Shown here piece by piece: positions 1 through 41,590 of a stretch of DNA of 41,590 nt (positions within the stretch are counted from its first letter, which is position 1; the number at the start of each line of letters is the position of its first letter). The DNA is from a virus. The notes below the pieces were generated by a model, which made no database searches, was not told the origin of the DNA, and saw nothing but the letters and a program-made list of their open reading frames with translations. The stretch lies in IMG/VR virus record IMGVR_UViG_3300020455_000030, positions 1 to 41,590 of that record; one strand, given 5' to 3'. A program made the translations under genes and the position numbers.

Positions 1-884
1 AGATCATACTTAGGTGTCCAACCTTTTTCTGTAATTTTACTATAATCTAATGGTCTTTTGGGAGTACCATTAGGACGATTAGTATCCCATTCAATCCTTC
101 CTTGATACCCTACTAGATCTTTGACCTTGTGAGCAAGATGAAAGATTGATACATCTTGACCTGATCCTACATTAATAAGTTCAGCATCACTATAATTTTC
201 TATAGCAAAGAGACAAGCATCTGCTAGGTCATCCACATACATAAACTCACGAGTAGGTGTACCATCACCCCAACAAGTAACACTATCTTCAGTTGCGTTG
301 TTGAACTTAGTCATTAGTGATGGGATAACATGTCCATTGTCAGGATGAAAATTATCATTAGGACCGTATAGATTGCAAGGCATGAGTGACACACCCTTAA
401 ATCCATACTGTTTGTTATACATCTTAAGCATTTCTATGCCATGAATTTTAGCAATAGCATATGCTTCATTAGTAGGTTCTAATTCACCAGATAAAATAGA
501 CTCTTCTTTAACAGGAGTCTCAGCAAATTTAGGATAGATGCAGACGCTGCCAAGGAAAACAAATTTCTTGACAAAATATTTGTATGCCCAATGAATCAGG
601 TTCATCTGAATCATTGTGTTTTGATAGATAAATTCTGCAGAATAAACATCGTTAGCATGAATACCGCCGACTCTAGCAGCAGCATCAAATACATAATCAA
701 TTCTATTACTTGCGAAAAAATTTCTAACTTGATCAGAATTAGTCAAGTCACATTCTGATCTATCAGCAGTGATGATATTCTCATACCCATCCTGTTGAAG
801 TCTGCGAACGATAGCAGAACCAACCAAACCTTTGTGACCTGCCACAAAGATATTATCATGTTTTTGCATCTGCCTCAGTCTCAT
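1..884 (-). CDS. fcl: GDP-L-fucose synthase (3' end cut by window edge)
   Basis: This enzyme is a short-chain dehydrogenase/epimerase that converts GDP-4-keto-6-deoxymannose to GDP-L-fucose with NADPH. The sequence shows the N-terminal nucleotide-binding motif GHKGLVGSA, the segment LGSVCIYPK, and the catalytic YAIAK (YxxxK). It reads to base 1 without a stop, so the C-terminus is missing. ATG 884 overlaps the stop of the upstream methyltransferase as ATGA; an in-frame ATG at 869 with a GAGG just upstream is an alternative. It lies in an operon with gmd, the preceding step of the same pathway. Family assignment is secure; which start is used is not. Confidence 0.93.
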   Translation of the reverse strand, partial: MRLRQMQKHDNIFVAGHKGLVGSAIVRRLQQDGYENIITADRSECDLTNSDQVRNFFASNRIDYVFDAAARVGGIHANDVYSAEFIYQNTMIQMNLIHWAYKYFVKKFVFLGSVCIYPKFAETPVKEESILSGELEPTNEAYAIAKIHGIEMLKMYNKQYGFKGVSLMPCNLYGPNDNFHPDNGHVIPSLMTKFNNATEDSVTCWGDGTPTREFMYVDDLADACLFAIENYSDAELINVGSGQDVSIFHLAHKVKDLVGYQGRIEWDTNRPNGTPKRPLDYSKITEKGWTPKYD

Positions 885-2137
885 GGGATAATAACTTCAG
901 GAGTTGGTAGTGGGAAAAGAAGTCTCTTACCTTTGAACTTAGGATTCTTAACAAAGAATTCCTTAAAGTGCCAAGGTAATACAATGTATACATCGTAACC
1001 TTTTTCCATTACTGCTTCCTCTGAGGTAATAGGAATCCATGTGCCAGGTGTATATGATCCATCCTTATCAGGATTCACATCACCGATAACACTAACATCA
1101 TTAGGAGTGACCTCCCATGTTTGAAGGGTAACATTACCTTTAGTACTAGCACCCAAGGCACAAATAGTTGCCTTGTTTTCTTTATAAAAATTCAGCATCT
1201 TCCAGAACTGTTCTCTGTTCTGAACTAATCTAATACCAAACTCTCTCCAAGGTGCTGTTGTATTCAACTCTTGATCTAACTCACTGGCAAGAATACCAGT
1301 TAGTTTAGTAGTGCATTCTGGACGCCTACTAGAACTCTTGGCAACAACAACAGAAATACTACCACCATTAACATCATTAAATTCAAAGTCAACGATCTTA
1401 AATCCTGACTTATCCATGATGTATTTGAGTTGTCTCATACCATAGTATGAAAGATGTTCATGGCATACTGTGTCAAAGGAATTGACCTTCAACATTTCTG
1501 GCATGTAACTCTGTTCTAGAACCCAGATACCTTCAGTGTCAAGACACTCATTAACCTGTTTAGCAAATGCACATGGATCCTCTAGATCGTAGAACATAGA
1601 GAATGATGTGATGATCTTTGCTTTTTGATTACCAAATCTTTCTTTGAATACTTCCTCAGAAAAGAAGTTGGCACTGTAATTAACATGTTCCTCAAAGAAA
1701 TCTTTAAATTTCTTAGATGTAGGATCAATACTAATTAACTGACAGTCATGAGGAAAGAATGATAAGAATGTTCCATCGTTACCAGCAATATCACATACGA
1801 TATCACCAGACTTTAAAGTAACATCTTTAAGAATCTTATCTGCCTTGCGTTTAAGATGCTTGACCATGCTGTTGTTGAGTCCAGAACGGTACCCATACTC
1901 ATCTCCATACATTGTAGGAAGATCAAAGGTATGCTCTAGTTGCACATGACCACAACCACCTTTAGATTCGTCACACTTAACAAGAGTTAGTGGACCTTTG
2001 TACATCTCAGGTTCAATCTGTTTAGGAAAGATACCTGATAAGTATTGATCACCAAGATCTAGAACGGTGTCGTAGTGTTCGTTACCACAAACCCTACACT
2101 TTTCTATCTTGTGAAATTTGTTGCACTGTAATGTCAT
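881..2137 (-). CDS. Sugar C-methyltransferase-like SAM-dependent methyltransferase
   Basis: About 418 residues, matching the three-part layout of NDP-hexose C-methyltransferases (TylC3/NovU type). An N-terminal zinc-binding part carries C14/C17 (CRVCG) and C55/C62, a Rossmann core carries the SAM loop [10 protein letters not shown] at residues 116-125, and a C-terminal domain follows. These enzymes methylate a carbon of a nucleotide-bound keto-sugar. Its position between gmd and fcl suggests a substrate derived from GDP-4-keto-6-deoxymannose; that is inference. ATG 2137 forms an ATGA overlap with the gmd stop, so I prefer it to the upstream in-frame start at 2152. The genuine product sugar is unknown. 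Confidence 0.85.
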
Positions 2138-3126
2138 TGTCCGTAAATACACATGTCTTCAACGAGATCTTTAAAAGATAACTCTGGTTCCCATCCTAAG
2201 ACTTCTTTTGCCTTAGTAGCATCACCTAAAAGTTGTTCAACTTCTGTTGGGCGGTAATATTTATCGCTCACTCTGATGATGTCTCTACCCATAGTAGCAC
2301 AGTAACCACGCTCTTCTAATCCCTCACCATGCCAGCGTATTCTGAATCCAAAATAATCTGCTGCATGTTCTACAAACTCTCGCACACTATACATTTTACC
2401 AGTTGCTAATACAAAGTCATCTGGTTTTTCATGTTGTGTAATCATCCACATACCTCGGACATAATCCTTAGCATGACCCCAGTCTCTCTTAGCATCCAAA
2501 TTACCTAGCACTAGTTCGTGCTGTAACCCTGATGATATACGAGAGAGACCCATTGTAATCTTACGAGTTACAAAGGTCTCACCTCTTCTCTGGGACTCGT
2601 GATTAAATAGGATGCCATTACTGGCATGCATACCATATGCCTCACGATAATTTTTGACCATCCAATATGCATAGAGTTTTGCTACACCATATGGACTACG
2701 AGGATAGAATGGAGTGGTTTCTTTCTGAGGAATTTCCTGTACCAATCCATACAACTCTGAGGTAGATGCTTGATAGAATCTACACTCATGATCTAAGAGA
2801 CGAATAGCATCTAGAAGACGAAGAGTTCCTAAGGCATCTACTTCACCAGTATATTCAGGCATCTCAAACGATACCTTTACATGACTCATAGCAGCAAGGT
2901 TATACACCTCGGTTGGTCTAATCTTTTGAACTAGACTAATAATGTTACCTGAGTCAGTCATATCTCCATAGTGGAGATGGATTCTATCATAGATGTGATC
3001 AATCCTATGGGTATTAATCATTGAAGAACGGCGTACGATGCCATGAACTTCATAACCTTTTTCAAGGAGAAGTTCTGCAAGATACGAACCGTCCTGTCCT
3101 GTAATACCAGTTATTAGTGCCTTCAT
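2134..3126 (-). CDS. gmd: GDP-mannose 4,6-dehydratase
   Basis: This enzyme dehydrates GDP-D-mannose to GDP-4-keto-6-deoxy-D-mannose, the committed step to GDP-fucose and related 6-deoxysugars. The 330-residue protein starts with the NAD(P)-binding GITGQDG motif (residues 7-13), has the STSELYG segment and the catalytic SPYGVAK (YxxxK), and is close to the normal family length. ATG 3126 is preferred; a TTG at 3132 in the same frame overlaps the upstream stop. It is the first of three adjacent sugar genes (gmd, methyltransferase, fcl) and likely supplies the substrate for both that follow. Phage Gmd enzymes are usually tied to surface-glycan or virion modification; which applies here cannot be seen. 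Confidence 0.96.
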
Positions 3127-3128
3127 TA

Positions 3129-3473
3129 TCAACTAAAAGTAATTACATCCTCCCCACTGCCACCAACTACATGATGTGGAACCTCTGCTGCAGCAATGTT
3201 CATGCCGTCAAGGTCACTGATTGTAAATGTATCTCCTGTTGTACTAAAATCAAACACAGGAGATTTAGACGCATCATTTAGAGTAGTGTCACCGAAAAAG
3301 CTTGTGGAGGATTCAACCGCTTTATCTGCTCGGTTACGAGACCTTAGATAATCTTCCCAGAGCTCTGTAAGCGTTGAAGTTTCCTCGTCACTATTTAGTG
3401 CCTCAACTAGAGCGTTCTTCAAAGAGTCCGCTGCCTTTTGATAGGCATCGTACCTATGATTTAAACAAGACAT
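3129..3473 (-). CDS. Hypothetical protein, 114 aa
   Basis: I do not recognise this protein. The N-terminal half (residues 1-50) is predicted helical with a heptad-like pattern. The second half is rich in Ser, Thr, Asp and Gly and contains a [12 protein letters not shown] segment, giving a virion- or adhesin-like composition. No signal peptide or membrane segment is seen. The ATG at 3473 is two bases from the previous stop, so it is probably co-translated with the 66-residue gene upstream and with gmd downstream. Confidence 0.7.
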
Positions 3474-3475
3474 GA

Positions 3476-3676
3476 TTACAAATCTTCAGATAGTACATCC
3501 ATGAGAACTTCATAGTCCTCAAAGTCATTTCCAGTAAACTCAATTAAACCTTCACTTTCGTAATATTTTCTAACCTTTTTGTACAACTTAGGGTACCTGA
3601 TGTCTAGGAAAATTTCCTTGTTCGCAGCTGCCCTAAGAGTACTCAGGTCTTTCTTGAACTTAACCGTCAGAGACAT
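3476..3676 (-). CDS. Hypothetical protein, 66 aa
   Basis: Unrecognised small charged protein beginning MSLTVKFKKDL, Lys- and Tyr-rich in the middle and acidic at the C-terminus (EDYEVLMDVLSEDL). There is no cysteine and no membrane segment. It is the first gene after a near-consensus sigma70-type promoter at 3702-3730, giving a leader of roughly 20 nt with no clear Shine-Dalgarno sequence. It probably belongs to the unit continuing into gmd, the methyltransferase and fcl. Confidence 0.7.
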   Translation of the reverse strand: MSLTVKFKKDLSTLRAAANKEIFLDIRYPKLYKKVRKYYESEGLIEFTGNDFEDYEVLMDVLSEDL

Positions 3677-3701
3677 TGTTCTGGATGTGTTTGCGTTTTT
3701 T

Positions 3702-3730
3702 ATTATAGTCTAGGCACTGACTTTAGTCAA
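3702..3730 (-). promoter_or_regulatory. Sigma70-type promoter upstream of the gmd unit
   Basis: On the minus strand a TTGACT -35 box (3725-3730) is followed after exactly 17 bp by TATAAT (3702-3707). The start site would fall near 3695, just before the ATG at 3676. It overlaps the 3' end of the 70-residue gene. The box resembles host-type early promoters of cyanophages. Confidence 0.72.
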
Positions 3731-3922
3731 GTCCTCTTTATGAAGAAACACTTCTTTAAGATCGAAGTAAAGGACATAGTTCTCAGTCTTGACATAGTAT
3801 CCTACGATATCTTTTCCATCGTCTGTGTAACCGAACGCCCGAACCTTTTCATTAATACCATCTATTCTCATTTTCTTGTGACCCTTAAGGTATTCATGGT
3901 AGCGAGCGTCCAAATTAATCAT
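3710..3922 (-). CDS. Hypothetical protein, 70 aa
   Basis: Unrecognised. It starts MINLDARYHEYLKGHKKMRI and contains alternating aromatic and charged residues (DIVGYYVKTENYVLYFDL), consistent with a small beta-sheet protein. The ATG at 3922 overlaps the stop of the zinc-ribbon gene as ATGA, indicating translational coupling. Its last codons carry the promoter of the next unit. Confidence 0.72.
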   Translation of the reverse strand: MINLDARYHEYLKGHKKMRIDGINEKVRAFGYTDDGKDIVGYYVKTENYVLYFDLKEVFLHKEDLTKVSA

Positions 3923-4164
3923 CGTTCCTCGAAATTTAGTTTACGAACTTTGCGTTTGCGTCGTTTCTCCAACCATTCTACCTGATCTTGGGAGAATTGT
4001 CTAGGTTCCGACACATTTGTAACATTATTTAGTATAATGACCGCTGACAAGTCCATTGCTGTAAACCCTTTGTCATCTACGATTAAATTATTCTGACACC
4101 CACAGTTTTGTGGCTTGCCATTACTAACAATTTCTTTTTTACATACTACACATTGCACTTTCAT
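3919..4164 (-). CDS. Small zinc-ribbon-like protein, 81 aa
   Basis: Four N-terminal cysteines are arranged CVVC (C5, C8) and CGC (C21, C23) in a short ribbon that could bind one zinc. The C-terminus is strongly basic (EKRRKRKVRKL) and could contact nucleic acid. No enzyme motif is visible. ATG 4164 overlaps the stop of the preceding oxygenase gene by 4 bp. Function is unknown; nucleic-acid binding is inference from composition. Confidence 0.75.
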   Translation of the reverse strand: MKVQCVVCKKEIVSNGKPQNCGCQNNLIVDDKGFTAMDLSAVIILNNVTNVSEPRQFSQDQVEWLEKRRKRKVRKLNFEER

Positions 4165-4829
4165 TTGAAGAATGCTACCTCCGTAAATCTAGTTTGCTCT
4201 TTAAATCTGTTGTCGTTGATAATTTGTCCGTGTGGAATGTGACCAGGAAATACTACCATGCTATTAAACTTAGAGAGGATAGCAAGGTCTGGTGTAAACA
4301 TAGATGAGTCCTTCCAAGGATTAGCATGCTCGGTTTCATTTTCTAACATCTCTTCTACCTCATCACTTGCTGGTAGATAGAACATCGTACCAGCATCTGA
4401 ACCTACACTTGGATTCATGTATGTTAAACAGTTCAATAAACCACCATCTACATGGGGTGTAAAGAATACATCATCGCCAGGATAATCTTCTACCAATCTA
4501 AATTGATTAAACTTTGATACTGGAGGATAATTTTCGTCTTTTTCTTTACAATAAAATTCTAAAATTTTATCATACAAATATGTTCTGCTAGTAATACATC
4601 TGTTATCTACTAGATGTTGTCCATCGTAAAATAACTTTCCATTCTTACTGGTAGGATCTGCCTCAGTTAGTTTGTGTGCTCTGATAGGACACTCTTTTAG
4701 ATACTCATATACCTTGTGAGGTTTTTTGTATATATCATCAATATGTAAAATAAGGTCGCCTCTATATGGAATGATAGCAACACCCCATGAGGTATTAAAC
4801 TCAAAGTCTTCAATTGAATAAAATGACAT
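4161..4829 (-). CDS. 2OG-Fe(II) oxygenase-like protein, 222 aa
   Basis: The iron-binding facial triad of 2-oxoglutarate oxygenases is visible: H126-x-D128 (PHVDGG), a distal histidine at about 200 (PGHIPHG), and R214 (QTRF) positioned to bind the 2OG carboxylate. It resembles the DUF6445-like branch more than the classic prolyl-4-hydroxylase branch. Substrate is unknown. It is one of four such genes in the 4.1-8.5 kb island and is coupled to the gene before it and after it. A CTAAATA motif at 4911-4917 could add late transcription. Confidence 0.78.
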   Translation of the reverse strand: MSFYSIEDFEFNTSWGVAIIPYRGDLILHIDDIYKKPHKVYEYLKECPIRAHKLTEADPTSKNGKLFYDGQHLVDNRCITSRTYLYDKILEFYCKEKDENYPPVSKFNQFRLVEDYPGDDVFFTPHVDGGLLNCLTYMNPSVGSDAGTMFYLPASDEVEEMLENETEHANPWKDSSMFTPDLAILSKFNSMVVFPGHIPHGQIINDNRFKEQTRFTEVAFFK

Positions 4830-4831
4830 AA

Positions 4832-5437
4832 TTACTTAAACATGAATGTGTAGTTCACTCTACGATTTGCGTCACCCTCAATCATTGAGACGCCATTCGT
4901 TTTGTGAAAATATTTAGACTCAAAAATTGTTATCCTATTGTAATTGTAAGGAACAAATCTTGGTGTGGCATTTGATTCTACTAGGTACTGATTGATCTTT
5001 TCAGAATCACTATTGTATTCACTCCATGTCCAATCATCAGGTGCCTTTTGATCATAGATTATCAATCCATTTTTCAATGTATCTTTCTGACAATCAAATG
5101 GAGTTACCCATAGGTTGACATTGATAGCAGCAGGATCAGCATGTGGAGTGACTCCAGATGCCTCATTGTCATATACAAATGCCCACCCTCTATCAAACTC
5201 TAGGTCATGTAGAGGAGAGAAAGCACCATGGATAGCATTTATAACATCAGGTAAAACAGGAAATGGAAAGTTTTCTCTATCAAAATTTATAGAATGATAT
5301 CCCCAATCAGAATAATCATCATCTTTGTACTGACAATTTAATGCAGACTGATGAAGTTCATTTACAACATCAGTGTATAAAAAATCATCAATAATTACAT
5401 ACCCATCTCTGAGTATTGTTTCACGAACTTGATCCAT
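4832..5437 (-). CDS. 2OG-Fe(II) oxygenase, 201 aa
   Basis: Typical small prolyl-4-hydroxylase-like fold. The N-terminus GYVIIDDFL is the classic entry strand of the family; H99-x-D101 (PHADPA), H178 (YFHKT) and R192 (NRRVNY) form the metal- and 2OG-binding set. I start it at ATG 5437 because the upstream alternative is TTG. It overlaps the 64-residue gene by 17 bp. Substrate is unknown; free amino acid, protein or small-molecule hydroxylation are all possible. Confidence 0.86.
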   Translation of the reverse strand: MDQVRETILRDGYVIIDDFLYTDVVNELHQSALNCQYKDDDYSDWGYHSINFDRENFPFPVLPDVINAIHGAFSPLHDLEFDRGWAFVYDNEASGVTPHADPAAINVNLWVTPFDCQKDTLKNGLIIYDQKAPDDWTWSEYNSDSEKINQYLVESNATPRFVPYNYNRITIFESKYFHKTNGVSMIEGDANRRVNYTFMFK

Positions 5438-5615
5438 CAATCTTAGGCAGAGTAGGTAAGGTATCTTTTAACATTCCTGATACTAATTTATCTTTTTTCA
5501 TTGACAGTAAAACGATTTCTTTGAGTTTACTTTTTAACTCATCAATATTATCACAGTCATTAATTTCTCTCACAATTTTTTCGTATTCAAATTGTTGAGT
5601 TAAATCTAATTCCAT
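5421..5615 (-). CDS. Hypothetical helical protein, 64 aa
   Basis: Unrecognised by function. Almost all of it (residues 5-50) is predicted amphipathic helix with Leu/Ile heptads and mixed charge (QQFEYEKIVREIND), suggesting a small coiled-coil or adaptor protein. It sits between two 2OG oxygenase genes, overlapping the next and two bases from the previous, so it is probably made together with them. A CATAAATA late-like motif lies at 5693-5700. Confidence 0.7.
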   Translation of the reverse strand: MELDLTQQFEYEKIVREINDCDNIDELKSKLKEIVLLSMKKDKLVSGMLKDTLPTLPKIDGSSS

Positions 5616-5617
5616 GA

Positions 5618-6259
5618 TTAATCCATTACTGATAGGTCTGCACTATCTTTTCTATTGATAGTCTCTGGATGTTCGCACCATCTATTTATGTCATCCCTTC
5701 TAGCTGTTTTAACAGCAATACTAAACCTTTGGTAAGACTTAAATGGGGATGCTCTATGTAAAATTTGTGAGGTAAATCTACATGTAGTATTCCACTCTGG
5801 AGGAACACCAATAATTTTTTTATCTAGATAAAATTCTGTCCATCCAGATTCTTCTATATCATAATCCCAATCATGAATAGGATAATATAGAAATGTGTTT
5901 TGATCTTGACCCTCATCAGCATCGTTATGAAAGTATGCTCTTTCATTAGGTGCGAATACATTAATATAGAGTCTGTAAATACCATACTTATCCCAGTAAT
6001 CAGGATAGTGTTTACCAATAGCAGTAGTAATACAGTCAAAAATTAATTTGTCATCACCAATAGTTGCGTCAGGTTTGTCGGCAAAAAACACATTGTGTAC
6101 TAGACCTGTAGGTTTCCTAGGATCATGCTCATTCCCCTCATTGTCTGCCTCACCATACTTATAACTGGCATTGGTGTGACAGAAATCAGATACGAAGTTA
6201 GCAATGTCTGGTGGAAAAAAATTATCAACAACTTCAATTGTTGGTTTCTTTAATTTCAT
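5618..6259 (-). CDS. 2OG-Fe(II) oxygenase, 213 aa
   Basis: Prolyl-4-hydroxylase-like domain. The N-terminus IEVVDNFFPPDIA is the usual entry motif; H111-x-D113 (YFHNDAD), H168 (ILHRASPF) and R178 (YQRFS) give the complete iron/2OG set. The YINVFAPNE strand before the HxD matches the family core. The C-terminal ~30 residues are an extra charged tail. It overlaps the coiled-coil gene upstream by 4 bp. Confidence 0.87.
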   Translation of the reverse strand: MKLKKPTIEVVDNFFPPDIANFVSDFCHTNASYKYGEADNEGNEHDPRKPTGLVHNVFFADKPDATIGDDKLIFDCITTAIGKHYPDYWDKYGIYRLYINVFAPNERAYFHNDADEGQDQNTFLYYPIHDWDYDIEESGWTEFYLDKKIIGVPPEWNTTCRFTSQILHRASPFKSYQRFSIAVKTARRDDINRWCEHPETINRKDSADLSVMD

Positions 6260-6483
6260 GTGGGTTTATGATCTTTAAATTTGTCGTGATTACCATCACC
6301 AGGCATTTTACCATAGGCACAATATTCAATTGCTTGAATAGAACCTTGTAGTCTGTCCAGATCTTTTTGTACCTTTACATATTCTTCATATGCATCAAGC
6401 AATTCATCTGCTCTAGCAGATAGTTGTTTAGTTCGTTTATTAAAACGCTCTAGTAATTGTTCAAAGTTTTCAGTTTGTTTCAT
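6256..6483 (-). CDS. Coiled-coil protein, 75 aa
   Basis: Residues 1-50 form a long heptad-patterned helix (NFEQLLERFNKR through KVQKDLDRLQG), followed by a short Gly/His-rich tail. No catalytic motif is present. It overlaps the next oxygenase gene (ATGA) and the previous gene by 14 bp, so stoichiometric co-expression is likely. Function unknown. Confidence 0.72.
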   Translation of the reverse strand: MKQTENFEQLLERFNKRTKQLSARADELLDAYEEYVKVQKDLDRLQGSIQAIEYCAYGKMPGDGNHDKFKDHKPT

Positions 6484-6664
6484 GTCCTAAAAAGTGTAGT
6501 ACATCATTTCTAATTTCCATGAGTTCATGGTAGCATTTTTGATTGTGGGCACAACCACGGAGGTCGCTATCAGGTTTTAAGACAGATTCAATGAACAATG
6601 ATCTTGCTCTTGCAATCTTATCCTCCTTTGATTCATGTTCTCTCACTGTGTTTTGATCCTTCAT
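6470..6664 (-). CDS. Hypothetical protein, 64 aa
   Basis: Unrecognised. Highly charged N-terminus (EHESKEDKIARARSLF) and a C-terminal part with CAHNQKCYHEL, in which two cysteines and two histidines could bind a metal. No membrane segment. It directly follows the nitrilase-family gene with a 4 bp overlap and precedes the coiled-coil gene. Confidence 0.7.
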   Translation of the reverse strand: MKDQNTVREHESKEDKIARARSLFIESVLKPDSDLRGCAHNQKCYHELMEIRNDVLHFLGHETN

Positions 6665-7902
6665 TTGTTAATGCCAGTGTCTGCGTAAGTGAAACCTTCA
6701 TCAGGTTTACCGTCACCAAAAGTATAGGTATCACCTAGTTTGGGGATCTTGAGATCCCAACTAAAATACTGTCTTCCTTTTCTTGGTACGGTAACATCCC
6801 ATCCATTATAAGTCATCACTCCACTCTGACTAGAAGTCACACAGTCTTCGACTGCATCCTCATCACCATCCCACATCCAATCAGTACATGCATCTACCGT
6901 AAGAATAGGAAGACTAGTATTGAATGATGTCATATGGAAAAATGCATCATGCCATTTGTCAAAGATCTGCCAATCATAATCTTCCTCTTTACCTTTCCTA
7001 CCATTAGTAGCATGGAAGATAATATTGAAACATCCCATCTGATTAAAGATAGATGTAAGAGGACGCTGACCACCTTCTTGATAACCCCACAGATCATTAC
7101 AGATTAAACCAGCAGCAAGTGGTTCTTGCCACCATTCATCCGAGTTAGCAACAGGAGTATCATCATGTGATAGTCTAACCATCACAACAGGGTCATCCTT
7201 ATCTCTCTTAAGAACATTTTCCAAAGGAGGATTAGGATGAGATGCCTGTCTATCTAAAACTAAACTTTTATATGTACAACATGCCAATCTACCATTAGAT
7301 TTGTAATGTCTAATTTCATTTCTAAAAACCTTTGATCCAAAATATTCTGTTTCAAAGAAATTAGTACCTAAATGTAGAGCAACTCCTGCCTTCTTTTGAT
7401 GTGCCTCAACCTCTCTAAGGGCATCAGTAAGTTCATCTAATTTATTTTCCCATCCACCTAACCATCCAGACAAAGATCCTTCTGGAGTTAGAAGATGATC
7501 TACATTATTTTCTTTTGCCCAATCAATAGCTTTAAAGATCTCTCTTTTATTAACTTGAATGTTAGTGCCTACTGGAATCTGAGCACCTGCCATCTTATAT
7601 ACTTCTCTAGTTTCTTGAGTATCAGCAGCAACACCAAATCCTTTCCAAGTTTGTTGATTGTAAAGTGGGTCTTCACCTACAACTTCTTTTACTTTTTTTG
7701 CATACTCTTTTTGTTCAGGAATAGCATCGTCAATTAAACCTTCCTCTGCTAATTTTTTGTAGTTATAGCAACCACCAAGGGGAGCAATCTTAGGTTCACT
7801 CTTAGATACGGAAGGGGTATATTCATACCCATACTTTTCTAAACCCTCTTCAAATTCTTCGGGAGTAACATTACCTTCCCAATAATCTTTTTCATTAACC
7901 AT
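6661..7902 (-). CDS. Nitrilase-superfamily carbon-nitrogen hydrolase
   Basis: The 413-residue protein carries the complete Glu-Lys-Cys catalytic triad of the superfamily in the expected order: E141 in LLTPEGSLSGW, K212 in CTYKSLVLD, and C268 in GLICNDLWG. These enzymes hydrolyse nitriles, amides or carbamoyl compounds through a cysteine thioester. Residues 1-100 form a family-untypical N-terminal extension. Specificity cannot be read from sequence; it is not a clear match to aliphatic amidase or to NAD synthetase glutaminase domains. It sits inside a run of 2OG oxygenase genes, so it may act on the same metabolite pathway; that is inference. A metabolic enzyme of this kind is unusual for a phage. 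Confidence 0.85.
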   Translation of the reverse strand: MVNEKDYWEGNVTPEEFEEGLEKYGYEYTPSVSKSEPKIAPLGGCYNYKKLAEEGLIDDAIPEQKEYAKKVKEVVGEDPLYNQQTWKGFGVAADTQETREVYKMAGAQIPVGTNIQVNKREIFKAIDWAKENNVDHLLTPEGSLSGWLGGWENKLDELTDALREVEAHQKKAGVALHLGTNFFETEYFGSKVFRNEIRHYKSNGRLACCTYKSLVLDRQASHPNPPLENVLKRDKDDPVVMVRLSHDDTPVANSDEWWQEPLAAGLICNDLWGYQEGGQRPLTSIFNQMGCFNIIFHATNGRKGKEEDYDWQIFDKWHDAFFHMTSFNTSLPILTVDACTDWMWDGDEDAVEDCVTSSQSGVMTYNGWDVTVPRKGRQYFSWDLKIPKLGDTYTFGDGKPDEGFTYADTGINK

Positions 7903-8477
7903 TAAAAAAACCTCTCAATGTCTTCTAGTATAACACGATATACTGTAGTATATCTATAAACATATTCGTTGAGGGGTCCTAGACCCCTATGTGGAAGAGT
8001 AGAATCAAATATAATAATTCTACCAGGTTTATATTCTATCTCCTCAACAACCTTAGCATCCTTTTCCATCGAATCCATAAGTTGAAACTGTCCACCCCAT
8101 TCACTTTTCCATTGTGTATTGTTCATGACCATTACAGTTAAACCTTCACCATCATTATGTGTTGTACCATTTTGTCCAAAGTACTGAAGATTTAGGTCAA
8201 TTCTTCTAAGGTAAGTAGGAACCTCAAAAAGATTTTCATCAATGATTTCCCATGCATCAAAAAATATTGGAGCATCTGTATGTAATTTAGTAATTCTATT
8301 ACCGTTATCTCTTGAAAAAATATCAGTGCCAAATAATCTATGACTTCCAATCAATCCCTGAGGGAATGACTGAGGGTTAGCAACATTGGTTGTATATACT
8401 GGGACTTCTAAGACTGTTTCCTCTAACTCACAGAGGAATTGCATGTCAAATAAATCATCTACAATATGAGATATCAT
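7902..8477 (-). CDS. 2OG-Fe(II) oxygenase, 191 aa
   Basis: Iron/2OG ligands are H107-x-D109 (TTHNDGEG), H163 (LPHRGLGP) and R175 (YRYTTVYR). The segment PGRIIIFDSTLPHR is the standard late strand of prolyl-4-hydroxylase-like enzymes. It is the first gene after a near-perfect sigma70-type promoter (8501-8529) and its stop abuts the nitrilase start. No good Shine-Dalgarno is visible. Substrate unknown. Confidence 0.87.
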   Translation of the reverse strand: MISHIVDDLFDMQFLCELEETVLEVPVYTTNVANPQSFPQGLIGSHRLFGTDIFSRDNGNRITKLHTDAPIFFDAWEIIDENLFEVPTYLRRIDLNLQYFGQNGTTHNDGEGLTVMVMNNTQWKSEWGGQFQLMDSMEKDAKVVEEIEYKPGRIIIFDSTLPHRGLGPLNEYVYRYTTVYRVILEDIERFF

Positions 8478-8500
8478 TTTAAATTATTATTATGTCATAT

Positions 8501-8529
8501 ATTATAAGACCCCTGACTGAATCAGTCAA
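8501..8529 (-). promoter_or_regulatory. Sigma70-type promoter for the oxygenase-nitrilase island
   Basis: Minus-strand TTGACT (8524-8529), 17 bp spacer, TATAAT (8501-8506). The predicted start near 8494 lies 17 nt before ATG 8477. The -35 box is buried in one arm of the inverted repeat at 8508-8534 and the spacer spans the other arm, so the repeat may be an operator, a terminator of the previous unit, or both. Confidence 0.75.
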
Positions 8530-8534
8530 GGGTC
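8508..8534. repeat. 13-bp inverted repeat overlapping promoter
   Basis: Arms 8508-8520 and 8522-8534 are complementary over 13 bp with one G-T wobble and a single base between them. As RNA on the minus strand it makes a strong hairpin just after the 53-residue gene, but it is followed by TTATAATATAT rather than a run of T, so intrinsic termination is only likely, not certain. Confidence 0.7.
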
Positions 8535-8560
8535 GGTGAACATTTTTTAATCTTAACTAG

Positions 8561-8722
8561 TTAGGTTAGAATCTCCTTACAGATTTTTTTACAAGAGGAG
8601 TGATCGTCTGCACAATCGATCAAGCAATCAAAGTAGTCGTTTACTATTTCTGAGTCTAGTTTAGGCTCATCGATTTCAGACCATTCTGCTAATTGATTGA
8701 ATGATAAGATATTGTGTTTCAT
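8561..8722 (-). CDS. Small acidic Cys-containing protein, 53 aa
   Basis: A short gene starting MKHNILSFNQLAEW and ending with a cysteine-bearing tail (CLIDCADDHSSCKKICKEIL), four cysteines in about 20 residues. A good GAAGGA Shine-Dalgarno lies 4 nt before ATG 8722, and it fills most of an otherwise empty gap, which supports it as real. The cysteines could bind zinc or form disulfides. Unknown function. It has a CTAAATA motif about 70 nt upstream and an inverted repeat downstream, so it may be transcribed alone. Confidence 0.72.
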   Translation of the reverse strand: MKHNILSFNQLAEWSEIDEPKLDSEIVNDYFDCLIDCADDHSSCKKICKEILT

Positions 8723-8791
8723 GATTTCCTTCTTTAACTGGACTATAACAAAGAGAGTTTCAGGTCATCTTGTTAACCTTAATTCTACCAC

Positions 8792-8798
8792 TATTTAG
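8792..8798 (-). promoter_or_regulatory. Late-type promoter motif CTAAATA
   Basis: CTAAATA on the minus strand in the 135-bp gap between talC and the 53-residue gene. This is the form of the T4 late box commonly seen in cyanophages. The start would be near 8783, leaving about a 60-nt leader. Nothing else is recognised in 8723-8857. Confidence 0.45.
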
Positions 8799-8857
8799 TA
8801 TAGAAATTTCAAAAAATGGTATTTCTGTGACAAAAATTTATGCCTACTAGTTTATAC

Positions 8858-9517
8858 TTATCCACCTGCAATTTTTTCAATAACCTGTTCCCAATCTGCA
8901 TCAAACAGTTCTAATCCTTTATCAGTAAGAATATGCTTGTACATCTTGTCAAGCACAGAAGGAGGGAGAGTACAGATGTCTGCACCTGCATCAAAACAAC
9001 GACCGACTGTGTGTGCTTCACGAATAGATGCTGCTAACACTTCAGTTTTTACAAAATGTTCTTTGTATACACTACAAATAGTTTGAACTAGTGCAACTCC
9101 AGAAAATGAATTGTCATTAAGTCTTCCTACAAATGGAGAAACATATGTTGCACCTGCTTTTGCTGCAAGGATTGCTTGTACTACTGAGAAAATAAGAGTG
9201 ACATTGACCTTAATACCATTCTCAGAAAGTTTTTTGCAAACATACAATCCTTCAGGACTACAAGGCACTTTGATTGTTGCTTGAGCACCAAATTTTTTAG
9301 AGAGTCTCAATCCCTCTTTCAGCATATCATCTGCATTTCCTACAACTTCCATACTGATATCAGGAATACCAATATCAATAAGTTCTTGGTATACCTCCTC
9401 AGGATCTCTGCCACTCTTTCTAATAAGAGTAGGGTTAGTTGTTACACCATCAACCAAACCAGTCTCGTAATGTTTGCTGATGATTGAGGTGTCTGCTGTG
9501 TCTAGAAAAATTTTCAT
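8858..9517 (-). CDS. talC: Transaldolase, TalC type
   Basis: Interconverts sedoheptulose-7-phosphate and fructose-6-phosphate in the pentose phosphate pathway. The 219-residue protein is of the short fructose-6-phosphate-aldolase-like class. Visible marks are MKIFLDTADT at the start, GVTTNPTLI, the Schiff-base lysine K83 in TIKVPCS, and TYVSPFVGRLND. It is a well-known cyanophage auxiliary gene thought to push host carbon toward NADPH and ribose for nucleotide synthesis. AAAGGA lies 9 nt before ATG 9517, which overlaps the previous stop (ATGA). A private sigma70-type promoter sits at 9559-9588. Confidence 0.97.
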   Translation of the reverse strand: MKIFLDTADTSIISKHYETGLVDGVTTNPTLIRKSGRDPEEVYQELIDIGIPDISMEVVGNADDMLKEGLRLSKKFGAQATIKVPCSPEGLYVCKKLSENGIKVNVTLIFSVVQAILAAKAGATYVSPFVGRLNDNSFSGVALVQTICSVYKEHFVKTEVLAASIREAHTVGRCFDAGADICTLPPSVLDKMYKHILTDKGLELFDADWEQVIEKIAGG

Positions 9518-9948
9518 GTAAAGTAATCCTTTCGATAATACCTGCCTAGGATGTTGCTATTATAGTATGCAGGTGTTCCGTCTGTCAATGCTTCGGTCAG
9601 GACATTATTATAAAACAACTGTTTAGTTTCTTCAAAGTTTGTCTTGCCAACAGTGGCATGCAATGACATTATTTCTCGTTTAAAGATATTCTTTCCAAAC
9701 TGTTTAATATCTTGTTTAAGTTCTGGACAAGATCCGTAGTACTTTTTCCAGTCACTCTCACTAGTGACTCTCCTACCACCACCTCTAGGCTTTCGTTTCT
9801 GGTAGAAATATTTTCTTCCGATGTATTGTTTACCTGTCTGAATATTAGTAATCCTGTAGACAAAACCGAACTGGTCGCCAATGTCATCAGAAGTAAAAGG
9901 TTTACCCTCATATATCCAGGCGTTTTCGTAAACTCCCTCTTCAACCAT
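9514..9948 (-). CDS. GIY-YIG endonuclease-like protein, 144 aa
   Basis: The segment GFVYRITN...KQYIGRK (residues 28-46) matches the GIY-YIG nuclease signature in the form FVY/YIG with the catalytic-type arginine R45. The following WKKYYGSCPEL and FGKNIFKREI fit the second half of the domain; the Glu at ~E107 (TNFEETKQLF) could be the metal ligand. There is no extra DNA-binding domain, so it may be a small homing or restriction-like nuclease as in other T4-type phages. A late-type motif at 9973-9980 lies 25 bp upstream. Activity is inferred, not shown. Confidence 0.72.
   Translation of the reverse strand: MVEEGVYENAWIYEGKPFTSDDIGDQFGFVYRITNIQTGKQYIGRKYFYQKRKPRGGGRRVTSESDWKKYYGSCPELKQDIKQFGKNIFKREIMSLHATVGKTNFEETKQLFYNNVLTEALTDGTPAYYNSNILGRYYRKDYFT
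9559..9588 (-). promoter_or_regulatory. Consensus sigma70 promoter for talC
   Basis: TTGACA (9583-9588), 18 bp, TATAAT (9559-9564) on the minus strand: both hexamers are perfect matches to the bacterial consensus. The start near 9552 gives a ~35-nt leader containing the talC ribosome-binding site. It lies inside the 3' end of the GIY-YIG-like gene. Confidence 0.78.
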
Positions 9949-9972
9949 TTCATAATTTTTATATCTTTCGTA

Positions 9973-9980
9973 TATTTATT
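9973..9980 (-). promoter_or_regulatory. Late-type promoter motif AATAAATA
   Basis: Minus-strand AATAAATA, one base from the T4 late box TATAAATA, 25 bp before ATG 9948 and overlapping the stop region of the upstream membrane-protein gene. Confidence 0.5.
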
Positions 9981-10197
9981 CAGCATCCTCTTCCTCCTTT
10001 TCAGGAGTAAATACCAATAACTCTTCACCATACCTTACACCCTCCATCTCAGGGTGTGGTGCTGGTACTCTTGTTTTTTTAATTGGTTTGTCCATATCAG
10101 CAAGAGTGGAAGTCATCATCTTCCACATAAATGCGAAGGTAGCACCGAACAACCCTACAAAAAATACAAGGTATATAAAAACTGTAACCTCATTCAT
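9976..10197 (-). CDS. Single-pass membrane protein, 73 aa
   Basis: One N-terminal transmembrane helix (VFIYLVFFVGLFGATFAFMW, residues ~6-25) followed by a cytoplasmic tail with APHPEMEGVRYGEELLVF and an acidic end. The tail motif resembles one I associate with small membrane proteins of marine cyanobacteria and their phages, but I cannot assign a function. Start ATG 10197 overlaps the upstream stop by 4 bp. Confidence 0.75.
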   Translation of the reverse strand: MNEVTVFIYLVFFVGLFGATFAFMWKMMTSTLADMDKPIKKTRVPAPHPEMEGVRYGEELLVFTPEKEEEDAE

Positions 10198-10466
10198 TCA
10201 GTTTCGGATGTGTGACCATTTTCTTTACGGAGCATACCTTCAGGATCAACCATGAATCCTTTGGGGATAGGTTTACAAACTTTGTCGGTATAACAATAGT
10301 AAGAACCTGCTTTACATTTTCCGTTTTGTTTTTCAGACTGTTCAAGAATATAGGATATCTCTGCACCATCTAGTTCATACATAATATCTCTTGCGTGATC
10401 ACTATGATCTGCAATTCCTTCACTCATTAGATAGTCAAAAATAATATTGTAGTAATGAGTATGCAC
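10194..10466 (-). CDS. Conserved-type cyanophage protein with Cys motif, 90 aa
   Basis: N-terminal helical part (MHTHYYNIIFDYLMSEGIA) and a C-terminal module KCKAGSYYCYTDKVCKPIPK in which three cysteines are spaced C-x5-YYC-x5-C. This module recalls small modules in other cyanophage proteins, suggesting a mobile building block, possibly metal-binding. No enzyme function is recognised. A GATAAATA late-type motif lies about 25 bp upstream. Confidence 0.75.
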   Translation of the reverse strand: MHTHYYNIIFDYLMSEGIADHSDHARDIMYELDGAEISYILEQSEKQNGKCKAGSYYCYTDKVCKPIPKGFMVDPEGMLRKENGHTSETE

Positions 10467-10481
10467 GACTTCAGTATTATA

Positions 10482-10709
10482 CTAAGTATATTTATCTACA
10501 TTACTATTGAACTCTTTGAAAGATGAGGTGCAACTAGGTGGTTCAGGGTCGGTATACCCATTCCTTTTCTTCCATTCGTTGTACATTGCTCCCATCATCC
10601 AAGATTGAGAAAGACTCTTAGGACCGTTCTTCAATAATTCTTCCTGTTTACCTGTGTAATAAGGTAAAGATTCTTCTCTCCAATTGGAGTCATCATAATC
10701 ACTTGCCAT
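10482..10709 (-). CDS. Hypothetical protein, 75 aa
   Basis: Unrecognised soluble protein beginning MASDYDDSNWREESLPYY and containing SLSQSWMMGAMYNEWKKRNGY. I choose ATG 10709, with AGGA 9 nt upstream, over the longer in-frame reading to 10787, which would overlap the previous gene by 89 bp. Mostly helical; no catalytic motif. Co-transcribed with the basic protein before it. Confidence 0.68.
   Translation of the reverse strand: MASDYDDSNWREESLPYYTGKQEELLKNGPKSLSQSWMMGAMYNEWKKRNGYTDPEPPSCTSSFKEFNSNVDKYT
10489..10496 (-). promoter_or_regulatory. Late-type promoter motif GATAAATA
   Basis: Minus-strand GATAAATA within the last codons of the 75-residue gene, 23 bp before ATG 10466. A TATAAT-like hexamer at 10476-10481 has no matching -35, so I favour the late box. 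Confidence 0.5.
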
Positions 10710-11229
10710 AATGCATGTTCCTATCTTTGTTAGATGCCTTGGATAGTTTAGCACCTCGTGTGCGTTTTTCACCAGTCTGTCCCGCACCCTGAGGATGCTT
10801 ACCTGGTTTTTCTTTACCTAGATTTATTGACTTGCTTGGTTTTTTAGACTCAGTGTCATGCAACCTTGCAGGTTTGTTAGGTTTTTTAGTGATGACAGAT
10901 TCCTGACCGTGTTTGCGTCCAAGACGACGCATCACTTTACCAAACCTACGCTTGGACATTTTATCAGGTTTAGAAGTAGAGTAAGAAACTTCTCTACCTG
11001 TCTTACCATCATCGTATTTGTAACTGCCAGTAGATTTTTTATATCCGATACCTTTTTTCTTAAGATCTTTCTCAAGACCTTTTCTTTTGGTACGGTTACC
11101 CGACTCAGAACTACCACGGTCAGCAGAAATGTGACCAGTAGTTTTGCTCTTTGCCTTGCTAAGTTGTCTGGCTAGACCCCCCTCAGTTAACTGAGAACAT
11201 TCTAGCATAAAATCTGAATATGTCTTCAT
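10699..11229 (-). CDS. Very basic protein, 176 aa, possibly DUF3293-like core
   Basis: Lys/Arg/Ser-rich throughout. The middle (residues ~48-115) has the pattern DLKKKGIGYKKSTGSYKY, then EVSYST, then LGRKHGQESVI, which recalls small phage and bacterial proteins of the DUF3293 type; this resemblance is by eye only. The C-terminal 60 residues are low-complexity and basic and probably disordered. N-terminus MKTYSDFMLE is like that of other virion or core proteins here. A CTAAATA motif 25 bp upstream suggests late expression, consistent with a packaged or DNA-binding role. Confidence 0.7.
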   Translation of the reverse strand: MKTYSDFMLECSQLTEGGLARQLSKAKSKTTGHISADRGSSESGNRTKRKGLEKDLKKKGIGYKKSTGSYKYDDGKTGREVSYSTSKPDKMSKRRFGKVMRRLGRKHGQESVITKKPNKPARLHDTESKKPSKSINLGKEKPGKHPQGAGQTGEKRTRGAKLSKASNKDRNMHYGK

Positions 11230-11253
11230 ACCATGTGACAGTTATCTAATTGG

Positions 11254-11260
11254 TATTTAG
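11254..11260 (-). promoter_or_regulatory. Late-type promoter motif CTAAATA
   Basis: Minus-strand CTAAATA immediately after the nrdB stop, 25 bp before ATG 11229. Its placement exactly at the nrdB/late-gene border marks a change of expression class. Confidence 0.6.
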
Positions 11261-12442
11261 TTATAACTTGAATCCTGCAAAGGTATCCTTCTTCACATCC
11301 TGCTTGATACCACCAACAATATAAGACTCTACCTCTGTCTCTTGTGGAGCTACCTGCAATCCCTTAGAGGAGATCCAATGGTTTGTCCAAGGTAAAGGAT
11401 TTGCTCTAATAGCAATATCATAGATAGGATCAAGACCGAGAGATCTCATTCTCTTGTTAGCAATCCATTCAACATACTGGGACAAGAGTTTTTCATTAAG
11501 ACCAATCATACTACCATCTTTAAAAAGATATTCTGCCCATGCCTTTTCCTCATGCACAGCGTTCTCAAATGCTTTGTACAACCAATCCTTTTCTTCTTTC
11601 ATAATCTGTTGCATCTCAGGATCATCACCCTTCTGCCACTTATTAATTATCGTTTGAGTAAGAGCAAGATGCTGGTTTTCGTCTCTGGCGATGAGAGAGA
11701 TAATTTTAGCGGATCCCTCCATAAGTTTGAGTTCACCAAACGCAAACGAGCAAGCAAACGATACATAGAATCTAATACCCTCTAGAATATTTACATTGGC
11801 AACCGCTCTATAGAGATGTCTTTTAAGTTCACGCCTGTTCCATTCTACTGATGGTGAACCACTAGCGGTATCAGTCCATTGATTGCTGGTGCCCCACTCC
11901 TGTGCATATTGTAGGAAAGCATCATACGCACCAGTAACAGTAGCTGCTCGTTGAAGAATCCTATCATCGCTAAGAATAGTATCAAATACCTCAGCAGGAT
12001 CTGAATAGATGTTTTTAATGATGTATGTATAGGAGCGACTATGAATCATCTCCATAGTTTGCCAAATATTCATACACCCTTCTAGTTCTGGTAAAGAACA
12101 ATATGGTGCAAATGCCATGCCAGGTGCTCTACCTTGTACAGAATCTAGCATGATCTGATACTTAAGGTTACTGGTATAGATATGTTTTTGTTCTGGACGC
12201 AAAGACTCATAGTCTGCACGATCCTTTTGGAGTGACACCTCCTCAGGTCTCCAAAAATATCCCAACATCTGTTGAGTTAATCTTTCAAAAACAGGATATT
12301 TGTAGTCATCATATCTTTGGACACCAAGAGGTTGTCCTAAGAACATTGGTTGTTTCTTAGTATCTACTTGGTCTGTATTAAAGACCGTCATACCCTTCAC
12401 GGTAGACGGATTGCTATCGTTAAGTCTAAATTGCACAGGCAT
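11261..12442 (-). CDS. nrdB: Ribonucleotide reductase beta subunit (class Ia type)
   Basis: Holds the di-iron centre and tyrosyl radical that NrdA needs to make deoxyribonucleotides. Visible ligands and radical are E131, H134 and Y138 in MEMIHSRSY, the glutamate in NILEGIRFY, and the late pair in ARDENQHLAL (E and H). At 393 residues it is of normal length and appears intact. ATG 12442 is preceded by an in-frame GTG. It overlaps nrdA by 17 bp. Phage NrdAB recycles host RNA and nucleotides for phage DNA synthesis. Confidence 0.97.
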   Translation of the reverse strand: MPVQFRLNDSNPSTVKGMTVFNTDQVDTKKQPMFLGQPLGVQRYDDYKYPVFERLTQQMLGYFWRPEEVSLQKDRADYESLRPEQKHIYTSNLKYQIMLDSVQGRAPGMAFAPYCSLPELEGCMNIWQTMEMIHSRSYTYIIKNIYSDPAEVFDTILSDDRILQRAATVTGAYDAFLQYAQEWGTSNQWTDTASGSPSVEWNRRELKRHLYRAVANVNILEGIRFYVSFACSFAFGELKLMEGSAKIISLIARDENQHLALTQTIINKWQKGDDPEMQQIMKEEKDWLYKAFENAVHEEKAWAEYLFKDGSMIGLNEKLLSQYVEWIANKRMRSLGLDPIYDIAIRANPLPWTNHWISSKGLQVAPQETEVESYIVGGIKQDVKKDTFAGFKL

Positions 12443-14726
12443 CACACTCCGAGGCGTTGTTAAGTTCTTCTAATAAACTTGAGACTTTAGTCTCTTCAGG
12501 TTTCTCTTCAATTTCGTCAGTTTTATTGTCGTATGTATTCTGATAATAAGATGTTTTCCAACCGTACTTATATGTAGTCAAAAGGTCTTGTGCCATTGCA
12601 GATACAGGAACCTCATTGTCTGGATAATTTTCGGGGTTATAACTCCAGTTCCCAGATATAGCTTGATCGAAGAACTTTTGCATTACTGCTACAACCTTAA
12701 TGTACCCATCATTATTTTTCATATCCCATAACAATGTATAGTGTTGTTTCAAAGATTGAAATGCTGGAACAATCTGCTTAAGCGGTCCTTTTTTACTCTT
12801 CTTAATGGACAGGTATCCTCTAGGTGGTTCAATTCCGTTTGTGGCATTTGACACAACGGAACTGCTCTCCGAAGGCATCTGTGCGGACAGAGTGCTGTTC
12901 CTGAGACCGTACTGTTTGATATCAGATCTAAGACTCTCCCAATCATATTTCAACTCGTTAGGTACAACCTCATCAACATCACTCTTATATGTATCGATGG
13001 GAAGAATTCCATCAGCATACTTAGTCCTATCAAAATATCCACACTTACCTTGCTCTTTTGCCAGAGTATTTGATGCCTTAAGGAGATAGTATTGGAACGC
13101 CTCAGATAGGTCGTGAACCAACTCCCATGCCTTTGGATCATCGTATGATACATGATGCTTAGCAAGGTAATGTGCAAGACCAATATAACCAATTCCAAGA
13201 GACCTACGATTCTTAGTTCCAATCTCTGCTGCCTTGACAGGATAACCTTGGAAATCAATCAACGCATCTAATCCACGAACAGATAGATCACATAGTTCTT
13301 CTAACTCACCACTAAGAGACCTAAGAGTTCCTACATTGATAGCAGACAGGATACACAATGCAATCTCACCATTAGGATCATCAATATGTTGTAAAGGTTT
13401 AGTAGGTAAAGTAATTTCTTGACAAAGATTACTCATCTCCACCTTGTCCTTGAAGGAAGAATGTGAGTTGCAGTGATCTAAATTCATGATATAGATACGA
13501 CCAGTCTCTGCTCTCTCCTTCAAAAGGTTTAAGAATAACTCTTGTCCTCCAATAGTCTTACGCGGAATCGATTGATCAGATTCGTAACTTGTATAGAGAT
13601 CATCAAACGATTCAGTTCCAAAAGCAGGATACAAGTCTGGAACATCGTGAGGACTAAAGAGACTGATGTCTTTATTCGTGATGAAACGCTCGTAGAAGAG
13701 TTTGCTAATTTGGATACTGTAGTCCAACTTTCGGACACGATTATCTTCTGTCCCTTTATTGTTCTTGAGTACAATGATATCATCTATTTCTTTATGCCAG
13801 ATAGGAAAGTGGACAGTCGCTGACCCACCTCTGATCCCGTTTTGAGTGCAGCATCTGACAGTTGATTCAAACTTTTTGAGGAAGGGGACAACACCTGTGT
13901 GTTGAACTTCGCCACCCCTGATTTTACTGTTGATACCCCTGATTCTACCTGCGTTGATACCGATACCAGCCCTTTGAGCAACATAGTAACCAATAGCCAT
14001 GTCACTGCTAAAGATAGAATCGAGGGTGTCATCAGAATCCACAAGAACACAGCTAGCATATTGTCTGATTGGAGTCCTGACTCCCGCCATGACTGGGGTG
14101 GGGATGTTGATTTTGTGTTTGCTGATTGCGTCATAGTATCTTTTTACATAGTCCAGTCTAGTTTCTGGAGGATATTCTGCAAACATTGTTGCAGCGATCA
14201 TCATGTACATGAACTGAGGAGTTTCGTACACATCTCCAGTGCTTCTATCTTGTACAAGATATTTGTCAACGACCTGACGAAGACCTGCATATGTAAACAG
14301 GTAATCTCTCTCGTGATCAATATATGTATCTAGTAGATCAATCTCTTCGTCGTTATATTTCGTATGAAAATATGAATCATAAATTTTCATCCTTACACAC
14401 TTGGTAGCGTGATCCCCAAGTGAAGGACTCTCATGCATCCTGCCCCACAATTGTTTCCTAAGGGAGAATAAGAGCAGTCTAGATGCCACATATTGATAGT
14501 TAGGAGACTCTAAATCAATAAGATCACTGGCACTTCTAATAAGAATTTCTTGGATTTCTTTAGTGCTGATACCATCGTAGAATTGCACTCCAGAATTAAT
14601 TTCAACCTGAGATGCAGAGACACCTGCAAGATCTTTACATGCCTCCTCAACCATCTTGTGCATCTTCTGTAGATCTAATCTCTCAATGTGACCAGATCTT
14701 TTTTTGACATTAGTACCGTTGCTCAT
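12426..14726 (-). CDS. nrdA: Ribonucleotide reductase alpha subunit (class I)
   Basis: Catalytic subunit reducing ribonucleoside diphosphates. Residues 1-90 form an ATP-cone-like domain. The active-site cysteines are C226 (ASCVLVDSD), the thiyl cysteine C435 with N433 and E437 (SNLCQEI), and C458 (ALCILSA). The C-terminal shuttle cysteines are C761 and C764 (CDAC). The 766-residue length is normal and no intron or split is seen, in contrast to some phage nrdA genes. It lies between a 2OG oxygenase gene (one base gap) and nrdB. Confidence 0.98.
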   Translation of the reverse strand: MSNGTNVKKRSGHIERLDLQKMHKMVEEACKDLAGVSASQVEINSGVQFYDGISTKEIQEILIRSASDLIDLESPNYQYVASRLLLFSLRKQLWGRMHESPSLGDHATKCVRMKIYDSYFHTKYNDEEIDLLDTYIDHERDYLFTYAGLRQVVDKYLVQDRSTGDVYETPQFMYMMIAATMFAEYPPETRLDYVKRYYDAISKHKINIPTPVMAGVRTPIRQYASCVLVDSDDTLDSIFSSDMAIGYYVAQRAGIGINAGRIRGINSKIRGGEVQHTGVVPFLKKFESTVRCCTQNGIRGGSATVHFPIWHKEIDDIIVLKNNKGTEDNRVRKLDYSIQISKLFYERFITNKDISLFSPHDVPDLYPAFGTESFDDLYTSYESDQSIPRKTIGGQELFLNLLKERAETGRIYIMNLDHCNSHSSFKDKVEMSNLCQEITLPTKPLQHIDDPNGEIALCILSAINVGTLRSLSGELEELCDLSVRGLDALIDFQGYPVKAAEIGTKNRRSLGIGYIGLAHYLAKHHVSYDDPKAWELVHDLSEAFQYYLLKASNTLAKEQGKCGYFDRTKYADGILPIDTYKSDVDEVVPNELKYDWESLRSDIKQYGLRNSTLSAQMPSESSSVVSNATNGIEPPRGYLSIKKSKKGPLKQIVPAFQSLKQHYTLLWDMKNNDGYIKVVAVMQKFFDQAISGNWSYNPENYPDNEVPVSAMAQDLLTTYKYGWKTSYYQNTYDNKTDEIEEKPEETKVSSLLEELNNASECDACAI

Positions 14727-14727
14727 T

Positions 14728-15267
14728 TTAGTCTTGATTAATTATTTTAAAGTTAAATGATATAGAAATTCTCTTATCATTTGATTGATGTCTCGTAACT
14801 GTGTGGTCTAACACTGCTGGAAACAATAAAAACATACCTTCTTTAGGAGGATATGGTATGCGTCTGGGATGATATTTATTATCAGAGGGAAGAAATACAA
14901 TAGACCCAGATCCTTCAGGGACAGTTAGGTAAAACACACCTGACACATCATATGGATAATGATTGTGTAGGTCTGTACTCATATTATGATGATGTATATG
15001 AACCCAGTGATCCACATGCTCTAGAACTAGTCCTGTGGCATGTTCAAACTCACTCTGTATTTCCTCAATCAACTCATCTACTATAGTAGATTTAGGACAA
15101 TAAGTCTCGTCATCTGCAGATTCAAATTGTTCTGTCAGAGGATCATAACCACCGACCTTTTTTGGAGTGTCTAACCACTCGTCTATAACTCTTTTAAGTT
15201 CAGTAAGATTAACTGAAGACATACCACTGTACACATCAGTCTGCGTAATAGTGGTTCTTGTCAGCAT
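14728..15267 (-). CDS. 2OG-Fe(II) oxygenase (HxH subtype), 179 aa, tandem copy B
   Basis: Belongs with the PF13759-like phage oxygenases: H101-x-H103 (DLHNHYPYDVSGVFYL), distal H155 (AVLDHTVTR) and R166 (KRISISFNF). It is a clear paralogue of the next upstream gene, sharing the spacing HYPxDV, VPxGxG, NKYHP and FPAxLxH-VTR. The first metal-binding element is HxH rather than HxD. It overlaps copy A by 7 bp and stops one base before nrdA. Confidence 0.86.
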   Translation of the reverse strand: MLTRTTITQTDVYSGMSSVNLTELKRVIDEWLDTPKKVGGYDPLTEQFESADDETYCPKSTIVDELIEEIQSEFEHATGLVLEHVDHWVHIHHHNMSTDLHNHYPYDVSGVFYLTVPEGSGSIVFLPSDNKYHPRRIPYPPKEGMFLLFPAVLDHTVTRHQSNDKRISISFNFKIINQD

Positions 15268-15779
15268 AATGAGAAATTAAATGATAAAGAAATCCTATCA
15301 TCAGTTGATAAGTTTCTTGTTACAGAATGCTCTAAGGTTGCTGGAAACATTAGAAAAGTGTTTTTTTCTGGTTGAAACTTCACCATATTTGGATGGTATT
15401 TGTTGTGATCAGGATAAAAACAAATATGCCCTGCACCATCAGGCACAGAGACATAGTATACGGAAGCAACATCAGCAGGGTAATGAGCATGACTATTAGT
15501 ACTCATGTTTGGTTTGTGAATCTGTGACCACTTACCCAATAGATTGATCTTTATTCCTGTAAATAGATAAAAACTTTCTTTTAATTCTTCTACGATAGAA
15601 TCTATCAAAGGAGAGTCAGGACAAAATGAATCCTCATAGAGAGAAGTTGCAGGGTCATCACCCAATCTATGATCAAAATGTTCTAAGAGTAAATCAGCAA
15701 GTCCATCTGTATTGATAGACGATCTACCTTTAAGAACATCGATCCTAGAAATTGTATGTACCTCTAGATTTTCTTCCAT
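15261..15779 (-). CDS. 2OG-Fe(II) oxygenase (HxH subtype), 172 aa, tandem copy A
   Basis: Paralogue of the adjacent gene: H97-x-H99 (NSHAHYPADVASVYYV), H151 (TLEHSVTR) and R162 (DRISLSFNF). The two are of near-equal length and align end to end by eye, so a tandem duplication is likely. Substrate unknown. It overlaps the primase gene by 16 bp, so it is embedded in the replication operon. Confidence 0.86.
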   Translation of the reverse strand: MEENLEVHTISRIDVLKGRSSINTDGLADLLLEHFDHRLGDDPATSLYEDSFCPDSPLIDSIVEELKESFYLFTGIKINLLGKWSQIHKPNMSTNSHAHYPADVASVYYVSVPDGAGHICFYPDHNKYHPNMVKFQPEKNTFLMFPATLEHSVTRNLSTDDRISLSFNFSLC

Positions 15780-16732
15780 TCTGTAAATTTTACTTTAGCT
15801 TTTAATCCAGAGTATGTATTAGATTCTAGCACATCCATAATAAGATGTCCACTCAGCACCATATCATTAATGTCTTTCTCCCACATATCCTTAGGCCATA
15901 TAACTACTTTGTCGCCTCTATCGATTGTGTTGGAGATCCTGTTCGCAATCTCTCTATTCCTCGGTTCGTTATCATAAACCCAAATAGGATCGCTAACACC
16001 CCACTGCCTAACATCACCGTCTGCACCGCACATAGCAATGCTATTCTGTAGGAGCGAACTGTCGAACGGTCCTTCTGTAACGAAGACTGGAGAGTCTCTT
16101 CTGATGTTATCGAGTCCATAGATTTTTGGTGCATCATCATCTAACATTATGGTAATATATTTTACCATACTAGGACCTAATGCTCTTCCTTGGAACCCTA
16201 CAAGTTGCTTTTTGTAATATAAAGGTATGACAATACGAGGTTCATCTTCAGTAAAAGAATCAAATGTAGGTTTGTATGAGTTTACGAACTCACAAAACTT
16301 TTCTGCATAGTAAAACTTAGTAGGTTCTAATGCACGACGCTCTAGATAAGTTCGGCCTTGAACATTCTCAGAGCAAAGCGGAAGTTCTATCTTGGATTTG
16401 AATGATGGTTTTTCAAACTCAAACTTTGGTTGTTCTGCAGGGAAGTTCTTGCCAGTAAATCCATTCTTAAATTTTTCCATGATGTATTTACCATGGAGAA
16501 CTCCGTCTAACTGTTTGAGAAAATTATTAAATGACATTGAGGAACCACAGTTGTGACACTTAAAGTTAGTATTTGTTTTGACCGCATAAAAATATCCTCT
16601 TGCCTTATTCTTATGCTTCTTTGAGTCACCACAAATAGGGCATCTAAAATTGTATAGATTATCTTTGACTCTTTTAAACTTGTCTAGACGAGATGATAGA
16701 AGAGTAATATATTTTGAATCAATTAGATCCAT
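15764..16732 (-). CDS. 61: DNA primase, T4 gp61 type
   Basis: Synthesises RNA primers for lagging-strand replication with helicase gp41. N-terminal zinc ribbon C31/C34 (RCPICGDS) and C59/C62 (KCHNCGS), then a TOPRIM-like core with VFVTEGPFDSSLL supplying the catalytic Glu and a later acidic motif near WEKDINDM. I start at ATG 16732 (MDLIDSKYITLL) rather than the in-frame GTG at 16753. 322 residues, close to T4 gp61. It is separated from gp41 by the late-gene block. Confidence 0.93.
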   Translation of the reverse strand: MDLIDSKYITLLSSRLDKFKRVKDNLYNFRCPICGDSKKHKNKARGYFYAVKTNTNFKCHNCGSSMSFNNFLKQLDGVLHGKYIMEKFKNGFTGKNFPAEQPKFEFEKPSFKSKIELPLCSENVQGRTYLERRALEPTKFYYAEKFCEFVNSYKPTFDSFTEDEPRIVIPLYYKKQLVGFQGRALGPSMVKYITIMLDDDAPKIYGLDNIRRDSPVFVTEGPFDSSLLQNSIAMCGADGDVRQWGVSDPIWVYDNEPRNREIANRISNTIDRGDKVVIWPKDMWEKDINDMVLSGHLIMDVLESNTYSGLKAKVKFTEWKKI

Positions 16733-17105
16733 TAATGGTGGTTTGCTGTCCACCTATTGTACTTGTTCCTACCAAAGATGTCAAGATCTTAGATCCGATT
16801 GGACTGACAATGCATGATATCACTACCAATCCACCTGCTATAGACCACATCTTTTTCTCCATCATCCTAAGTCTCTCATCAATTTTTCTTATGTCTCTCT
16901 CACATCCTTTCTTAATATCATTAGTCTCTCTCTTCATACTAGCGTGTAAATTATCTACCTTCTCGAACAATACCTCATCAATCTTGTCCTGTTTGTCTAG
17001 TTTTTCATTATGAACAGCAAGAAGTTGTCCCATCTTAACAGAATTTTCCTGTAAAGACTCGACAACTTTTTCTAATCTTTCAATTATAGCAGTGTTTACA
17101 TCCAT
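16719..17105 (-). CDS. Coiled-coil membrane protein, 128 aa
   Basis: Residues 1-82 form an almost continuous coiled coil with an inserted basic stretch (MKRETNDIKKGCERDIRKI). Residues ~86-108 form one hydrophobic helix (MWSIAGGLVVISCIVSPIGS), ending in a short polar tail. This layout resembles XhlA-type lysis accessory proteins and phage T4-type membrane proteins, but there is no specific motif. It overlaps the primase by 14 bp and the next gene upstream by 10 bp. Lysis or membrane-anchoring is inference. Confidence 0.75.
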   Translation of the reverse strand: MDVNTAIIERLEKVVESLQENSVKMGQLLAVHNEKLDKQDKIDEVLFEKVDNLHASMKRETNDIKKGCERDIRKIDERLRMMEKKMWSIAGGLVVISCIVSPIGSKILTSLVGTSTIGGQQTTINGSN

Positions 17106-17275
17106 CTTTTTCTAGATCCAGTACCACCACTGGCATATCTTTTTTTAGGTTTTTTCTTTAAAGGTTTATCATACCCCGCAACAGGACCACTAGCGTTAGC
17201 GTTACCACCAAAACCACCACTGGCACCAACAGCATTGGCGACCATTTCTTCGGTGAATTGACGGAAGGATTTCAT
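17096..17275 (-). CDS. Gly-rich basic small protein, 59 aa
   Basis: Starts MKSFRQFTEEMV, then a Gly/Ala/Asn-rich middle (GASGGFGGNANASGPVAGY) and a very basic end (KKKPKKRY...SRKRWM). ATG 17275 makes an ATGA overlap with the preceding stop and is preferred to 17299. Small Gly-rich basic proteins are common in cyanophage virions. A CTAAATA motif 44 bp upstream suggests late expression. Confidence 0.72.
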   Translation of the reverse strand: MKSFRQFTEEMVANAVGASGGFGGNANASGPVAGYDKPLKKKPKKRYASGGTGSRKRWM

Positions 17276-17643
17276 AGTTGCCGCAATTGGGTTAAACAAA
17301 AATCATCATCTATAACTCTATTTAGGTCTGTAGAAGGGTATTCTGGAACTCTACCTAGGTATGTCAGGAAACTCTTAGTACAAGACCAAAGATCTTTATC
17401 TAATTTAAAATACAGAAGAGGAACTCCTGCATCACCAAAGACATTAAAAAGAACAATGAAATGATTGAGGATTAAGTGTGTCCTCAACTCTCCAGTGTTC
17501 CTGTATCTTTTCAACAATCTTTTTATGTATTTAATTCGCTTTAAGTCATCATAAAAATCATCCTCAGTTACTGCCTGAGGATTATCATAATTTTTAATAG
17601 CAAATAATAGATAATTGTTGTCGTTCAGTTCATCAAATCGCAT
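17272..17643 (-). CDS. Conserved phage-type protein, 123 aa
   Basis: Resembles a recurrent T4-type phage protein of unknown function (DUF7207-like), beginning MRFDELNDNNYLLFAIKNY with DLKRIKYIKRLLKRY and LNHFIVLFNVFGD. Soluble, mixed helical. No active-site residues are evident. Such genes usually lie near virion or DNA-end genes. It is coupled to the Gly-rich gene that follows. Confidence 0.78.
   Translation of the reverse strand: MRFDELNDNNYLLFAIKNYDNPQAVTEDDFYDDLKRIKYIKRLLKRYRNTGELRTHLILNHFIVLFNVFGDAGVPLLYFKLDKDLWSCTKSFLTYLGRVPEYPSTDLNRVIDDDFCLTQLRQL
17319..17325 (-). promoter_or_regulatory. Late-type promoter motif CTAAATA
   Basis: Minus-strand CTAAATA inside the 3' end of the 123-residue gene, about 44 bp before ATG 17275. 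Confidence 0.45.
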
Positions 17644-17654
17644 GTCATAAAGGT

Positions 17655-18158
17655 TTATTCGTCGGTAGGATATGGAAGACTACCAGTTGTAATACCACTC
17701 ATTGCAACAAGTGTTTCTTTCTTAACTCTTAGATTACCGTGCATGTCCATATAAGTTGTAACACCAACCCATCCTGCATGGTCAAGATCATAGGCCGTAC
17801 CACCATGATCTGCCGTAGCAGTACCATATACAAGTGCATCAGCGTCAGATCTTCCTTCCTGATATACACTATCAAGAACAGAACTCTTCGGCAAAGTAGT
17901 TACAAAATATGATGTTGTTGCAATACTAGTTGCACTTAAACCATCTGTTGTATCGATGGTCAATACTCGGTCGCTAGTAATACCTGTAATTACTGCTGCA
18001 CCGTAGTGAGTTCCGACACCGCCTCTAGCACCCACTCGGATTACTTGACCGATTTCAACATCGGTAGTGAAGGTAGTACCTGTACCAGTAACGGTAGTAC
18101 CGTCTACGGCAATAGTACCGAATGTCGTAATATTATCATTAGAACCCCAGAGAGCCAT
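17655..18158 (-). CDS. Probable virion structural protein, 167 aa
   Basis: Starts MALWGSNDNITTFGTIAVDG and is very rich in Thr, Gly, Val and Ala with alternating beta-strand pattern and few charges, the composition of T4-type cyanophage virion proteins that begin MALWG. A textbook TATAAATA late promoter lies 35 bp upstream, supporting late expression. The exact position in the particle is not known to me. Confidence 0.8.
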   Translation of the reverse strand: MALWGSNDNITTFGTIAVDGTTVTGTGTTFTTDVEIGQVIRVGARGGVGTHYGAAVITGITSDRVLTIDTTDGLSATSIATTSYFVTTLPKSSVLDSVYQEGRSDADALVYGTATADHGGTAYDLDHAGWVGVTTYMDMHGNLRVKKETLVAMSGITTGSLPYPTDE

Positions 18159-18192
18159 GTGTCTTACCCAAAGTACGATTTATTTCTAAGAT

Positions 18193-18200
18193 TATTTATA
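18193..18200 (-). promoter_or_regulatory. T4-type late promoter TATAAATA
   Basis: Perfect TATAAATA on the minus strand in the 45-bp gap between two genes, 35 bp before ATG 18158. Confidence 0.72.
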
Positions 18201-18203
18201 ATC

Positions 18204-18395
18204 TCAAGACTCTAGCAGTGCTTTTTCTAAAGCGTCAACTAGTTTGTCATCAACATTATTGCCTGATTTAGCAGCAGCTTTCTTAAGGAGTCCGATAAGG
18301 AATACTTTTAATTTCTCTTCCAAATCCTCAGGAATAGCGTCTACCGCCTTGTTAATAATATCAATAGCGATAGGAAGTAAAAATTTAGTGATCAT
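18204..18395 (-). CDS. Small helical protein, 63 aa
   Basis: Starts with a hydrophobic helix (MITKFLLPIAIDIINKAVDA), then a second amphipathic helix (KLKVFLIGLLKKAAAK) and an acidic end. It may associate with membranes, but there is no true 20-residue transmembrane span. Unrecognised. Separate from its neighbours by ~35-45 bp on each side. Confidence 0.65.
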   Translation of the reverse strand: MITKFLLPIAIDIINKAVDAIPEDLEEKLKVFLIGLLKKAAAKSGNNVDDKLVDALEKALLES

Positions 18396-18428
18396 GATTA
18401 ATTTGCAAATGCTATTCTATATAGTCAA

Positions 18429-18686
18429 TTAATCTGGAGTAAATTTTCCTTTTTTAAAATGTCCCCATTTTCCACCACTAGTTCCTCTCATACCCTTTGA
18501 CCTTCTATCCTTAGCAGACTGTACATCGGACATAAACTTATTAAATTTTTTCTTCTTTGCATCATTATGTTTTGTCTCTGCTCTCTTAAGAAGTTCTTGT
18601 TTTAGATTAGACTCCTCTAAAGGACACTCTTCCATACCATGAACCTCACATTTTTGACCCTTCTTATTATGAGAACACTTCTTCAT
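18429..18686 (-). CDS. Basic protein with N-terminal Cys/His cluster, 85 aa
   Basis: The first 21 residues contain C4, H6, C13, H16 and C21 (KKCSHNKKGQKCEVHGMEEC), a plausible zinc site; the rest is Lys/Arg-rich and ends GGKWGHFKKGKF. Unrecognised. ATG 18686 overlaps the previous stop (ATGA). Basic composition fits a DNA-associated late or virion protein. Confidence 0.7.
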   Translation of the reverse strand: MKKCSHNKKGQKCEVHGMEECPLEESNLKQELLKRAETKHNDAKKKKFNKFMSDVQSAKDRRSKGMRGTSGGKWGHFKKGKFTPD

Positions 18687-19291
18687 GATCCTAATCCACC
18701 ATGTTTGTTAGGATTTTTATAATTTTTCTCGCCACCATACCTTGCTACAGTGTTAGCATAGTCTTGACTAGATTTAAATCCTGCCTTCTTTGCTCTGTCT
18801 GCAAACGCTCTCTTATCTTTTACTGCAGAAATTTTTCTTTGTAGTTTATCATTTCTCTCGTTAGGATTCTTCTTACCCTTAACCTTTTTCTGCTGTCCTG
18901 CAGGTCTACCAGTTTCTTTACGAATTTTACTTCTAACAAAGTTGAGTGCTTTGTCTGTGCTACCACCTTTTTTGACAGGACTACCCTTAGGTTTGTTCAT
19001 AGAACCTGTATTTTTTCCAGTCTCTTTAGCATAACGATTCAATTCATGCAAAGGATCTGGCAACATGAGGTCTGTAACTTCGTATGCTACATCTCCATTT
19101 GCCTTGTAAAGATATAACTTATCGTTTTCCTCTATGGTAAGAGTATCAGACTCGTTTACTGTCTTGTTCTCTTTCTCCTTTTCTTTTTTATCCCTAAAGT
19201 CCTGTCTAATTTTTCTACTAGTTTCTATACCTTGAATTATTCCCTCACTTACTCCTGCGTTCCTTAATCTTTTTGCTTGACTCTTGTGCAT
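18683..19291 (-). CDS. Basic protein, 202 aa; probably the frameshifted extension of the preceding gene
   Basis: Lys-, Arg- and Gly-rich, with a more folded acidic part at residues ~45-85 (ESDTLTIEENDKLYLYK). Unrecognised. The only in-frame start is ATG 19291 with no Shine-Dalgarno, yet the same frame stays open for 21 more codons upstream to 19354 and encodes sensible sequence (VKGIAKELDKAVDMHKSQ). That frame is reached from the upstream gene by a -1 shift on a run of ten A (see 19343-19366), so the natural product may be a fusion of about 520 residues. Confidence 0.7.
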   Translation of the reverse strand: MHKSQAKRLRNAGVSEGIIQGIETSRKIRQDFRDKKEKEKENKTVNESDTLTIEENDKLYLYKANGDVAYEVTDLMLPDPLHELNRYAKETGKNTGSMNKPKGSPVKKGGSTDKALNFVRSKIRKETGRPAGQQKKVKGKKNPNERNDKLQRKISAVKDKRAFADRAKKAGFKSSQDYANTVARYGGEKNYKNPNKHGGLGS

Positions 19292-19335
19292 GTCAACTGC
19301 TTTATCAAGTTCTTTAGCAATTCCCTTGACATTAT

Positions 19336-20244
19336 TTACGGATTTTTTTTTTCAGCCGACTCCTCTTCTTTAACACAATTAGGAACTTCTTTACCGCCTT
19401 TCTTCTTTGTGCCCTTTGCTTTGTACCCGTCCCAACATGTAGATGCACCTACATTCTTACGAGCTTGTTTCATTCCTTCACCAAATACTCTACTAATACC
19501 TTCTTCCTTCATCTGTAGGTATTGACTTGCTGCACCAGCAGGAGTTTGTGATCCCTTTTCAATTTGCTTTGCTCTATTCTCAACACCTTTTTTGATTAAT
19601 TTTTTTCCTGCGTTTGCAGCACCCTTAAGGGTGTCCATGACCACATTTTCTTCCATGTGATCTGCTTTTTTATAAAGAGGTTTACCATCCTTACCCTTCA
19701 TACCCTTCTTATAGTTCTGATATGCAGGTGTGTTACCTTTTTTGTCAGCATTAGTTACTGTATATGATTCACTTCTAGTATCTTGACCATCAGCTTTGCC
19801 ACCTTTCTTACGCTGAATAGCATTGTGTACTACACCAGCATGCTCTTTTGATCCAGTCTCAATTTTACCATCACCATCATAATCTTTCTTTGCTTTCTTC
19901 TCCTCAAGATACTTATTATTATACATCTGATGAATCATACCAACAATAGATGACTCATTCATGTCAGGATTAATCTTGACTGTATTCTTTACCTTCTTCT
20001 CAGTAATCTCTTTTTGTTTTTCATCAGAGGTAGTTGCGTTCTCTGATTTGTGCATCTTCACCTTCTCTTGCAGAGTCTCTTCAATAGTCTCTCTCATCTC
20101 TCTATCTTCTTTTAATTTAGCAGCGAGTTTCTCTTTACGAGAGAGTTCTACCTCCTCCGTAACCTCTTCCTCGTAACCGATAAAAGTGTTTTTCATGCTC
20201 TTTAAAAGAACATTTTCAACTGATTCTAAAATAGACTTTGACAT
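19336..20244 (-). CDS. Charged virion-like protein with Ca-loop motif, 302 aa
   Basis: Highly charged Lys/Glu-rich protein. Residues 31-85 are helical; 121-130 read DYDGDGKIET, an EF-hand/dockerin-like calcium loop; near the C-terminus STCWDGYKAKG and PNCV form a Cys-bounded motif I associate with cyanophage proteins. A TATAAATA late promoter lies 32 bp upstream. These features suggest a late prohead or virion component, not an enzyme. The C-terminus ends at an A10 slippery run that may fuse it to the following frame. Confidence 0.75.
   Translation of the reverse strand: MSKSILESVENVLLKSMKNTFIGYEEEVTEEVELSRKEKLAAKLKEDREMRETIEETLQEKVKMHKSENATTSDEKQKEITEKKVKNTVKINPDMNESSIVGMIHQMYNNKYLEEKKAKKDYDGDGKIETGSKEHAGVVHNAIQRKKGGKADGQDTRSESYTVTNADKKGNTPAYQNYKKGMKGKDGKPLYKKADHMEENVVMDTLKGAANAGKKLIKKGVENRAKQIEKGSQTPAGAASQYLQMKEEGISRVFGEGMKQARKNVGASTCWDGYKAKGTKKKGGKEVPNCVKEEESAEKKNP
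19343..19366 (-). promoter_or_regulatory. Candidate -1 frameshift site (A10 run with upstream SD-like element)
   Basis: On the minus strand an SD-like GAGGAG is followed 7 nt later by ten consecutive A (plus-strand T run 19343-19352). The run contains A_AAA_AAA, a classic bacterial -1 slippery sequence, and the arrangement resembles E. coli dnaX. The zero frame ends two sense codons after the run (stop 19336-19338). A -1 shift continues into the 202-residue frame. A homopolymer miscall by one base would look the same. Confidence 0.55.
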
Positions 20245-20264
20245 CTGACCGAAGGTAGCAATTA

Positions 20265-21470
20265 TTATCTTTTATTATTTATAAACGACTTAACCTTCTC
20301 CATTGGAGTTAACTTCTGTACATACTCTCTATAGGAGTCAGTGCCCACCTCTCTTTTAGATGCAACAACACCAGAGGGAACCTTTGCCTCCATGATATCA
20401 CTGATCCAACTCTTATACATGATACCTTCATTAGTAACTGCAATAACATAGTTTGTACCCTTTCTAAGTACTCTACCAATCAATCCAGTATTGAGGTTCT
20501 CTACTAGAGATCCAATATTAAATATAGTTCCTGCAATAAAATTTTCTCTTAAGGTTGCAAAATCAAACTTAGGAGCAATCCTCCATAGTTCAATACCTTC
20601 TTTAGTAGCAACTGCTTTTTTACCGATAGATTTTTGAACTGTATTGAATAGTTCTTGTGCTACTTTTCCTTTAGCAGCTTTAGGAAGACCTGCTTTGAAT
20701 CCTTCAAAGTCACCGTCTGCTGCTAGAGATCGAAGTTTGGAAGCAGACATACCCTCTGCCCCTTCAGCATCGGGATCCCTGTCCCCTGCTGATATGACAT
20801 TAATCGCATCAAAATTATAGAGTTGCCCGTTGTATTTGTTGGCGAGACCCTCAAACTCTTTTTGTCTATCACTGCCAACCACGAGATTAATGGCTGAGTA
20901 CCCTGCTGTGTCTGCATTTTTTAAAGCATCAATAATTGTACGAATAGATTGATCATACACTATATTACTACTATGGTCAGGAAAAAGTTTCTTCATGAAC
21001 AGAACTTTTTCTTCTGCACCAATAGGATTCTTTTCATTATCCTGAGAATGAGATGGGTAAATTGTATACTCTCCCTCCTCAGCAGTGTCTCTAATTTTAG
21101 TTAAAAGTTTTTCGTGACCAAGCGTCGGCGGGTTAAACCTACCAAAACCAAGAGTAAGCGTTCCTCTAGTTTTTTCCACCTCTTCTGATTCTTCAGCATC
21201 GGGCATCTCTTTAGATGCTGCACCTGCCTCAGACGGAGGAGGATTTTCTGGTATAGATCCTCTTGCTGCAGAACCTGGCTTGAGTGGATCTGTTTCTGCT
21301 GCTGGTTTGCGTCCACTATTAAATACAAGTTCTCCTTCTACGGTTCGTCCGACTATACGACCGTTACCATCTACCCATGATCCATGTCCATCACCTGTCA
21401 AACCAAGTTTCTTGGCTTGTTTAGCAGCGTTGGAAGAAGCTTCGATTAAAAATTTAGAAAATGATTTCAT
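20265..21470 (-). CDS. Late protein with nucleotidyltransferase-like (HxGH) domain, 401 aa
   Basis: Three parts. Residues 1-50 contain AKKLGLTGDGHGSWVDGNG, a module recurring in T4-type cyanophage proteins. Residues 50-100 are a Pro/Ala/Glu linker. Residues ~105-270 look like an NMN-adenylyl/cytidylyltransferase fold: GRFNPPTLGH at 110-119 stands for the (H/T)xGH motif and SASKLR at 242-247 for the ISSTxxR motif. The C-terminal ~100 residues contain GRVLRKGTNYVIAV and KSWISDIME. Active-site motifs look intact, but substrate is unknown. A TATAAATA promoter 38 bp upstream makes it a late gene, odd for an enzyme. ATG 21470 is preferred to a GTG at 21476. Confidence 0.75.
   Translation of the reverse strand: MKSFSKFLIEASSNAAKQAKKLGLTGDGHGSWVDGNGRIVGRTVEGELVFNSGRKPAAETDPLKPGSAARGSIPENPPPSEAGAASKEMPDAEESEEVEKTRGTLTLGFGRFNPPTLGHEKLLTKIRDTAEEGEYTIYPSHSQDNEKNPIGAEEKVLFMKKLFPDHSSNIVYDQSIRTIIDALKNADTAGYSAINLVVGSDRQKEFEGLANKYNGQLYNFDAINVISAGDRDPDAEGAEGMSASKLRSLAADGDFEGFKAGLPKAAKGKVAQELFNTVQKSIGKKAVATKEGIELWRIAPKFDFATLRENFIAGTIFNIGSLVENLNTGLIGRVLRKGTNYVIAVTNEGIMYKSWISDIMEAKVPSGVVASKREVGTDSYREYVQKLTPMEKVKSFINNKR
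20276..20283 (-). promoter_or_regulatory. T4-type late promoter TATAAATA
   Basis: Perfect TATAAATA on the minus strand at the 3' end of the nucleotidyltransferase-like gene, 32 bp before ATG 20244. Confidence 0.7.
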
Positions 21471-21472
21471 TA

Positions 21473-22078
21473 TCACCCGAATACTCTACGAGTAGAACCC
21501 TTGATGATATTTATATTAAACGCAAGGGTAATGCGATACTCATCGGAATAGTTTGCGGTTACCATGTGTCTCAACCATGAGGGAAATATCAATATATCTC
21601 CTTCTTTTACATCAGGTAACCAATGTTGTTGTCTAAAATCTGGTGTTCTATCTGGACTTCCTAAGTCATTATACTGATAGGAGAATAGAGAGTACAAAGG
21701 ATTGACAAATTTTGTCGCGTCATGTTCAGGATCTAATTTAATGTAGTGACACGCAGAATAAAAACCAGGCAAATGATCATGCTCTTCTTGGTTATCACCT
21801 TTGCCATAAAAATTTAACCACGATTCAAATACATCACACCTATGATCTAAATCTATATCCTGTGAGAACTGATCCATAATATCATCATAAAAATGCTTAT
21901 ATTTGTTCTTACCACAGGCACGAAACTCTGTTTTTAATGAGCAATCCCAACCATCAGGTTTCTCATTGACAGGAATACCTATGCATTCTTCAAATTTTTT
22001 CTCTGCAATTTTGCGAAGTTCAGTAGGATCCAGATAATAACGAAACATCGGAACCCCAAAAATCAATTTGTGATTCAT
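21473..22078 (-). CDS. 2OG-Fe(II) oxygenase (HxH subtype), 201 aa
   Basis: Same subtype as the tandem pair near nrdA: H100-x-H102 (EEHDHLPGFYSACHYI), H171 (WLRHMVTANYS) and R182 (EYRITLAFN), with the typical GDILIFPSWL strand. The N-terminus LIFGVPMFRYYL is also characteristic. ATG 22078 shares a base with the upstream stop (TGATG). It lies in the late block, so it may act on a late or virion target; that is inference. Confidence 0.84.
   Translation of the reverse strand: MNHKLIFGVPMFRYYLDPTELRKIAEKKFEECIGIPVNEKPDGWDCSLKTEFRACGKNKYKHFYDDIMDQFSQDIDLDHRCDVFESWLNFYGKGDNQEEHDHLPGFYSACHYIKLDPEHDATKFVNPLYSLFSYQYNDLGSPDRTPDFRQQHWLPDVKEGDILIFPSWLRHMVTANYSDEYRITLAFNINIIKGSTRRVFG
21508..21515 (-). promoter_or_regulatory. 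T4-type late promoter TATAAATA
   Basis: Perfect TATAAATA on the minus strand near the 3' end of the oxygenase gene, 38 bp before ATG 21470. Confidence 0.7.
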
Positions 22079-23247
22079 CAATATATTTTTAGAAAAGGTC
22101 CGTTCTTAGAAGAAAATTCTTTCTTAGCACCATAGTATAAACATCTACACCACTCTACCATTTTACCTTGTTCAGCAATTTTTGTCCAGATATGTGCCCA
22201 CTCCATAGCGATTAACTTAGATGAGAATCTACCTGCGGAACTCCTATCCATTCTGTTAGTTTCATAGTCAATTGCAAAATCTAACACCTGATCAAATCCC
22301 TTTTGGATCAATACACCGTCCTGATATACTGCAACATCACCAAAATCTATGTTCTTTCCTTGCAATTTTTGATATAAATTTTTCCAATATTCTTTATGAG
22401 AATCATTCCACTGTCCTACTGGAGGGATGTGTGGATGTTTAGATGCAGAGGATGGTCTAGTCATATTCATCCCTTGTAAGAATCCATCTAAAGCTTGACT
22501 AGAAACTTTTCCTAGTTTAGCACCAGCATCTGCACCTTTAGGAGTCAAATCTGTTTGTACAAGGTTCCTTTCTTTAGAGTATTGAAAGTTTCTAGACTGT
22601 CCATGGATCTTTCCACCTCTCTCAGTCTTCATATCAAACCCAAGTTCACCAGTATCAAAGAGATAATTATTCTTTCTACCTAAAGTTAGAGTGCATTTTA
22701 TAGAACCAGGCACAAGATCTAGGTTAATTTTTGTCTTCTTGTCTCCCATGTTCGCTGTCTCAGCGTTGGCACTCTTTTTTGTTTTCTTGATTGCTTTAAG
22801 AGACACTCCAATTAAAACTTTGTCTTGCAAAGTTTCTCTCATGTACGCATTAAGTAATTCTAGTTTAGCATCCTTACTCATGCCATCAATATTTGTAAGT
22901 TCTTTGATAGTTCCAGAGACAACTCTCTCCATACCTCTCTTAACCATCACAATATCCATAGGATTCCACCTATCTTTAACACCTACACCACATTGTTTTG
23001 ATGCAATTTGTTCAATGTAGGGCATGATACCGTTATCTCTAGAATACATATACCCCTTCTGCCCCTTCAAAAATTGTTTAAGAGCAACAGTTTGTTTTCT
23101 ATATGTGTCCTTCCACTCAATATTATACCCGCCATAAATTCTTTTCATTTCGGCGTCAGTGGGTTCTTTATTTCTTTCAATAGAGGTTTCAAACCAATAT
23201 CTAGACCCATTTTCTTGTTGTGCGGTCTCAATAGCGTTCGTTGCCAT
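22078..23247 (-). CDS. Unrecognised late-type protein, 389 aa
   Basis: I do not recognise this protein. It is Lys-rich and soluble, with YGGYNIEWKDTYRKQ near the N-terminus. WNPMDIVMVKRG (around residue 94) is followed ~55 residues later by VLIGVSLKAIKK, an order (acidic residue, then SLK) that faintly recalls PD-(D/E)xK-type nuclease cores; this is weak. The gene has its own late-type promoter (CTAAATA, 23275-23281) and an upstream terminator, so it starts a transcription unit. It could be structural or a packaged enzyme. Confidence 0.72.
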   Translation of the reverse strand: MATNAIETAQQENGSRYWFETSIERNKEPTDAEMKRIYGGYNIEWKDTYRKQTVALKQFLKGQKGYMYSRDNGIMPYIEQIASKQCGVGVKDRWNPMDIVMVKRGMERVVSGTIKELTNIDGMSKDAKLELLNAYMRETLQDKVLIGVSLKAIKKTKKSANAETANMGDKKTKINLDLVPGSIKCTLTLGRKNNYLFDTGELGFDMKTERGGKIHGQSRNFQYSKERNLVQTDLTPKGADAGAKLGKVSSQALDGFLQGMNMTRPSSASKHPHIPPVGQWNDSHKEYWKNLYQKLQGKNIDFGDVAVYQDGVLIQKGFDQVLDFAIDYETNRMDRSSAGRFSSKLIAMEWAHIWTKIAEQGKMVEWCRCLYYGAKKEFSSKNGPFLKIY

Positions 23248-23249
23248 AC

Positions 23250-23275
23250 AAAAAAAGAGGGATGTTCTCCCTCTT
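23250..23275 (-). terminator. Intrinsic terminator after mazG
   Basis: On the minus strand AAGAGGGA - GAACA - TCCCTCTT forms an 8-bp stem with a 5-nt loop, followed by a run of T (plus-strand A run 23250-23256). It stops transcripts coming from mazG. The late motif at 23275-23281 sits at its upstream edge. Confidence 0.8.
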
Positions 23276-23281
23276 ATTTAG
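23275..23281 (-). promoter_or_regulatory. Late-type promoter motif CTAAATA at terminator edge
   Basis: Minus-strand CTAAATA. Initiation expected around 23268 would start within the terminator stem, so the new transcript lacks part of the 5' arm and should escape termination. The leader to ATG 23247 is about 20 nt. Confidence 0.6.
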
Positions 23282-23282
23282 A

Positions 23283-23954
23283 TTACAGATCGTCAATCCT
23301 TCGATTCTCGGAAAAATAAGAATCAAATGACCCGTTAGGATATCTAGCAGACAGTTTGGAAATGTTCTGAGCAATGACATCATCAAGAGATACATCAAGA
23401 GCGATACATGCTTGTGCAACATACCAAAGAATGTCACCAAGTTCAACACGGAGATGGTTGATGTTGGCAGCATCAAATGGTTTACCTTGGAATGAAATCT
23501 TTTTGACAATCTCAAGGAACTCTCCTGACTCTGCAGATAATCCTACAGCAGCAGTAAGAAGACGCTCAATCTTACAACCATCTGCTTGTAATTGTGCCAT
23601 GCGAGCAATAAAAGATCCACCTTTTTTAGAAGGATCACTAGTAACTGCATCAACAAACGACAAGTACTCAGTCCACTTAGGGTTATCAACTCTTTGTGTA
23701 CCTAGTGTGACTGCATCTGGGGTGATCTGTACTGCTGGAGGCTTGGGGGGTGTGGGGGCAGGATTATCGTTAGCCACGCTACCAAGTTGAGCACCAGTAG
23801 GATCCTGAGGATCATCCCTCCATCCCTCAGTCCCCGCGTCGCCTGGTTCTGCTTCCCAGAATTCCTTGTTGCGACGAGGTTTTGGTTTAAGTTGTGTTTG
23901 TGGTTTTTGCGGATCTGGTGTTGCATCGGCAATTGCACTTGAAAATGTTGGCAT
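23283..23954 (-). CDS. mazG: MazG-like nucleotide pyrophosphohydrolase with long N-terminal extension
   Basis: MazG enzymes hydrolyse nucleoside triphosphates or alarmone-like nucleotides; cyanophage MazG is thought to adjust host nucleotide pools. The catalytic helix motif is present as AESGEFLE (residues 141-148, E142, E145, E148) and ELGD (171-174, E171, D174), in a ~100-residue C-terminal domain. Residues 1-100 are a Pro/Gln/Asp-rich, apparently disordered extension that is not part of the family and has locally higher GC. No alternative Met lies between the extension and the domain except at residue 119. A terminator follows the gene. Confidence 0.88.
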   Translation of the reverse strand: MPTFSSAIADATPDPQKPQTQLKPKPRRNKEFWEAEPGDAGTEGWRDDPQDPTGAQLGSVANDNPAPTPPKPPAVQITPDAVTLGTQRVDNPKWTEYLSFVDAVTSDPSKKGGSFIARMAQLQADGCKIERLLTAAVGLSAESGEFLEIVKKISFQGKPFDAANINHLRVELGDILWYVAQACIALDVSLDDVIAQNISKLSARYPNGSFDSYFSENRRIDDL

Positions 23955-23958
23955 GATT

Positions 23959-24807
23959 CTAAATTGACTTTGTATTTTCTGGATGAAAGTTCAGCACTTT
24001 ATTTAGATGTAAAAACTCCCACGAATAGCATACGGTCTCTAGGTTTTTATCCTCAAAGTCTAGATCAGATAATTTTAGATCTAAAAATCCAGCGAGTGTA
24101 ACTCTCTGAGTATTAGTAAACCATTCAAGTTCTATGTATGGGTTGTGAAAGAAGTGTGCTGGATAAGCTGCATAACTATTATAGCACATAGTATGGATAG
24201 ATTCAAGTTTCCAAGGACCGTAATCTTTTATTTGAAACCATGAACTATCTGGAGTACACTGTTCTCTCATCTCTTGTATAAATGTTTGTTCTGTAGACTG
24301 ATCATTCCAACTAAAATCTAATCTGGTTTTCTTACCATTAAAAGACCAGAATCCAGTTTTTACATTGGGAGACTTAGTTAAATTAATATTGTATGCAATC
24401 ATACAGGTGTCATCATAATCTTCTGACATGGTATCTGTATGTGGAAATGCAGATTCCGCATGTACAAGTTTCATATCTGATGAGAAACAATTGCCATTAG
24501 TAGATCTAATATTAATTGATTTTAATCCCAATAAAGATGCGATTGGTTTAGCAAGAGGTAGTCCAAAGAAGTCACCTATCTCTGGATGAACATAGTATGA
24601 CATGCCTGGTCTAATAATATTTTCCATATCATTACACCCATTAGTCCACCAATGACCTTCATCTAAAAATTGACGAACTAAATCAGGATATTTAAAGTAG
24701 TCTTGAGCAACAAGAACAGGTATATCTCTATTCAAATACTGATACTCAAACTTTAAATTGTTTAGTTCAGATATTTTTTGCCATCTTTCGTTGGTAGATT
24801 GTATCAT
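23959..24807 (-). CDS. 2OG-Fe(II) oxygenase-like protein, 282 aa
   Basis: Iron-site candidates H123-x-D125 (FPHTDTM), a distal histidine at 218 or 221 (YPAHFFHNPY) and R235 (TQRVTLAGF). The layout, with conserved aromatic strands and no close prolyl-hydroxylase N-terminus, is nearer to the DUF6445-like group, like the 222-residue protein at 4161-4829. Substrate unknown. ATG 24807 overlaps the gp41 stop (ATGA), so it is translated with the helicase. Confidence 0.74.
   Translation of the reverse strand: MIQSTNERWQKISELNNLKFEYQYLNRDIPVLVAQDYFKYPDLVRQFLDEGHWWTNGCNDMENIIRPGMSYYVHPEIGDFFGLPLAKPIASLLGLKSINIRSTNGNCFSSDMKLVHAESAFPHTDTMSEDYDDTCMIAYNINLTKSPNVKTGFWSFNGKKTRLDFSWNDQSTEQTFIQEMREQCTPDSSWFQIKDYGPWKLESIHTMCYNSYAAYPAHFFHNPYIELEWFTNTQRVTLAGFLDLKLSDLDFEDKNLETVCYSWEFLHLNKVLNFHPENTKSI
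24000..24006 (-). promoter_or_regulatory. Late-type promoter motif CTAAATA
   Basis: Minus-strand CTAAATA within the 3' end of the upstream oxygenase gene, 46 bp before the mazG ATG at 23954. Late expression of mazG would be unexpected, so this is tentative. Confidence 0.4.
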
Positions 24808-26189
24808 GCGAAATTAATCTTTGCAAATTTGTTTTTCATATCTTGGAATTTTTGTTTAGGATCACTATCCTCAAACTGTCCACTATCAATCAATTCACCA
24901 CCATCATCCTGATTACAATCGTACAATCTCATCTTTGCTCTGTCAATACCTACAACAAATCTCTTATTAATGGTGGGATCATTGTATCTATTCTTCAATT
25001 GCTTGACCATAATTTGATTCATACCTTCCAATTCTTCTGTACTAATAAGTGCAAACATCAAATCAGCAGTAGCAGGTAGACCAAAAGACTCACTAGTATC
25101 GGTAATGTCTACATCACTATTACCATAACCACTACGAGTAGTCTGTGTAGCAGACACTATAGGTAAATCAAATTCTACTGCTAGTCCACGAAGTTCTTCT
25201 GCAATACTCTTAACTAAAGTGTAAGAGTTAGCATTAGATCCTGCACGAATACGAGATGATGCACATATATTAAGATAATCTATGAATATAATGTCTGGTT
25301 TAAATGATTTTTTCAGTGTTAATTCATTAAGCAACGCTCTAAAGTGACCAGAATGTGCAGATGCAGTAGGATATTCTTTAATAATTAAAGTGCCCTGTGT
25401 TTTCTTTGCCAAATTAGTTACCTTATTCTCAAATAAAACACGAGGTAACTCAGAAATATCTTTGATATTTACATCTAATAAGTTAGCATCAATTCTCTCA
25501 GCAATTCTTTCCTCTGCCATCTCAAGCGTGATGTATAAAACATTTTTACCTTGCAACAAAGTTGCTGCTGCCATATGACACATGAATAGAGATTTACCAA
25601 CACCAGTTCCAGCAAGAGCAACATTAAGAGTCTTGCTAGGTATGCCACCTTTGGTAATACGATTAAAGAAATCTAGATCAAATGGTATTTTTTCTTCTGT
25701 TTTATGATATGATTCCCATCTTTGTTCAAAATCTTCTAAGTAATCATGCCCAACATGCCTATCAAAAGATACTCCTAATGCCTCAGATAAAATATGTGGG
25801 ATAGCATCTCTACCTTTCTTCTCATCTTTGCCGTCAGCAATCTGAATAGACTCCATCAATGCAAGATAGATTGCACGATTGCGACACCACTTTTCTGTAG
25901 CGTCGGACAACCAATCATTATTAACTTCCTTCGGTTCTAGCGTAGGAATAATATCATTGATCTCTTTAAACTGTGATTCTGTTAAGTCATCTCTATCTTG
26001 AATCTCAAGATCAAGAATATCTAATGTAATTCTCTTATTATATTCTGCAATAAAATCAATGATTACTTTGCAAATTATTTGTTCAGAACTATCATCAAAA
26101 TAATCTAGATTAATAAAGGGAATAACTTTTCTAGCATACTCATCATTATGAATAAGGTTAGATAGAATAGTCCGTTCAAGTTTTTCCAT
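24804..26189 (-). CDS. 41: Replicative DNA helicase, T4 gp41 (DnaB-like)
   Basis: Hexameric 5'-3' helicase that unwinds ahead of the polymerase and recruits primase gp61. Residues 1-150 are the N-terminal domain; the RecA-like motor follows with Walker A at 193-200 (AGTGVGKS), Walker B in PDIIFIDYLNI, and SATQTTR as motif H3. 461 residues, close to T4 gp41. Overlaps its neighbours on both sides (4 and 14 bp). Confidence 0.95.
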   Translation of the reverse strand: MEKLERTILSNLIHNDEYARKVIPFINLDYFDDSSEQIICKVIIDFIAEYNKRITLDILDLEIQDRDDLTESQFKEINDIIPTLEPKEVNNDWLSDATEKWCRNRAIYLALMESIQIADGKDEKKGRDAIPHILSEALGVSFDRHVGHDYLEDFEQRWESYHKTEEKIPFDLDFFNRITKGGIPSKTLNVALAGTGVGKSLFMCHMAAATLLQGKNVLYITLEMAEERIAERIDANLLDVNIKDISELPRVLFENKVTNLAKKTQGTLIIKEYPTASAHSGHFRALLNELTLKKSFKPDIIFIDYLNICASSRIRAGSNANSYTLVKSIAEELRGLAVEFDLPIVSATQTTRSGYGNSDVDITDTSESFGLPATADLMFALISTEELEGMNQIMVKQLKNRYNDPTINKRFVVGIDRAKMRLYDCNQDDGGELIDSGQFEDSDPKQKFQDMKNKFAKINFA

Positions 26190-26847
26190 AGTTGCAAACG
26201 AAAGATATGCTCAACCTCTTTTTACTATCAGTAAAAGGGGTAACTGCATGAATAATATAGGATGGAAATAGTATTAGTAAACCAGATACAGGGTATGTAT
26301 AGTATGTGTCAAAGGTATAAGGACTAGGTTTTGAAGGATCCTTAATTAGGTTACTCTTTAATCCGTATGATGGATCATAGAATACCAAACTTCCACCTTC
26401 TTTACCATCCCATGTGCCTGGTTTAAGACATGCTCGACTATCATAGTTGAAATAACTATGACCATTGTCTTCAATTTTTTCTACTGGATAGTATACACCA
26501 GTTAAAGCACCATTGCCATGAGCATGTGCTAAGTTTGAATTACCAGACTCATTTACATTTGCCCATAGTCTTCTACAAATAAGACCATCAACAAACCCAT
26601 GTAGTCGGCAATATATATTTGCTTGTTCTTCAATTATACCACGAAGATCTTCAAAACTAGAATAAAATGATTCTAGTTTTGCTTTACTATGCCATCCTCC
26701 CATGTTACTACGAGTTTGACCAACAGGATCACGAAGATTTTCTTCAAGAATATCCTTGGTTAATTGCGTATTTAAGTTGTGTTTAGTATCTCCTACATTA
26801 TATAAGGAGATAGGTATAGGAAATAAAGGAAGACTACGCTGATCCAT
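26176..26847 (-). CDS. 2OG-Fe(II) oxygenase (HxH subtype), 223 aa
   Basis: Matches the PF13759-like group: H108-x-H110 (LAHAHGNGALTGVYYP), H200 (PSYIIHAVTPF) and R211 (KRLSISF), with the N-terminal strand PLFPIPISLYNV. It overlaps uvsX and gp41 by 14 bp each, so it is firmly embedded in the replication operon. Function unknown; its co-translation with recombination and helicase proteins hints at a nucleic-acid-linked or replication-time role, but that is speculation. Confidence 0.87.
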   Translation of the reverse strand: MDQRSLPLFPIPISLYNVGDTKHNLNTQLTKDILEENLRDPVGQTRSNMGGWHSKAKLESFYSSFEDLRGIIEEQANIYCRLHGFVDGLICRRLWANVNESGNSNLAHAHGNGALTGVYYPVEKIEDNGHSYFNYDSRACLKPGTWDGKEGGSLVFYDPSYGLKSNLIKDPSKPSPYTFDTYYTYPVSGLLILFPSYIIHAVTPFTDSKKRLSISFVCNYGKT

Positions 26848-27841
26848 ATCTGAATTCTTTCTGTGCAGTCTCGTCTAAAGCTTGCAACACTTCAGTAGTA
26901 AAATACTTCTCAGGGTTCTTATAAATTTCTTTTGCGTATACTTTCTTGCCACCAATCTCGTAGCGACCAGCAACATTTTTCCAAAGACCACCGATCTCTC
27001 CTAGATCAAGAAGACCATAATACTTATCAAGTCCTCTCTCATCATAATAGAGTCTGATAGTAGCATCTTTATTTTCCTTACTTAGACGCGACTTAGTAGT
27101 CTTTGCCGTGATAAGGTTTCCAACGACATCGGTGCCGTCTTTCTCTTTCTTTTTCGAGAGGTATATGATCGAGGATGCAGCATACTTGAGTCCGCTGCCA
27201 CCTCCCATATCTTTTGTAGGGACATAACTGCCGATGACATTATAGACATGATTGGTTACTATCATAGGGATGTTAGCCTGTCCAAGCTTTAATGTCAACA
27301 TCCTAAACGCACCTTTGACCAATTGTGATTTTGTCATATCACGGACTTGTTTGTCATTCAGTGCGTCAGTAATCTCCTTTTCAGTGGACAGCATTCCAAG
27401 AGAGTCTAGCACAAACATACAAGGTTTGCGATCTTCTGTCTTGGCCTTAAGATATATATCTACCGCTTTAAGTGCGGTCGTTCTAAACTGCTCAATTGTT
27501 ACAACATTAATTACAACAACTCGTTCAGTATCAATGTCTCTGTCATCTAAGAGAGACTTAGTAATTGCACTTTCCGTATCAAAATAGAGACAGTAAGCAT
27601 CGGGATCAGAGTCAAGAAAACTCTTAACCACGGCGAGAGAGAAGAAAGTTTTTCCAGTGCTAGTTTCGCCAGCAATAGCAGTAATCTTGTTCCCAGATAC
27701 ACCACCAAATATGCTACCTGATACAAGTCCGTTAAAAAGGTACGAACCTGTGTCCACATATGTTTCAGAGTCGTCAATATCTGATGCGAGTTTGGTGTAT
27801 TCACCACCAACCTCCTTGACAATTTCTTTTAATAAATCCAT
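26834..27841 (-). CDS. uvsX: UvsX RecA-like recombinase
   Basis: Forms filaments on single-stranded DNA and catalyses strand exchange for recombination-dependent replication. Walker A GETSTGKT at 58-65, Walker B MFVLDSLGM near 140, and the L1/L2 region around KDMGGGSGLKYAASS. 335 residues is shorter than T4 UvsX (391) but usual for cyanophages. Preceded by a membrane-protein gene and followed by the 2OG oxygenase with 14-bp overlap. Confidence 0.95.
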   Translation of the reverse strand: MDLLKEIVKEVGGEYTKLASDIDDSETYVDTGSYLFNGLVSGSIFGGVSGNKITAIAGETSTGKTFFSLAVVKSFLDSDPDAYCLYFDTESAITKSLLDDRDIDTERVVVINVVTIEQFRTTALKAVDIYLKAKTEDRKPCMFVLDSLGMLSTEKEITDALNDKQVRDMTKSQLVKGAFRMLTLKLGQANIPMIVTNHVYNVIGSYVPTKDMGGGSGLKYAASSIIYLSKKKEKDGTDVVGNLITAKTTKSRLSKENKDATIRLYYDERGLDKYYGLLDLGEIGGLWKNVAGRYEIGGKKVYAKEIYKNPEKYFTTEVLQALDETAQKEFRYGSA

Positions 27842-27843
27842 AA

Positions 27844-28134
27844 TTAATCATGTCTTGTTTTACGGGAGTGCCCATGAGCAATACCCATTTCATGCATTTT
27901 AGCATGCTCTGCAATCTCGTCTTTGAGATCTTTGCCACCTGCACCAAAGGTCATGTAGAGACCATATACCATCAGTGCTAACACAAACAGACCCATAAAA
28001 ACTGCAAACGCAGCACCACCTTGCAAATGAGCATGTGGAATTACATATCCTTTACAGGTTTCTGGATCAAATTTCTGCCATGTGCCAGGCAAATGATAGA
28101 CTGGTGGGCAGGATGCTAGTAAAAAATTAACCAT
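27844..28134 (-). CDS. Small membrane protein, 96 aa
   Basis: One clear transmembrane helix (residues ~42-64, AAFAVFMGLFVLALMVYGLY) after a Cys/Pro-containing N-terminus (LLASCPPVYHLPGTW). A His-rich charged tail follows (EHAKMHEMGIAHGHSRKTRHD). The N-terminus could be a lipoprotein-like signal, but the lipobox is not convincing. ATG 28134 is listed. An in-frame TTG at 28140 has GGAGG nine bases upstream and could be the true start. Unknown function. Confidence 0.78.
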   Translation of the reverse strand: MVNFLLASCPPVYHLPGTWQKFDPETCKGYVIPHAHLQGGAAFAVFMGLFVLALMVYGLYMTFGAGGKDLKDEIAEHAKMHEMGIAHGHSRKTRHD

Positions 28135-28189
28135 AATCAATTATCGTTGCCTCCATTCTACCACATCTTTGATGTATTGCAAGTTCATG

Positions 28190-28882
28190 TTATTCTAGTT
28201 CTGGTTTAATATTTATCTGTACTGTTTTAGATTCCTCTTCCTCCTCCTGTGTTTGATATGCCCACTCATCTGTATGTCCTACAGACCACCACTTAGGTAG
28301 TGTCTCTACAGCATAGTTCTGTGTACAAACTTTAAAGTCAGGAGTCTTTAGATTATCATTATCCACTAAACTATTGTCAAAGAACTGACATCTATTGTTT
28401 GGTTGTGCAGCAAACTGTCCATTGTCTAATGCGATAATATTAAATGTCTTATGCTCTGGATCATGCTCTGAAAAATTTACATCTAGCACAGAGAAATCAG
28501 GATGTGCAGTGTCAATAGTAAACTCATACTCGCCAGGATGCATCTTTTTATCCTTACCAAAGAAAGAACATCTGCCCAGTATAGGTTTCTCTACAACTGT
28601 AATATTATAATCAAAACAATCCCATAGTTCTAATACATCTAATGGCAATTGATTATCCCAATCGATATCAGGTTTCCATACAAATGCACTGAGAGGTAGT
28701 TTATCAAACAATGCACCGTAATCAGTTAGCAATGTTTCAAAATACAATGCCTTTGCTTGTATACTCCTTACAGAAATCCATATACCAGGTGTAAGTTCTC
28801 CATGACCTTTTTCTAGATCATAAAGATATTCTTTCTTAACCCATACTTTTCTGGGAGGTAGAGGGTGAACTAAGTATGCCAT
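28190..28882 (-). CDS. Conserved-type cyanophage protein next to DNA polymerase, 230 aa
   Basis: No function recognised. Soluble, Asp/Trp/Phe-rich, beginning MAYLVHPLPPRKVWVKKEYL, with ALYFETLLTDYGALFDKLP, RCSFFGKDKKMHPGEYEF and ALDNGQFAAQPNNRC. An acidic tail (EEEEES) follows near the C-terminus. It follows gp43 by three bases, so it is probably replication-time expressed. I recall similar proteins in cyanophages but know no role. Confidence 0.82.
   Translation of the reverse strand: MAYLVHPLPPRKVWVKKEYLYDLEKGHGELTPGIWISVRSIQAKALYFETLLTDYGALFDKLPLSAFVWKPDIDWDNQLPLDVLELWDCFDYNITVVEKPILGRCSFFGKDKKMHPGEYEFTIDTAHPDFSVLDVNFSEHDPEHKTFNIIALDNGQFAAQPNNRCQFFDNSLVDNDNLKTPDFKVCTQNYAVETLPKWWSVGHTDEWAYQTQEEEEESKTVQINIKPELE
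28352..28380 (-). promoter_or_regulatory. Possible sigma70-type promoter inside a gene
   Basis: Minus-strand TTGACA (28375-28380), 17 bp, GATAAT (28352-28357). It would start transcription about 210 nt upstream of the membrane protein-uvsX unit. Its position inside a coding region makes it uncertain. A GATAAATA late-like motif also lies at 28210-28217. Confidence 0.35.
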
Positions 28883-28885
28883 AGA

Positions 28886-31375
28886 TTATTGAAAAAATGA
28901 TTCGAGTGTTGCAACCTTTTCTGCTTTCCACCCAATACTATCTAGGATGGTGCGAAGAGGTTCTAAAAATGCTTTATCAAACTGTAGATCATAGTCAACG
29001 AACCTATTAATATTAAGTTCTTTGGGGAAGTCTTGAATGAATGAGATAACATTCTCATGAAGATTGTTTGGTTTCTTCAGGTAGCAAAACTTGATCTTCT
29101 CTCCATTACCAATCAAAGAATATTTGTTGTCTAGTTTATTTTCTTTGATGTGATGATTGAATAGTAGAGCACCACGAACATGAATGGGAGTTCCTTTAGT
29201 ATAGATGTGTGAATATGATTTGTATTTTTGAACATCACTTACTGATCGTGGGAAAGATATTTCTTCTGGAGGAAGTTGTTTAAATTTCTTACGACTAGAA
29301 TCGATGAAATCAATAACCTCATCTTCTGTGCCATTCATCATAAGTTTCAAGGCATCCTTGATCATGGTGCGACAAGGTGCAGGAGTTGATGACTTGACTG
29401 CTTCAATACCCATCATCTTAAGTTTAGGTTCTTCATAGCGAACACCTTCACTGTCCCACACATTCAGGATGTATCTTTTCTTTGCTGTCCAGATACCACG
29501 ATCAGCAATGTTCTCGCGTTTCATGAACATCTTCTGATCATATGCAGACACATAGTCTGCTAGTTCTTTGTAGCACTTGTTGATGAACGGTTCCAGTTTC
29601 TCATCACAGATTTTATCAAGAAACGAGACAATCTTTTCATTAGATTTTTCTTTATCCCCAAAGATAAGATCCACCAAAGGACCAAGATTAAGATAAATGG
29701 AATCAGTATCACTGGCGATGACATAATCAACCTCTTGTGTTTTGAGAATTTTGTTTAAGTAACTATTCATTTTATTTTCGATCCATCTAATAGATACTTG
29801 CCCTGAGAGTGTAATTGCCTCAGCGTTGGCGAGTTTATAGTACCTAAAGTACTGATTACCGATAGCACCATAAGCAGAATTAAGAGATATCTTTTTCGCC
29901 ATCTGAATATTGTTACAACGGGCGATCTCTTTACTGAGTTTTTCTGAGGGTTTCTTTTCATAGTCCTGTTTAGCAGAGAGCATTCTTTTCTTGAAGATCA
30001 CACGCTCGTTGTACATCTTCTCCATGAGTTCAGGGAGAAAACCACGAACATCTTTTCTATACTGTGCTCCATTAGCACACACTGCAAATTCTCCATCAAT
30101 AGCAATCTCTTGCTTTAAAATCCTTTCAACGCTCGCACTGGGATGTCTGCTCTCCCTGAGTGTTTCGGGGGAGATATTGTACTGCATAATAAGATGAGGA
30201 TACAGACTGTTGAGGTCAAAACTGACAACCCAATCATAGAGTCCCGCAATCGGTTCTTTAACATAAGCACCTGCATACTTTTCGTCTTTGTCGGATTTTA
30301 CCTTCGGAGGAATAACAATGTTTCTCTTCTTTAGGTAGTTATAAATTATGTTGTCCCACATGCGGACTTGATAGAACACATCAGAGTAATTGACCTTGGC
30401 ATCATATGCCATGGTTAATGCCAACTGGATAAGTCCCATCTTGTCCTCAAGACGGTCAACAAGTTCCACATCAATTATATTATATTCTACGAACTTTTGC
30501 CAATCATTAGTGTAAAATGCTTTGAAGGTATCATGTTCAGACCAATCCAACTTCTTCTGCCCCAGTTCTACCTGTGCGATATAATCCAATCGGTATGACT
30601 CTCGATTTGTATAAGTAAATTTCTTATAGAGATCGAGATAATCTAATTGTGTGATACCACCAATATCATAAGTTTGATGTTTACGACCTTTGATATAAAT
30701 CTCACGAGGAGATACCAAACCCCATGGCGACATCCTGCGAGTTAGTTTCTCACCAAGAATCCTATCCATTCTTTTAGTAAGATATGGAATATCAAACAGT
30801 TGAATGTTCCAACCAGTCACAATGTCTGGAGTATTGTCCATCCACCATTGAATAAAATCACTGAGCATATCATGCTCATTGTTGAATTGGCGATAGACAA
30901 CATTATCCTTCTTAACTTTGAATGAACCAATACCCCATGTGATAATATCTTTTGTATTGTAATCCTGCATAGAGATGAGCAACATCTCTTGATCAGCAGA
31001 TTCTACATCGGGGAATCCATTTTCTGATTTGGTTTCAATATCGATTGTATATAAACGAATTTTTGATATGTCAAACTTAATCTCACTCTCAGGATAACTA
31101 TCAGCAATATACTGATAGATAAATCTATCCTGACCATAGATGGGAAAGTCTTCTACGAACTCATATTTTTTGATGAAGTCTCTTGTCTCCCTGACAGTGC
31201 CAGGTTTGATCTTCTCAACATAATCACCCTCTAGGGTTTGATACTTTGTTCTCTTTTTTGCGGGTACAAATAAAGTAGGAGAGTATTTCTCACGGAACTG
31301 GAAATACTCTCCTTTGTCATAACCACGAACGAGGAAGTGATCCCCGATCATTACCACATTTGTATAGAACTTCAT
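28886..31375 (-). CDS. 43: DNA polymerase, family B, T4 gp43
   Basis: Replicative polymerase with proofreading. Exonuclease motifs: DIE at D112/E114, D195 in WNIQLFDIPYL and D302 in NIIDVELV. Polymerase motif A D387 (SFDLNSLYPHLI), motif B KISLNSAYG near 495-503, and motif C D556/D558 (SDTDS). 829 residues, a little shorter than T4 gp43 and intact. It overlaps the preceding small protein by 4 bp. The C-terminal tail should bind the gp45 clamp. Confidence 0.98.
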   Translation of the reverse strand: MKFYTNVVMIGDHFLVRGYDKGEYFQFREKYSPTLFVPAKKRTKYQTLEGDYVEKIKPGTVRETRDFIKKYEFVEDFPIYGQDRFIYQYIADSYPESEIKFDISKIRLYTIDIETKSENGFPDVESADQEMLLISMQDYNTKDIITWGIGSFKVKKDNVVYRQFNNEHDMLSDFIQWWMDNTPDIVTGWNIQLFDIPYLTKRMDRILGEKLTRRMSPWGLVSPREIYIKGRKHQTYDIGGITQLDYLDLYKKFTYTNRESYRLDYIAQVELGQKKLDWSEHDTFKAFYTNDWQKFVEYNIIDVELVDRLEDKMGLIQLALTMAYDAKVNYSDVFYQVRMWDNIIYNYLKKRNIVIPPKVKSDKDEKYAGAYVKEPIAGLYDWVVSFDLNSLYPHLIMQYNISPETLRESRHPSASVERILKQEIAIDGEFAVCANGAQYRKDVRGFLPELMEKMYNERVIFKKRMLSAKQDYEKKPSEKLSKEIARCNNIQMAKKISLNSAYGAIGNQYFRYYKLANAEAITLSGQVSIRWIENKMNSYLNKILKTQEVDYVIASDTDSIYLNLGPLVDLIFGDKEKSNEKIVSFLDKICDEKLEPFINKCYKELADYVSAYDQKMFMKRENIADRGIWTAKKRYILNVWDSEGVRYEEPKLKMMGIEAVKSSTPAPCRTMIKDALKLMMNGTEDEVIDFIDSSRKKFKQLPPEEISFPRSVSDVQKYKSYSHIYTKGTPIHVRGALLFNHHIKENKLDNKYSLIGNGEKIKFCYLKKPNNLHENVISFIQDFPKELNINRFVDYDLQFDKAFLEPLRTILDSIGWKAEKVATLESFFQ

Positions 31376-31644
31376 TCAATAACCTTCAAATACTCCGACA
31401 GTAGTTCTGATTCTGGATCAACAATAGTTAGTATAGCATCTGATGAGATTTTACACTTGTTTTGTGTTGTTACTCCCTTACCTGGCCATCTTTGCAATCT
31501 ATCTTTCCAATCTTCTTTGCCTACAGTAAACTCAACTGGATCAGTTAACTCACAATCTGGTTCGCCAATATCTGCAGCAACCTCTCTGATCTTAGTGATC
31601 AAAACTTTAAAGTCGCCTTTCATTATAAGAACTTTAACTGACAT
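31372..31644 (-). CDS. Small protein, 90 aa (paralogue pair, member 2)
   Basis: Function unrecognised. It shares a layout with its upstream neighbour: start MSVK, a short beta-rich N-terminus with an I..IREV core, a central P-E strand, and an end reading ILTIVDPESELLSEYL. Small beta-barrel (Sm-like) proteins have this size and pattern, but this is only a suggestion. ATG 31644 shares one base with the previous stop (TAATG). Coupled to gp43. Confidence 0.74.
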   Translation of the reverse strand: MSVKVLIMKGDFKVLITKIREVAADIGEPDCELTDPVEFTVGKEDWKDRLQRWPGKGVTTQNKCKISSDAILTIVDPESELLSEYLKVIE

Positions 31645-31955
31645 TACTCTCGCCTCCCATGGGTTAGGTTTTCATACATTTCTCTGAGTTCACCTACAGG
31701 TTCACATACAACAGAGACTGTAGAAGGATTCATGATATATGTATCGTCCTCTGAAATTTCCATCCAAGTTCTAAGACCAACCTTTTTAATTTCACCACCT
31801 GCAGAATTTTTTTCCTCTTGGAATTTAATATCTGTTGTGTAGATAATTTCAAATGGTTTAATTAAAAGATATGATCTAGCATCTCCATCAGTAACTTCTT
31901 TGATATCCGCTAGGATTTGCGTACCACTATTCAAAACAGCAATTTTAACAGACAT
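31644..31955 (-). CDS. Small protein, 103 aa (paralogue pair, member 1)
   Basis: Starts MSVKIAVLNSGTQILADIKEV, a hydrophobic/polar alternation suggesting a small beta barrel, and ends VSVVCEPVGELREMYENL. It aligns in outline with the next gene (VK, IKEV/IREV, P-x-E, V-P-EL-Y), so an old tandem duplication is likely. A CTAAATA motif lies 17 bp upstream, after the gene-free region. Function unknown; Sm/Hfq-like fold is a guess worth modelling. Confidence 0.74.
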   Translation of the reverse strand: MSVKIAVLNSGTQILADIKEVTDGDARSYLLIKPFEIIYTTDIKFQEEKNSAGGEIKKVGLRTWMEISEDDTYIMNPSTVSVVCEPVGELREMYENLTHGRRE

Positions 31956-31971
31956 GCTTATTTAAAAAAAA

Positions 31972-31978
31972 TATTTAG
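31972..31978 (-). promoter_or_regulatory. Late-type promoter motif CTAAATA
   Basis: Minus-strand CTAAATA at the downstream border of the gene-free region, 17 bp before ATG 31955, so initiation would give a very short leader. Confidence 0.5.
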
Positions 31979-31984
31979 GGTGGG

Positions 31985-32171
31985 AGGAGGGAATACATTT
32001 TACCCTCAAGTTATGGGAATCGCTAGTGCGAAAATTAGTACATAACAACAACAGTCCTTCTGGTAAGAAGTTCATCCGAAGATGCGGGCACCACCCCTGA
32101 CCGTTTACATTACCCCGCCTAATTCCAACAGGGTTGTTCAGTCACTCCCTTGTTAACCTCGTCAGATCAAC
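31985..32171 (-). ncRNA. Candidate structured non-coding RNA
   Basis: This is the largest stretch between well-supported genes and no convincing ORF is found. Read on the minus strand it contains, in order: AACAAGGG pairing with CCCTGTT; GCGGG pairing at a distance with CCCGC; CATC-UUCG-GAUG, a classic stable UUCG tetraloop hairpin (32074-32085); CTTCT-TACC-AGAAG (32056-32069); and CGC-ACTA-GCG. A sigma70-type promoter (32178-32206) ends just upstream and predicts a start near 32171. GAGGG/CCCTC near 31988-32008 could close the 3' end. It could be a trans-acting phage RNA or a long structured leader for the downstream genes. The ends are estimates. Confidence 0.5.
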
Positions 32172-32177
32172 AAAATA

Positions 32178-32206
32178 ATTATACCATAAAAAAAGGAGGG
32201 TCGCAA
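32178..32206 (-). promoter_or_regulatory. Sigma70-type promoter embedded in the hsp20 terminator
   Basis: Minus-strand TTGCGA (32201-32206), 17 bp, TATAAT (32178-32183). The -35 box lies in the loop and arm of the terminator hairpin and the spacer contains its T-run. It would initiate near 32171 and transcribe the gene-free region. Confidence 0.55.
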
Positions 32207-32213
32207 CCCTCCT
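32187..32213 (-). terminator. Intrinsic terminator after hsp20
   Basis: On the minus strand AGGAGGGT - TGCG - ACCCTCCT forms a perfect 8-bp stem with a 4-nt loop, followed by seven T (plus-strand A run 32188-32194). It begins 5 bp after the hsp20 stop codon. Confidence 0.88.
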
Positions 32214-32217
32214 GACT

Positions 32218-32643
32218 TTAGATCCAATCTTTTCGAGCGTGATGCTCTGGCACTACCTTTCCTAGCGTGACTGATAGCAATCCATCTTCAAAGTTAACTT
32301 CCTTGACAATGGTGTCATCAGCAATAGTCCATGCTCTTGAGAATGATCTTTGTGCTAGTCCTCTATGTGCATATTCTGTATCTTCTTTCTCTTCTTTTTT
32401 TCCTTCTACAACTAGTTTACCATACTCTGTGTAAACTTTAACCTCATCTCTTTTAAATCCTGCTAGTGCAATTTCTAGTCTAGATACCACATTACTTACA
32501 TTGATAAGATTGTAAGGTGGATAGTTAGAAGTTTGTTGATCAAAGAAACGATCAAAATAAGTGTCGAGTCCGATGCTATTCTTAGTAATCCGATCCATTA
32601 AGTCTGGTAAATCGGCAGCATGAAATCTTTGAATGTTAGCCAT
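32218..32643 (-). CDS. hsp20: Small heat shock protein Hsp20
   Basis: ATP-independent chaperone with an alpha-crystallin domain (residues ~45-130): the strands NVVSRLEIALAGF, VKVYTEYGKLVVEGKK and the end VNFEDGLLSVTLGK match the family. Residues AQRSFSRAWTI correspond to the conserved F/R-rich strand. A strong GGAGGAG ribosome-binding site precedes ATG 32643. Cyanophages often carry hsp20, presumably to protect proteins during infection. A perfect terminator follows, so it is the last gene of its unit. Confidence 0.95.
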   Translation of the reverse strand: MANIQRFHAADLPDLMDRITKNSIGLDTYFDRFFDQQTSNYPPYNLINVSNVVSRLEIALAGFKRDEVKVYTEYGKLVVEGKKEEKEDTEYAHRGLAQRSFSRAWTIADDTIVKEVNFEDGLLSVTLGKVVPEHHARKDWI

Positions 32644-32708
32644 GATGCTCCTCCATTGAGCGAGTTTAGTTTGTGTCCCCTAAGGCGACATTACTATTTA
32701 ACCACAAC

Positions 32709-32724
32709 CTGACATTTATGTCAG
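32709..32724. repeat. 16-bp palindrome between PMM-like gene and hsp20
   Basis: CTGACAT and ATGTCAG arms separated by two bases, overlapping the stop codon of the PMM-like gene. No T-run follows on either strand, so it is more likely an operator or RNA-processing hairpin than a terminator. A TTAAATA late-like motif lies just downstream on the minus strand. Confidence 0.55.
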
Positions 32725-33434
32725 TGTTGCAATCCGATCAATTTCTGACGGGTATCCTCCCAATCAGTAACAGAGTACGCTTTACCGCCCTGTTTCTCTA
32801 CAGCAACAGCGATGTCATAATCAATCTCACCCTCTTCCATCATATCACCAAAGAAAATAATATCACTTTGATCTTTAAAATCTCTCATTATTTGACTCTT
32901 ATTATTACCAATAGGACCTAGGTCAAGTCCAGTTTGTCCACCTATTTGCACCTCAAGATTAGGAAACATATTCCTAAGTCTCTCTGCCATATTTTTTCTC
33001 TCATTAGTTTCGTTATCATAATCAACATATGCCTGTCTTTCTAATAGAGAAACTGTGTTGTCACCTCTACCCATGATTGTAAAATTAACTCCGCCAGGTC
33101 TTCTCTCAATGTGATTACCATTACGAATAGGGAAGGCACTATTACATAATTCCAATTTAAGTTGCTGTTCTACATCAATAGGCAACTCCCATTCATCTCT
33201 ATAAACAGAAAGATCACCCTCATATACATCACTACCAGAGCAGTTATAAACTCTCTTACAGTTATTGTATATACCAGGTGAAATTTGGTTTATAGTTTTA
33301 TCCCTGTCACTACCAGTGACAAGGTAAACTTCGTTATGGAGAACAAAATCATAAAAGAAAGGCAAAAATTCATCTCTGATATTTTGCCTTGCTGGAGTCA
33401 ATGTACCATCGACATCAAAAATAAATTTTTTCAT
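32721..33434 (-). CDS. Phosphomannomutase-like HAD enzyme (eukaryotic PMM2 type)
   Basis: The HAD nucleophile motif is D7-x-D9 (FIFDVDGTLTP), followed by YLVTGSD. The cap region contains HIERRPGGVNFTIMGR (residues 108-123), very like the sugar-phosphate-binding strand of PMM2, and the C-terminus has VQIGGQTGLDLGP, IIFFGDMM and YSVTDWEDTR in PMM2 order. PMM2 interconverts mannose-6-phosphate and mannose-1-phosphate, the precursor of GDP-mannose. That links it to gmd and fcl elsewhere in this window. 237 residues is near the family length. Phosphatase activity on another sugar phosphate is the main alternative. Confidence 0.85.
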   Translation of the reverse strand: MKKFIFDVDGTLTPARQNIRDEFLPFFYDFVLHNEVYLVTGSDRDKTINQISPGIYNNCKRVYNCSGSDVYEGDLSVYRDEWELPIDVEQQLKLELCNSAFPIRNGNHIERRPGGVNFTIMGRGDNTVSLLERQAYVDYDNETNERKNMAERLRNMFPNLEVQIGGQTGLDLGPIGNNKSQIMRDFKDQSDIIFFGDMMEEGEIDYDIAVAVEKQGGKAYSVTDWEDTRQKLIGLQH

Positions 33435-33622
33435 TTAACAATATTATGTTTGGAAGTGCTACTCCTTGTCCTATTGTGGATGACGATAAATTTATCCGCA
33501 GCAAATGTACCTGCTAAACAAACATCGATCTCATCGCCATCTTGCCAGTTAATGTCACCATTCTTTTTAGTATGGTTCATTGCCTCTTGGATTTGATCAA
33601 TAACTTCTTGGGTTAGTTTCAT
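33431..33622 (-). CDS. Hypothetical protein, 63 aa
   Basis: Unrecognised. A helix (QEVIDQIQEAMNHTKKNG) is followed by a beta-rich half (DINWQDGDEIDVCLAGTF...KFIVIHN). Small, soluble, no motif. It overlaps the PMM-like gene and the gene before it by 4 bp each, so it is part of the same operon. Confidence 0.72.
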   Translation of the reverse strand: MKLTQEVIDQIQEAMNHTKKNGDINWQDGDEIDVCLAGTFAADKFIVIHNRTRSSTSKHNIVK

Positions 33623-33810
33623 AATGAATTTAAAAAATCCTTCTCACTTTGATAAGGTTGCGTTTTTCCTGACCATATTCTATACCCTTCCTGCAATTCT
33701 GGCAAGAGCCACTGGTCTACCCTGTAGCAATACTCCCAGTTAACTGGTTGAATACAATTCATTACCACGACTGTCCAAAACGCAGTCAAATGATTAACTA
33801 ATGTTGTCAC
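33619..33810 (-). CDS. Hypothetical protein, 63 aa
   Basis: Unrecognised. Trp-, Tyr- and Cys-rich (NHLTAFWTVVVMNCIQPVNWEYCYRVDQW), with a hydrophobic N-terminal stretch too polar for a certain membrane helix. It overlaps regA by 4 bp. No functional clue beyond its position between RegA and the PMM-like gene. Confidence 0.68.
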   Translation of the reverse strand: MTTLVNHLTAFWTVVVMNCIQPVNWEYCYRVDQWLLPELQEGYRIWSGKTQPYQSEKDFLNSL

Positions 33811-34238
33811 TCTTCCTCAGTCTTTTTTCTACCGATATTATACTTGGTTTCTAAGATCCAATCACCCTTATCTTTATAACTTAATACCTTGATTTGGTTT
33901 AAGGGTGCAATGTCTTGAATAGTATTTGCGTCAAAAATCTTGATCAATCCCCAATCAGCAAGCAATTGGGCAATGCGATTTCTACGCTGAACATCATTCA
34001 CGGTTAAATTTGCTCTCTTGCCATCAAGAGCGAATAGTTCTTTGAAGTGAACGATGAAGTATCTCCCTTGCTTATGAAGAATGTGGCAAGATTGATACAA
34101 CTTTTTCTCTTTACGAGAGGCAACACCAATTCTAGTTAATGTTTCTCTTACCTTTAAAAAATCGTCTGGTTCCCCTAAAGAAACCTCTACCATTTTGTCA
34201 GCAGACCAGTCTACTGTATTCTCAGTCACAACACTCAT
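33807..34238 (-). CDS. regA: RegA translational repressor
   Basis: RNA-binding protein that blocks translation of early phage mRNAs near their start codons. The core EPDDFLKVRETLTRIGVA, LYQSCHILHKQGRYFIVHF and LLADWGLIKI match T4 RegA closely in order. The N-terminus is ~13 residues longer than T4 and the total is 143 residues. A CTAAATA late motif lies 30 bp upstream. In T4 it sits between 62 and 43, as it does here apart from inserted genes. Confidence 0.95.
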   Translation of the reverse strand: MSVVTENTVDWSADKMVEVSLGEPDDFLKVRETLTRIGVASRKEKKLYQSCHILHKQGRYFIVHFKELFALDGKRANLTVNDVQRRNRIAQLLADWGLIKIFDANTIQDIAPLNQIKVLSYKDKGDWILETKYNIGRKKTEEE

Positions 34239-34267
34239 TGTCTCTATTAATGTAGATTCATATTTTC

Positions 34268-34274
34268 TATTTAG
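34268..34274 (-). promoter_or_regulatory. Late-type promoter motif CTAAATA
   Basis: Minus-strand CTAAATA in the short gap between the UPF0489-like gene and regA, 30 bp before ATG 34238. Confidence 0.55.
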
Positions 34275-34277
34275 GAT

Positions 34278-35021
34278 TTACATTTTCCCACTACGAATGT
34301 AGTCAGTCACTTGTTGATAATACTTTTCCATCTCGTATTTTTTTCTAAATTGCCCTAAATCTACCTCCTTTCCTGTCATCTCCTCAAATATTGTCATGAA
34401 TGTTCCAATCATATGCCAATGAAGTGGTGGAATATAACCTGGTGACAAGCAAACAAAAATTTGATCGAACTCATAGTTGTCAAAGACATACTCTTCTGGA
34501 GTAGAGAATTTAAAATTGTTAAGATGCTTTTCAGCAAAAGGTATATGCACTAAATTATGACTATCACTGTTACCTATCCATGTAAATGACTTTAATCTGT
34601 TCTGTTTTCGTAGATATAACCCCCAATTACCCTCCATTATTCTTTCAAACTGTTGTAAACTTCTTAGTTCATCATCAGGAGAACCAAAGTTACCAGAAAA
34701 TACATCGTCATGGTGGTCAATATTCACCACTTCGATGTCTGTGTGACCCTCTAGACCATACAAAATATTGTCATGATCATATCCAAAGTAAACCTCACTA
34801 GTGTGTGCTAGAGTCCTTAGATAAGTCCTTAGACAGTAATGATAATTCTGAATATTAAGTTCATGAGAAAATTCATTAGGATATGTTGAAAATAATTCGT
34901 ACCATTTAGGCACTGGCCACATATCTAAACCATCTGAATCACAATGTTCATAAATTTTTTGATCATTATGTAAGATAGCAGGACCAGATATAAAATCTAG
35001 ATCAATACTCAATATTTTCAT
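34278..35021 (-). CDS. UPF0489/arginase-deacetylase-like protein
   Basis: Contains SIDLDF (residues 5-10) and VNIDHHDD (99-106), the paired acidic/His motifs of the UPF0489 and arginase/histone-deacetylase-like metalloenzyme fold, and a GNSDSHNLVH segment. 247 residues. This predicts a metal-dependent hydrolase, substrate unknown. It has its own TTGACT-17-TATAAA promoter inside the gp62 gene. Such a gene between gp62 and regA is not part of the T4 core and was probably inserted. Confidence 0.7.
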   Translation of the reverse strand: MKILSIDLDFISGPAILHNDQKIYEHCDSDGLDMWPVPKWYELFSTYPNEFSHELNIQNYHYCLRTYLRTLAHTSEVYFGYDHDNILYGLEGHTDIEVVNIDHHDDVFSGNFGSPDDELRSLQQFERIMEGNWGLYLRKQNRLKSFTWIGNSDSHNLVHIPFAEKHLNNFKFSTPEEYVFDNYEFDQIFVCLSPGYIPPLHWHMIGTFMTIFEEMTGKEVDLGQFRKKYEMEKYYQQVTDYIRSGKM

Positions 35022-35392
35022 AGTCTGCCGCCAGTATCTAGTTTTTGTTTTATATATTCTATCTGTTCTCTAGTCAAAATTCTCATGACTTGTTCCGCTT
35101 TAGCGTGACTATACTTATAATATTTCTTTACTGCCTCAAGATCTTTGATCTTTTCTGATTTTAACCAAGGAGCAAACCTTTTCTTCTTTCTAAGAGAGTT
35201 GCGTAAGAAATCATACTGCAATTGTTTTTCAAGATGAGGGTTTTTGTTCATCTCATTAGCAAATAAAACAGAATCTAATGTTCCTGAAAGGCATTTGTTG
35301 ACAATAAATGGTGGATAGGACTTGATATCCTGAGGATCCTCAGGCAATTCCTTAGTGTGATTGATTGAATTTAACCAGTCTTTTAATTCCAT
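35018..35392 (-). CDS. 62: Clamp loader small subunit, T4 gp62
   Basis: Partner of gp44 in loading the gp45 clamp. MELKDWLNSINHTKELPED, YPPFIVNKCLSGTLDSVLFANEMN and LRKKKRFAPWLK are characteristic of the cyanophage version, which at 124 residues is shorter than T4 gp62 (187). Unlike T4 it is separated from gp44 by three genes, and overlaps the carbamoyltransferase by 10 bp. Confidence 0.92.
   Translation of the reverse strand: MELKDWLNSINHTKELPEDPQDIKSYPPFIVNKCLSGTLDSVLFANEMNKNPHLEKQLQYDFLRNSLRKKKRFAPWLKSEKIKDLEAVKKYYKYSHAKAEQVMRILTREQIEYIKQKLDTGGRL
35049..35077 (-). promoter_or_regulatory. Sigma70-type promoter for the UPF0489-like gene
   Basis: Minus-strand TTGACT (35072-35077), 17 bp, TATAAA (35049-35054), with a predicted start near 35042, 21 nt before ATG 35021. 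It uses the same TTGACT box as the promoters at 3702 and 8501. Confidence 0.62.
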
Positions 35393-37071
35393 ATCAAATA
35401 ATTTCCAATAACGAGGTAATCAATGTCCATGTTCCTAAATGCTAGTATAGCATCCATTGGTTCTTCTACAATAGGTTCACCATTATCGTTAAATGATGTG
35501 TTGAGTAGACAACCATGTTCTACTTTTTCTAGAAGAGAATATAATCTTTCATTTTGATCACGATTTACAGTTTGAATTCTGCATGTACCATCCTCATGTG
35601 TAATAGCAGGTAATTTATCTGTCTTAACATGCTGTGAGAATAGCATGTAAGGAGTGCTAAATCCCTCTTTAAAGTAATCTTTAACTAAATGTTCTTGAAT
35701 TACACCAGCAAAAGGTCTCCAATACTCTCTGTGTTTAACCCTAGAGTTCATAATATCCTTGTTTTCTAGTTTACATGGACTCATTAGAATAGATCTAGAT
35801 CCAAGAGCACGAGGACCATGTTCTGATCGACCTTGGAACCAACCAATTATAGCATTTTCATCTTTGATTTTTTTAGCAACTACCTCACACAACAAATCAA
35901 AATCTTCAAAGTATTCTTTTTCTCCATCAGGAACAAAGTCATCATAAGTTTTACCTAGAAAAGCAACATTTGTTGGCATCTGTATTTCTTCATTACATCT
36001 CATCGATGCCCATGCTGCTGCTCCAAAATGTACACCAGTATCATTTGTAAATGGAGGTATCCAAATGTTTTTAAATAAAGGTCTTAGTAAAGTATTTGCA
36101 CAGACATTTAAAAAACATCCACCTGCAAAACATACATTCTCTGATAGATATCCTTCTTGTCGTAAACTAGTAATCCATTTGACAATAGCTTCCTCAAAAT
36201 GATTTTGAACATAGTATGCTGCATCCTCTGAAGAAAGATCTTTAATATGTTCTATAACTTCATTGTATTTGTGAAAGTTTATCCACGAAGGACCGAATTC
36301 ATATGTATCAATTCCCATCATCTGTGGTGCAATTTCTGTGGAGAATGTATATGGAGTATTTTTTGTAGAAGGTTTGCCATAGGCAGATAATCCCATTATC
36401 TTTCCTTCTGCACTAAATTGAAGAACTTTAGTTAAATCTTTTTTAGATGAATAATGAAATTTATCATCTACTGTTTTTGTTGACAATGCCATTTTATAAA
36501 CATAACATGCCAAGTTCATATAAAAATCACCGAAAGAATTTTCTCCCGATCCACTCTTCATTGTGTGGTTGATAAGATTTTTCTTATCTAAATCAAAAGT
36601 TCCTATACTATGATTTTCATATCCCTTAGTCATACCTGCAGCAAAGTCCCATTGTGCAGAACCCATGCCGTCTAGTGTAAGATAACTTCCTTGTTTAAAA
36701 GGTGCTGTAGCTGCAGCAGACATGGCATGTGCCAAGTGATGACCTACAAACCATATTTCCGCATTAGGAAACATGTTTTTTAAAAACGCACTAATTTTTT
36801 TATCCATAGAGTGCATGTTACATAAGTGAACTGCACTTGGAGAATACGCAACAATATTTACATCTTCTTTTGATATCCCACCTAAAACATAATCAATAGA
36901 TCTTTGAGCAAAATCACCATCATACTTAATACGACTCAATCTTTCTTCACTAATACTGCGATGATGTCTTCCATTGATAAAAAGAGTTGCTCCAGCATCA
37001 TGAATTCTAGACCAATCGTCTGAGTTGTTGCCGTCCCATGCAACAGCACTATGCAATCCTAGGATGATCAT
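35383..37071 (-). CDS. Carbamoyltransferase, NodU/CmcH family
   Basis: Transfers a carbamoyl group from carbamoyl phosphate to a hydroxyl, often on a sugar. The N-terminal Kae1-like domain has the metal-binding HHLAHA at 111-116 and SISEERLSRIKYDG; the C-terminal half has CFAGGCFLNVCAN, EHGPRALGSRSIL (from 417), REYWRPFAGVI and LLNTSFNDNGEPIVE. 562 residues, full length. It likely decorates a sugar, consistent with the gmd/fcl genes in the same genome, but the acceptor is unknown. It overlaps dam by 23 bp and gp62 by 10 bp. Confidence 0.94.
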   Translation of the reverse strand: MIILGLHSAVAWDGNNSDDWSRIHDAGATLFINGRHHRSISEERLSRIKYDGDFAQRSIDYVLGGISKEDVNIVAYSPSAVHLCNMHSMDKKISAFLKNMFPNAEIWFVGHHLAHAMSAAATAPFKQGSYLTLDGMGSAQWDFAAGMTKGYENHSIGTFDLDKKNLINHTMKSGSGENSFGDFYMNLACYVYKMALSTKTVDDKFHYSSKKDLTKVLQFSAEGKIMGLSAYGKPSTKNTPYTFSTEIAPQMMGIDTYEFGPSWINFHKYNEVIEHIKDLSSEDAAYYVQNHFEEAIVKWITSLRQEGYLSENVCFAGGCFLNVCANTLLRPLFKNIWIPPFTNDTGVHFGAAAWASMRCNEEIQMPTNVAFLGKTYDDFVPDGEKEYFEDFDLLCEVVAKKIKDENAIIGWFQGRSEHGPRALGSRSILMSPCKLENKDIMNSRVKHREYWRPFAGVIQEHLVKDYFKEGFSTPYMLFSQHVKTDKLPAITHEDGTCRIQTVNRDQNERLYSLLEKVEHGCLLNTSFNDNGEPIVEEPMDAILAFRNMDIDYLVIGNYLIWN

Positions 37072-37888
37072 AATTAAAAACTAACAATTCTTTTCTATCT
37101 TGTTGGTTGTTCATGTAGTCACCAACAGATCTCATAGTATATGTATGGTCAAATTCAGAGAGGTTCCATCCCTTGAATCTGTCTCTAATCAACTGACTAC
37201 TATTGTATGATACAAGTTGATAAGAGGTATCTCTATCACAGTTTTCTGCAAACTCTTGATGATCAAAGTATTTGTGCATGTCACCTTTCTTACCATACAG
37301 TGCATCACCAATTTCATATGGTGGATCTAAGTAAACAAATGCATCACGAGTGTCGGTAAACAGATCAGTGTATGATGAGTTAGTAATCTTCCAGTCTGCA
37401 ATGATTTTAGTATAACCAGGCAATTTTTCTATGCCTCGCATTGAGAAGTTGGAATCGCTTGCCTGACTACTGAAGGAAGATGATTCAGTAAGACCACTGA
37501 AACTGCACTTATTAACAATATAAAAAGCAACTGCTCTATTTTTGTCACTTTGTGTTCCGTCATTGATATCCTCCTTTGCATTTAGAAAGAGTTCTTTTGC
37601 CAAATCTGGTGTTGGATTTTTAGTCTTTAATTCTTTAAGAGTTTCATATAAAAAATCACCATCATCTTGCAATGTTTTCCAAAAATTTATGAGAGGTTTA
37701 TATAAATCATTTACCCAAACATTTAGATGGGGATACATCTTAGACACATATATTGCAACAGAACCTCCTCCAAGAAAAGGTTCACGATATTCTCTGTATT
37801 TAGAGAGGTCAGGAAAGTGTGTAGCAATCTTTGTGATTGCACGAGACTTACCGCCAGGATATCTAAGTGGTGTCTTAAGAGATTTCAT
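37049..37888 (-). CDS. dam: DNA adenine methyltransferase (Dam, D12 class)
   Basis: N6-adenine methylase. TPLRYPGGKSRAI (SAM-binding region, residues 6-18), FLGGGSVAIY and catalytic DPPY at 188-191 (FVYLDPPYEIG) are all present; 279 residues. ATG 37888 makes an ATGA overlap with the upstream stop and is preferred to an in-frame GTG at 37900. Recognition may be GATC as in T4 Dam, but the target is not readable. It probably protects phage DNA or times its processing. Confidence 0.94.
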   Translation of the reverse strand: MKSLKTPLRYPGGKSRAITKIATHFPDLSKYREYREPFLGGGSVAIYVSKMYPHLNVWVNDLYKPLINFWKTLQDDGDFLYETLKELKTKNPTPDLAKELFLNAKEDINDGTQSDKNRAVAFYIVNKCSFSGLTESSSFSSQASDSNFSMRGIEKLPGYTKIIADWKITNSSYTDLFTDTRDAFVYLDPPYEIGDALYGKKGDMHKYFDHQEFAENCDRDTSYQLVSYNSSQLIRDRFKGWNLSEFDHTYTMRSVGDYMNNQQDRKELLVFNYDHPRIA

Positions 37889-38166
37889 CGTTTGATCCAC
37901 CTTGGTAAATAAAAGATTACAAATGAAGCACCCCAGAATGTAGCAACTGCTGCTATATGAAATAGTTTATTAGGACAAACTATAATTCCTATCGTGACAA
38001 GACCAATCCATGTATAGTCTAGAGTGCCGTGTAGTCTATACCATCTTTTGTCACCTAACTTCTTGATTACTTTTTTTCTTAAGTTATCAAAGAAAGGTGA
38101 TACATGTCTCATCATGACAAAACCCTCATTCAATACCATAAGGGCAAATCCAATCCAAAAAATCAT
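37885..38166 (-). CDS. Membrane protein, 93 aa
   Basis: Two or three transmembrane helices: residues ~2-20 (IFWIGFALMVLNEGFVMM), ~50-65 (YTWIGLVTIGIIV) and ~70-88 (AAVATFWGASFVIFYLP), with a basic loop (LRKKVIKKLGDKRWYRLHG). Unrecognised. It lies between gp44 and dam with 4-bp overlaps at both ends. Confidence 0.78.
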   Translation of the reverse strand: MIFWIGFALMVLNEGFVMMRHVSPFFDNLRKKVIKKLGDKRWYRLHGTLDYTWIGLVTIGIIVCPNKLFHIAAVATFWGASFVIFYLPRWIKR

Positions 38167-39107
38167 TTAAATTCACACTCCACCATTATTTCCGTGAGAC
38201 ACGCAAGAAGGTTAATCTCTTGGTCTGCAACGAACGCCATTTGATACTGATACTTAGCAATGATAAGCACAGCAGCAGCAATGCTAGGACCGCCCAAGGA
38301 TACTGTAAGACCATCGTAAACACGACGCAGTAGTACAGCAGAATCATTGTCCATGTTAGCATTGACCCACTTTCTAACAGTAGGATAGTCTTTAGTCTTA
38401 AGACTTTTGATAAGATCTTCGACCTTGACATCAGAGAAATCTGCAAGTATAGCACTGTCTATTCTACCACTAACACTGTATCTTTGCAACTCATTAAGAG
38501 TTCTTCTCCAATCAGGAAAGTGCTTATTGATTAACTTAAGTAAAACTTTTTTATCTGCATCACATCCTTCCTTTGCAAGGATGCCAACAATTCTCTCAAA
38601 GAAAGATACCTGAATCTCTGCCTTTTCTTTTCCCTTGATAGAAAACTCTACAACTGAACATCTAGAATGTAGAGGTTCAATGATCTTATTCTTGTAGTTA
38701 CAGGTAAAAATAAATCTACAATTTTTATGAAACGCTTCAATATTACTTCTCAATAACAACTGAACATCATGGGTAGTATTATCTGCCTCATCAATAATAA
38801 TAACTTTATGATTAGAAGATGCAGACAAGGACATAGTAGAGGCAAAGTTTTTTGCCTGACCTCTTACAGTGTCTAAGAATCTACCCTCATCAGATCCATT
38901 GATCAAGATATAGTCACACCCCAACTGTTCACATAGTGCCTTAGCAACTGTTGTTTTACCAACACCTGCAGGACCAGCAAGTAACAGATTGGGGATCTCA
39001 CCTTGTGCTAGGAAATCATTAAAAGTTTTTTTAATGCTATCAGGAAGAATACATTCATCAATTGTTTTGGGTCTGTATTTTTCAACCCACAAAAACTCAT
39101 TCCTCAT
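38163..39107 (-). CDS. 44: Clamp loader large subunit, T4 gp44
   Basis: AAA+ ATPase that opens and loads the gp45 ring. Walker A GPAGVGKT at 45-52, Walker B with D106/E107 (IIIDEADN), and the SRC motif at 148-150 (LHSRCSVVEF) are intact; 314 residues, the T4 length class. The N-terminal WVEKYRPKTIDECILP is also typical. Overlaps its neighbours by 4 bp. Confidence 0.97.
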   Translation of the reverse strand: MRNEFLWVEKYRPKTIDECILPDSIKKTFNDFLAQGEIPNLLLAGPAGVGKTTVAKALCEQLGCDYILINGSDEGRFLDTVRGQAKNFASTMSLSASSNHKVIIIDEADNTTHDVQLLLRSNIEAFHKNCRFIFTCNYKNKIIEPLHSRCSVVEFSIKGKEKAEIQVSFFERIVGILAKEGCDADKKVLLKLINKHFPDWRRTLNELQRYSVSGRIDSAILADFSDVKVEDLIKSLKTKDYPTVRKWVNANMDNDSAVLLRRVYDGLTVSLGGPSIAAAVLIIAKYQYQMAFVADQEINLLACLTEIMVECEFK

Positions 39108-39565
39108 TCATTAGACCTCCAATGTTTTCTCATTCTAACATACTCAGGATTCTTTGCTACAATGTCCCTGACTTTCTTAAATATAGTAGCGGACTTAGCA
39201 AAATCACAAGTAGCATGATCTGGTTCTTGGGGTCTTACATTACCTTCATCATCGTATTTCTTTCCTGTGCGATGGTTAGCGTATCGTCTTGATCTGGTAA
39301 AACCCATTTCTAAAAACTTACGACACATATCCATACCAATAAAATCTTTTTCATCTCGATAGTCGAGATACATTGCATAGATTTTATTGGATGATTTTAC
39401 TGCAGTCTCTGGAGTCTTAAATCTCCAATGAGCACAGATGTCGTTAGTATAAGGGCGAACCAATAGAACCCCTTGCTCGCCTCTTCCGATACGATATAGT
39501 TTACGAGTTTCCTCGTCTGAAAAATCAAGTCCTTTGTAGTCGAGTTCATAATCAAATTCTTTCAT
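39104..39565 (-). CDS. DUF4385-family protein, 153 aa
   Basis: Matches DUF4385 in order: FDYELDYKGLDF, LYRIGRGEQGVLLVRPY, HWRFKTPE, DFIGMDMCRKFLEMGFTRSRRYANHRTGKKYD. The family is widespread in bacteria and T4-type cyanophages; no function is known. Basic, soluble. I start at ATG 39565, which shares one base with the stop of the 49-residue gene; an in-frame TTG lies at 39571. Confidence 0.88.
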   Translation of the reverse strand: MKEFDYELDYKGLDFSDEETRKLYRIGRGEQGVLLVRPYTNDICAHWRFKTPETAVKSSNKIYAMYLDYRDEKDFIGMDMCRKFLEMGFTRSRRYANHRTGKKYDDEGNVRPQEPDHATCDFAKSATIFKKVRDIVAKNPEYVRMRKHWRSNE

Positions 39566-39714
39566 TACCAAGTTTTAGCATGAGTGTTTACATCACCTTC
39601 AACATGATTGTGATCAATCTCATCAATGTGAGCATGTTCAATGTTGAAATGTTCTAGTGCAGTAGCAATTCTCTCAAGAGCATTAGCAATGCGATTTGTG
39701 TCAATGGGGTTCAT
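39565..39714 (-). CDS. Small protein, 49 aa
   Basis: Fills the gap between speD and the DUF4385 gene exactly: ATG 39714 overlaps the speD stop (ATGA) and its TAA overlaps the next ATG (TAATG). Sequence MNPIDTNRIANALERIATAL, then a His-rich acidic half (HFNIEHAHIDEIDHNHVEG) that could bind a metal, ending in Trp. Probably one amphipathic helix plus a tail. The perfect two-sided coupling is the main evidence that it is real. Confidence 0.75.
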   Translation of the reverse strand: MNPIDTNRIANALERIATALEHFNIEHAHIDEIDHNHVEGDVNTHAKTW

Positions 39715-40043
39715 AATAATCTAGTAATTTCTTGGTAATCAAATCCTTCGGACTTAAACCACCTCTTTAAGTATTCTACACCTTTTCTTGGTGTAGTGTC
39801 ATCACCACAAGTAAAAATGTCACATACTGCAATTTTCTTTTCAGGCCATGTATGAATTGATAAATGGGAATCTGCAAGAAGAGCAATTGATGTTACTCCC
39901 TGTGGTTCAAAACAATGTGTCGATACATCTATAATTTTAGATCCTGCCTCTCTAGCAGCAGCGACTAATCCTGTTCTAATATGATAACTATCATTTAGAA
40001 GATCTGCATCACATCCTCTCAAAGTAAAAAGTATGTGTTTCAT
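39711..40043 (-). CDS. speD: S-adenosylmethionine decarboxylase proenzyme
   Basis: Pyruvoyl enzyme producing decarboxylated SAM for spermidine synthesis; a known cyanophage auxiliary gene. The self-cleavage region reads ADSHLSIHTWPE with S59 as pyruvoyl source, H64 as processing base and C79 (FTCG) as catalytic acid. The residue before S59 is Asp rather than the usual Glu. ATG 40043 (MKHILFTLRGC) gives 110 residues; longer in-frame readings would use TTG 40061. Confidence 0.93.
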   Translation of the reverse strand: MKHILFTLRGCDADLLNDSYHIRTGLVAAAREAGSKIIDVSTHCFEPQGVTSIALLADSHLSIHTWPEKKIAVCDIFTCGDDTTPRKGVEYLKRWFKSEGFDYQEITRLL

Positions 40044-40045
40044 TT

Positions 40046-40306
40046 TTAAATACCATTCCAAAATGTATCTGATGGTGTTTGTTGACTTCTAAGTATCAAC
40101 CATATTCCAATGTTACATAGGAACCAAAATAAATTAGAAACCCATGCTTGTCTCCAACAATATCTTCTATTGGACTGTACGATATATAAACTTCTTTCAT
40201 TGTCTTTAACAAACTGTTCTAGTACCAATGAGATAACAAAACCAATTCCAAAAATATAGAACATTATGTTCAATATACCTGCATTAAACAATAAAAAATT
40301 AATCAT
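40046..40306 (-). CDS. Two-helix membrane protein, 86 aa
   Basis: Helices at residues ~3-28 (LFNAGILNIMFYIFGIGFVI) and ~56-73 (VSNLFWFLCNIGIWLIL) flank a charged segment with NRRYCWRQ. Unrecognised. ATG 40306 overlaps the previous stop by 4 bp and its own stop is two bases before speD, so it is in the speD operon. Confidence 0.76.
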   Translation of the reverse strand: MINFLLFNAGILNIMFYIFGIGFVISLVLEQFVKDNERSLYIVQSNRRYCWRQAWVSNLFWFLCNIGIWLILRSQQTPSDTFWNGI

Positions 40307-40818
40307 GTTATCCAGTTAGGTTTGCGAGATGGGTCACGAAGATAGTTTTCTGACACCCAAGGTTTAGATGCAATGTATCTTTTATATGCAGTAAAGATAT
40401 CAATACTTGTATCGAACTTGAACTCATCAGGACCTGCAAAGGTAAATGATGATGGTGTTTTTGGTTTACGAAGAGGAATAATATTTGATGCCTCTTCTAT
40501 AGTTTGTTGACAACTGTGAGTCTTACCATATCTATGAGTGTACTCTGCACATAATGCTAGACCATGAGTGAGTAACCACCATGTATTAGTAAGAGATTCA
40601 TTTGCCCATGCAGTGCATGGGTGATTGCGAAATGCACCTTTCTCTGTCTTGTATGCTTGACCATCAAGACGATGCAAGTCACCATAACCATGACCCCATT
40701 TCTCAGAACACACAATAGAAAGCATTTGGCATGTCTCTAGTGGCATCTTGACAATGTGTTTGTCAGGTAATACCTGAGCAGACGCATAGGGTGATGGATT
40801 AGTCACGAAGATGTTCAT
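40303..40818 (-). CDS. Conserved phage-type protein, 171 aa
   Basis: Shows a recurring T4-type phage layout: PDKHIVKMPLETCQMLS, then NHPCTAWANESLTNTWWLLTH, then CAEYTHRYGKTHSC. The many conserved His, Cys, Glu and Trp residues suggest a metal-binding enzyme, but I know no proven function. I would not call it a DNA glycosylase on this evidence. It overlaps its upstream neighbour by 20 bp. Confidence 0.78.
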   Translation of the reverse strand: MNIFVTNPSPYASAQVLPDKHIVKMPLETCQMLSIVCSEKWGHGYGDLHRLDGQAYKTEKGAFRNHPCTAWANESLTNTWWLLTHGLALCAEYTHRYGKTHSCQQTIEEASNIIPLRKPKTPSSFTFAGPDEFKFDTSIDIFTAYKRYIASKPWVSENYLRDPSRKPNWIT

Positions 40819-41005
40819 AATCAGAAGAAGCAGGAGTGTCGTTCCAATGACGGATCACCCCTGCTGTAATAAAACAATTAGTAACAAGATAACTGACGAA
40901 TAGAATAGTCCGTACGCCAGCGATGTAGTTGTCGTAAGGTGCTGTCTTGTCATCAGAGAAACTACCTAAAGAATACTTCCATATTCTCCACATCTTACTC
41001 ATCAT
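40799..41005 (-). CDS. Single-pass membrane protein, 68 aa
   Basis: Begins MMSKMWRIWKYSLGSFSDDK, with one transmembrane helix at ~33-53 (VRTILFVSYLVTNCFITAGV) and a short polar tail. Unrecognised. The listed ATG 41005 (or 41002) overlaps the gp45 stop by about 10 bp; the longer in-frame reading to 41029 is less likely. Confidence 0.72.
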   Translation of the reverse strand: MMSKMWRIWKYSLGSFSDDKTAPYDNYIAGVRTILFVSYLVTNCFITAGVIRHWNDTPASSDYEHLRD

Positions 41006-41590
41006 ACACTGAATCTGGTTCAAGTGCAATAAAGTAATCTAGATTGTAGTTTGAGTTAGTAAACTTAGATAAAAGTTTCTTTGAGATAACAACATCATAA
41101 GAACCAGGAATAAGTTTAATATTCTCGATCTTGAAATTGAATTCAAAGACTTGATCTGTTTTACCAACCTTAAGAGAATACTCGTTAGAGTTATCGTTCT
41201 TACGATCAGAAACTACAAGGGTAATTTCACTACCGTTACCAATAGCGGATAGATCAGGCAACTGATATACAGATGATGCCTTGAGCAATTTTCCAAGTTG
41301 AGAACTATCAAGTTGGAATGTTACATCCTTAGTAGGGAGATCAATTGGTTTTTCGGGAGGACTGATAATAACATCAGGATCTGCAAATGCAAATTTGACT
41401 CTGGTGTTGTTACCCTCGCGAATAATCATGTAGGTTTCATTCTTAAGATCCAGATCTGGATCTTTCATAAGATTGACACCGTTAAGAAACTGAGGGAGAT
41501 CATAGATCCCAAAATCACGCTCAAAATTCTCGTCAACATCTGCCTCTGCAAGAATGTTTTTCATCACACTAATCGTGCGAAGTTTAGAAC
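40995..41590 (-). CDS. 45: Sliding clamp, T4 gp45 (5' end cut by window edge)
   Basis: Trimeric processivity clamp for gp43 and platform for late transcription. The frame is open to base 41590, and the residues SKLRTISVMKNILAEADVDE before the first visible Met match the gp45 N-terminal region, so the true start lies outside the window. Also visible are FGIYDLPQFLNGVNLM, VTFQLDSSQLGKLLKASSVY and the C-terminal IENIKLIPGSYDVVIS. The late promoters listed here are of the type that need this clamp in T4. Confidence 0.95.
   Translation of the reverse strand, partial: SKLRTISVMKNILAEADVDENFERDFGIYDLPQFLNGVNLMKDPDLDLKNETYMIIREGNNTRVKFAFADPDVIISPPEKPIDLPTKDVTFQLDSSQLGKLLKASSVYQLPDLSAIGNGSEITLVVSDRKNDNSNEYSLKVGKTDQVFEFNFKIENIKLIPGSYDVVISKKLLSKFTNSNYNLDYFIALEPDSVYDE

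Follow-up and report, generated by a model that had tools for sequence, protein, structure and literature searches.

What lies in the gap between the hsp20 gene (32218-32643, minus strand; Pfam PF00011, PHROG 432) and the two small paralogous genes that precede the gp43 DNA polymerase gene (28886-31375, minus strand; PHROG 262, 1218.8 bits) in a viral DNA stretch of 41,590 nt (IMG/VR record IMGVR_UViG_3300020455_000030; this whole stretch is called the window below)? The initial annotation described the gap, 31956-32217, as the largest gene-free interval of the window and as a strongly structured stretch that has its own promoter and probably encodes a phage non-coding RNA, of a family that it did not recognize. 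No ORF of at least 60 aa runs across the gap on the gene-bearing strand; at 262 nt it is among the largest gaps and not the largest one, as the interval 8478-8857 is longer, though with a 53-aa ORF. The idea of a non-coding RNA with a promoter of its own was right, and the family turns out to be a known one. A covariance search against Rfam had been set beforehand as a check, and cmscan comparison of the whole window with Rfam 15 gave a single match, to the manA RNA (RF01745), on the minus strand at 31977-32172 (128.4 bits, gathering score 55.2, E 2.5e-33). The match covers the model end to end (positions 1-192), there is one manA copy only, and the membership of the window RNA in the manA family is firm.

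The manA motif was reported by Weinberg et al. 2010 (PMC2864571) in potential 5' UTRs, with some copies near an ibpA/hsp20 gene, and was listed there as cis-regulatory and a probable riboswitch; reviews repeat the label. manA RNAs are found in many T4-like cyanophages, and since 2010 annotations and reviews have carried them as cis-regulatory. S-CREM1 also carries manA, with a role that is unverified according to PMC9964418. No manA ligand is named in PMC2864571, PMC9964418 or the reviews, and literature searches found no published phage transcript data naming manA. The question is whether manA controls the gene that follows it or is a gene in its own right. We think it likely that manA is a stand-alone RNA gene of T4-like cyanophages, producing a separate molecule that would act in trans.

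The minus strand of the gap has a predicted folding energy of -64.2 kcal/mol, with a z of -2.4 relative to dinucleotide shuffles, which is only moderately better than the shuffles and not decisive by itself; the match to a curated covariance model is far more telling, and the two together bear out the strong structure that had been proposed. The UUCG hairpin seen initially (CAUC-UUCG-GAUG, 32073-32084, minus strand) and the second hairpin adjacent to it are both present, the former being the variable hairpin of the manA family. A long-range GCGGG/CCCGC pair, also proposed, had to be dropped: it is absent from both the Rfam consensus and the minimum free energy structure, and in both of these CCCUGU is the local partner of the GGCGGGG strand.

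For comparison, loci were collected by pattern and protein scans of IMG/VR and from annotated phage records. By nhmmer, manA was matched in 257 loci, of which 180 were unique and 166 full length; removal of near-identical sequences among those with sufficient flank left a non-redundant set of 126 loci, whose counts are not fully independent because several loci come from related phages. Covariation was examined in a MAFFT alignment of 58 sequences that had not been fitted to any structure. RNAalifold predicted 28 pairs in these homologs, 19 of them with changes on both sides, and the Rfam structure transferred from the window had a covariation score of 0.216, compared to 0.112 +/- 0.005 for shuffled controls (0 of 500 shuffles as high). 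The same structure slid by +1 scored 0.212, yet both its paired cells and its covarying pairs were fewer. The closing helix is 98.6% paired and the 3' hairpin 100%, and the length-variable helices, which are misaligned in the MAFFT alignment, score lower. The consensus helices of manA are kept through compensatory change. The initial annotation had named a lack of structural covariation, or a conserved protein encoded across the region, as grounds for abandoning the RNA; covariation is present and no such protein was found, the annotated "hypothetical proteins" that overlap manA in other phages being unlike one another in position, length or strand.

On the minus strand of the window, the order of elements is the hsp20 stop codon, a GGAGGG-TTGCGA-CCCTCC hairpin with a run of seven T, TATAAT, the RNA, CCCTAAATATTTTTTTTAAATAAGC, and the ATG (31955) of the first small gene. 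The promoter and its placement just after the hsp20 terminator had both been read correctly: TTGCGA (32201-32206) and TATAAT (32178-32183) are separated by 17 nt, and the intrinsic terminator (32188-32212) consists of the hairpin at 32195-32212, with the -35 hexamer in its loop, and the T-run at 32188-32194. As judged from these elements, the terminator would separate manA from hsp20 transcription. A start near 32171-32172, initially put near 32171, agrees with model position 1 at 32172, and the position of the -10 hexamer relative to the RNA 5' end recurs across loci. Taking the best TTGACA/TATAAT pair with at most two mismatches in total over both hexamers, we found that 155 of the 159 loci with sufficient flank have a near-consensus sigma70 promoter where the RNA starts, versus 26 of 830 random control positions on the same contigs; therefore, in almost all of the phages the 5' end of the RNA coincides with a predicted transcription start, irrespective of the upstream gene. 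Terminators are found within 113 nt upstream of the RNA in 59 of 158 manA loci, versus 44 of 963 for other ORFs. Many manA copies have a composite terminator-promoter, in which the terminator of the upstream gene contains the -35 hexamer, in its loop or arm, and the -10 hexamer comes after the T-run (window, 32178-32212; P-RSM1, L039; P-TIM40, L043; P-SSM2, L096).

On the 3' side, several arrangements occur. Among the 126 loci, manA is followed by a tRNA within 60 nt in 8, by an intrinsic terminator in 24 and by a conserved hairpin in 23, so that in 55 of 126 loci manA is set apart from the next gene by one of these elements; for terminators, the background is 1.3% of random windows and 4.6% of positions before other ORFs. 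In P-RSM1, a terminator and then a new promoter lie directly 3' of manA. In 52 loci, the window included, an ORF begins within 60 nt with no such boundary element, and the remaining 19 have none of these. The window copy ends 21 nt from the downstream ORF; it is followed by a U8 run, with no terminator hairpin before the first ATG and none of the three boundary elements. A CTAAATA motif overlaps its 3' end (31972-31978, minus strand) and may serve as a separate promoter for the downstream genes; we take this motif, and its variant ATAAATA, to resemble the T4-type late promoter. In 32 of 162 loci, one or the other occurs in the 60 nt that follow manA, compared to 2.5% of random windows and 12.5% of positions before other ORFs.

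The conserved hairpin is an observation in its own right. It is about 45 nt long and has the form GACCTAAGATGCAACTC-loop-GAGTSGGGCAGATGGTC, often with a T-run after it; in 31 of 166 loci it follows manA at a distance of 8-16 nt (copies at L140:4567-4614, L002:2889-2936, L187:4147-4194 and in 20 other loci, alignment A2). All eight stem pairs are kept (8/8), three of them with changes on both sides. Those contigs have it at no other place on the strand that carries manA, and one copy searched against Rfam matched no family above chance; it may be a terminator particular to manA or a motif not described before. Two further hairpins with a T-run recur after manA, one with CCTCGTGATGCTATCYTTCGCCTCTCCGAGG in L090, L092 and L249, the other with GAGGGAAGTCTGGTCAGAATCAGACACTCCCTC in L091, L173, L194 and L205.

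tRNA genes also lie close to manA. The non-redundant loci contain 17 tRNAs, and 14 of these are within 250 nt of manA on the same strand, where 0.6 would be expected (binomial p ~2e-18); in all 166 loci it is 18 of 21, and every one of the 18 is on the manA strand. In locus L236, the order is tRNA-Thr, manA (126 bits), tRNA-Ala, tRNA-Asn, with a spacer of at most 1 nt on either side of manA and no promoter between tRNA-Thr, manA and tRNA-Ala. In S-SSM7, a tRNA-Gly gene starts at the last base of manA and separates it from the DUF6561 pair and gp43, which are also the genes found after manA in the window. By the established route of tRNA maturation, with RNase P and 3' processing, the manA copies that abut tRNAs would be released as separate RNAs.

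The genes next to manA have little in common. A survey of 21 phage records found manA in 16, one copy in each, and none in S-PM2, Syn9, Syn19, S-SM1 and S-SM2. It lies after gp23 in P-RSM1, P-RSM4, S-TIM4, P-HM1, S-SSM5, MED4-213 and metaG-MbCM1, before talC in P-TIM40, P-TIM68 and P-RSM6, and after pstS in S-SSM4 and S-SSM6b; in the window and S-SSM7 it precedes the DUF6561 pair and gp43. The proteins encoded downstream of manA in 154 loci fall into 40 clusters that differ in function, among them gp32, transaldolase, pyrimidine dimer glycosylase, epimerase, carbamoyltransferase, mannose-6-phosphate isomerase and DUF6561. The same genes also occur without manA. talC is present in 18 of 19 phage records, directly 3' of manA in only 4; the window has its own internal control, a talC-like transaldolase gene, recognized by resemblance of its translation to talC proteins (8858-9517, minus strand), with no manA upstream, although talC follows manA in other cyanophages. 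A DUF6561 relative is found in all 19 cyanophage records (19/19) and follows manA directly in S-SSM7 only, and in P-TIM68 the slot formed by hsp20, the DUF6561 pair and gp43 contains no manA. DUF6561 is among the two commonest neighbors, in 22 of 143 loci not picked via the DUF6561 protein; loci L012-L035 and those re-fetched from the same records were left out of this count because they had been found through that protein.

The sequences themselves show that the RNA belongs to the manA family, has its structure and a promoter, occurs as a single copy in a variable context and lies next to tRNAs; these features bear on several explanations. According to the original proposal of Weinberg et al., also expressed in the Rfam type "Cis-reg", manA would be a leader or riboswitch that senses a metabolite and controls the next gene, here the DUF6561 pair and gp43. 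The complex and conserved core does recall riboswitch aptamers, and the 52 of 126 loci with an ORF within 60 nt and no tRNA or terminator in between, the window among them, are leader-like and count against a stand-alone gene; single copy and variable neighbors could also arise if a leader moved along with changes in its regulon. Against a leader stand the 40 downstream clusters, with no common gene and no consistent functional class, the occurrence of talC and DUF6561 without manA, the boundary elements that intervene in 55 of 126 loci, and the L236 copy that abuts tRNAs at both ends. The 5' arms of the terminators show no excess pairing to the 3' strand of manA (mean z -0.17, n = 24), which led us to reject an antitermination platform; with no terminator hairpin in the window copy either, neither comparison revealed an expression platform coupled to an aptamer. 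We consider a metabolite-sensing leader unlikely, though control in cis may occur at loci that lack a boundary element, such as that of the window. The initial annotation had left open a trans-acting RNA or a leader for the paralogue pair and gp43; the former is better supported and the latter less so, because copies elsewhere precede terminators, tRNAs and other gene families, and because the same genes occur without manA.

In a mixed arrangement, manA would be a stand-alone RNA that, wherever a terminator is lacking, doubles as the 5' leader of an mRNA made by read-through, with effects in cis on stability or processing. Both arrangements do occur among the 126 loci, and the U8 run and missing terminator hairpin before the first DUF6561 ATG would allow it in the window; a conserved expression platform was not found, however, and the late-promoter-like motifs between manA and the gene in 32 of 162 loci would give mRNAs free of manA. 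We regard such a double role as improbable. Chance structure in an intergenic gap, with no RNA function, would agree with a fold only moderately better than shuffles, but it is refuted by the full-length Rfam match and the strong covariation and has practically no probability left.

Most of the comparative evidence, as far as sequences can tell, is at odds with the cis-regulatory label and agrees with a stand-alone RNA gene. For such a gene, the following course of events may be proposed. A host-type sigma70 RNA polymerase would start at about 32172, just past the hsp20 terminator, and the RNA of about 196 nt would fold into the manA structure, with a 5' hairpin and a closing helix GGGAG/CUCCC around a multi-branched core. 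In other phages, an intrinsic terminator or the conserved 3' hairpin would set its 3' end; where a tRNA abuts, processing of that tRNA would probably do so. In the window, where the 3' flank is U-rich, transcription could read into the downstream genes, so that read-through into the DUF6561 genes is possible; these genes may also own a late promoter. We infer that manA is a separate molecule, that it is stable and that it works in trans, as a structured RNA most likely complexed with protein.

One candidate for the protein partner is encoded next door. The first gene after manA (31644-31955, minus strand) specifies a DUF6561 protein of 103 aa (Pfam PF20198, E 3e-7), and the second (31372-31644, minus strand) a paralogue of 90 aa (PF20198, E 5.5e-23). 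The AlphaFold model of the first (pLDDT 78) has as its top Foldseek match PDB 3by7 (E 4.7e-5, TM(target) 0.86), which is described as similar to Sm/LSm-like RNA-binding proteins, and it also matches viral proteins, some of them named Sm-like; an Sm/LSm-like fold is predicted on the basis of this model. It is conceivable, though quite unlikely in our estimate, that manA is bound by these phage proteins and is the stable RNA of a trans-acting ribonucleoprotein, made early, and not a riboswitch.

Bacterial genomes were searched as well. In 300 genomes of the picocyanobacterial family there is one match, on a Prochlorococcus single-cell contig whose neighboring genes, with translations read by eye, look T4-like (recombination endonuclease, UvsW-like helicase); a host origin of manA was rejected, as the sole match sits on this phage-like contig. 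Divergent chromosomal copies (79-90 bits) are found in 6 of 52 Photobacterium genomes (loci L300-L305), between a phosphoglycerate-mutase-like gene and a gene for a small membrane protein, also read by eye from translations. In the loci examined, the next ORF starts more than 200 nt from manA, and we count this intergenic position in favor of a stand-alone RNA.

If manA copies are stand-alone RNA genes, looking for a ligand is the wrong course, and one should ask instead how the host is affected by an RNA of about 195 nt that widespread ocean phages make from an early-type promoter. Several known systems are relevant. The wcaG, PhotoRC-II and glutamine (glnA) RNAs are structured RNAs of the same cyanophages (PMC9964418) and belong to families different from manA; cmscan with Rfam found no match to them in the window. 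PhotoRC-II and glutamine aptamers are present in some manA loci, and in L167 two glutamine riboswitch aptamers (1194-1242 and 1707-1802) flank manA on the same phage contig. Closer in setting are GOLLD and ROOL (PMC12286853), which, like manA, are structured phage non-coding RNAs of unexplained function, often near tRNA genes. They are several times longer, differ in sequence and structure and form multimeric cages, while manA has about 190-200 nt and no known multimer, so that the likeness is one of position only and not of membership. With the published manA motif (RF01745) itself, the window copy shares the full-length match, the cyanophage origin and the proximity to hsp20; it is in the interpretation that we differ, since PMC2864571 saw a cis-regulatory 5' UTR element and the present evidence favors a separate RNA gene.
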